In this document: positions 1 to 33,520 of the stretch, one piece after another
How the letters are laid out: each line of letters opens with the position of its first letter
Position numbering within the stretch: the first letter of the stretch is position 1
Program-made: the position numbers and the translations under genes
IMG/VR virus record: IMGVR_UViG_3300021959_000196
Span: 1-33,520 of that record
Strand: one strand, 5' to 3'
Length of the DNA: 33,520 nucleotides
From: a virus
The notes under the pieces: generated by a model
The model's database searches: none
Told to the model about the DNA's origin: nothing
The model's input: only the letters and a program-made list of their open reading frames with translations

Positions 1-146
1 GAAGACCTTGGGAAATGATGGGAGAAACGCAAGACAATTATCACACCCTAGCATTGCGACAATTTGCACCGAAAGACAGGTTGGAATTTATAGAATGGTA
101 TCTAGAGGAAAAGGTTAATGATGTTGGTCTAGTTGTTATAGACGGA
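1..146. repeat. left copy of terminal overlap
   Basis: Bases 21-146 are identical to 33395-33520. Bases 1-20 match 33375-33394 except at positions 2, 10 and 20. The repeat gives a unit length of 33,374 bp. An overlap inside a protein-coding gene is what an assembler leaves on a circular or circularly permuted genome, so this need not be a physical terminal repeat. Confidence 0.95.
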
Positions 147-482
147 ATTGCTGACTTGTGCAACGATGTAAACAATATAGAAGAATCAAACAAAGTGGTT
201 CAGAAAGTAATGGAATGGACAGCAAGATTCAAATGCCATATGATTCTAGTGATACATTCAAATTTCGGAAGCGACAAGCCAACAGGACATTTAGGTAGTT
301 TTTTAGAAAAGAAAACAGAAACACAGATACAACTAGAAAAAAACACAAAGCACGACAATATGGTAACGGTTACCTGTAAACGTAGCAGAAACTACGCTTT
401 TGACAAGTTTAGTTTTGAAGTAGACAAGTACGGGTTGCCTAGTATTGTAGGAGATTTATACGACCCTTTAGAGGGGTTTTAA
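3..482 (+). CDS. RecA-like NTPase, C-terminal part (5' partial)
   Basis: This is the C-terminal part of the gene that begins at 33014; joining the ends at the overlap gives a protein of about 280 residues. This part carries a Walker B strand (VGLVVIDG, then ADL) and a following strand with a polar end (MILVIHSNF) typical of the RecA/DnaB/RepA ATPase core, then TGHLGS and a basic strand. Such proteins hydrolyse ATP to act on single-stranded DNA during replication or recombination. The edge mismatches would change Leu to Trp and Ile to Met relative to the right-hand copy, so the right-hand copy is the better reading. The ATG at 15 is internal, not a real start. Confidence 0.8.
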   Translation, partial: RPWEMMGETQDNYHTLALRQFAPKDRLEFIEWYLEEKVNDVGLVVIDGIADLCNDVNNIEESNKVVQKVMEWTARFKCHMILVIHSNFGSDKPTGHLGSFLEKKTETQIQLEKNTKHDNMVTVTCKRSRNYAFDKFSFEVDKYGLPSIVGDLYDPLEGF

Positions 483-533
483 ATAATTAAAAAATAACTT
501 ACATTCAATGAATTTTTTTTGTATATTAGGCAT

Positions 534-1154
534 ATGACACAATATAATAATCTTTGGCTCAACGAGATAGCTAAAAAGCACAAGCAATGGCTTGCCACCG
601 TTAAAGGAATAGGTGGAGATATGTACGCAGAGGACATAGTTCAAGAGATGTATATCAAACTGTACAAACTAGCAGAAAAGAGAGGAAGCCACGATTTTCT
701 TTTCGACAACGGAAAGCTGCAAAATGGATATGTATTTTTTACTTTGCGAAGTATCTTATACTCTTATCTTGGACAAAAGAACAAGCACAGAAAAAGTCCT
801 ATTGAATGGCTTATAAATAACCTAGACAAAGACAAAGAAAACAATCCTGTCACGTATGGAGAACTAGCTGACGATAGTTATATCTATGACGAACAGGATT
901 CTTCTGATAGACTAGAAGCAGAAGAAAGGTTTTTGCAAAAGGTAGATTTAGAATCTTTGAATTGGGAACAATACGACAGGGACATTTTTAAAATATATAA
1001 AGACACAGGAATGAGTTTCCGAACTATGTCAAAGTACACAGACATAAGTCACACAAACATATACCACACAGTGAAGCGTTGCAAAGAAAATTTAAAAGAC
1101 GCTTTGCAAGAAGATTGGGAGGATTTAAATAACGAAGATTACGAACTATTATGA
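534..1154 (+). CDS. sigma-70-like transcription factor
   Basis: This 206-residue protein resembles small sigma-70/ECF-type factors. Residues about 31-45 (AEDIVQEMYIKLYK) match the region 2 helix that contacts RNA polymerase core. The C-terminal part (MSFRTMSKYTDISHTNIYHTVKR) looks like the region 4 helix-turn-helix. The middle is acidic and poorly conserved. An upstream in-frame TTG at 519 is also possible, but the ATG at 534 is preferred. The stop overlaps the start of the next gene (ATGA). As the only evident transcription factor here, it is a candidate activator of late genes; that role is inference. Confidence 0.65.
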   Translation: MTQYNNLWLNEIAKKHKQWLATVKGIGGDMYAEDIVQEMYIKLYKLAEKRGSHDFLFDNGKLQNGYVFFTLRSILYSYLGQKNKHRKSPIEWLINNLDKDKENNPVTYGELADDSYIYDEQDSSDRLEAEERFLQKVDLESLNWEQYDRDIFKIYKDTGMSFRTMSKYTDISHTNIYHTVKRCKENLKDALQEDWEDLNNEDYELL

Positions 1155-1306
1155 AACCAAAAAAGAAAACAGTACAGGAACGTTTAAAGAGTTTAGAAGC
1201 GGTAGTATTTCAGCTATACACGACTAACCAAATGATGCAAAAAGAAATCAAGATTTTGCAGGATAAAATCAACGAGGACAAAACAGAAGATTTAAACTAT
1301 TTGTAA
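1151..1306 (+). CDS. small coiled-coil protein, 51 aa
   Basis: The start overlaps the preceding stop as ATGA, which suggests translational coupling to the sigma-like gene. The product begins MKPKKKTVQERLKSLEAVVF and has heptad-like spacing of Leu, Val and Ile across nearly its whole length, ending acidic. It is probably a short coiled coil. I do not recognise a family. Given the coupling it could be a partner of the sigma-like protein, which is inference. Confidence 0.6.
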   Translation: MKPKKKTVQERLKSLEAVVFQLYTTNQMMQKEIKILQDKINEDKTEDLNYL

Positions 1307-1307
1307 A

Positions 1308-1712
1308 ATGGAAGAGCCTAAAGACAAAAGAACAAAAGCCTACAAAGAATGGAAGGCGAACCAAGAAAAAGAATCCAAAGGTCTTGGAGATACTATTGCA
1401 AAGATAACCAAAGCCACAGGAATTGATAAAGCTGTTAAATTCATAGCGGGAGAAGATTGTGGTTGTGATAGACGAAAGGAGGTTCTAAACAAAATGTTTC
1501 CTTACAGACGACCAAACTGCTTGACAGAAACGGAACACACAACGCTTACAGAGTTCTTTAAAAGAAATCCAACGCAGGTTTCAAAGTCTGACCAACTTAC
1601 ACTTTTGAAAATAAGCAATAGAGTATTTAACGAAAGAAAAAAGCCTTCAAGCTGTGGCTCTTGTGTTCGTGGAATGGTTCAGAGATTAAAGAGATTATTT
1701 AATGAGTACTAG
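1308..1712 (+). CDS. conserved phage protein with cysteine pairs
   Basis: This is a 134-residue basic protein that starts one base after the upstream stop. A lysine-rich N-terminus leads into EDCGCDRRKEVLNKMFPYRRP, and a second pair (SSCGSCVRG) lies near the C-terminus. The paired Cys-x-Cys and Cys-x2-Cys could bind a metal ion. I recognise the CGCDRRKE pattern from other Bacteroidota phage proteins of unknown function. It sits among nucleic-acid genes and overlaps the next gene by 11 bases, so a DNA-related role is plausible but unproven. Confidence 0.65.
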   Translation: MEEPKDKRTKAYKEWKANQEKESKGLGDTIAKITKATGIDKAVKFIAGEDCGCDRRKEVLNKMFPYRRPNCLTETEHTTLTEFFKRNPTQVSKSDQLTLLKISNRVFNERKKPSSCGSCVRGMVQRLKRLFNEY

Positions 1713-2124
1713 ATTTGAGAGCGAAAAGGATTTAGACAGAGAAACCAAAGCTGTGAATTTATTTTGCAATGAATATGGTTTGACGTTTGAAAAATTAAGT
1801 CCTAATGATATAGACTTCAAAATATATAAGAACGGAAAGTTTTTGTTTTATTTAGAAGTTAAAGGAAGGTTGAGAAATTTAGACGATTGTTATCCTTTGC
1901 CTATTGCTGTCAGAAAACTTTTAAAGATGTCAGATAAAAAACAAAGTGGTGTTATACTTTGGGCTTGTTTTGACGGGATTGTGTTCTCTAGGTTGAAGAA
2001 TTTAAAAGGAGAAATAAGAATAGGCGGAAGAAAGCCACGAGAAGGCTCTGCCAACGATGTTGAATTTATGGCATACTACAACAAAAACAGTAACTTTAAA
2101 CAATTAAAATATGAAAGACTTTAG
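1702..2124 (+). CDS. PD-(D/E)XK family nuclease
   Basis: This 140-residue protein fits a small PD-(D/E)XK endonuclease. SPNDIDFK at residues 33-40 supplies the acidic residue after the first strand, and LEVKGR at 51-56 is the ExK motif that completes the metal site. Glu14 in the first helix may be the extra acidic residue of the fold. Related phage enzymes act as recombination or Holliday-junction nucleases. It overlaps both neighbours by 11-14 bases. The fold call is fairly firm; the substrate cannot be read from the sequence. Confidence 0.7.
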   Translation: MSTRFESEKDLDRETKAVNLFCNEYGLTFEKLSPNDIDFKIYKNGKFLFYLEVKGRLRNLDDCYPLPIAVRKLLKMSDKKQSGVILWACFDGIVFSRLKNLKGEIRIGGRKPREGSANDVEFMAYYNKNSNFKQLKYERL

Positions 2125-2824
2125 ACCAAGATTAAAAGGAAACAAACTCAAAGCGTTCCAAAACATCACAAAGAAAGAAACAAGAGTTTTAGTGATAGGA
2201 GATTTACACGAACCTTTTTCATTGGACGAATACCTCAACCATTGCGCAGAGGTTTATGCAAAGTATAATTGTAATAGGGTTGTATTCATTGGCGATGTTA
2301 TTGATTCGCATTACTCAAGTTATCACGAAAGCGACCCTGATGGTATGGGAGCAGGAGAAGAATTAGAGTTTGCTATCGAGAGATTGAGTCGTTGGTACAA
2401 GATTTTTCCCGATGCTGATGTTCTTATCGGAAACCACGATAGGATTATCTCAAGGAAAGCATTTACAGCAGGAGTACCGAAGGCTTGGATAAGATCATTC
2501 AGCGAAGTGTTACAAGTGCCTAAATGGAACTTTGTGGATAGATTGGTAATTGATGAGGTTCAGTACATTCACGGAGAAGCAGGAACTGCGAGAACCAAAG
2601 CGAAGGCTGATATGATGAACACAGTACAGGGACATCTCCACACGCAATGCTATACGGAGTTCTTTGTAGGGGCAAACTTTAAAGTATTCGCAACTCAAGT
2701 AGGTTGTGGTATTGATTTTGACAAATACGCTTTTGCTTATGCAAAACGAGGCAAGAAGCCCGCGATAGGTTGCGCTGTTGTAATGGGTGGGAAAACTGTT
2801 GTGAATGAATTAATGGATTTGTAA
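2111..2824 (+). CDS. calcineurin-like metallophosphoesterase
   Basis: All core motifs of the metallophosphoesterase superfamily are present in order: GDLHEP (30-35), GDVID (61-65), GNHD (107-110), a His in YIHGEAG (about 154) and GHLHT (174-178). These residues bind two metal ions that cleave phosphoesters. Phage members include Mre11-like DNA nucleases and protein or nucleotide phosphatases. The nearby nuclease and replication genes favour a nucleic-acid or nucleotide substrate, but the sequence does not decide. It closes the first gene run, ahead of a terminator. Confidence 0.9.
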   Translation: MKDFRPRLKGNKLKAFQNITKKETRVLVIGDLHEPFSLDEYLNHCAEVYAKYNCNRVVFIGDVIDSHYSSYHESDPDGMGAGEELEFAIERLSRWYKIFPDADVLIGNHDRIISRKAFTAGVPKAWIRSFSEVLQVPKWNFVDRLVIDEVQYIHGEAGTARTKAKADMMNTVQGHLHTQCYTEFFVGANFKVFATQVGCGIDFDKYAFAYAKRGKKPAIGCAVVMGGKTVVNELMDL

Positions 2825-2830
2825 AATGAA

Positions 2831-2864
2831 GGGGATTGTAAAAAATTCCCTTTTTATTTTTTTT
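2831..2864 (+). terminator. intrinsic terminator after phosphoesterase gene
   Basis: GGGGATT (2831-2837) pairs with AATTCCC (2844-2850), with one G-T pair and a six-base loop. A T-rich tract runs to 2864. It lies 6 bases after the stop codon. Confidence 0.8.
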
Positions 2865-2880
2865 ATTCAAAAAACATTTA

Positions 2881-2888
2881 TATATTTG
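2881..2888 (+). promoter_or_regulatory. Bacteroidota-type promoter, -7 box
   Basis: TATATTTG followed by C fits the Bacteroidota consensus TAnnTTTG. It lies just after a terminator and 20 bases before the exonuclease ATG. No clear -33 TTG is visible. Confidence 0.7.
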
Positions 2889-2908
2889 CAAGTATAAAAC
2901 TAGAAACT

Positions 2909-3613
2909 ATGACTATATTATTTGACGCTGACAGCTTACTTTGGAGTAGCTGCTACAAAGAAAAAGAGAGTCCCGATGACTCTCCTTTCAACGATAACCT
3001 TGAAGAAGTTATTTTCAAGTTTGACGAGGTCTTTATGTCTATTGTAAACAAGCTAGAGGAAACTTACGAGATTGACAAGGTTGTAACGTTCTGCGGTTCT
3101 AAAGGTAATTTTAGAAAGATGCTGACACCAACGTACAAAGCCAATAGAAAAAAAGCAAATATACCACCTCTATTGAACGAACTAACGAAATACGTACAAG
3201 AATCATACAGCGCAATTTATAAGGCAGGATATGAAACCGATGACCTTGTAGCTTCTATGTGGGCAAAAGATAAAGAGAATAGTATTATTGTTTCTATTGA
3301 TAAAGATTATTTGCAGTTCCCTGCGACTATTTACAACTATCATTATAACCACCAAAGCATAAGAGTACAGACAGAACAGGAAGCTTTGTATTTCTTTTAT
3401 GAGCAGATGATTGTAGGAGATACTGCTGACAACGTAAACTTTTGTAAAGGCTACGGAAAAGCATACTGCAAGAAAACATTTAAAGAATGTACAACAGATT
3501 ACCAATTCAGAAGAAAAGTATTTGAACTATTCAAAAAGATATACAAAAGCAAGGCAAGAGAGAAATATATACTTTGCTACAACTTACTAAAATTAAGAAC
3601 CAACGCACTATGA
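2909..3613 (+). CDS. 5'-3' exonuclease / flap endonuclease
   Basis: This 234-residue protein matches the T7 gp6 / T4 RNase H / FEN family. The acidic metal-binding residues appear in order: FDAD (5-8), ETDD (109-112), SIDKDY (129-134) and GDTADN (170-175). YKANRKK (76-82) provides the conserved helical-arch basic motif. Such enzymes resect DNA ends and remove RNA primers or flaps. With the ERF protein at 32087 it would provide the single-stranded tails that an annealing protein needs. It is the first gene after a terminator and promoter, and its stop overlaps the next start. Confidence 0.88.
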   Translation: MTILFDADSLLWSSCYKEKESPDDSPFNDNLEEVIFKFDEVFMSIVNKLEETYEIDKVVTFCGSKGNFRKMLTPTYKANRKKANIPPLLNELTKYVQESYSAIYKAGYETDDLVASMWAKDKENSIIVSIDKDYLQFPATIYNYHYNHQSIRVQTEQEALYFFYEQMIVGDTADNVNFCKGYGKAYCKKTFKECTTDYQFRRKVFELFKKIYKSKAREKYILCYNLLKLRTNAL

Positions 3614-4314
3614 AAGCACAAAAAGGATATATATATAGCGAACAAATACCAATGTTCGGACACAAGGACATCATAGGATATGGCACTAATGATTTTTATG
3701 TCAAAGAAATACCTAAAAAAATAAGCAAAGACATAATAATTAAAAACCATTATTCTCACAAGGTTTGCAATGATGCGACAACACATATTCATTTAGGTTG
3801 CTATATAAATGGGGAGTTGTTAGGTTGTTTGCAGTTTGGGTACGCAATGAATCCCCAAAGCTGCGGTTCTTTAGTTACGGGTACTGAATTAAACCAATAC
3901 AAAGAACTAAACAGAATGTGGTTTGATGATAAAGCAGAAAAAAACACAGAAAGCAAAGCAATATCTTATAGTATTAAATACATAAAAGGAAAGTATAAAA
4001 CTGTAAAATGGATTCAAAGTTTTGCAGATGAACGTTGCGGTGGTTTGGGGATAGTTTACCAAGCTGCAAATTTCGGGTACTATGGCGAACACGAAAGCGT
4101 TTTTTGGACTTTTGAGGGCGAAGTTTATCATAATAGTAGAATCACAAATGGTAAAAGAAATAAAAAAGCAGAATTAGAGAGAAGAGGATTTAAAGAAAAA
4201 GCAGTAAAAGAAACGTTAAGACAATTTAGATATATTATTTTTTTAGATAAAAGTTGGAAAAATAGATGCACTAAAAAAGAACAGCCTTATTTAAAACACT
4301 ACAATAATGACTAA
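3610..4314 (+). CDS. Mom-like adenine hypermodification protein
   Basis: This 234-residue protein resembles the Mom family, GNAT-fold proteins that in phage Mu convert adenine to N6-(methylcarbamoyl)adenine and block restriction. Recognisable stretches are IKNHYSHK near the N-terminus, LGCLQFGY, KELNRMWFDD, KWIQSFADER and YQAANFGYYG. The ATG at 3610 overlaps the upstream stop as ATGA; an in-frame start at 3574 would lie inside the exonuclease gene. It sits in the same run as a DNA methyltransferase (5730). The family call is from memory of related Bacteroidota phage proteins; the exact modification is not known. Confidence 0.7.
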   Translation: MKAQKGYIYSEQIPMFGHKDIIGYGTNDFYVKEIPKKISKDIIIKNHYSHKVCNDATTHIHLGCYINGELLGCLQFGYAMNPQSCGSLVTGTELNQYKELNRMWFDDKAEKNTESKAISYSIKYIKGKYKTVKWIQSFADERCGGLGIVYQAANFGYYGEHESVFWTFEGEVYHNSRITNGKRNKKAELERRGFKEKAVKETLRQFRYIIFLDKSWKNRCTKKEQPYLKHYNND

Positions 4315-4519
4315 TATGACCGAAGAAGAAAAAAGAGAATATATTTGGTACGCTTACAGAGATACACACGAACTCTACAAGGAGGGAATGGAAATAGAAC
4401 AATTAGAGGAAGTTCTTTTGTTATATGAAGAAGAAGAACTATATTTGCATTGTGCAGGAATCAAAGAAGCAATAGACGACATAAAACAATCACAAATAAA
4501 AATTAAAAAAAACTACTAA
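4307..4519 (+). CDS. hypothetical acidic protein, 70 aa
   Basis: A short acidic protein (MTNMTEEEKREYIWYAYRDT...) rich in Glu and predicted helical, with a Lys-rich tail. It overlaps the Mom-like gene by 8 bases and so belongs to the same transcript. No family is recognised. A promoter-like sequence lies inside it at 4418-4447. Confidence 0.6.
   Translation: MTNMTEEEKREYIWYAYRDTHELYKEGMEIEQLEEVLLLYEEEELYLHCAGIKEAIDDIKQSQIKIKKNY
4418..4447 (+). promoter_or_regulatory. possible internal promoter
   Basis: TTG (4418-4420), a 19-base spacer and TATATTTG (4440-4447) match the Bacteroidota promoter geometry. The 14 bases TATATTTGCATTGT are shared with the promoter at 9693. It lies within an ORF, where the string also encodes LYLHC, so it could be chance. 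If real it would drive the genes from 4570. Confidence 0.35.
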
Positions 4520-4569
4520 TTTTATAATAATTAGTATTAATTTTGAAAAGACAATTAAAAACTAAAAGA

Positions 4570-4746
4570 ATGAAAAGCGTAATCGAAGAAAAGAAACTGA
4601 CAGAGTTAGAAGTTTGGAACATCGTACAAGAATGGTACACGAACGGAATGTATGGGGATATCCTGCAAGACGAAGAGGGCAACGACTTGGAAGAAATATG
4701 CGAATTTAACACTATGTTAATTGAAAAAGAAATATATAAAAACTAA
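4570..4746 (+). CDS. hypothetical acidic protein, 58 aa
   Basis: It starts at the ATG at 4570, after the leader TAAAAACTAAAAGA that recurs before the next gene; an in-frame TTG at 4543 is less likely. The product (MKSVIEEKKLTELEVWNIVQ...) is acidic and helical and carries the stretch EEGNDLEEICEF. No family is recognised. Confidence 0.55.
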   Translation: MKSVIEEKKLTELEVWNIVQEWYTNGMYGDILQDEEGNDLEEICEFNTMLIEKEIYKN

Positions 4747-4750
4747 AAGA

Positions 4751-5161
4751 ATGGGACTATTAAAAAACAGAGTAACACTGCAAGTAATCAAAGAAGAAAT
4801 AGAGGACTATTTTAAAATAGAATTAGACAGCAAAGCAAGAAGAAGGGAATTGACTTATCCTCGAAGCATTTACTATATGCTAGCTAGAAGGCACACAACG
4901 CATTCTTTGAACGAGATAGGAAAGTCGATAGGAAAGAACCACGCAACTGTCTTAAATAGCTTAAATAAAACCTTTGGCGAACTAGATTATGAGCCTTACT
5001 ATAATTTATTTTATAAAGAACTAGAAAGAAAGCTTTGCGGCTTTGAAACAATAGAAGAAGAGAACAAAAGATTGATAGAAGAAAACGAATCCTTGAAACT
5101 AAAGGTTGCAGGATTGAAAGAAATAATTTTAAAAGATTTAACAAGTGGAACATTTAGATGA
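4751..5161 (+). CDS. DnaA domain IV-like DNA-binding protein
   Basis: This 136-residue protein carries a segment like the C-terminal DNA-binding domain of the replication initiator DnaA. Residues 36-73 read YPRSIYYMLARRHTTHSLNE and then IGKSIGKNHATVLNS, matching the DnaA pattern of an R-x-x-x-YLAR helix followed by the GRDHTTV signature. No AAA+ domain is present. A charged coiled coil follows (about 100-130). It probably binds DnaA-box-like sites, recruiting host replication proteins or competing with host DnaA. The start at 4751 is preferred over the in-frame TTG at 4721 because of the shared leader. Confidence 0.7.
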   Translation: MGLLKNRVTLQVIKEEIEDYFKIELDSKARRRELTYPRSIYYMLARRHTTHSLNEIGKSIGKNHATVLNSLNKTFGELDYEPYYNLFYKELERKLCGFETIEEENKRLIEENESLKLKVAGLKEIILKDLTSGTFR

Positions 5162-5261
5162 GATACTAGAAAGATTGCAGAACGAAGAAAGACAATTAAA
5201 CATAATAGACGAAATAAAGAAACAAGATGACAAAGATAGACAAGATAGAAGCGAGAATTGA
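5145..5261 (+). CDS. possible small GTG-start ORF, 38 aa
   Basis: This frame runs from a GTG inside the end of the DnaA-like gene, across the 65-base gap, into the start of the next gene. The product (MEHLDEILERLQNEERQLNI...) is charged with regular Leu/Ile spacing, like a short coiled coil. The non-ATG start and overlaps at both ends keep confidence low. Confidence 0.3.
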   Translation: MEHLDEILERLQNEERQLNIIDEIKKQDDKDRQDRSEN

Positions 5262-5469
5262 AGAAGTATTAAATAACGATATTTCAAGCAACAAAGAAAG
5301 AATTGATTTACTCCTAGAGATAGATGCAGACAACGTTGCAGAACTAGGAAAGAACTCTAGCAAGGAGGACAGAAAGAAAGTAAAAAGAAACAGCCTAAAC
5401 ATATACAGAGCGATTAAGAAGATTGACAAGGTAGAAGGCGAACTATTATTAAAATGTATAGACAAATAA
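5227..5469 (+). CDS. hypothetical protein, 80 aa
   Basis: A small, charged, helical protein (MTKIDKIEARIEEVLNNDIS...). Its strong Lys/Glu content suggests a helical bundle. It is followed one base later by the next gene. No family is recognised. Confidence 0.55.
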   Translation: MTKIDKIEARIEEVLNNDISSNKERIDLLLEIDADNVAELGKNSSKEDRKKVKRNSLNIYRAIKKIDKVEGELLLKCIDK

Positions 5470-5470
5470 A

Positions 5471-5653
5471 ATGGAAGATAAGATAGTAAACAAAGTACTA
5501 GAAGCGTACAAGAAGCGTTCTAGTGAAGGAATAGAAAAATATGGCACTACGTTAGAAAGAAACGATTTAAACGTATTAGATTGGCTACAACACTTACAAG
5601 AGGAACTAATGGACGCAACGCTTTACATAGAAGCATTAAAGAACAAACTATGA
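5471..5653 (+). CDS. small MazG-like / conserved phage protein, 60 aa
   Basis: This protein has the conserved phage pattern KYGTTLERNDLNVLDWLQHL, then QEELMDATLYIEALK. The KYG...DWL...EELMDA arrangement recalls the helical core of all-alpha NTP pyrophosphatases (MazG-like), with acidic residues that could bind magnesium. At 60 residues it is shorter than catalytic MazG enzymes, so it may be a subunit or a non-catalytic relative. Overlap with the next small ORF (ATGA) suggests coupling. Confidence 0.55.
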   Translation: MEDKIVNKVLEAYKKRSSEGIEKYGTTLERNDLNVLDWLQHLQEELMDATLYIEALKNKL

Positions 5654-5733
5654 CAACAGACACATTAATAACAGGAACACTTATAGCAGTCTTTTTAGGA
5701 CTAATGATAACACTTATAAAGATACAACTATGA
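5650..5733 (+). CDS. 27-aa single-pass membrane peptide
   Basis: MTTDTLITGTLIAVFLGLMI then TLIKIQL: one hydrophobic helix of about 20 residues with almost nothing else. It overlaps the stop of the upstream gene and the start of the methyltransferase gene, both as ATGA. Such tight packing at both ends supports a real gene. Function unknown. Confidence 0.5.
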   Translation: MTTDTLITGTLIAVFLGLMITLIKIQL

Positions 5734-6353
5734 AGATAACAAATGAAGATAATATGAAGCTTATGGCAAGGTATGAAGACAACTATTTTGACCTTGCTAT
5801 TGTAGACCCGCCTTATGGGATTGATGTTACCAAGATTGCGTTGGGCAACGGAAAAAAGAAAATAAGTAGAGGTTTATCAGATTGGGATAGTAATATACCC
5901 GATGCTGAATATTTTGAAGAATTAAAAAGAGTAAGTAAAAATCAAATAGTGTGGGGTGCTAATTATATGACAACCCACCTTCCTCCAAGTATGGGGTGGG
6001 TGTTTTGGGATAAAGGCACGGGTGCAAATGATTTCAGCGATGGCGAACTTGCATACACAAGTTTTAATAAGGCATTAAGAAAATACAAAGTTAGTTGGGT
6101 TGGTGCAAACGCTAACAATGGCACTCCAAGAATACACCCAACAGAAAAGCCAATACGACTTTACGAATGGCTATTAATGAACTACGCTAAAGAAGGGGAT
6201 AAGATACTTGACACACATCTCGGAAGCGGCTCAATAGCTTTAGCTTGCCACAATTTAGGTTTTGACCTTACTGCCTGCGAACTTGATAAAGAATACTATG
6301 AAAAAGCTATGAAAAGAATCCAAGAACATAAGAATCAAATACGAATGTTTTAA
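5730..6353 (+). CDS. DNA methyltransferase (N6-adenine or N4-cytosine)
   Basis: This 207-residue protein has the catalytic motif IV DPPYG at 26-30, HPTEKP near residue 137, and the cofactor motif DTHLGSGS near 161, then an acidic ELD on the next strand. Motif IV before motif I is the beta-class order of amino-methyltransferases. It transfers a methyl group from S-adenosylmethionine to DNA. There is little room for a target-recognition domain. DPPY is more typical of N6-adenine enzymes. It shares a gene run with the Mom-like protein, which suggests combined protection from restriction. No cognate restriction enzyme is seen. Confidence 0.85.
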   Translation: MKITNEDNMKLMARYEDNYFDLAIVDPPYGIDVTKIALGNGKKKISRGLSDWDSNIPDAEYFEELKRVSKNQIVWGANYMTTHLPPSMGWVFWDKGTGANDFSDGELAYTSFNKALRKYKVSWVGANANNGTPRIHPTEKPIRLYEWLLMNYAKEGDKILDTHLGSGSIALACHNLGFDLTACELDKEYYEKAMKRIQEHKNQIRMF

Positions 6354-6364
6354 AAAGAAAAGAA

Positions 6365-6523
6365 ATGAAATTACAAAGGTGGGAATTAAAAATAGGAATA
6401 GTAAAGGGTTTGGTATTTGGTGCTAGACCCTACGAGTACAGAAGCGAAGAAGTCTATGAAGTAGACCACGTTATTTATTTAGGGATTTTTCAAATAATAT
6501 TTACAATGATTTACGAGATATGA
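6365..6523 (+). CDS. small protein with hydrophobic C-terminus, 52 aa
   Basis: Begins MKLQRWELKIGIVKGLVFGA, has an acidic tyrosine-rich middle (YEYRSEEVYEVD) and ends in a hydrophobic stretch (VIYLGIFQIIFTMIYEI). It overlaps the next membrane gene as ATGA. No family is recognised; it is probably peripheral to, or inserted in, the membrane. Confidence 0.55.
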   Translation: MKLQRWELKIGIVKGLVFGARPYEYRSEEVYEVDHVIYLGIFQIIFTMIYEI

Positions 6524-6732
6524 GAACACTAAAGAAAAGAATCAAACAATTCATAAAGGACTTATGTTGGGTTATATTCTCAATACTACTAATAGTATTT
6601 ATAGGTACTCCACTATTCATTTACTCGTATGGAGATAGATTAACTTCGAAAGGCTTTATGAGATTTCTAACTCTTTGGTTGTTGGTATTTATTTTATATC
6701 TTTTTAACATTCTCAACAAGACTTTGTTTTAA
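6520..6732 (+). CDS. two-pass membrane protein, 70 aa
   Basis: A basic N-terminus (MRTLKKRIKQFIKD) is followed by two hydrophobic segments: WVIFSILLIVFIGTPLFIY and, near the C-terminus, FLTLWLLVFILYLF. The short basic loop between them suggests a hairpin. It is coupled to the 52-residue gene before it and sits just ahead of the terminase genes. It could be a superinfection-exclusion or membrane-disturbing protein, which is inference. Confidence 0.6.
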   Translation: MRTLKKRIKQFIKDLCWVIFSILLIVFIGTPLFIYSYGDRLTSKGFMRFLTLWLLVFILYLFNILNKTLF

Positions 6733-6763
6733 ATAAAAGAATCAATAATGATTTTATTTGATT

Positions 6764-7024
6764 ATGGACGGAAGAAAAAACAACAAAGGGCACAAAGGAA
6801 AAGCAGGACGTAAAAGCAAGTCAGAAGAAATGCAACTGATTGAGATGCTAAACAAGCACATCGACAAAGATGAAGCTATCAAGGTATTGAAAGCAAAGAT
6901 AAACGAAGGAGACTTCAAAGCCTTGCAGTTGTATATGAACTATATGTACGGGAAGCCAAAAGAAACAAAAGACGTTACTGTAAACGCAGAGCAACCACTA
7001 TTTAACATAGACTTTAATGAATAA
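6764..7024 (+). CDS. terminase small subunit (candidate)
   Basis: This 86-residue basic protein begins MDGRKNNKGHKGKAGRKSKS, a glycine- and lysine-rich tail common at the front of Bacteroidota phage small terminases. It continues with short helices and ends KPKETKDVTVNAEQPLFNID. Small subunits bind the packaging site and load the large subunit. Immediate overlap (8 bases) with the large-subunit gene supports the call. The TTG at 6758 is in frame, but the ATG at 6764 is preferred. Confidence 0.65.
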   Translation: MDGRKNNKGHKGKAGRKSKSEEMQLIEMLNKHIDKDEAIKVLKAKINEGDFKALQLYMNYMYGKPKETKDVTVNAEQPLFNIDFNE

Positions 7025-8201
7025 CTCTAACATAGAGATAACGACTGCGCTTAAAAAGATTTTAAAAATACAAGAATTAGGAGGAAGAAAAAAAGTAATT
7101 CAAGGAGGAACATCAGCTTCTAAAACTTTCTCTATTCTTTTAGCGTTAATAAACCAAGCGACCAAAAATGATATGCTTGAAATCTCTGTTGTATCTGAAT
7201 CAATACCACATTTGCGTAGGGGTGCTATTAAGGACTTTCTTAAACTGATGATGATGACAGGAAGATATAGGGACAGTCATTGGAATAGGTCGTCTTTAAA
7301 GTACACATTCACAAACGGGTCATATATCGAGTTCTTTAGCGTAGAGCAACCCGATAAGCTGCGAGGTGCTAGACGTAATACCTTGTACATAAACGAAGCT
7401 AACAACGTACCATTTGAAGCCTACAACCAACTATCGATAAGAACGAGCGGAGATATATGGATTGACTTCAACCCTACTGCAAACTTTTGGGCGCATACCG
7501 AAGTAGTTGGAAACGACGATGCAGATTTTATTACACTTACATACCTAGACAACGAAGCGTTACCCGATACTATTGTGGCAGATATAGAATCAGCAAAGGA
7601 GAAGGCAAAAGAAAGCTCGTATTGGGCGAATTGGTGGAAGGTGTACGGATTAGGTCAAGTAGGTTCTTTGGAGGGCGTATGTATTACCGATTGGAAAGAA
7701 ATAGATTTGCCAACAGAAGCAAGGCTATTATGTTACGGAATGGACTTCGGGTATAGCAACGACCCAACTACGTTGATAGGTCTATACAAATACAACGATG
7801 CTTATATATTTGATGAGGTTATCTATCAAAAGAAAATGCTTAATAGTGATATATCAGACCTGTTCAAAGCAAAGGGAATTAAAGAAATAGTTTATGCAGA
7901 TTCAGCTGAACCGAAATCGATTGCAGAATTAAACACATACGGGCATCAAGTTCTTCCTTGCACCAAAGGAAAGGATTCGATAGTGTACGGGATTAACTTA
8001 ATAAACCAAAACAAAATCTTTGTTACTAGACGAAGCAAGAACCTAATCAAAGAACTACAATCCTATACGTGGCTAAAAGACAGAGAGGGCAACACGGTAA
8101 ACAAACCAATAGACGCCTTTAACCATTGTATTGATGCAGCACGCTACGCAATTACTTCACAACTAGAGAACCCGAACAAAGGGCAATACTTCGTTTATTA
8201 A
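7017..8201 (+). CDS. terL: terminase large subunit
   Basis: This 394-residue protein has both terminase domains. The ATPase part shows a Walker A-like loop GGTSASKT (30-37) and a Walker B strand LYINEANN (about 123-130). The nuclease part has the first catalytic Asp in GMDFGYSNDPT (D243), an acidic YADSAEP, and DAFNHCIDAARYA with the last metal-binding Asp (about 366-374). It pumps DNA into the prohead and cuts it. Length and motifs resemble PBSX/Terminase_3-type enzymes. A promoter-like box inside it (7805) lacks a -33 element and is not called. Confidence 0.93.
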   Translation: MNNSNIEITTALKKILKIQELGGRKKVIQGGTSASKTFSILLALINQATKNDMLEISVVSESIPHLRRGAIKDFLKLMMMTGRYRDSHWNRSSLKYTFTNGSYIEFFSVEQPDKLRGARRNTLYINEANNVPFEAYNQLSIRTSGDIWIDFNPTANFWAHTEVVGNDDADFITLTYLDNEALPDTIVADIESAKEKAKESSYWANWWKVYGLGQVGSLEGVCITDWKEIDLPTEARLLCYGMDFGYSNDPTTLIGLYKYNDAYIFDEVIYQKKMLNSDISDLFKAKGIKEIVYADSAEPKSIAELNTYGHQVLPCTKGKDSIVYGINLINQNKIFVTRRSKNLIKELQSYTWLKDREGNTVNKPIDAFNHCIDAARYAITSQLENPNKGQYFVY

Positions 8202-8231
8202 AAAAAAAATAAAAAAAAGTTGAAAAAAGTT

Positions 8232-8261
8232 TTGTAGTTTATTAAAAAGGTTTTATATTTG
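8232..8261 (+). promoter_or_regulatory. Bacteroidota-type promoter of cassette 1
   Basis: TTG (8232-8234), a 19-base spacer and TATATTTG (8254-8261) make a full match to the Bacteroidota promoter, 24 bases before the ATG at 8286. The spacer end AAAAAGGTTT is shared with the promoters at 9693 and 10280. Confidence 0.8.
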
Positions 8262-8285
8262 TATCAAACAAAACGGATAAACATT

Positions 8286-8438
8286 ATGAACTATCAAGAA
8301 TTTATTTTAGAAGCTTTAAAATCAACAGAAACAAGACCTACAAAAGACGAAATGCAATTTGCTTACGTGGTTCTACACCAAGGATTTGGATTAAATCCAA
8401 GTGAGTCAATAAAGGAAAGTATTTCATTAAGTGTATAA
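8286..8438 (+). CDS. small cassette protein, 50 aa
   Basis: The product (MNYQEFILEALKSTETRPTK...) is mostly helical and soluble. It has its own strong promoter and a terminator 11 bases after its stop, so it forms a one-gene unit inserted between terminase and tail genes. No family is recognised. Early-type expression in a late neighbourhood suggests an accessory role against the host. Confidence 0.65.
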   Translation: MNYQEFILEALKSTETRPTKDEMQFAYVVLHQGFGLNPSESIKESISLSV

Positions 8439-8449
8439 ACAGAACCAAC

Positions 8450-8469
8450 GGGAGGGAAACCTCCCTTTT
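8450..8469 (+). terminator. intrinsic terminator of cassette 1
   Basis: GGGAGG (8450-8455) and CCTCCC (8460-8465) form a perfect stem closed by a GAAA tetraloop, followed by four T. Confidence 0.85.
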
Positions 8470-8482
8470 AAAACTTAAACTA

Positions 8483-8611
8483 ATGGAACAAGAAGAATAT
8501 CTAAAAGCAAGAATCAAGGCTCTCGAAGAGGAACTTGAAAGAGTAAGAAAAGAAAAGCTATTTTTAGCGAGTGAATTAAGATTTTGTAAAATAGAACTAT
8601 TAAGAAAGTAA
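8483..8611 (+). CDS. small coiled-coil protein, 42 aa
   Basis: MEQEEYLKARIKALEEELER and the rest form a continuous charged heptad pattern, so it is probably a dimeric coiled coil. It starts 14 bases after the cassette 1 terminator. No family is recognised. Confidence 0.5.
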   Translation: MEQEEYLKARIKALEEELERVRKEKLFLASELRFCKIELLRK

Positions 8612-8613
8612 TT

Positions 8614-8706
8614 ATGAAAGCAGGAAACGAAAGCAATTGGGAGTTATTAGGTTACAGCCTACTATATTGGGCTGTGTTTTTTACAATAGGTTTTTTCATT
8701 GTATAG
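8614..8706 (+). CDS. 30-aa single-pass membrane peptide
   Basis: MKAGNESNWELLGYSLLYWA followed by VFFTIGFFIV: a short polar N-terminus and one membrane helix ending at the C-terminus. It starts two bases after the preceding stop, which supports translation. Function unknown. Confidence 0.5.
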   Translation: MKAGNESNWELLGYSLLYWAVFFTIGFFIV

Positions 8707-8707
8707 T

Positions 8708-8938
8708 ATGCCTATCTCAAAAGAAATGCAGGACATTCTAGATATGTCTAAATGTCTGAAGAACGGAATCAAGGTCGAAGCTGTACCACAGGAACAGGTG
8801 CGATTTGGAAAGTGCAAGATACAGGTAACACGCAACGGAGTTACAAAACTAGGCGACCACTTGTACAGCCAAAAGAACGGAGAACTGAACGAGCAAATAA
8901 TTAAATTGTATAACCATTACGCAAAGCAATTAAAATGA
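8708..8938 (+). CDS. hypothetical protein, 76 aa
   Basis: A soluble, basic protein (MPISKEMQDILDMSKCLKNG...), with strands in the middle (VRFGKCKIQVTRNGVTKLGD) and a helical end. It starts one base after the previous stop and overlaps the chaperone gene by 4 bases (ATGA). It could be a head or tail accessory protein or an unrelated insertion. Confidence 0.55.
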   Translation: MPISKEMQDILDMSKCLKNGIKVEAVPQEQVRFGKCKIQVTRNGVTKLGDHLYSQKNGELNEQIIKLYNHYAKQLK

Positions 8939-9555
8939 AAATAGAGATAACAATCCCCGAAACTCTTGACGATATAACGCTAGAGCAATATCAAGTATTT
9001 AGCAAGATAGAGGAGCCAACGATAGACCAAACACTCACAACGTTCTTAAATATCTCACAGAAGGAACTCAATATGTTGCCTGCTGACAAAATAGAGGGAT
9101 TTGCTGAACAGATAAATTCAGTCTTTGAACAAGATAAGCAATTCACTCCTGCATTCATTTTAAATGGTGTTAAATACGGATTTATCCCAAAGTTGGATAG
9201 TATAACCTACGGAGAGAATAAAGACCTTACAACGTATCTAAATGACTTTGACAATATGCACAAGGCTATGGCTGTAATGTATCGACCTATCACTCACGAG
9301 CAAAGAGGTAAATATTTGATTGAGGATTACGAGGGTTCTGCCAAGTATTCGGAGGTAATGAAACAAGCACCTTTATCGGTTGTACTAGGTGCAACGGTTT
9401 TTTTTTACAATTTAACCAACGCATTGCTGAAAGCTATCCCGAACTATTTGGAGGAGGAACTTCAGAAGGAGTCAAAGGATTTGCTAAAAAGTGGGGAAAT
9501 TACGAAGAAGCAGTTGCACTCGCTGATGAGAAAGTTCAAAGAATTATCGGAGTAG
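8935..9555 (+). CDS. tail assembly chaperone, unshifted product
   Basis: This 206-residue zero-frame product is mostly helical: an N-terminal strand (KIEITIPETLDDITLEQYQV), acidic helical segments, then SVVLGATVFFYNLTNALLKA. It resembles the first of two tail assembly chaperones (gpG type), which bind the tape measure during tail building. Codon 155 onward sits on a run of nine T (9398-9406), and another frame is clearly coding beyond it. Unusually it lies about 14 kb from the tail tube gene and 6 kb upstream of the tape measure. Confidence 0.6.
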   Translation: MKIEITIPETLDDITLEQYQVFSKIEEPTIDQTLTTFLNISQKELNMLPADKIEGFAEQINSVFEQDKQFTPAFILNGVKYGFIPKLDSITYGENKDLTTYLNDFDNMHKAMAVMYRPITHEQRGKYLIEDYEGSAKYSEVMKQAPLSVVLGATVFFYNLTNALLKAIPNYLEEELQKESKDLLKSGEITKKQLHSLMRKFKELSE

Positions 9556-9668
9556 AAATAGGTACTCCTGTATCACGTTATCCTTTACACGCTTGCTATT
9601 TGTATCTAGCTTACTTAAAAGACAAGACAGAGTTCGAGAACAGAAAAATTAAAAAAAGTTTCACATAA
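8935..9668 (+). CDS. tail assembly chaperone, -1 frameshift fusion (predicted)
   Basis: Slipping back one base at T TTT TTT (9399-9405) joins 157 zero-frame residues to 87 new ones, giving about 244. The added part (LQFNQRIAESYPELFGGGTS, then GFAKKWGNYEEAVALADEKV, then HACYLYLAYLKDKTEFENRK) reads as a real domain and continues 113 bases past the zero-frame stop. It has no ATG of its own after the T-run. The KKW-Y...LA...ACYLYLAYLK pattern resembles the second chaperone part (gpT-like) of other Bacteroidota phages. The alternative is a wrong T count in the assembly. Confidence 0.6.
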
Positions 9669-9671
9669 ATT

Positions 9672-9700
9672 TTGTAATTCAAAAAAAGGTTTTATATTTG
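9672..9700 (+). promoter_or_regulatory. Bacteroidota-type promoter of cassette 2
   Basis: TTG (9672-9674), an 18-base spacer and TATATTTG (9693-9700). Just downstream is ATTGTCGCAATGTCGCGA, with TGTCGC repeated eight bases apart, a possible operator around +5 to +20. The box also shows why the ATG at 9739, not an upstream TTG, is the start of the first gene. Confidence 0.8.
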
Positions 9701-9738
9701 CATTGTCGCAATGTCGCGATAAACTAAATTTTTTTATT

Positions 9739-9900
9739 ATGAATTACTCTATTGACATTTTTAATAACTCTAACGAAACTTTTGAAAACGATGCTTGCAT
9801 CATTAACCTTTTGACCGAAGAGGTTACTTGGAAGGCGGGAATGTTCAACCCTAAAATGAGCAATGACATCAAATATTGGTTTAATCAAAAAAGCAAATAA
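9739..9900 (+). CDS. small cassette protein, 53 aa
   Basis: A small acidic protein (MNYSIDIFNNSNETFENDAC...), with WKAGMFNPKMSNDIKYWF near its end. It is the first gene after the cassette 2 promoter. No family is recognised. Confidence 0.6.
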   Translation: MNYSIDIFNNSNETFENDACIINLLTEEVTWKAGMFNPKMSNDIKYWFNQKSK

Positions 9901-9901
9901 T

Positions 9902-10111
9902 ATGCAAGAAATTATTTCACAACTAAAATACGACATTCAGCAGATTGAAAGCAAACTTAATTCAATCAGCAGCACAAGGGTCAAAATGGAACAATGGAAA
10001 GGTAAACCAATATACCAAGGCTGTGAGGAATCCATTGAGACGTGGCTGAAAGAAATTGAAGAACACAAACAAATGTTTTTTGATTATTCTGATAAACTTA
10101 AAAATATTTAA
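9902..10111 (+). CDS. small cassette protein, 69 aa
   Basis: Starts one base after the previous stop. The product (MQEIISQLKYDIQQIESKLN...) is mostly helical, with coiled-coil character at the N-terminus and a Trp-containing middle (EQWKGKPIYQGCEESIETWL). No family is recognised. An in-frame start at 9863 would lie inside the upstream gene, so the ATG at 9902 is preferred. Confidence 0.55.
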   Translation: MQEIISQLKYDIQQIESKLNSISSTRVKMEQWKGKPIYQGCEESIETWLKEIEEHKQMFFDYSDKLKNI

Positions 10112-10113
10112 TT

Positions 10114-10239
10114 ATGGAAGAAATTAACAATTGGCTCGAAGATATGACTTTTGAATTTAACAACGACTTTCTAGGTGTAAACAAGTCTAAAATAAACGAT
10201 TTGCTTTCTGATAGAGATATAGACAAATTAAAAAATTAA
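10114..10239 (+). CDS. small acidic cassette protein, 41 aa
   Basis: Begins MEEINNWLEDMTFEFNNDFL and is strongly acidic. It starts two bases after the previous stop as the third gene of the 9693 transcript. Small acidic phage proteins often mimic DNA or bind host enzymes, but nothing in the sequence proves that here. Confidence 0.5.
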   Translation: MEEINNWLEDMTFEFNNDFLGVNKSKINDLLSDRDIDKLKN

Positions 10240-10257
10240 AAAAAAACCAAATAAATT

Positions 10258-10287
10258 TTGGTAGTTTAAAAAAAGGTTTTATATTTG
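10258..10287 (+). promoter_or_regulatory. Bacteroidota-type promoter of cassette 3
   Basis: TTG (10258-10260), a 19-base spacer and TATATTTG (10280-10287). From the box on, the next 21 bases are identical to those at 30918-30938, upstream of another early gene. Confidence 0.82.
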
Positions 10288-10328
10288 TACCATAATCAAA
10301 CAGAAACAATAATTTAAAACTCAATATT

Positions 10329-10595
10329 ATGACTTACGAAATGGCTTTACAATCTTTAAAAAACGATTTAACTTATGCTTGGGAAACTAGAAACCAAATA
10401 GTAAACGATGAGACTATGGAGTTCGAGGAAGAAACCAATACATTCAAGAGAATGGAGAACTCTCAAGATTTCTTTTTTGGAATTGACCCCGAAAATATGG
10501 CTATGTTGAAAGCTATCAAAAAATCAGCTTCAAAAAGTTATTCAACTCTAGGTTTAGCTATGGATATCTTGAGAGGTAAAAAGATTAAATTCTAA
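10329..10595 (+). CDS. cassette protein, 88 aa
   Basis: A helical soluble protein (MTYEMALQSLKNDLTYAWET...), with an acidic middle and a basic end (LRGKKIKF). It has its own promoter and a terminator 25 bases after its stop. Its first 11 coding bases, ATGACTTACGA, match those of the gene at 30954, and both share the promoter core. The rest of the proteins look unrelated. No family is recognised. Confidence 0.65.
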   Translation: MTYEMALQSLKNDLTYAWETRNQIVNDETMEFEEETNTFKRMENSQDFFFGIDPENMAMLKAIKKSASKSYSTLGLAMDILRGKKIKF

Positions 10596-10620
10596 CAACT
10601 TAAACCACAACCGAAAGAAG

Positions 10621-10647
10621 CCTTCATTTAACAATGAGGGTTTTTTT
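10621..10647 (+). terminator. intrinsic terminator of cassette 3
   Basis: CCTTCATT (10621-10628) pairs with AATGAGGG (10633-10640), with one T-G pair and loop TAAC. Seven T follow. Confidence 0.8.
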
Positions 10648-10649
10648 AT

Positions 10650-10668
10650 GTTTTAAAATAAAAACAAA
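10650..10668 (+). promoter_or_regulatory. late leader motif, copy 1
   Basis: GTTTTAAAATAAAAACAAA immediately before the ATG at 10669. Near-identical leaders precede the genes at 11689, 17056, 21278 and 23969. It may be a translation leader or part of a late promoter. Confidence 0.5.
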
Positions 10669-11127
10669 ATGGCACAAGGATTTTACAATCTTACAGACAA
10701 GCTAAAAGACGAACTTTTAAAAGACCCGTTTGTCAATACAGTAACATACGGAAACATCTTTGAGGTTGATTTGAACAAGCAAACAATCTTCCCTTTATCT
10801 CACTTCATCGTAAACAACGTGGTCGATAGAGGTCAAACGCTTTTATTTAACATCTCTTTGCTTTGTATGGATTTGGTAGACGAATCTAAAGATGACACAG
10901 AGGACGAATTTGTCGGTAACGATAACGAGCAGGACGTTCTTAATACGCAGCTTGCAGTTGCCAATCGTGTTGGTGCTATGCTCAAACGTGGCGACCTGTA
11001 CAGAGAAAAATACCAACTAGACGGAGAAATATCTTTAGAGCCTTTTGTTGATAGATTCGATAACAAAGTAGCAGGTTGGACTGCGACCTTCAACGTAGTT
11101 ATTCCGAACGAGATAACAATATGCTAG
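10669..11127 (+). CDS. tail completion / terminator-like protein
   Basis: This 152-residue protein (MAQGFYNLTDKLKDELLKDP...) has the size and layout of a tail terminator: an N-terminal helix, several strands, an acidic loop (DESKDDTEDEFVGNDNEQD) and a final strand block (VAGWTATFNVVIPNE). I recognise it as a conserved Bacteroidota phage protein. Position just ahead of an HK97 gp10-like protein fits the neck/tail-end role of gpU or DUF3168 families. The family match is by layout, not by a diagnostic motif. Confidence 0.5.
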   Translation: MAQGFYNLTDKLKDELLKDPFVNTVTYGNIFEVDLNKQTIFPLSHFIVNNVVDRGQTLLFNISLLCMDLVDESKDDTEDEFVGNDNEQDVLNTQLAVANRVGAMLKRGDLYREKYQLDGEISLEPFVDRFDNKVAGWTATFNVVIPNEITIC

Positions 11128-11648
11128 AAACACAGAAAGCACTTCAGCGATTTGCTAAACACGTAGTTTCCCAATCACGTGCAAACCTCACTAGAGGTAA
11201 AAAGAGGGCTTCTAATGGACTTTATGATTCTATTGGGTATGACTTAAAGGTGCATAAACAATCGTTCAGCCTGTCGTTTATTATGGAGGAATATGGTATG
11301 TTTGTCGATAGAGGTGTGAGAGGTTCTAATCCAAACCTTGTGAAGAACGGAACGCAGAAAGGCGGAATGTCACCTTATTCATTCAAGCAAAAGATGCCAC
11401 CATTGAAATACATACTTCCGTGGGTCAAGTTAAAAAAATTAAGATTAAGGGACGAAAAAGGTAGATTCAAAAAAGGGAATTACAGAAGCATTGCGTTTAT
11501 GGTTCAGCGGTCTGTATTTGCGCAAGGAATTAAACCCACGATGTTTTTCACTAAACCATTTGCAAAAGCGTTTAGAAACCTTCCTAGCGAGTTGGTTGAA
11601 TCTTTTGGCTTGGACATAAAAGACTTTTTTGACTTTACACAAAAATAA
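11121..11648 (+). CDS. HK97 gp10-like neck protein
   Basis: This 175-residue basic protein starts with helices (MLETQKALQRFAKHVVSQSR), then shows YDSIGYDLKV, a sheet (SFSLSFIMEEYGMFVDRGVR) and a C-terminal basic part with KPTMFFTKPF. The YGMFVDRGVRG segment matches the YA.yvE.G.r region of gp10-like head-tail connectors. It overlaps the upstream gene (ATGCTAG). It likely helps join the head to the tail. Confidence 0.6.
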   Translation: MLETQKALQRFAKHVVSQSRANLTRGKKRASNGLYDSIGYDLKVHKQSFSLSFIMEEYGMFVDRGVRGSNPNLVKNGTQKGGMSPYSFKQKMPPLKYILPWVKLKKLRLRDEKGRFKKGNYRSIAFMVQRSVFAQGIKPTMFFTKPFAKAFRNLPSELVESFGLDIKDFFDFTQK

Positions 11649-11671
11649 TTTAACATAGTACTTTGTTTGTT

Positions 11672-11688
11672 GTTTTAAAATAAAAACA
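11672..11688 (+). promoter_or_regulatory. late leader motif, copy 2
   Basis: GTTTTAAAATAAAAACA directly before the ATG at 11689. Confidence 0.5.
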
Positions 11689-12807
11689 ATGGGCAAAATA
11701 AACGTTCGCAGTCCTTACTACATTCACATAACAGAATCAAACCTAGACTCTGCTAAATTAGAGTTATATGTTTACACGGGAACACAAACAACCGACAGGG
11801 GTTCGATAGATTACACTATCAACTCAACTGCTGTAAATGAAAAAATTACATTTGACATTTCGGAACTTGTCAAAGATTACATTGAAACAACTTTCAACGG
11901 GTCTTACACTTCTTCTGCTGTTTGGGTAGATTACCAAATCACTAGAACAGTGAACAGCGTTGTACAAACTCCCGATGCTTTTGTACAGCTTACAGGCTTC
12001 GACGGGTATGGCTATTTTTCAGAAGGTGCTAATCCACAAAATGATTCTGTTGTATTGCAATCAAATAGCTTTATTCAAACGAATGACTACGCTAACATAA
12101 ACATTCCTGTACACGTAACAGAAAGCACAGATGTAACGTATTTTAAGAATGGAGAAGTAGTATTTCAAAAGACGCTTTCAAACTCTAGCGAATCAACAGA
12201 CGCAATACAATACGTATCAAATTCTTCTTTGGATTCTGATGTGTTTTATAATAGAGTAATCGCAGATGGTGGAACTATTGAAGCATTTAGTTGCGTTCAA
12301 GACATTGCGAGCGATGTTTATGCCGAATATGATGCTGACAAGATTTACATTGATAAGGGAGGAGATATAAGCGTTATAACAATACAAGAAGTTGAAGAAT
12401 GTTTGCATCAAACCTACAAACTTACATTTGTAAATAAATACGGAGCATTGCAAGATTTATGGTTCTTTAAGCGTTCTGTTTTATCAATGGGTACAACTCA
12501 AGAAACATACAAGTCTAATATTGTAACAGACGGAAGTTACTCTATAAACAACCATCAAAAGAGAATTTTAAATAAACAAGGAAATGAATCTTTGACTTTA
12601 AATTCGGGCTTCTATGCAGAAGAATACAACGAAGTATTTAAACAACTTCTTTTATCTGAACAAGTTTGGATTGATTACGAAACCAATACTTTGCCTATAA
12701 ATATAACTTCTAGTTCTTTAACTTTCAAAGACCAATTAAATGATAAATTGATTTCTTATGAAATAAATATAGAATTTAGTAATGATATTATCAATAATAT
12801 AAGGTAA
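11689..12807 (+). CDS. tail-associated structural protein with ADGG motif
   Basis: This is a 372-residue beta-rich protein. The N-terminus (MGKINVRSPYYIHITESNLD) and the C-terminal stretch (DYETNTLPINITSSSLTFKD) are patterns I recall from Bacteroidota phage structural proteins. Around residues 186-206 it has FYNRVIADGGTIEAFSCVQD, a motif repeated in the proteins at 23969 and 26759. Its place between neck and tape-measure genes suggests a tail or baseplate component. The exact role is not known. Confidence 0.6.
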   Translation: MGKINVRSPYYIHITESNLDSAKLELYVYTGTQTTDRGSIDYTINSTAVNEKITFDISELVKDYIETTFNGSYTSSAVWVDYQITRTVNSVVQTPDAFVQLTGFDGYGYFSEGANPQNDSVVLQSNSFIQTNDYANINIPVHVTESTDVTYFKNGEVVFQKTLSNSSESTDAIQYVSNSSLDSDVFYNRVIADGGTIEAFSCVQDIASDVYAEYDADKIYIDKGGDISVITIQEVEECLHQTYKLTFVNKYGALQDLWFFKRSVLSMGTTQETYKSNIVTDGSYSINNHQKRILNKQGNESLTLNSGFYAEEYNEVFKQLLLSEQVWIDYETNTLPINITSSSLTFKDQLNDKLISYEINIEFSNDIINNIR

Positions 12808-12817
12808 TTAAATTACC
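12803..12817. repeat. 15-bp palindrome GGTAATT-A-AATTACC
   Basis: A perfect 7+1+7 inverted repeat that includes the stop codon of the preceding gene. It shares GTAAT...ATTAC with the palindrome at 30204. It could be an operator or a weak transcript end; no T-run follows. Confidence 0.5.
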
Positions 12818-12829
12818 ACTAACCCACCA

Positions 12830-12858
12830 AAGTTACAAAAAAAAATCGACAAAGTCAA
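12830..12858. repeat. 29-nt intergenic element, copy 1
   Basis: AAGTTA-C-A9-TCGA-C-AAAGTCAA. The same 29 bases with two changes occur at 30324-30352. Read on the minus strand it contains TTG, a 20-base spacer and TAACTTTG, close to a Bacteroidota promoter, but there is no minus-strand gene to serve. Confidence 0.6.
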
Positions 12859-12883
12859 TAGGGTTTAAAAAAAGATATTAACA

Positions 12884-15031
12884 ATGCAGCAAGTACAGCT
12901 ATACATAGGAAACGAAAGGGTTGAATTATTTAAAGACGAAACTATTTCTTTGACAGAGAGCATTCAAAACGTCAAAGACGTAGCGAAGGTGTTTACTGAT
13001 TTCACAAAGACATTTACTGTTCCCGCTTCCAAGACTAACAACAAGATATTTAAACACTATTATAACTTTGATATAGTAGGAGGTTTTGATGCTAGACTAA
13101 AAACAAGCGGAAGCATCAAGCTGAATGGTGTTGATTTTAAGAAAGGAAATATAAAACTTGAGGGAGTTGATTTAAAAAACAACAAACCAAATGCTTACAG
13201 GGTTACATTCTTCGGAGATTTATCAGACTTAAAGGACTTGATAGGCGAAGATTTATTATCCGATTTGGATTGGTTGGATAACTTTGAAAAAGAATATAGT
13301 ACAGCAGCTGTAAAGGACAATTTAAAAGGGGGCAATACTGATTATACTATTAATTCAGTAACGTATGCAGGTGCTATAAAAACAGCGTTGATTTCGACAG
13401 GGTCAAGACTTTATTACAATAGTGATTCGGGACATATTCACGACGACAATAATAGCGGTAATTTATTTTACGAATCGGGGACTTCTCACGAACACGGTGT
13501 TTTTTGGAAAGACTTAAAATACAGTATCGCAGTTTATGTGATTGTGAAGGCTATCGAAGAAAAGTATGGTATCACTTTTTCAACTGACTTTTTCACGTAC
13601 ACAAATACAGCCTATTCAAGTCTTATGATGCTTATGCACAGAAAGAAAGGAGAAGCGGAAGCAGAGTATTCGACAGGGATACGTTTGTATCAAGAGCCTG
13701 TTGTTGATTTCAATCAAATTGGTGCTATTTGGTCAGCAACACAAGACGGAAACAACTACACGGTGGCGGGAAGCTATAACGGATTCACTACTTCGGGACA
13801 ATTTGGTGCTACTACACAAGTTTATTATAGTTATTTGATAACATTGGATGCAGTAGACAATAATATCCCTTATAACGCTTATTTGTACTTTACAAGTGCT
13901 GCAACGGGAGTAAAAACGTTGATAGACGAAATACAGGGTGCAGTAGACCCTTCAAGCTTTGGAGATTTGGCTTTGATTAACAAAACAGCGGTAGGCGAAT
14001 ACTCAATAGTAATAGAATCAGCTGAAACTCTTACTTTTACAGCGGGAAACATATATGTGGAATCTCGAATGGTTTACCAAACAACAAGCATCGGTTCGGG
14101 TGCATCAAAAGGTACTTTGATTGACACGGTTATTGAAGAAAAATTTGCTTGGTTGCCTACGCAACAACTTCCTAAAATGAAAGTATTGGACTTTCTTACG
14201 GGATTGTGGAAGCTTTGGAACTTGACAGCGTACGTTGAAGATGACGGAACTATAAAAGTACAGACATTAGACAGCTTTTATTCGGGAGGAACTGATTACG
14301 ATATTACGCAATACGTTGATGTAAATTCAAGTGCTGTAAATATCGCTTTGCCTTACAAACAAATAAACTTTAGATTCAAAGGACATAAAACTCTTTTGGC
14401 TTCTAAATTTGAACAGCTACAAAACAGAGAGTTTGCTACGCTAGAATACAAAGGAGAGAATCCTAATAATTGGGTGGGGCAAGAATACAAGGTAGAAGTA
14501 CCTTTTGAAAAAATGGTTTACGAAAGACTTGTAGATGATGAAACGCTAGAAACCAAAAATATTATGTACGGGTTTATGGCAGATGACAATCAAGAGCCTT
14601 ATATCGGAGAGCCTTTGTTACATTACGCTTCATTACAGAATCCTACTCAAAACGATGAAGGTATTTCTTTTAGAGATACAACGACAAGTCACAGCGAAAT
14701 AAAGGTATCAATTTTTATGCCTTCTAATCAAATAATATTGACATACATTTATAACAGTAATAGTATAAACTTTTATTCAGAGCTAGACGAGTGGAGCAAC
14801 ATAACAAATCCGTTCAGTTTATTTGAAACAAGATACAAAAATTACATTCAAGACGTTTTTAACGAAAAGAGAAGGATAACCAAGGTAAAGGCTTTTTTAC
14901 CTCTTAAAATTATATTAAAACACACCCTAGCGGACAGATTTGTAATCGCAGGACATAGGTATAAGATTAACAGCATCACAACGAACCTACAAACAGGCGA
15001 AAGTGATATAGAACTATTGAACGAAGTATGA
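12884..15031 (+). CDS. large tail protein (minor tail / tip candidate)
   Basis: This is a 715-residue protein. The N-terminus (MQQVQLYIGNERVELFKDET) leads to a region on VFTDFTKTFTVPASKTNNKI, which I recall from large tail proteins of Bacteroidota phages. A beta-rich centre with aromatic and Thr/Ser-rich segments follows, and the end (AGHRYKINSITTNLQTGESD) looks like a gp27/hub-type closing module. It sits two genes upstream of the tape measure. Size and location suggest a tail-tip or baseplate hub; there is no firm domain match. Confidence 0.55.
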   Translation: MQQVQLYIGNERVELFKDETISLTESIQNVKDVAKVFTDFTKTFTVPASKTNNKIFKHYYNFDIVGGFDARLKTSGSIKLNGVDFKKGNIKLEGVDLKNNKPNAYRVTFFGDLSDLKDLIGEDLLSDLDWLDNFEKEYSTAAVKDNLKGGNTDYTINSVTYAGAIKTALISTGSRLYYNSDSGHIHDDNNSGNLFYESGTSHEHGVFWKDLKYSIAVYVIVKAIEEKYGITFSTDFFTYTNTAYSSLMMLMHRKKGEAEAEYSTGIRLYQEPVVDFNQIGAIWSATQDGNNYTVAGSYNGFTTSGQFGATTQVYYSYLITLDAVDNNIPYNAYLYFTSAATGVKTLIDEIQGAVDPSSFGDLALINKTAVGEYSIVIESAETLTFTAGNIYVESRMVYQTTSIGSGASKGTLIDTVIEEKFAWLPTQQLPKMKVLDFLTGLWKLWNLTAYVEDDGTIKVQTLDSFYSGGTDYDITQYVDVNSSAVNIALPYKQINFRFKGHKTLLASKFEQLQNREFATLEYKGENPNNWVGQEYKVEVPFEKMVYERLVDDETLETKNIMYGFMADDNQEPYIGEPLLHYASLQNPTQNDEGISFRDTTTSHSEIKVSIFMPSNQIILTYIYNSNSINFYSELDEWSNITNPFSLFETRYKNYIQDVFNEKRRITKVKAFLPLKIILKHTLADRFVIAGHRYKINSITTNLQTGESDIELLNEV

Positions 15032-15168
15032 TATTTAAGTTACTAAACAAATACGACTATTTCAACGAGTGCGAAGAAATAGAAATAGCAAAAGGGAAGA
15101 ACAGGCTTCCTTTGACGTTATCTGAAGGAATTAATCAAATGAACCGAAAAAGAAAATACAAGAAATGA
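15028..15168 (+). CDS. small protein between tail genes, 46 aa
   Basis: It overlaps both neighbours as ATGA, at 15028 and at 15165, so translation is probably coupled throughout. The product (MIFKLLNKYDYFNECEEIEI...) ends very basic (MNRKRKYKK). No family is recognised. Confidence 0.55.
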   Translation: MIFKLLNKYDYFNECEEIEIAKGKNRLPLTLSEGINQMNRKRKYKK

Positions 15169-17015
15169 TAAAAGAAACTATTATAATAGATGCCGAAACA
15201 GGCAAGGCAGAAAGTAGCGTTGATAAATTAGCCAAAGCTATTGAAAAGCTAACCGATTCAGTTGATGATTTAGGAAAGGAATCAAAGGAGAGCATTGACA
15301 ATATCGAAGAATCTGCCAAGAACACAGAAAAAGGTGTTAAGGGTATAGGGAAGGCTTTTAAAGGACTAGGTACAGCAATAAAAGCTGCGGGTATTGGTTT
15401 AGTTATTGGTGCATTAGCTACATTAAAAGAAGTTTTCGAGAGTAATCAAAAAGTTGCCGACCTTTTTAATACTGCTTTTGAAGCCACAAGCTTAATTTTT
15501 AATGATTTTGTTGATTTTATAGTAGATAACACTCAAACAGTTACAGACTTTTTTAAGGATGTTTTTGACAATCCTTTGGAGTCTGTTAAGTCTTTAGGCG
15601 ATGCAATTCAAGAAAACTTAATTGAAAGGTTTAATTCTGCTTTAGAGGTTTTTGGATTTGTAAGCGAAGCATTATCAAAACTTCTTGAAGGAGATTTTAA
15701 AGGTGCTTTGTCGTCTATAAAAGAAGCGGGTACTGAATTAGTCGATGTATTTACAGGTGTAGACGGAACTACTGAAAAAGTAGCCGAAGGTTTATCGAAA
15801 GTAGCAAGCGCAGCAGCGGACTACGGAAAAAAAATCGTAAAAAACGCAAAGGAAAACGTAAAACTGCAAAACGAAGCAGAACTTGCAACTGCACAGCAAT
15901 CTCGACTTGTAGAGCAATACGACAGACAAGCTGAAAAATTAAGACAGATAAGGGACAATGACCTTTTAACATTGAAGGAAAGAACTGCGGCAAACAATGA
16001 ACTTTTAGGGGTTTTAAATGCGCAAGAGGAAGCAATGCTAAAAGAAGCAGATGCTCAAGTAAAAGCGGCACAAGCGGCAGTTGATAAAAATGATAGCATA
16101 GAGAACCAAATAGCCTTGACCGAAGCACTAGCCAACAGGGAGGGAGTTCTTGCACAAATTGAGGGATTCAGAAGCGAACAAGAATCAAATAGGGTTGCTT
16201 TAAAAAAAGAGGAACTAGAACTAACTAATTCAATAACAGAAGCGGAAGGAGAAAGAAAAATATCACAACTTGAAGCAAATGCTGAACTTTTAACAAACGA
16301 ATACGCTAAACTACTAGCTTTAAGAGCGGCGGCAGATGAGGAAAAAAGAATACAAGAGGACTTACTAACCGCTAAAAGAGATTCGTATAAAAAAGGAACA
16401 CAAGCCTATAAAGATGCAGACAACGAACTCTTGGCTTTTCAACAAGAAAACACACAGAAAAAAAATGAATTAGACAGAGAGATTGAACTATCCAAAATAA
16501 ACGCTTTTGAAACCGCTGCTAATTTAGTAGGTGCTGAAACGGGTTTAGGTAGAGCGTTATTAGTAGCGAAGCAATTAATAGCTGCTAAAGAGTTAGCTAT
16601 TGAAGTAGGTAGAACAATAACTTTCTCAACACAAGCGGCTGCTCGTTCAGCGGTAGCCGTTGCAGAGGGTACTGCTCAAACTGCAAAGATTGGATTTCCT
16701 CAAAACATACCTATGTTAATCGGGTATGCTGCTCAAGCAGTTGGGATTATTGGCGCAATAAAATCAGCAACAAAAAAAGCAAAAGCACCTATAAAAACAC
16801 CAAGTGCTAGTAGTATTACAGCAAGTGTACAAAGTGCAGCACCAACAGCACCGCAATCTCCAAGCTTTAACATTGTAGGAAGTAGCGAAACGAACCAACT
16901 AGCCGAAGCGATAGGCTCACAATCACAACAGCCTATTAAGGCTTATGTAGTTTCCAACGATGTAACAACAGCGCAAGAGTTGGATAGGAACATTGTGGAA
17001 TCTGCTTCGCTATAA
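15165..17015 (+). CDS. tape measure protein
   Basis: This 616-residue protein is mostly long helix with Ala, Lys, Glu and Gln. Hydrophobic segments lie near residues 60-90 (GTAIKAAGIGLVIGALATLK) and 455-530 (NLVGAETGLGRALLVAKQLI and the stretch to about PMLIGYAAQAVGIIGAIKSA). An extended coiled coil lies between them, and the tail end is rich in Ser, Ala and Pro. This is the typical make-up of tape measures, which set tail length and enter the host envelope. By the usual 0.15 nm per residue this predicts a tail near 90 nm. No peptidase motif is visible. Confidence 0.82.
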   Translation: MIKETIIIDAETGKAESSVDKLAKAIEKLTDSVDDLGKESKESIDNIEESAKNTEKGVKGIGKAFKGLGTAIKAAGIGLVIGALATLKEVFESNQKVADLFNTAFEATSLIFNDFVDFIVDNTQTVTDFFKDVFDNPLESVKSLGDAIQENLIERFNSALEVFGFVSEALSKLLEGDFKGALSSIKEAGTELVDVFTGVDGTTEKVAEGLSKVASAAADYGKKIVKNAKENVKLQNEAELATAQQSRLVEQYDRQAEKLRQIRDNDLLTLKERTAANNELLGVLNAQEEAMLKEADAQVKAAQAAVDKNDSIENQIALTEALANREGVLAQIEGFRSEQESNRVALKKEELELTNSITEAEGERKISQLEANAELLTNEYAKLLALRAAADEEKRIQEDLLTAKRDSYKKGTQAYKDADNELLAFQQENTQKKNELDREIELSKINAFETAANLVGAETGLGRALLVAKQLIAAKELAIEVGRTITFSTQAAARSAVAVAEGTAQTAKIGFPQNIPMLIGYAAQAVGIIGAIKSATKKAKAPIKTPSASSITASVQSAAPTAPQSPSFNIVGSSETNQLAEAIGSQSQQPIKAYVVSNDVTTAQELDRNIVESASL

Positions 17016-17036
17016 AAACAAAAATTAATTAATAAC

Positions 17037-17055
17037 GTTTTAAAATAAAACAAAT
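17037..17055 (+). promoter_or_regulatory. late leader motif, copy 3
   Basis: GTTTTAAAATAAAACAAAT directly before the ATG at 17056, in the 40-base gap after the tape measure gene. Confidence 0.5.
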
Positions 17056-17967
17056 ATGCTTCCATTAGTTGAATTAATAATAGACGAAAACGAAGCTACG
17101 GACGGAATCGAAGCAATCAGCTTGGTTCATACTCCTGCAATCGAGGAGAACTTCGTAGCCTTGTCAAAGCAAAAGGTAGAATTAAAGACATTAGACGAGG
17201 AAAAACGTATCGTTGTTTCTTTGGCTCTTATTCCCGATAAGGAGATTTACAGACGTAATTCCAAAGGCGAGGAGTATAACATTGTATTCTCAAAAGAAAC
17301 GGTAAGAAAAGCGTCTGAATTGTACTTTAAAAACCTAAACAACAACAACGCTACTTTAGAACACGAAGAAAAAACAGACGGAGTTTCTGTAATTGAATCG
17401 TGGATAGTTGAAGATGTAGAAAAAGACAAAACAGCTATTTATGGATTGAATGCTGTTCAAGGTGCTTGGGCAGTTGTTATGAAAATAGACAACGACGAGG
17501 TTTGGTCGGATATCAAAGAAGGCAAGTATTTAGGTTTGTCAATCGAAGGGCGTTTTTCAGAAAAAGAAGCTGAACTTTCAGAAGTAGAACTAGAATCTTA
17601 TTCGGACTATCCGCAAGGTGTTAAAAGCAACGCTAAAAAGGTACTAGAATGGACAGAAAAAAACGGTTGGGGGTCTTGCGGTACAGGAGTAGGAAAACAA
17701 CGTGCTAATCAGTTAGCAAAAGGCGAGCCTATAAGCGTTAAAACAATAAAAAGAATGTATTCGTACCTTTCAAGGCATTTAGTTGATTTAGACAGCTCTA
17801 AAAGCTATTCTGATGGTTGTGGCAAATTAATGTTTGATGCTTGGGGTGGAAAAGCTGCTTTGCGTTGGTCAAAAAGCAAAATCGAAAAACTAGGATTGTC
17901 TGCTGAAGTAGAAAAGGAAATCGAGGAAGAATTATTGAACAAAATAATCGAAATCTTAAAAGACTAA
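17056..17967 (+). CDS. XkdF-like prohead protease with C-terminal domain
   Basis: This is a 303-residue protein. Residues 1 to about 170 match the putative phage serine protease family XkdF: IEAISLVHTPAIEENFVALS, ATLEHEEKTDGV with the candidate catalytic His103, and YLGLSIEGRF with the candidate Ser162. Prohead proteases mature the capsid. The C-terminal half (SDYPQGVKSNAKKVLEW, GVGKQRANQLAKGEPIS and a CGKLMFDAWGGKAALRWS block) is a separate helical domain I recall fused to such proteases in Bacteroidota phages. It sits well upstream of capsid genes, with fibres between. Confidence 0.78.
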   Translation: MLPLVELIIDENEATDGIEAISLVHTPAIEENFVALSKQKVELKTLDEEKRIVVSLALIPDKEIYRRNSKGEEYNIVFSKETVRKASELYFKNLNNNNATLEHEEKTDGVSVIESWIVEDVEKDKTAIYGLNAVQGAWAVVMKIDNDEVWSDIKEGKYLGLSIEGRFSEKEAELSEVELESYSDYPQGVKSNAKKVLEWTEKNGWGSCGTGVGKQRANQLAKGEPISVKTIKRMYSYLSRHLVDLDSSKSYSDGCGKLMFDAWGGKAALRWSKSKIEKLGLSAEVEKEIEEELLNKIIEILKD

Positions 17968-19019
17968 TGAGGGCAAAATATTGCAAATGCAAAAATACAT
18001 ATACAATTCACGAGTGTAGCTATGAATGTAGTTCTGAATCTTATTGGAAGCAAGGGATAGGAAGTATATCTCAAAACTTATATGCTGATATAACTCTAGT
18101 AGGCTCTAGGGTAGTCAAAATACAAGCTAATCAAAACTACATTGATTTAGGAGCGACATCTAACGATAGTGTAGACGGAGATTTAACTTCTTCTATTGTC
18201 GTTTCTAGTAATGTAGATACTAGCGTGCTTGGAAGCTACACGGTAACTTATTCGGTAACAAATAGTAGAGGTAGAATTTCAACAAAAAGCAGGACTGTTA
18301 TAGTTGAGTACACTCAAATTCCTATTATTTCATTAGTTGGAAGTTCTAGTATTTCTATAAATTACAGCGATATATATACCGATTTAGGGGCTACGGGTGT
18401 TTCTAGTTATTACGGAAACATAAGCAACAGGATAATAGTAGACAATCCTGTAAACACTAGCGTTGTTTCTTCTTACTTAATAAGATACAACTTAATAGAC
18501 CAATCAGGAAATCAAGCAGAACAAGTTACAAGAACAGTAAATGTAATTTATACAGAAATTCCTGTGATAACTTTACTTGGCGATAGTATTGTTGAAGTTA
18601 CACAAGGAGATAGCTACATAGACGCGGGAGTATCAGCTACTTCTAGCTATTACGGAAATATTACGAATCAAGTTATAACGAATAATTTAGTGAATACTTC
18701 AAATTTAGGCTCTTATCAAGTTTTATATAATGTAACAGACGAAAGTGGTAATCAAGCAGTTCAGGTTACTAGAACAGTAAACATAATACCGCATCAATCT
18801 TATTGGATGAGTTTAGCGACAGGATATAGTCAAGAACCTGTTTTACACGCTACAATAGCAAGCGGAGAGGTTTATTTATACACTTACGAAGATGAGCAAG
18901 GAAATGAAACTAATCTTTACAGGTTTATAAGAACAGACTTGACACTTGATGCTTTTTATAGTGGTTTTGACGGGACTAATTTAAGCGGATTTATAACTCA
19001 AAAACAAATAAATTTATAG
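17967..19019 (+). CDS. Ig-like (DUF5011) repeat protein
   Basis: This 350-residue protein starts at the ATG sharing a base with the previous stop. After a short Cys cluster (C6, C8, C17, C21) come three tandem beta-sandwich repeats at roughly 40-115, 118-195 and 197-274. Each shows the DUF5011 pattern: a YIDLGAT-like start, a N-T-S turn, GSYTVTYSVT and VTRTVNVI. A distinct C-terminal domain follows (YWMSLATGYSQEPVLHATIA). Such Ig-like repeats on virions usually bind surface sugars. It is likely a tail or head decoration protein. Confidence 0.75.
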   Translation: MRAKYCKCKNTYTIHECSYECSSESYWKQGIGSISQNLYADITLVGSRVVKIQANQNYIDLGATSNDSVDGDLTSSIVVSSNVDTSVLGSYTVTYSVTNSRGRISTKSRTVIVEYTQIPIISLVGSSSISINYSDIYTDLGATGVSSYYGNISNRIIVDNPVNTSVVSSYLIRYNLIDQSGNQAEQVTRTVNVIYTEIPVITLLGDSIVEVTQGDSYIDAGVSATSSYYGNITNQVITNNLVNTSNLGSYQVLYNVTDESGNQAVQVTRTVNIIPHQSYWMSLATGYSQEPVLHATIASGEVYLYTYEDEQGNETNLYRFIRTDLTLDAFYSGFDGTNLSGFITQKQINL

Positions 19020-19020
19020 A

Positions 19021-21225
19021 ATGGCTATATCAATCCCAAACGCAGTAAATTTACATACGTTAAGCGTTAATGCTGATACGCAGGCAACTAATTTTGGCAC
19101 TTTGGAGACATCAGGAAACGGTAGTATTGGCGCGGCAAAGGGAGGAGGAAACCTCCCTATTAATACTTCCGCCACACAGCTAGGATTAGATAGTTCTAAT
19201 CAAGGTGGTATTCGTTGGAATAACGCAGTATTTAATTCTAATACTGACCATAAAATTTACGTTGGTGGTTTTCAATTTAATGCGCCTAATCGTATGGGTG
19301 TAGATAGTATTATAAATAAAGGTATCGTATCTAGGGTTTATTCAGGAACTTCGGCTACTAGCAACTACGTTGAATTTAATATAGGTGGAAATGATACGTT
19401 ATCAGGAAAAAGTCAACAAGGTGTGAATTTATTTGCAATCGACCCATTAGCTTTAGGTGGTTCTCAAATTGGAAGTTTCAACTCTAGTTCAGTTGAGGGT
19501 TGGGGTGTTGGTTTTAAATCTTCTTTATCGGGAAGCGCTTCCTCGAATCCTAGAGTTTGGGCTTTTTTTTGTAGGACTTACTTGTTTAGTACCGAAAAAA
19601 ACAACGCAGATATTCCAACGTTTACAGGTGTTTCTGATTTTGGTGATTTAGTAAATGCTATTCAAGGCACAGGCAACTACAATACAAAAATACACGAACT
19701 AGCAAAATCGGGAACTGTTTATTCTGTTGTATGTCCGTTTCAAATAGGAGACAATGGAACTACTTTAACTTCGTTTAATGACAATGGTATTACTATACAA
19801 ACAGCGGCACATAACGAACCTAGTAACCCACTTTCTCAATTATCAGATAAATCAATGAGAGTTTATGCGAGTCTAGGTGCTTCTGATTCTGTTGTTTTAT
19901 CAGGTGTTTATATTTGGGGTGTTCAATCGGATTGGGATTTAAATTCTTCTGTTGGCGCTAGTGTAAATATATCGGGAACATTAAGCGGCATTGGTAATTT
20001 AACAATAGGCTCTGACGTTACTTTTTCGGGAATATTTACAAATTCAAAAACATTGATAAATAACAACGCTAATGTTTCAGGCTTAAGTATAGCAAATAGC
20101 GAGGGTATGCAGGTGGACTCTATGCCTTTGCAATCGTTTAGTATTTCTAATTCGACCAAAGGGCTTATCATAAATTCAGCAGGAACTTATGATATTTCAA
20201 ACTACAACTTCAACGGAAACACTTTTGATGTAACGATAAACGACTCCGTCGGAATTGTAACGATAGTAACGAGAGGGGTTTCTGTTAGTATCGACCAAGG
20301 AACAGGAAACACTTTGACGATTGACGACTCTGTAAACGTAAACATATCTTGTCCTAACATCATAAACGACTCTAGGGTTCAGTATTACAACCAAACAAAA
20401 CAATCAGAAATATCTAATGGAGTAGCTTCGGGAGGGTTAGGTTTTACAACTCAAGTAGATTTGAGTTCTGCGTCTATTGATGTAGGCGATTTTATTCGCT
20501 TAAGAGCAACGTATCAAAGTGGTTTGACAGCGAAAAAAGAATTAGAAGCCATTGGAGTTATGACCTCTCTAGGCTTATCGTTTATAAACACTCAAGAAGA
20601 TGATGACATATATATAAGTAACGGATTGAATGGTGCTAATATAACTAAATTTACACCTGATTTTTTGAATAATGAAATAGATGTATCTTTAAATAGCGAC
20701 TTTCAATCAAAAGAGTTGTATGCTTGGTTTAAGTACACAGAAACAACGCAGCAAGGAATATCTGATTTCTTTGGAGGTTTAAATGCAATAGATGAGGGTA
20801 ATTATGAAATAAAGAGTAATATATATATAGATAACACAACATCAACAAATATAATTCAAACAGATTCAGCTAGAATCTTTAGAACAGACGGAAACTATCC
20901 TGTTATAAATCCAACAACAGGAGGAGGTGGTGTAAATGTGAATTGGAAAAACAATGTTTTGACAACTCAAACAAACGTAAGCGGGCTAACGGCTTCCGAA
21001 AGCGTTAAACTGATGTCTTTAGATACTACTAATTTAGACGCAACCATATCCTCTCGTTCAACTTTTAATGCCGATACAGAGGTGGTTACTACTGATTTTG
21101 AAAGCAGAGAAGCAAGTAAAGCAGATGTAAGCGATTTACCTACGTTAGAATCGAATCAAAACATAATAAACGAGGGTATCGAAAAGGCGTCGTTGTTTAT
21201 TCCACACAAAACAAATTTGCCTTAA
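19021..21225 (+). CDS. tail fibre-like protein
   Basis: A long (734-residue) Ser/Thr/Asn/Gly-rich protein with repeated short strands, as in beta-helical fibres: stretches such as GASVNISGTLSGIGNLTIGS and GNTLTIDDSVNVNISCPN. The C-terminal part has LDTTNLDATISSRSTFNADT, a helical, charged ending common in Bacteroidota fibres. It follows the Ig-repeat gene by one base. It probably forms or attaches to a fibre; no enzyme motif is visible. Confidence 0.65.
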   Translation: MAISIPNAVNLHTLSVNADTQATNFGTLETSGNGSIGAAKGGGNLPINTSATQLGLDSSNQGGIRWNNAVFNSNTDHKIYVGGFQFNAPNRMGVDSIINKGIVSRVYSGTSATSNYVEFNIGGNDTLSGKSQQGVNLFAIDPLALGGSQIGSFNSSSVEGWGVGFKSSLSGSASSNPRVWAFFCRTYLFSTEKNNADIPTFTGVSDFGDLVNAIQGTGNYNTKIHELAKSGTVYSVVCPFQIGDNGTTLTSFNDNGITIQTAAHNEPSNPLSQLSDKSMRVYASLGASDSVVLSGVYIWGVQSDWDLNSSVGASVNISGTLSGIGNLTIGSDVTFSGIFTNSKTLINNNANVSGLSIANSEGMQVDSMPLQSFSISNSTKGLIINSAGTYDISNYNFNGNTFDVTINDSVGIVTIVTRGVSVSIDQGTGNTLTIDDSVNVNISCPNIINDSRVQYYNQTKQSEISNGVASGGLGFTTQVDLSSASIDVGDFIRLRATYQSGLTAKKELEAIGVMTSLGLSFINTQEDDDIYISNGLNGANITKFTPDFLNNEIDVSLNSDFQSKELYAWFKYTETTQQGISDFFGGLNAIDEGNYEIKSNIYIDNTTSTNIIQTDSARIFRTDGNYPVINPTTGGGGVNVNWKNNVLTTQTNVSGLTASESVKLMSLDTTNLDATISSRSTFNADTEVVTTDFESREASKADVSDLPTLESNQNIINEGIEKASLFIPHKTNLP

Positions 21226-21258
21226 TCAACGAAAATATAACAAAAGTATATTAATAAT

Positions 21259-21277
21259 GTTTTAAATAAAATCCACA
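21259..21277 (+). promoter_or_regulatory. late leader motif, copy 4
   Basis: GTTTTAAATAAAATCCACA, one A shorter than the other copies, directly before the ATG at 21278. Confidence 0.45.
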
Positions 21278-21652
21278 ATGAGCAACTTAAAAAAAATAGG
21301 GAACAAGCTATTCAAGGAAGCAACAGAATTAAAATCTCACGAGGTTGAATTAGGCATATCGGAAGATATGAAAAGAGGAGAGAAAATAGCAAACGCTTTA
21401 AAAAGTGTAAGTAGTGCATTCAGTAAAGAATTTCTAGACATAGAAAAAAAAATAAACAATTTACGCTTTAATTTAGATACGGGAGGATTAGAAAAAGCAT
21501 ATTTAACACCTGCCAAAAATATTAAAAAAGAACTAGAAAAAGCTTCATTAACAAGTACAAAATTATATCAAGATTTAAAAAACTTCATTCCTGTTTTTGA
21601 AAGAACTATTGACGAAGCAAAAAAAATGGATAATAAATTGAAATCATTTTAA
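21278..21652 (+). CDS. helical structural-module protein, 124 aa
   Basis: A Lys-rich, almost all-helical protein (MSNLKKIGNKLFKEATELKS...), with a coiled-coil-like end (ERTIDEAKKMDNKLKSF). It sits between the fibre and scaffold genes with a late leader. No family is recognised; a scaffold-like or internal virion role would fit its make-up. Confidence 0.6.
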   Translation: MSNLKKIGNKLFKEATELKSHEVELGISEDMKRGEKIANALKSVSSAFSKEFLDIEKKINNLRFNLDTGGLEKAYLTPAKNIKKELEKASLTSTKLYQDLKNFIPVFERTIDEAKKMDNKLKSF

Positions 21653-21664
21653 ATAAATATAAAT

Positions 21665-22252
21665 ATGAATAAAATCGACCAAATAAAAGCTTTGCTAGGT
21701 ATGGAGGTTAAATTGGCAACAATGAAACTAGAAAATGGTACTTTAATCGAATCAGAAGCATTTGAAGCAGAAAACGAGGTTTTCATCGTTTCAGAAGAAG
21801 AAAAAGTTGCTTTGCCTGTTGGCGAGTACGAACTAGAGGACGGGAAAATTCTTGTAGTAGTTGAGGAAGGAATCATTTCTGAAATCAAAGAAAAAGAAGA
21901 AGAAGCCGAAGAAGAAGTAGAGGAAGAAACAGAAGCAAAAGAAGAAGTTGAAGAACAAGAAATGCAGGCTGAAACTTCTACACCTAAAAAGGTAGTTGAA
22001 TCTATTTCAAAAGAAATCCACTTCGCTAAAATCGAAGAAATGCAGAAAGAAATTGACGCATTAAAACTTGCTTTAGAATCTAAAGAGGAAGTAAAAGAAG
22101 AAGTTAAAGAGGAGGTTGAATTGAGTGCCGAAGAAGTTGCACCAATCAAACACAATCCCGAAGCTGATGCTTCTAAAAAAGAAACTTTTTTGTATTCTCA
22201 AAAAGCACCAAAAACAACCAAATCTGTTATATATAACAAACTATTCAAATAA
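21665..22252 (+). CDS. scaffold-like head protein
   Basis: This 195-residue acidic protein begins MNKIDQIKALLGMEVKLATM, followed by a small beta domain (VALPVGEYELEDGKILVVVE), a long Glu-rich helix (about 77-160) and a basic end (TTKSVIYNKLFK). Helical, acidic proteins just before the major capsid gene are typical scaffolds, whose C-terminus binds the capsid. I recall the same N-terminal domain ahead of capsid genes in other Bacteroidota phages. Confidence 0.65.
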   Translation: MNKIDQIKALLGMEVKLATMKLENGTLIESEAFEAENEVFIVSEEEKVALPVGEYELEDGKILVVVEEGIISEIKEKEEEAEEEVEEETEAKEEVEEQEMQAETSTPKKVVESISKEIHFAKIEEMQKEIDALKLALESKEEVKEEVKEEVELSAEEVAPIKHNPEADASKKETFLYSQKAPKTTKSVIYNKLFK

Positions 22253-22278
22253 TCAATTAAACGTTTAAATTTTAAAAA

Positions 22279-23208
22279 ATGGCAACAACAACAAACATCA
22301 CTACTACTTACGCAGGAGAGAAGGCTCAAGGCTATATCGCTGCTGCTTTGTTAAGCGGTAACACTATCGAAAACGGTGGTATTACTGTAAAACCAAACGT
22401 AAAGAAATCAGAGGTACTTAAAAAAATCGCAACAGGCGACCTTATTGCTGATGGTTCTTGCGACTTTACTGCAACTTCTTCTGTTACTTTGACAGAAAGA
22501 ATCATTACTCCAAAAGAATTCCAAGTAAACCTTGAATTGTGTAAAACTCCTTTCCGTGCTGATTGGGACGCAATTTCTATGGGGTATTCTGCTTTCGACT
22601 CTTTACCTCCCGATTTCCAATCTTTCTTGGTTGCTCACGTAGCTGAAAAAGTAGCTACAAAAATCGAATCCAACATTTGGCAGGGTGCTGATGGAGATGA
22701 AGGAGAGTTCGACGGACTTGTAACATTGGCTACTGCTGATTCTGACGTAATCGACGTGGTTGGTACTACTATCACTGCTTCAAACGTAATCGATGAATTA
22801 GGAAAAGTAGTTGATGCTATTCCTGCCGCATTGTATGGTTCTGCTGACTTGAAATTGTACGTTGCTCAAAACGTATATCGTGCTTATGTACGTGCTTTAG
22901 GTGGTTTTGCTGCTAACGGAGTAGGTGCAAATGGTGTAAACGGACAAGGAACAAACCAAGCAATGGGAGACTTGATGTTCGACGGAGTACCTGTATTCGT
23001 AGCAAACGGATTGGCTAACAACTACATCGTAGCTGCTGAATCTACAAACTTGTTCTTCGGTACAGGATTGTTGAATGACTCTAACGAGGTTAAAGTTTTA
23101 GATATGGCTGACCTTGATGGTTCTCAAAATGTACGTGTAATTATGCGTTTCACTGCAACTGTGCAATACGCTTACGGTGCTGAAATCGTACTTTACACAC
23201 CTGCATAA
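22279..23208 (+). CDS. major capsid protein
   Basis: This 309-residue protein fits an HK97-fold capsid protein. An N-terminal arm (MATTTNITTTYAGEKAQGYI) is followed by NLELCKTPFRADWDAISMGY, a spine helix (QSFLVAHVAEKVATKIESNI), DLKLYVAQNVYRAYVRALGG and the late strand FDGVPVFVANGLANNYIVAA. Position after the scaffold-like gene and before the tail tube gene supports it. Arginine is encoded mainly by CGT (5 of 6), unlike neighbours that use AGA, as expected for the most heavily expressed phage gene. No capsid cross-link motif was sought. Confidence 0.88.
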   Translation: MATTTNITTTYAGEKAQGYIAAALLSGNTIENGGITVKPNVKKSEVLKKIATGDLIADGSCDFTATSSVTLTERIITPKEFQVNLELCKTPFRADWDAISMGYSAFDSLPPDFQSFLVAHVAEKVATKIESNIWQGADGDEGEFDGLVTLATADSDVIDVVGTTITASNVIDELGKVVDAIPAALYGSADLKLYVAQNVYRAYVRALGGFAANGVGANGVNGQGTNQAMGDLMFDGVPVFVANGLANNYIVAAESTNLFFGTGLLNDSNEVKVLDMADLDGSQNVRVIMRFTATVQYAYGAEIVLYTPA

Positions 23209-23232
23209 TTAGCAAACTAATAAACTGAAAGA

Positions 23233-23262
23233 GGGGTAGGTTCTTGCCTATCCCTTTTTTTT
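23233..23262 (+). terminator. intrinsic terminator after capsid gene
   Basis: GGGGTAGG (23233-23240) pairs with CCTATCCC (23247-23254), with one G-T pair and a six-base loop; eight T follow. It may let capsid mRNA exceed that of downstream genes. Confidence 0.85.
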
Positions 23263-23288
23263 ATAACTAACTTTTAAAAAATAAAAAT

Positions 23289-23843
23289 ATGGCTTGTGAT
23301 ATTACAGCAGGAAGAAATGACTCGAACTGCTTGGATAGTCTTGGAGGAATCAAGGCTATTTATATAGGAAATTACGAAAAAGGAATGTTTGCAGATGCTA
23401 CAATCTCCGAAGTGGGAGGTGTTGCAGGGCAAGAAATTACAGCATTCACAACAGGGGGGTACGATGTATTCAAGTACGAATTGAGAGGAACGAATAACAT
23501 TGACGAAGCAAACACTAAAGACATCAACGCAGGTACTTCTATCTTTGAAGCAAGTGGAACAATCACTTTGAAAAAACAAGATGCAACTACACAGGCGCAA
23601 ATGGTTCTTTTATCTAAAGGTCGTCCGCAAATCATTGCAGAAGGATATGACGGAAGTTTCAGAATCTTCGGAATCAAAAACGGAGTAGATGTAACGGTAA
23701 ATACTGCGAGTGGTGCAGATATGAATGAATTTAATGGCTACACTTTGACATTGGCTTCCAAAGAGGACAACTTGGCGTATTTCGTAGATTCTTCTCTAAT
23801 CGGAGCAGGAAACGCTGCATTCGACGTTCAAGCAAACTCATAA
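23289..23843 (+). CDS. major tail tube protein
   Basis: This 184-residue protein reads as a tail tube: ISEVGGVAGQEITAFTTGGY, then YELRGTNNIDEANTKDINAG, ASGTITLKKQDATTQAQMVL, and a repeating strand pattern to EFNGYTLTLASKEDNLAYFV. I recall this arrangement from Bacteroidota phage tail proteins. It lies between two terminators, directly after the capsid gene, which fits high and separately controlled expression. Confidence 0.75.
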   Translation: MACDITAGRNDSNCLDSLGGIKAIYIGNYEKGMFADATISEVGGVAGQEITAFTTGGYDVFKYELRGTNNIDEANTKDINAGTSIFEASGTITLKKQDATTQAQMVLLSKGRPQIIAEGYDGSFRIFGIKNGVDVTVNTASGADMNEFNGYTLTLASKEDNLAYFVDSSLIGAGNAAFDVQANS

Positions 23844-23866
23844 GCGTTCTAACGCATTAAAAAGAG

Positions 23867-23899
23867 AAAGGTATAGACTTAATTGTTTATACCTTTTTT
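23867..23899 (+). terminator. intrinsic terminator after tail tube gene
   Basis: AAAGGTATAGAC (23867-23878) and GTTTATACCTTT (23885-23896) form a 12-bp stem with one wobble pair and loop TTAATT, ending in a T-run. Confidence 0.85.
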
Positions 23900-23950
23900 C
23901 TTGTCTTAAAATCAAAGTTTTGAAACAAAAAACAAACACGCTTATAAATT

Positions 23951-23968
23951 GTTTTAAAATAAAAGAAA
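23951..23968 (+). promoter_or_regulatory. late leader motif, copy 5
   Basis: GTTTTAAAATAAAAGAAA directly before the ATG at 23969, downstream of a terminator. That location favours a promoter-linked signal, since a transcript must start again here. Confidence 0.5.
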
Positions 23969-24382
23969 ATGATAATACTAACAACTAGCACAAATGCACA
24001 GGAATTAAAATTTATTCCTAGAGATTACGTAGCTGATTCTATTGTATTAACAGACGAACAAGCAAACACTAGCACAACTATATCCGCAACATTCACAAAA
24101 GACGGGTATTATTTAAAGGCAGATATTTCTTTTTCTTTGGTAGAGGGTAGGTTTTATAATTTCAAAGCTTATAAAAGTGCATTGTCCGACTTTGTAGAGA
24201 GAGTGATTGCAGACGGAGGGACTGTTGAAGCGCAGAACTGCATTCAAACAGATATAAACAAGGTTTTAGTTTACAGAGGAAGAATCTTCTGTACTGACCA
24301 AGAAGTAAAAGATTACAGCATTAACAATGGCGTTTATACGCAACACGAAAGCACAAACGAATACATAGTTTACAATGAGTAG
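23969..24382 (+). CDS. structural protein with ADGG motif, 137 aa
   Basis: A beta-rich N-terminal domain (IILTTSTNAQELKFIPRDYV) is followed by DFVERVIADGGTVEAQNCIQ and a C-terminal part (VYRGRIFCTDQEVKDYSINN). The middle segment is the motif shared with the proteins at 11689 and 26759. It overlaps the portal gene by 8 bases, so it probably works in the head-tail junction or tail. No family name is recognised. Confidence 0.6.
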   Translation: MIILTTSTNAQELKFIPRDYVADSIVLTDEQANTSTTISATFTKDGYYLKADISFSLVEGRFYNFKAYKSALSDFVERVIADGGTVEAQNCIQTDINKVLVYRGRIFCTDQEVKDYSINNGVYTQHESTNEYIVYNE

Positions 24383-26171
24383 AAGAAATAACAAATCGGA
24401 AATAGAAGTGGTTTCTTTGTCAAAGTACACGACTCCAACAGTTGAAGAAGTAAAAAACAAGGAGTGGGTAATGTACGGAGAGGACAACAATCACTTTCAA
24501 TGGCTAATAGACAGAAGTATCAAATCCACAACAAACGGAGGTATCATTACTTCAATGGCTCGAATGATTTACGGAAAGGGTTTAGATGCTACGGATTCAA
24601 ATAAGAAACCCGAACAATACGCTCAAATGAAACGCATCTTTTCAAAAGATTGTTTGCGTGGTGTTATAATGGACAGAAAGCTTCTTGGAATGGGTGCTTT
24701 TCAAATCAACTACAAAGTAGGTAAAGTAAACAAAGCCTTGCACTTTCCTATGAATACTTTGAGAGCGGAAAAATGCAACGATGACGGAGAAATCGAAGCT
24801 TGGTATTACCACCCGAATTGGGCAGAAGCGAAGCCTTCTGATGAGCCTTTGCGTATTCCTGCTTTTGGATTCGGTAACGGAAAAGAAAACGAGATTTTAG
24901 TAGTGAAACCATACGTTGCAGGTTATACTTACTATCCTCCTGTGGACTATCAAGGTGCTTTGCCTTACGCTGTACTAGAAGAAGAAATCGCAGACTACTT
25001 AATCAACGATACCTTAAACGGGTTTAGTGGAACGAAAGTAATCAATTTCAACAACGGAGTTCCCGACGAAGAAAAACGCAGAGAGATTAAGCGAGATGTA
25101 ATGTCAAAGCTTACAGGTGCAAGAGGAGAGAAAGTAATCGTTGCCTTCAACAATAATAAAGAAGGTGCTACTACGGTTGAAGATTTACCTTTGAACGATG
25201 CGCCACAACACTACGAATATCTTTCAAAAGAATGCCAAGAGAAGCTGATTGTAGGGCATAAAGTTACCTCTCCTATGCTTTTGGGTATCAGAACAGGAAA
25301 CAGCGGACTAGGAAACAACGCTGACGAAATCAAAACAGCTTCTTTGTTATATGACAATTTAGTTATTAGAACGTTTCAAGATGAATTGCTTGATGTTATA
25401 AACGAGATTTTAGCAATAAACGGAATATCTTTAAATACTTATTTTAATACCATTCAGCCGCTTGAATTTACAGACTTGGACAATGTAGTCGATGAAGAAA
25501 CAAAAGAGGAAGAAACAGGCGTTAAAATGTGTTCTCACGAAGATATACAGCTAAAAGATGATGCTCTTGATGATTTAGGCGAAAAAGAAGATTTAGACGA
25601 GTGGGAATTGATTGATGAAATGGAAGTAGACTATGACCTAGAAGAACAGCTAGACGCAGAAATCGAAGCATTGAACAATCCCAAAAAATCTTTATTGTCT
25701 AAAATATACAACTTTGTAAGTACAGGAACAGCTAGACCAAACGCAAAGAGCGAACAAGACAAAAAGATTGATGACGTTCAGTACAAAGTTCGTTATTCTT
25801 ATTCACCTAATAGAGTAAGCGCAAATAGTAGAGATTTTTGCAAGAAAATGGTAGCTGCTGATAAGATTTACAGAAAAGAGGATATTCAGCAAATGAGCCA
25901 AAGAGTTGTAAATGCAGGTTGGGGTGCAAGAGGTGCAGATACTTACGACATCTTCAAATACAAAGGCGGAGGAGATTGCCACCACAAATGGCTACGCAAG
26001 ACTTACAGAAGTAAAAAAAGCATAGATGTAAAAAGTCCTTTAGCTCCTAGAGTTTCAACTAACAAAGCAGAAAAAGAAGGTTACAGAGTTAGAAATCCCA
26101 AAGAGGTGGCTATGAAGCCGAAAGATATGCCTTACAATGGTTTTTTACCAACAAATAAAAGATTTAAATAA
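24375..26171 (+). CDS. portal protein with C-terminal extension
   Basis: This is a 598-residue protein. Residues 1 to about 365 look like a portal: RSIKSTTNGGIITSMARMIY, GMGAFQINYKVGKVNKALHF, a long central helix region and VTSPMLLGIRTGNSGLGNNA. An acidic linker (about 382-440) leads to a basic module from about 467 with KVRYSYSPNRVSANSRDFCK, YDIFKYKGGGDC and HHKWLRKTYRS. The final Cys-His cluster recalls MuF-type minor head proteins fused to portals. Portals form the DNA gate of the head. It overlaps genes on both sides. Confidence 0.8.
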   Translation: MSRRNNKSEIEVVSLSKYTTPTVEEVKNKEWVMYGEDNNHFQWLIDRSIKSTTNGGIITSMARMIYGKGLDATDSNKKPEQYAQMKRIFSKDCLRGVIMDRKLLGMGAFQINYKVGKVNKALHFPMNTLRAEKCNDDGEIEAWYYHPNWAEAKPSDEPLRIPAFGFGNGKENEILVVKPYVAGYTYYPPVDYQGALPYAVLEEEIADYLINDTLNGFSGTKVINFNNGVPDEEKRREIKRDVMSKLTGARGEKVIVAFNNNKEGATTVEDLPLNDAPQHYEYLSKECQEKLIVGHKVTSPMLLGIRTGNSGLGNNADEIKTASLLYDNLVIRTFQDELLDVINEILAINGISLNTYFNTIQPLEFTDLDNVVDEETKEEETGVKMCSHEDIQLKDDALDDLGEKEDLDEWELIDEMEVDYDLEEQLDAEIEALNNPKKSLLSKIYNFVSTGTARPNAKSEQDKKIDDVQYKVRYSYSPNRVSANSRDFCKKMVAADKIYRKEDIQQMSQRVVNAGWGARGADTYDIFKYKGGGDCHHKWLRKTYRSKKSIDVKSPLAPRVSTNKAEKEGYRVRNPKEVAMKPKDMPYNGFLPTNKRFK

Positions 26172-26683
26172 TGGCTGAAGTTTTACTAATTACCACAACA
26201 GATATAAAAAGAAACAGCACTATCGACGGGAATGTGGACGTTGATAAGTTCATTCAATACTTAAAGATTGCTCAAGACATACACATTCAGCAATATCTAG
26301 GTACTGACTTACTAGTTGCTATTCAGACTAAAATTTCAGATAGTACGATTGATGACCCTGCAAATTCTGACTATAAAAATCTATTGATTAAGTACGTTAA
26401 GCCTATGCTTATCCATTGGGGACTTGTTGAGTATTATCCTTTCGCAGCTTACACAATAGCAAACGGAGGGGTTTACAAACACACCTCTGAAACAAGCGAA
26501 ACGGTAGCAAAAGATGAGGTTGATTTCTTGATTGAAAAAGCAAGAACAACAGCACAGAACTATACACGTAGATTCATTGACTACGTTTGCAACAATACAA
26601 CTTTGTTTCCCGAATATTTGAGTAATTCAGACGAAGATGTTTCGCCAAGTGGAGATGGTAATTTTGGCGGTTGGGTTCTATGA
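26171..26683 (+). CDS. head-tail adaptor-like protein
   Basis: This 170-residue protein begins one base into the portal stop. It is helical and has VDKFIQYLKIAQDIHIQQYL, LLIKYVKPMLIHWGLVEYYP, GVYKHTSETSETVAKDEV and a helical end. This matches a Bacteroidota family I recall as DUF6712 and resembles gp6/gp15-type adaptors that seat under the portal. The location right after the portal supports a connector role. Confidence 0.65.
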   Translation: MAEVLLITTTDIKRNSTIDGNVDVDKFIQYLKIAQDIHIQQYLGTDLLVAIQTKISDSTIDDPANSDYKNLLIKYVKPMLIHWGLVEYYPFAAYTIANGGVYKHTSETSETVAKDEVDFLIEKARTTAQNYTRRFIDYVCNNTTLFPEYLSNSDEDVSPSGDGNFGGWVL

Positions 26684-26796
26684 AGCAAAAAAGAGGAAAA
26701 TATAAACAGAAACAAAAAAACATAGAGCGTTTAAAAGTGTTTTTAAAAAAAATAGAAAATGGCAAATTCAATAGATTGGGGAATAGTAAACTTTGA
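26680..26796 (+). CDS. possible small basic protein, 38 aa
   Basis: Starts with an ATGA overlap of the adaptor stop. The product (MKQKRGKYKQKQKNIERLKV...) is highly basic. It overlaps the next gene by 38 bases, and AT-rich DNA easily gives Lys-rich reading, so it could be spurious. Confidence 0.35.
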   Translation: MKQKRGKYKQKQKNIERLKVFLKKIENGKFNRLGNSKL

Positions 26797-26932
26797 TTCG
26801 GAATGGGGTCAAGGAGCAACATTAACAGGTTGGGGTAACGCATACGCAGGAAAAATAATTGTAAAAGACTTTAAAGAAAGAGTTGAGGCTGACAGTGGTT
26901 CTGTTGAGTCTTTAACTTGTATCGAAATATAA
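26759..26932 (+). CDS. small structural protein with ADGG motif, 57 aa
   Basis: This 57-residue protein (MANSIDWGIVNFDSEWGQGA...) ends with DFKERVEADSGSVESLTCIE. The end corresponds to the motif in the proteins at 11689 and 23969, here as the C-terminus itself. It lies between the adaptor and receptor-binding candidate genes. The start ATG follows an A-rich stretch. Confidence 0.6.
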   Translation: MANSIDWGIVNFDSEWGQGATLTGWGNAYAGKIIVKDFKERVEADSGSVESLTCIEI

Positions 26933-26945
26933 AACAAATAAAACT

Positions 26946-28610
26946 ATGGCATTAAAATATTTATACGTACCGAGTGGTGTACAAGCAACTAAAGCATACG
27001 GAGTTCTGCCTAATTCAGCAGATGCTGACTTTTCTTCTTTCTCAAGAAACTCGGCAGGTTCAAGAGTAGATAAAAACGGATTTATCAATACAGGTCTTGG
27101 TTTAGGTAGTGAGGAAGTTGTTAATGGTGGGTTTGATAGCTCTGCAAGTTGGAGTATCTCAAACAGTTCAGGCGCAAGTACTCAAATCACAGGAGGGTAT
27201 TTAAGAATCCAAACAGATGGTGCTTATACAGACGTTGGACAAACCAATGTAATGCAATCAGGCAAACAATACACTTTGTCTTATACCGTAACAGAATCAA
27301 ACGAAGGTTCTCTTGTAATGGTAATGAATGATGCAGGTAGTATTTCCGTAGATTTACCTACAAGCGTAGGAAGTCAGACTTTTGATTTCACATCTCAAAG
27401 AAGCACATTAGCCTTTAAAAGAGGTGGGGGTGCTTTAGATATAAAGATAGACAACGTATCTGTAAGAGAAATAACAGAAGTAAACACAGACGTACCAAGA
27501 TTAGACTACACAGATGGAGGTTGTCCGAGTTTGTTGTTAGAAGAACAAGCAACAAATAGCATCGAGTATTCAGAAAATATCGCATCAAGTTCTTGGTCTG
27601 TTACAGGGTGTACAAGAACAGTCAATACAGTTATATCTCCTGATGGAAATTTAACAATGGACGACTTAAACGAGAATACTTCATCAGGTGCACATAGTAT
27701 AAACCAAGGAAACAAAACCATAGTTGCAGATTCTGTAAATTGCTATTCTATATTTATAAAGAGAAAAGAAGTTAGTGCTGATAGGTTTTTACGTCTTGAT
27801 GTTCAAGATTCCACTTTTACAAATGGAGGGAGAGCTTTATTTAACATTCAAACAGGACAAGTTCAATTAAGTCCTATTTCAGTAGGTGCAGGAAGTAATT
27901 TAAACAGTGGTTCTGAATACTATGGAAATGGTATATATAGAATTTGGATTTCTCTTAAAGTAGATGGTACTTCCACACAAATTAGACCCTATATTTATTT
28001 GCAAAGTAGCGGAAGTGGATATTCAGCTTCTTATACAGGAGATGGATTTAGTGGTGTATCTCTTTGGGGTGGTCAGTTAGAACAAAACTCTGAACCTTCA
28101 TCTTATATTCCTAATTTATCAACAGGTTTATCAACTCGTGCAGCAGATGTAGGAAATAGTACAGGAGATATATCAAGTGTAATAAATTCACAAGAAGGCA
28201 CTTTGTTTTTTGAGGGTAGCTTCTTATCACTAGTAGGAAGATTTAGCTTAAATAGCTCTGCCACAACTTGGAGTGATAGGATAACCATACTTGTAATCAG
28301 CGACAATCAAGTAAAAGTTGCATACAAAGCAGGAGGCGTTGGTGCAGATGCGACTTTCACAGTGCCTAATATTAAAACAAATGGAAAGTTAGCTATAAGA
28401 TGGATTGGCACAACTATAATCGGATATTATAACGGAACAGAAGTATTTAATAAAACTAACAATGGAGTTTTTTCAGCAGGTATTTTAGATAGAATATCTA
28501 TGGCAGCAGCAAACGGAACGGGTAATAAATTTGCAGGAAAAGTCAAACAATTAAGAGTTTATGATGAATACTTGAGCGATGAAGAAATGGTAAAATTAAC
28601 AACGTTATAA
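26946..28610 (+). CDS. receptor-binding / spike-like protein
   Basis: A 554-residue beta-rich protein. It contains SAGSRVDKNGFINTGLGLGS, DVPRLDYTDGGCPSLLLEEQ and PSSYIPNLSTGLSTRAADV, sequences typical of the phage spike/head-fibre domain that is often next to carbohydrate-binding modules. The last ~150 residues (EGTLFFEGSFLSLVGRFSL to GKVKQLRVYDEYLSDEEMV) look like a laminin G/concanavalin-type lectin fold. The early segment VVNGGFDSSASWSISNSSGA is a further lectin-like domain. It likely binds host surface sugars. Confidence 0.72.
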   Translation: MALKYLYVPSGVQATKAYGVLPNSADADFSSFSRNSAGSRVDKNGFINTGLGLGSEEVVNGGFDSSASWSISNSSGASTQITGGYLRIQTDGAYTDVGQTNVMQSGKQYTLSYTVTESNEGSLVMVMNDAGSISVDLPTSVGSQTFDFTSQRSTLAFKRGGGALDIKIDNVSVREITEVNTDVPRLDYTDGGCPSLLLEEQATNSIEYSENIASSSWSVTGCTRTVNTVISPDGNLTMDDLNENTSSGAHSINQGNKTIVADSVNCYSIFIKRKEVSADRFLRLDVQDSTFTNGGRALFNIQTGQVQLSPISVGAGSNLNSGSEYYGNGIYRIWISLKVDGTSTQIRPYIYLQSSGSGYSASYTGDGFSGVSLWGGQLEQNSEPSSYIPNLSTGLSTRAADVGNSTGDISSVINSQEGTLFFEGSFLSLVGRFSLNSSATTWSDRITILVISDNQVKVAYKAGGVGADATFTVPNIKTNGKLAIRWIGTTIIGYYNGTEVFNKTNNGVFSAGILDRISMAAANGTGNKFAGKVKQLRVYDEYLSDEEMVKLTTL

Positions 28611-28652
28611 GATAAAAGTTATAACCATTAGTGAATATAAAATCAACATAAA

Positions 28653-29003
28653 ATGAAAATCGGTAAATACGCATTTAACTCAAAAGAACAGGCACAAGAT
28701 AAAATTGATGCTTTAGGAGTTGCACAAGACGAAGAAGGAAACACTTACAAGACCCACAAACATACAATCGTAGAATTAGGCTATGAGGTTATTTCAGAGC
28801 CTGTAATCAACGAAGAAGGAGAAGTTATAGAGGAAGCAGTATATGGCACTGATTACCTCGTAGACGTTCTATGGAAAAGTTTAGAGCCTGATGAGAATGG
28901 AGAGGTAGACCACCCTTATGGTTGGAAGTCTTATAGTGTAGAGATAGAAACAGAAGGAATCCATAGCTTTATGGGGCTTAACTACCAAGACTTAAAATTG
29001 TAA
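28653..29003 (+). CDS. conserved phage protein, 116 aa
   Basis: A beta-rich acidic protein (MKIGKYAFNSKEQAQDKIDA...), with EEAVYGTDYLVDVLWKSLEP and PYGWKSYSVEIETEGIHSFM. I recall the same pattern in Bacteroidota phages between fibres and lysis genes. No function is known. It may be a virion accessory protein. Confidence 0.6.
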   Translation: MKIGKYAFNSKEQAQDKIDALGVAQDEEGNTYKTHKHTIVELGYEVISEPVINEEGEVIEEAVYGTDYLVDVLWKSLEPDENGEVDHPYGWKSYSVEIETEGIHSFMGLNYQDLKL

Positions 29004-29007
29004 TACA

Positions 29008-29160
29008 ATGACACAAGATTTGAAAGTGTACGCATTGAGTATCGGCACATTTAGCATATCGTTGAGTAATTTAGATGTAGTTCTAAAAATAACCTTGATG
29101 CTTGTTACCATTGGGTACACTATTCAAAAGTGGTACATAATGAATAAAAAGAATAAATGA
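29008..29160 (+). CDS. small membrane protein / holin candidate, 50 aa
   Basis: One hydrophobic segment (VLKITLMLVTIGYTIQKWYI) after a moderately hydrophobic N-terminus, with a basic tail (MNKKNK). It overlaps the endolysin start as ATGA. I recall similar one-helix proteins in Bacteroidota lysis cassettes. It may act as holin or as a helper to the holin at 29788. Confidence 0.6.
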   Translation: MTQDLKVYALSIGTFSISLSNLDVVLKITLMLVTIGYTIQKWYIMNKKNK

Positions 29161-29528
29161 GAATAACCGAGAACTTTAGTTTATCAGAATTTGACTGCAA
29201 AGATGGCAGCGAATTGCCTACTGCTTTATTGCCTAATGTTCTTGACTTGGCAGACAATCTACAAGTCTTGAGAGATTATTTAGGAGTGCCTATTTCAATT
29301 AATTCGGCATACAGAACCCTTGAGTACAATCGTAAGATAGGAGGGTCTACAAAGAGCCAACACTTACTTGCTAAAGCAGCCGACATTGTTGTTGAATCTA
29401 AATCTCCTGAAGAAGTTGCCAATATAATAAAGTATTTGATTTCTGAAGGAAAGATGGTTCAAGGAGGACTCAAAGCATACAATACATTTACTCACTACGA
29501 TATTAGAGGATATAAAGCTCGATGGTAA
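29157..29528 (+). CDS. M15 peptidase endolysin
   Basis: This 123-residue protein matches the peptidase M15A family: INSAYRTLEYNRKIGGSTKS, QHLLAKAADIVVE and FTHYDIRGYKARW. His69, Asp76 and His113 are the expected zinc ligands. The usual SxHxxGxAxD here has Ala instead of Gly (LLAKAAD). Such enzymes cut the peptide cross-bridges of peptidoglycan. With no signal peptide it needs the neighbouring holin to reach the wall. Overlap with genes on both sides supports a lysis operon. Confidence 0.85.
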   Translation: MRITENFSLSEFDCKDGSELPTALLPNVLDLADNLQVLRDYLGVPISINSAYRTLEYNRKIGGSTKSQHLLAKAADIVVESKSPEEVANIIKYLISEGKMVQGGLKAYNTFTHYDIRGYKARW

Positions 29529-29791
29529 ACAAATTTAAAAGTACAATATTAAGGAGTTTAGTCAAAGAAAGACGTTTAACACCTTTAGAGAGGATTGCCA
29601 ATAGATTAGGATATATGGGGACAGGTTTCTTTATTACTGCACCTCATTTGCTCCCACAGACACAAGGTGTGGTATTTTATATACTTGCAGGATTATTATC
29701 ATTGCCTCAAGTATTTGTGGCGAAACAATGGAATTTAGTCCTTGTGAATTTAAACGTAATGATTGCATATTTTATACTATTATTCAGATGA
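29522..29791 (+). CDS. membrane protein, 89 aa, holin-like
   Basis: A basic N-terminus (MVNKFKSTILRSLVKERRL) is followed by hydrophobic segments GYMGTGFFITAPHLLPQTQG, VVFYILAGLLSLPQVFV and VNLNVMIAYFILLF. It overlaps the endolysin stop and the next membrane gene (ATGA). Three such proteins in a row suggest a multi-part holin/antiholin set. No family match is claimed. Confidence 0.6.
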   Translation: MVNKFKSTILRSLVKERRLTPLERIANRLGYMGTGFFITAPHLLPQTQGVVFYILAGLLSLPQVFVAKQWNLVLVNLNVMIAYFILLFR

Positions 29792-30177
29792 GTTGGTTAA
29801 GCAAACTTTTAGGAACAGGAACAAAGGGGATTGGCGATTTAGCTAAAGACATACGCGAAGCTTTCAAGGGGAAAGAACTTGACCCTAATAAACAGCTAGA
29901 AACTGCTGAAAGATTGGTAGAGTTACAAACCAAAATAAATGAGGTTGAAGCAGGTCACAGAACTATGTTTGTGGCAGGTTGGCGTCCTTTTATCGGTTGG
30001 GTTATAGGTGTAGCTTTATTATATAACTTTATTTTAAGGGATTTAATAATATTTGCGAATCCCGATTGGTCTGATTTACCCGCTTTACAAATGGATGAAT
30101 TATTTACTATTTTATTCGGTATGCTAGGACTTGGGGGAATGCGTACTTGGGAAAAAAAACAAGGGGTTACCAAATAA
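29788..30177 (+). CDS. 3TM holin-like protein (GTA_holin_3TM type)
   Basis: This 130-residue protein has an amphipathic N-terminus, then a helical region (AERLVELQTKINEVEAGHRT) and the conserved motif GWRPFIGWVIGVALLYNFIL, and closes with ELFTILFGMLGLGGMRTWEK. The GWRPFIGW and GLGGMRTWEK signatures match the three-transmembrane holin family of gene transfer agents and many phages. The ATG at 29788 overlaps the prior stop and is preferred over an earlier in-frame ATG at 29728, which lies inside the neighbouring gene. Confidence 0.75.
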   Translation: MSWLSKLLGTGTKGIGDLAKDIREAFKGKELDPNKQLETAERLVELQTKINEVEAGHRTMFVAGWRPFIGWVIGVALLYNFILRDLIIFANPDWSDLPALQMDELFTILFGMLGLGGMRTWEKKQGVTK

Positions 30178-30203
30178 CTCTTAAAAGACCGAAAAAAGAA
30201 AGC

Positions 30204-30218
30204 TGTAATCTGATTACA
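30204..30218. repeat. 15-bp palindrome TGTAATC-T-GATTACA
   Basis: A perfect 7+1+7 inverted repeat, flanked by AGC on the left and (two bases on) GCT on the right. It shares GTAAT...ATTAC with the palindrome at 12803. An operator is plausible. Confidence 0.55.
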
Positions 30219-30323
30219 TAGCTATCCTTTTAATATAATATTATAACTTTTTTTAGTTTAAACAATCTTCTGAATTTATTTTTAAAGTAAAAAACCTATA
30301 AAGATTATTTTGATAATAATGCG

Positions 30324-30352
30324 AAGTTATAAAAAAAAATCGAGAAAGTCAA
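30324..30352. repeat. 29-nt intergenic element, copy 2
   Basis: AAGTTA-T-A9-TCGA-G-AAAGTCAA; 27 of 29 bases match the copy at 12830. Confidence 0.6.
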
Positions 30353-30408
30353 GTAAAGTTCTTGACAAATGTTCATAAATATAAAGTTTACTAGTTGAGT
30401 TTTATTCT

Positions 30409-30416
30409 TAAATTTG
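30409..30416 (+). promoter_or_regulatory. possible promoter of ninG-like gene
   Basis: TAAATTTG fits TAnnTTTG but lies only 7 bases before the ATG at 30424, which would make the mRNA nearly leaderless. No -33 TTG at proper spacing. Confidence 0.35.
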
Positions 30417-30423
30417 TAATATA

Positions 30424-30813
30424 ATGGCAAAGAAAAAAACACGTTCGCAAGTTGTCAAAAAACTAGATGCTGTATTTTCGGAGTATATAAGAAGAAGATA
30501 CGCAAGGAATGACGTCGCTACGTGTGTTACCTGTGGAAAGCAAGACCATTGGAAGAGATTACAGGCGGGACACTTTCAAAGTCGCAAGCATTACGCTACT
30601 AGATGGGACGAAACAAATGTACAGGTTCAATGTTCGGGTTGCAACGTATTTAGATGGGGAGAGCAATATAAGTTTAGTAAATGGCTAGACGCTAATAAAG
30701 GAGAAGGAACTTCCGAAGGATTGGCAGAAAAAGCGAATCAGATTGTAAAGTTTACAACGAAGGAATTGGAAGAAATGATAGAAGAATACAAAGAGAAGTT
30801 AAAAAAGTTTTAG
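30424..30813 (+). CDS. ninG: NinG/Rap-like recombination nuclease
   Basis: This 129-residue protein matches lambda NinG (Rap): a basic N-terminus, CVTCGKQDHWKRLQAGHFQS, then RWDETNVQVQCSGCNVFRWG. Cys34, Cys37, Cys70 and Cys73 are likely zinc ligands, and His50 belongs to the HNH-like nuclease site. Rap cuts recombination intermediates. It fits with the ERF and exonuclease genes in one recombination set. Length is shorter than lambda NinG but keeps the core. A terminator follows. Confidence 0.82.
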   Translation: MAKKKTRSQVVKKLDAVFSEYIRRRYARNDVATCVTCGKQDHWKRLQAGHFQSRKHYATRWDETNVQVQCSGCNVFRWGEQYKFSKWLDANKGEGTSEGLAEKANQIVKFTTKELEEMIEEYKEKLKKF

Positions 30814-30845
30814 TTTTAGTTTTTTCATAATTGTTTTAGTTTTAG

Positions 30846-30875
30846 GGGGTTACAGAAATGTAACCTCTTTTTTTT
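30846..30875 (+). terminator. intrinsic terminator after ninG-like gene
   Basis: GGGGTTACA (30846-30854) and TGTAACCTC (30859-30867) pair around a GAAA tetraloop, with one G-T pair, followed by eight T. Confidence 0.85.
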
Positions 30876-30917
30876 GCGTTTTTTTTAAAAAAGTTTTTTT
30901 ATGTCATTTGTTTATTA

Positions 30918-30925
30918 TATATTTG
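30918..30925 (+). promoter_or_regulatory. Bacteroidota-type promoter of early ORF cluster
   Basis: TATATTTG; the next bases repeat the promoter/leader at 10280 for 21 nt in total. There is no TTG at the usual -33 spacing. The ATG at 30954 is 28 bases after the box. Confidence 0.7.
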
Positions 30926-30953
30926 TACCATAATCAAAAACAAAACAAAAATT

Positions 30954-31223
30954 ATGACTTACGACGATTATTTAGATTTAGAAGAAAAAAGAAAAGAAGA
31001 CTGTTGGGAAAGATTTGACTACGACCTTACTTTTGTAGTTCAATTCAAGAAGGACGGCAAGAGACAAGTAGAACTCATTGATGCCTACGATATCGAAAAG
31101 GCGTTTAATGAGACTTACGAAAAGTTTGGATTAAGATTGCACGATGCTCAAATTATCGGTATCTTTGATGGCAACGATATGAATCCTACTACATTTGACG
31201 GAACAGATGTCCTCGAACTATAA
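30954..31223 (+). CDS. early protein, 89 aa
   Basis: An acidic protein (MTYDDYLDLEEKRKEDCWER...), with a strand-rich middle (TFVVQFKKDGKRQVELIDAY) and GIFDGNDMNPTTFDGTDVLE at the end. First gene of a run of five small ORFs behind an early-type promoter. No family is recognised. It shares its promoter, leader and first 11 coding bases with the gene at 10329. Confidence 0.65.
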   Translation: MTYDDYLDLEEKRKEDCWERFDYDLTFVVQFKKDGKRQVELIDAYDIEKAFNETYEKFGLRLHDAQIIGIFDGNDMNPTTFDGTDVLEL

Positions 31224-31234
31224 AAAACAAAATT

Positions 31235-31414
31235 ATGACAAATATCACACTAACATCAGAAGAATACGCTAAACTGTACACGGTTTACGTATGTGCTACT
31301 AATTTAATAGAACACACAAACGAATTTGATTCAGAAGAATTAAACGAATGGCACAAAGAATCAAAAGTACACGGATTAAAAGAAGCGGTTAATAATTTTA
31401 AAAATTCAATATAA
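31235..31414 (+). CDS. early protein, 59 aa
   Basis: A small acidic helical protein (MTNITLTSEEYAKLYTVYVC...). Its stop shares a base with the next start. No family is recognised. Confidence 0.55.
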   Translation: MTNITLTSEEYAKLYTVYVCATNLIEHTNEFDSEELNEWHKESKVHGLKEAVNNFKNSI

Positions 31415-31575
31415 TGAACTTTACAGAAGAACAAAAAAACGAAATGTATCTAGATTGGTTTTATAACTATTTAAGCACGCAGCAATTTGCTATTGATTAC
31501 GAAATCACAAATGAAAGAGCTAACGATATTATAAGCGAAGGCAGATTAATACATTTACAAAAATATAAAGGCTAA
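31414..31575 (+). CDS. early protein, 53 aa
   Basis: Begins MNFTEEQKNEMYLDWFYNYL; it has STQQFAIDYEITNERANDII, which resembles a small helix-turn-helix (T/SxxQxAxxYxI...). It could bind DNA, but the match is weak. Coupled to the gene before it. Confidence 0.55.
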   Translation: MNFTEEQKNEMYLDWFYNYLSTQQFAIDYEITNERANDIISEGRLIHLQKYKG

Positions 31576-31582
31576 CGTTAAT

Positions 31583-31756
31583 ATGAAAGTAGAATTAAAA
31601 GAGTTAAGAGTAGGCGAAAAGATGCCAAAAGATTTTTGGAATTACAAAGTGAATCCAATAGTAGGGTATAACGATAGAGAACTAGTAAACGAAAGGTATA
31701 AGGTTATCGAGTACGAAAAGAAGTACGAGTTAAGGGTTCAAAATCTAGGAATATGA
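31583..31756 (+). CDS. early protein, 57 aa
   Basis: A basic small protein (MKVELKELRVGEKMPKDFWN...), beta-rich in places, overlapping the next gene as ATGA. No family is recognised. Confidence 0.55.
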   Translation: MKVELKELRVGEKMPKDFWNYKVNPIVGYNDRELVNERYKVIEYEKKYELRVQNLGI

Positions 31757-32028
31757 CAGTAAAAGAAGTTAAACTAGTTACGTACTTAATTCATCAGCTA
31801 ATTGTAACAAATTCAATAGACGACAATACAGACATATCTAGGGCGTTTTTGGAGAACTTTGTCTTGAACAAGATAAGAAGTATTTTAAAGAAACCATTGA
31901 AAGAAAGTTTGGAATCTATTTACTACGAAGTACAAGCTAATAAGATGATAAACAATAAAGAGTTTATTGGTTCTGATGAGTTTATGAAAACTATGAATGA
32001 CATTTTAAAACAAACTTTACTAGATTAA
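31753..32028 (+). CDS. early protein, 91 aa
   Basis: A helical protein (MTVKEVKLVTYLIHQLIVTN...) ending DILKQTLLD. Last gene of the early cluster; AT-rich DNA and a new promoter follow. No family is recognised. Confidence 0.58.
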   Translation: MTVKEVKLVTYLIHQLIVTNSIDDNTDISRAFLENFVLNKIRSILKKPLKESLESIYYEVQANKMINNKEFIGSDEFMKTMNDILKQTLLD

Positions 32029-32051
32029 TTTTTTTTATTAGATTTTTTTTA

Positions 32052-32059
32052 TATATTTG
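32052..32059 (+). promoter_or_regulatory. Bacteroidota-type promoter of ERF operon
   Basis: TATATTTG with C following, 27 bases before the ATG at 32087 and after a T-rich stretch. No -33 TTG is evident. Confidence 0.7.
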
Positions 32060-32086
32060 CAAAGTATTAATTTAAAACGTAAAACA

Positions 32087-32620
32087 ATGATTGACAAATT
32101 AGTAAAAGTTCAAAGCGAACTAAAAGCACCAAAGAACCAAAGAAACAACTTTGGCAAGTACAATTACAGAAGTTGCGAGGACATTCTCGAAGCGGTTAAA
32201 CCATTACTCTATAAGCACGGTCTTTGCTTGACTGTGTCAGATGAGATAAAAGAAAACCCTCTAGGAATTTACGTAGAAGCAACAGCAACGGTAACAGACG
32301 GAGAGAAATCTCACAAAGTTACTGCACAGGCGGGTATTGATGTGAACAGGAAAGGAATGGACATTTCGCAAAGTTACGGTAGTTCCTCCTCCTACGCACG
32401 TAAGTACGCTCTGAACGGTTTGTTTTTGATAGACGACACCAAAGACGCAGATGCAACTAATAACCACGGAAAAGCATCTAAAACAAGCCTACACGCAGGT
32501 ACACCTGCATTCAACAAAGTTAAAGCTGCACTCGATTCGGGCAACTTTACAATTCAGCAAGTAGAATCAAAATATAATTTATCACAAGAAGTAAAATCAT
32601 TATTAACAATTAAAAAGTAA
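32087..32620 (+). CDS. ERF-family single-strand annealing protein
   Basis: This 177-residue protein shows the ERF superfamily core: NNFGKYNYRSCEDILEAVKP, a glycine/serine-rich turn (SQSYGSSSSYARKYALNGLF) and the closing LIDDTKDADATNN. ERF proteins bind single-stranded DNA and anneal complementary strands, often to circularise terminally redundant phage genomes. A variable C-terminal tail follows (about 125-177). The in-frame TTG at 32057 falls in the promoter region, so the ATG at 32087 is the start. The next gene encodes an SSB-like protein. Confidence 0.85.
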   Translation: MIDKLVKVQSELKAPKNQRNNFGKYNYRSCEDILEAVKPLLYKHGLCLTVSDEIKENPLGIYVEATATVTDGEKSHKVTAQAGIDVNRKGMDISQSYGSSSSYARKYALNGLFLIDDTKDADATNNHGKASKTSLHAGTPAFNKVKAALDSGNFTIQQVESKYNLSQEVKSLLTIKK

Positions 32621-32624
32621 AATT

Positions 32625-32954
32625 ATGGCGACATTATTAGATTTAAGTATCAGAGTAGACAAGTTACCAAAAGAGAAATTTGTAAAAGGTAAACCGAAAG
32701 AGGTGAACGGAAAAATGGAAACTCCAATTTATTACAACTTCACTATCGCAGTGAATGACGAAACAAATGATTGGGGACAGAATGTTTCTGCGTTTGATTC
32801 TCAAACCAAAGAGGAGAGAGAAGCCAAAAAGCAAAAGGAGTATCTAGGTAACGGGAAAGTGTTTTGGACAAACGGAACTGTTGTTGCTGCTGAAAGAAAG
32901 GAAAAGCAGGAGTCTGTTCAAACAGAGCAGCAGGTTGATGACTTGCCTTTCTAA
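32625..32954 (+). CDS. SSB-like single-stranded DNA-binding protein
   Basis: This 109-residue protein has strand-rich sequence (LLDLSIRVDKLPKEKF, TPIYYNFTIAVNDETNDWGQ) that could form an OB fold, then a flexible Gln/Lys tail ending VDDLPF. That acidic, Phe-final tip is the protein-recruiting tail of bacterial SSBs. It starts 4 bases after the ERF stop. It is shorter than host SSB (~110 residues of fold plus tail) but keeps the functional end. A terminator follows. Confidence 0.72.
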   Translation: MATLLDLSIRVDKLPKEKFVKGKPKEVNGKMETPIYYNFTIAVNDETNDWGQNVSAFDSQTKEEREAKKQKEYLGNGKVFWTNGTVVAAERKEKQESVQTEQQVDDLPF

Positions 32955-32965
32955 AGATTACTATG

Positions 32966-32991
32966 GGGAGGTGTAAAAACCTCCCTTTTTT
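32966..32991 (+). terminator. intrinsic terminator after SSB-like gene
   Basis: GGGAGGT (32966-32972) and ACCTCCC (32979-32985) with loop GTAAAA, then six T. Confidence 0.85.
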
Positions 32992-33013
32992 ATTAAAAAC
33001 AAAACTAAAATTT

Positions 33014-33520
33014 ATGAGCAATGAAGAAAAAGAAATCCAAAGAATGTATTTTGAGCAGGTTGTTGAAGAAGCTTTCATCGACCCTAGTGAAGAAGTTAAG
33101 TATCCACCCGTTGCAATTTCAATGGGAAGATATAGATACACAACAAGAGAAGGGGTAAAAGAGTTCCCTATCCCGATAGGAACATACGGGAATTTCAGCT
33201 TTATACAAGCACCTCCAAAGTCTATGAAAACATTTTTTATTAGTCTTTTATCGGCTGTTTATTTGAATGGCGAAGTAAATGGTTATAGTGGCGAAATGAA
33301 GGGTTACCGAAAAGGGAAATCATTAATTCACTTCGATACAGAACAAGGAGAATTTCACGCTTCAAAAGTGTTCCGCAGACCTTTGGAAATGATTGGAGAA
33401 ACGCAAGACAATTATCACACCCTAGCATTGCGACAATTTGCACCGAAAGACAGGTTGGAATTTATAGAATGGTATCTAGAGGAAAAGGTTAATGATGTTG
33501 GTCTAGTTGTTATAGACGGA
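33014..33520 (+). CDS. RecA-like NTPase, N-terminal part (3' partial)
   Basis: These 169 codons continue in frame at base 147 of the window, for about 280 residues in all. The nucleotide-binding loop reads FIQAPPKSMKT (63-73): Lys72 and Thr73 are kept, but the two Gly of a normal Walker A are Ala66 and Met71. LIHFDTEQGEFHASK (104-118) has the acidic residue after strand 2 seen in RecA/RepA proteins, and VGLVVIDG starts the Walker B. With no phage polymerase or hexameric helicase seen, this may be the replication or recombination ATPase. It lies downstream of the ERF/SSB terminator. Confidence 0.82.
   Translation, partial: MSNEEKEIQRMYFEQVVEEAFIDPSEEVKYPPVAISMGRYRYTTREGVKEFPIPIGTYGNFSFIQAPPKSMKTFFISLLSAVYLNGEVNGYSGEMKGYRKGKSLIHFDTEQGEFHASKVFRRPLEMIGETQDNYHTLALRQFAPKDRLEFIEWYLEEKVNDVGLVVIDG
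33375..33520. repeat. right copy of terminal overlap
   Basis: Matches bases 1-146, with three mismatches only in the first 20 bases. This copy keeps a normal reading frame with Leu and Ile where the left edge has Trp and Met, so it is the better version. Confidence 0.95.

Follow-up and report, generated by a model that had tools for sequence, protein, structure and literature searches.

A gene lying next to the terminase in the window, the 33,520-nucleotide stretch of DNA that was analysed, was found to consist of two overlapping reading frames that meet at an unbroken run of T. The observation of the two frames in a -1 relation was confirmed, and comparison of the homologous sequences strongly supports a -1 frameshift whose product has two domains. 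A -1 slip of the ribosome on U_UUU_UUU probably makes the two products, which most likely correspond to a tail assembly chaperone of the gpG/gpGT type. The window is a stand-alone 33.5-kb record of a marine bacterial virus, and no close match to it was found among sequenced phages.

The letters of the window agreed exactly with the first-pass annotation, which had read the nine T in the zero frame as GTT TTT TTT TAC, ended the zero frame at 9555 bp and left the -1 frame open to 9668 bp (Table 1). The open -1 frame runs for 87 codons, from the TTA at 9405 bp to the TAA at 9666 bp–9668 bp. Recalculation of the proposed product sizes again gave 206 aa and 244 aa; residues 1–157 of the short form are common to the fusion, which is completed by the -1 part (157 + 87 = 244 aa). 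The -1 frame had also been described as lacking an ATG after the run, and no ATG, GTG or TTG start codon was found in its first 30 codons. Four near-identical contigs from other metagenomes (L001–L004) carried nine T as well, so the run length is not a base-calling error.

Table 1. Coordinates of the frameshift gene, its landmarks in the window and the two Nonlabens loci
Feature	Position (bp)	Strand	Details
Terminase large subunit, upstream landmark	7017–8201	+	Pfam PF17288, E=1.7e-18
Zero-frame product, gpG-like short form	8935–9555	+	206 aa, TAG stop
Slippery tract, nine T	9398–9406	+	T9 or T10 in all readable window-clade junctions
Proposed -1 slip site, in-register heptamer T_TTT_TTT	9399–9405	+	In register at all readable junctions
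-1 frame extension, gpT-like part	9405–9668	+	87 aa, without its own start codon
Downstream neighbour, presumed tail-terminator-like	10669–11127	+	PHROG 30964; ~280 nt past the run in 404 loci
Downstream neighbour, presumed neck/tail-completion-like	11118–11648	+	PHROG 29822, E=1.1e-31; 352 loci
Putative tape measure protein	15165–17015	+	PHROG 12706 (tail length tape measure), weak, E=2e-5
Nonlabens locus L084	13001–13695		JQ823122, gp38/gp39
Nonlabens locus L085	2001–2695		JQ823123, counterparts of gp38/gp39

A first search of IMG/VR returned 80 relatives that were about 49–99% identical, and later searches seeded with distant members raised the total above 500 junctions, a count that includes some contigs fetched twice. 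Both overlapping frames were kept in these >500 metagenomic viral loci and in two cultured Nonlabens phages. Wherever a contig covered the junction, the -1 part was homologous and stood in the same frame relation, which bears out the earlier impression that this frame resembles a conserved domain. As homologues of both parts occurred in the same -1 relation at every covered junction, the arrangement is far beyond chance. Among 69 representatives of the first sets, TTC was never used at the two phenylalanine codons of the run, against a background TTT usage of 73%. In close pairs, 46–71% of the substitutions before the run fell at the zero-frame third position. Across the 24 nt that follow the run, only 5% of changes fell at the zero-frame first position (the -1 second position), and this was the most conserved position from the first bases past the run onward. 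After the zero-frame stop, the close-pair substitutions made the -1 third position the most variable. Codon constraint passes from the zero frame to the -1 frame precisely where the T run lies, a pattern of substitutions which argues that translation of the -1 frame starts there. The conserved -1 residues F3, R6, Y11, L14 and W30 likewise start directly at the run.

The window's own clade comprised 433 junctions (162 once near copies were removed), all with a run of 9 or 10 T and never fewer or more. The run occupied three codon registers and the flanking codons varied. The commonest context was hTT TTT TTT Tnn; the others were hTT TTT TTT TTG/TTC, TTT TTT TTT TAC, TTT TTT TTT CTG, AGT TTT TTT TTG and AGT TTT TTT TTT. 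In a distant clade (~27% identity) most loci read CAG TTT TTT TTT ATC, and eight loci contained seven T only, as ACT, TCT, AGT or CAT followed by TTT TTT and an A. The codon before varied between these eight loci (Thr, Ser or His), with a third base that was always T, and on the distant-clade tree the difference between T7 and T9 required three changes. T_TTT_TTT in the zero-frame register was the only feature common to all readable junctions, and it is the slip site that had been proposed for the window; in the eight T7 loci the heptamer alone was sufficient. A heptamer of the X_XXY_YYZ form was therefore retained in the zero-frame register while the flanking codons changed, as is characteristic of -1 ribosomal frameshifting.

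The best reading of the gene is a tail assembly chaperone of the gpG/gpGT type, as suggested by the two-product design, the conserved gene order and weak fold matches. As in that type, the second of the two overlapping frames has no start of its own and would be reached through a shift that occurs close to where the first ends, a conserved slippery site (T_TTT_TTT) lies at the overlap, and the gene stands upstream of the putative tape measure gene in the tail block on the same strand. We infer for such a chaperone that the shared part would hold the tape measure protein and that the added part would recruit tail tube subunits. Of the claim that this is a classic gpG/gpGT arrangement, the two-frame architecture stood and the chaperone role is likely. 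The profile search that had been suggested as a check was made with Pfam, NCBIfam and PHROGs, and scans of both parts returned no named function. The short form (8935 bp–9555 bp) matched PHROG 32199, which is of unknown function (E=6.6e-16), and sequence searches of the PDB gave nothing credible. The short form and the -1 part were structure-predicted separately. AlphaFold2 modelled the short form as an alpha/beta domain with a long C-terminal helix (pLDDT 84), and the model of the -1 part was all-helical (pLDDT 84). The best fold matches of the short form were Nonlabens gp38 and unnamed phage proteins; Foldseek also gave a weak match to a named tail assembly chaperone (E=0.029, TM 0.37), such families being very diverse. 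No fold match was found for the -1 domain. A search of the PDB for a related solved fold with Foldseek and VIA-align found none, a negative result that does not itself point to a new fold.

A weak fold match to the short form is probably gp10 of Flavobacterium phage 6H (L168, minus strand, 10352 bp–10927 bp). This protein of 191 aa, regarded as being of the same length, ends near CGA TGT TTT TTC TAT, and the stretch that separates gp10 from gp09 contains an open frame of ~100 codons that carries no annotation. Phage 6H gp10 was rejected as a comparator, as its -1 frame shuts two codons past the T_TTT_TTC-like site.

In 392 loci the terminase preceded the run. The two downstream neighbours, whose products are presumed to be tail-terminator-like (10669 bp–11127 bp) and neck/tail-completion-like (11118 bp–11648 bp), were followed in kept order by the gene that starts at 11,689 bp (214 loci) and the one that starts at 12,884 bp (85 loci); the start codon of the second neighbour is uncertain (11,076 bp or 11,118 bp). 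The putative tape measure gene is not adjacent to the frameshift gene, being ~5.5 kb from it, and its product aligned to its counterpart in Nonlabens, the tape measure-like gp49 (E=4e-8). The order of terminase, frameshift gene, two neck/terminator-like genes, others and tape measure was found in hundreds of loci and in the Nonlabens phages. The tail tube gene was identified by no search, and its positional candidate is 23,289 bp–23,843 bp. The gene had been called unusual for lying far from the tail tube gene; its distance from the presumed tube gene was upheld, whereas the order itself is standard in this group. Across 7017 bp–26,683 bp the structural genes of the window are in an unusual order, with the terminase, the putative chaperone and the tail genes first and then a protease (17,056 bp), a major capsid candidate (22,279 bp), the tube candidate (23,289 bp) and the portal (24,375 bp). 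Additionally, a 63-nt AT-rich sequence is present in three copies that are 70–76% identical (8204 bp–8266 bp, 9643 bp–9705 bp and 10,230 bp–10,292 bp), the second of which has its start at the 3′ end of the -1 frame. These copies hold GGTTTTATATTTG, which resembles the Bacteroidota promoter form (TTTG, then TAnnTTTG).

Homopolymers are mutable and error-prone, and a sequencing error, a pseudogene or a phase-variable tract could in principle produce two frames at a run of T. We consider this extremely improbable, as the same frames were seen in independent contigs from many metagenomes and a search across all >500 junctions for fused frames found not one; the case raised in the first-pass annotation, in which 8 or 10 T would simply fuse the frames, was seen at no locus. 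It is also very improbable that these are two separate genes with an incidental overlap, the second part being made by a restart of translation near the first stop. The Nonlabens phages are annotated in this way (gp38 and gp39, with TAATG), yet only 5/433 window-clade loci had an ATG among the 40 codons with which the -1 frame opens, and this frame is conserved from the run itself onward. A relative with its own start for the second part had been named as a finding that would speak against the shift; the ATG of gp39 is such a start, but it does not refute the shift, as 26 codons of the conserved -1 domain precede it and the T9 next to it is intact. Very likely, the public Nonlabens annotation splits one frameshifted gene. 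A real frameshift in another structural factor with two forms, for example a neck or terminator partner, is unlikely, although no named family was matched, the fold matches are weak and the gene adjoins the terminase several genes ahead of the putative tape measure rather than directly before it. Against it, the weak fold match bears the name of tail assembly chaperone. As is established for long-tailed phages, genes ahead of the tape measure that give two products by a -1 shift nearly always encode the chaperone, which also counts against another structural factor.

Ribosomal slippage would give two proteins from one start: most ribosomes would stay in the zero frame and release the 206-aa protein, and a minority would slip back one base on U_UUU_UUU (9399 bp–9405 bp) and read to 9668 bp, giving a 244-aa fusion that carries the added helical domain and has LGATVFFLQFNQR as the predicted peptide across its junction. 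We infer both that the slip is ribosomal and how often it happens. A hairpin or pseudoknot that acts as a downstream stimulator is common in -1 frameshifting and is not obligatory. Neither of the two clades, when searched, showed a conserved 3′ RNA structure of this kind, and a pseudoknot-free test gave no folding excess (mean z ~0 for the main clade, -0.9 to +0.2 for the distant clade). Programmed transcriptional slippage, in which RNA polymerase would stutter on the nine T so that some mRNAs with ten U encode the fusion, alone or together with ribosomal slippage, is less probable. In its favour are the missing 3′ stimulator and the 9 or 10 T of all window-clade junctions despite three registers and changing flanks, a run that never falls below nine T and so is longer than the heptamer requires. 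Predictions of transcriptional slippage in bacteria have used a length of nine A or T (PMC1088944), and in E. coli reporters the length of a poly-A run was correlated with frameshift efficiency (PMC3711429). In the other ORFs of L001–L448, runs of at least nine A were five- to six-fold rarer than expected from codon shuffles (10 seen, 57 expected), and the drop from eight to nine A was abrupt, as in slippage-prone genomes. T runs were depleted too, but this was already so at seven T, and at least 3 of the 5 T9 runs counted in related loci were the chaperone gene itself. Given the nine-T minimum, the lack of a 3′ structure and the depletion of A/T runs, polymerase slippage may be a helper or the main route in the window clade. 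As the +1 frame was shut within two codons of the run in >400/433 loci, mRNAs one U short would yield only a truncated short form. However, a register-independent run of at least about nine A or T, which holds in the window clade, fails in the eight distant relatives with seven T in the exact ribosomal register. Moreover, some register changes look like displacement of the whole run via flanking indels, which would keep nine T by descent, and a preference for hydrophobic residues can account for part of the flanking T's. That RNA polymerase slipping on an obligatory tract of 9–10 T, perhaps along with the ribosome, is the main source of the chaperone fusion in the window clade we regard as doubtful; no report of such a route for tail assembly chaperones was found in the literature searched. 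For the family, ribosomal slippage is favoured over transcriptional slippage because the T7 loci, with their fixed third T, match U_UUU_UUU and not slippage by the polymerase.

The principle is already textbook (lambda G/GT); what is new is the family, the very strict all-T site and the lack of annotation. No prior report of the family was found in literature on tail chaperones with Bacteroidetes/Flavobacterium frameshift or polymerase slippage. The analysis makes a comparative case for a frameshifted tail chaperone in a phage group that is large, mostly uncultured and probably hosted by Bacteroidota, and in which neither part has a functional name, and explains the split gene of the cultured Nonlabens phages. 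Additionally, T7, T9 and T10 in different registers form a clean natural series that could separate ribosomal from transcriptional slippage in hosts poorly studied for recoding.

The slip site of lambda is the mixed heptamer G_GGA_AAG, whereas that of the window family is all U (9–10 T in the DNA). No detectable sequence relation exists between the window gene and lambda gpG/gpGT or the HK97-type chaperones and, unlike these, it adjoins the terminase, with several genes between it and the putative tape measure and at a long distance from the presumed tube gene. A published account covers lambda G/GT and how widely this system occurs among long-tailed phages (PMC5009743). Shigella mxiE and spa13 and IS elements, which use programmed transcriptional slippage, likewise have a long unbroken A/T run and a longer product from another frame; in contrast to these, the window family always has the heptamer in register and some distant relatives have only T7. 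Among the known systems, gp38/gp39 of Nonlabens phage P12024S and their counterparts in P12024L (JQ823122 and JQ823123) showed 26% identity to the window in the first part. Their junction, CTT TTT TTT TAT, has nine T and an open homologous -1 frame, and the gene order is the same as in the window. They differ from it in that their -1 frame contains an ATG 26 codons in and that they are annotated as two hypothetical genes.
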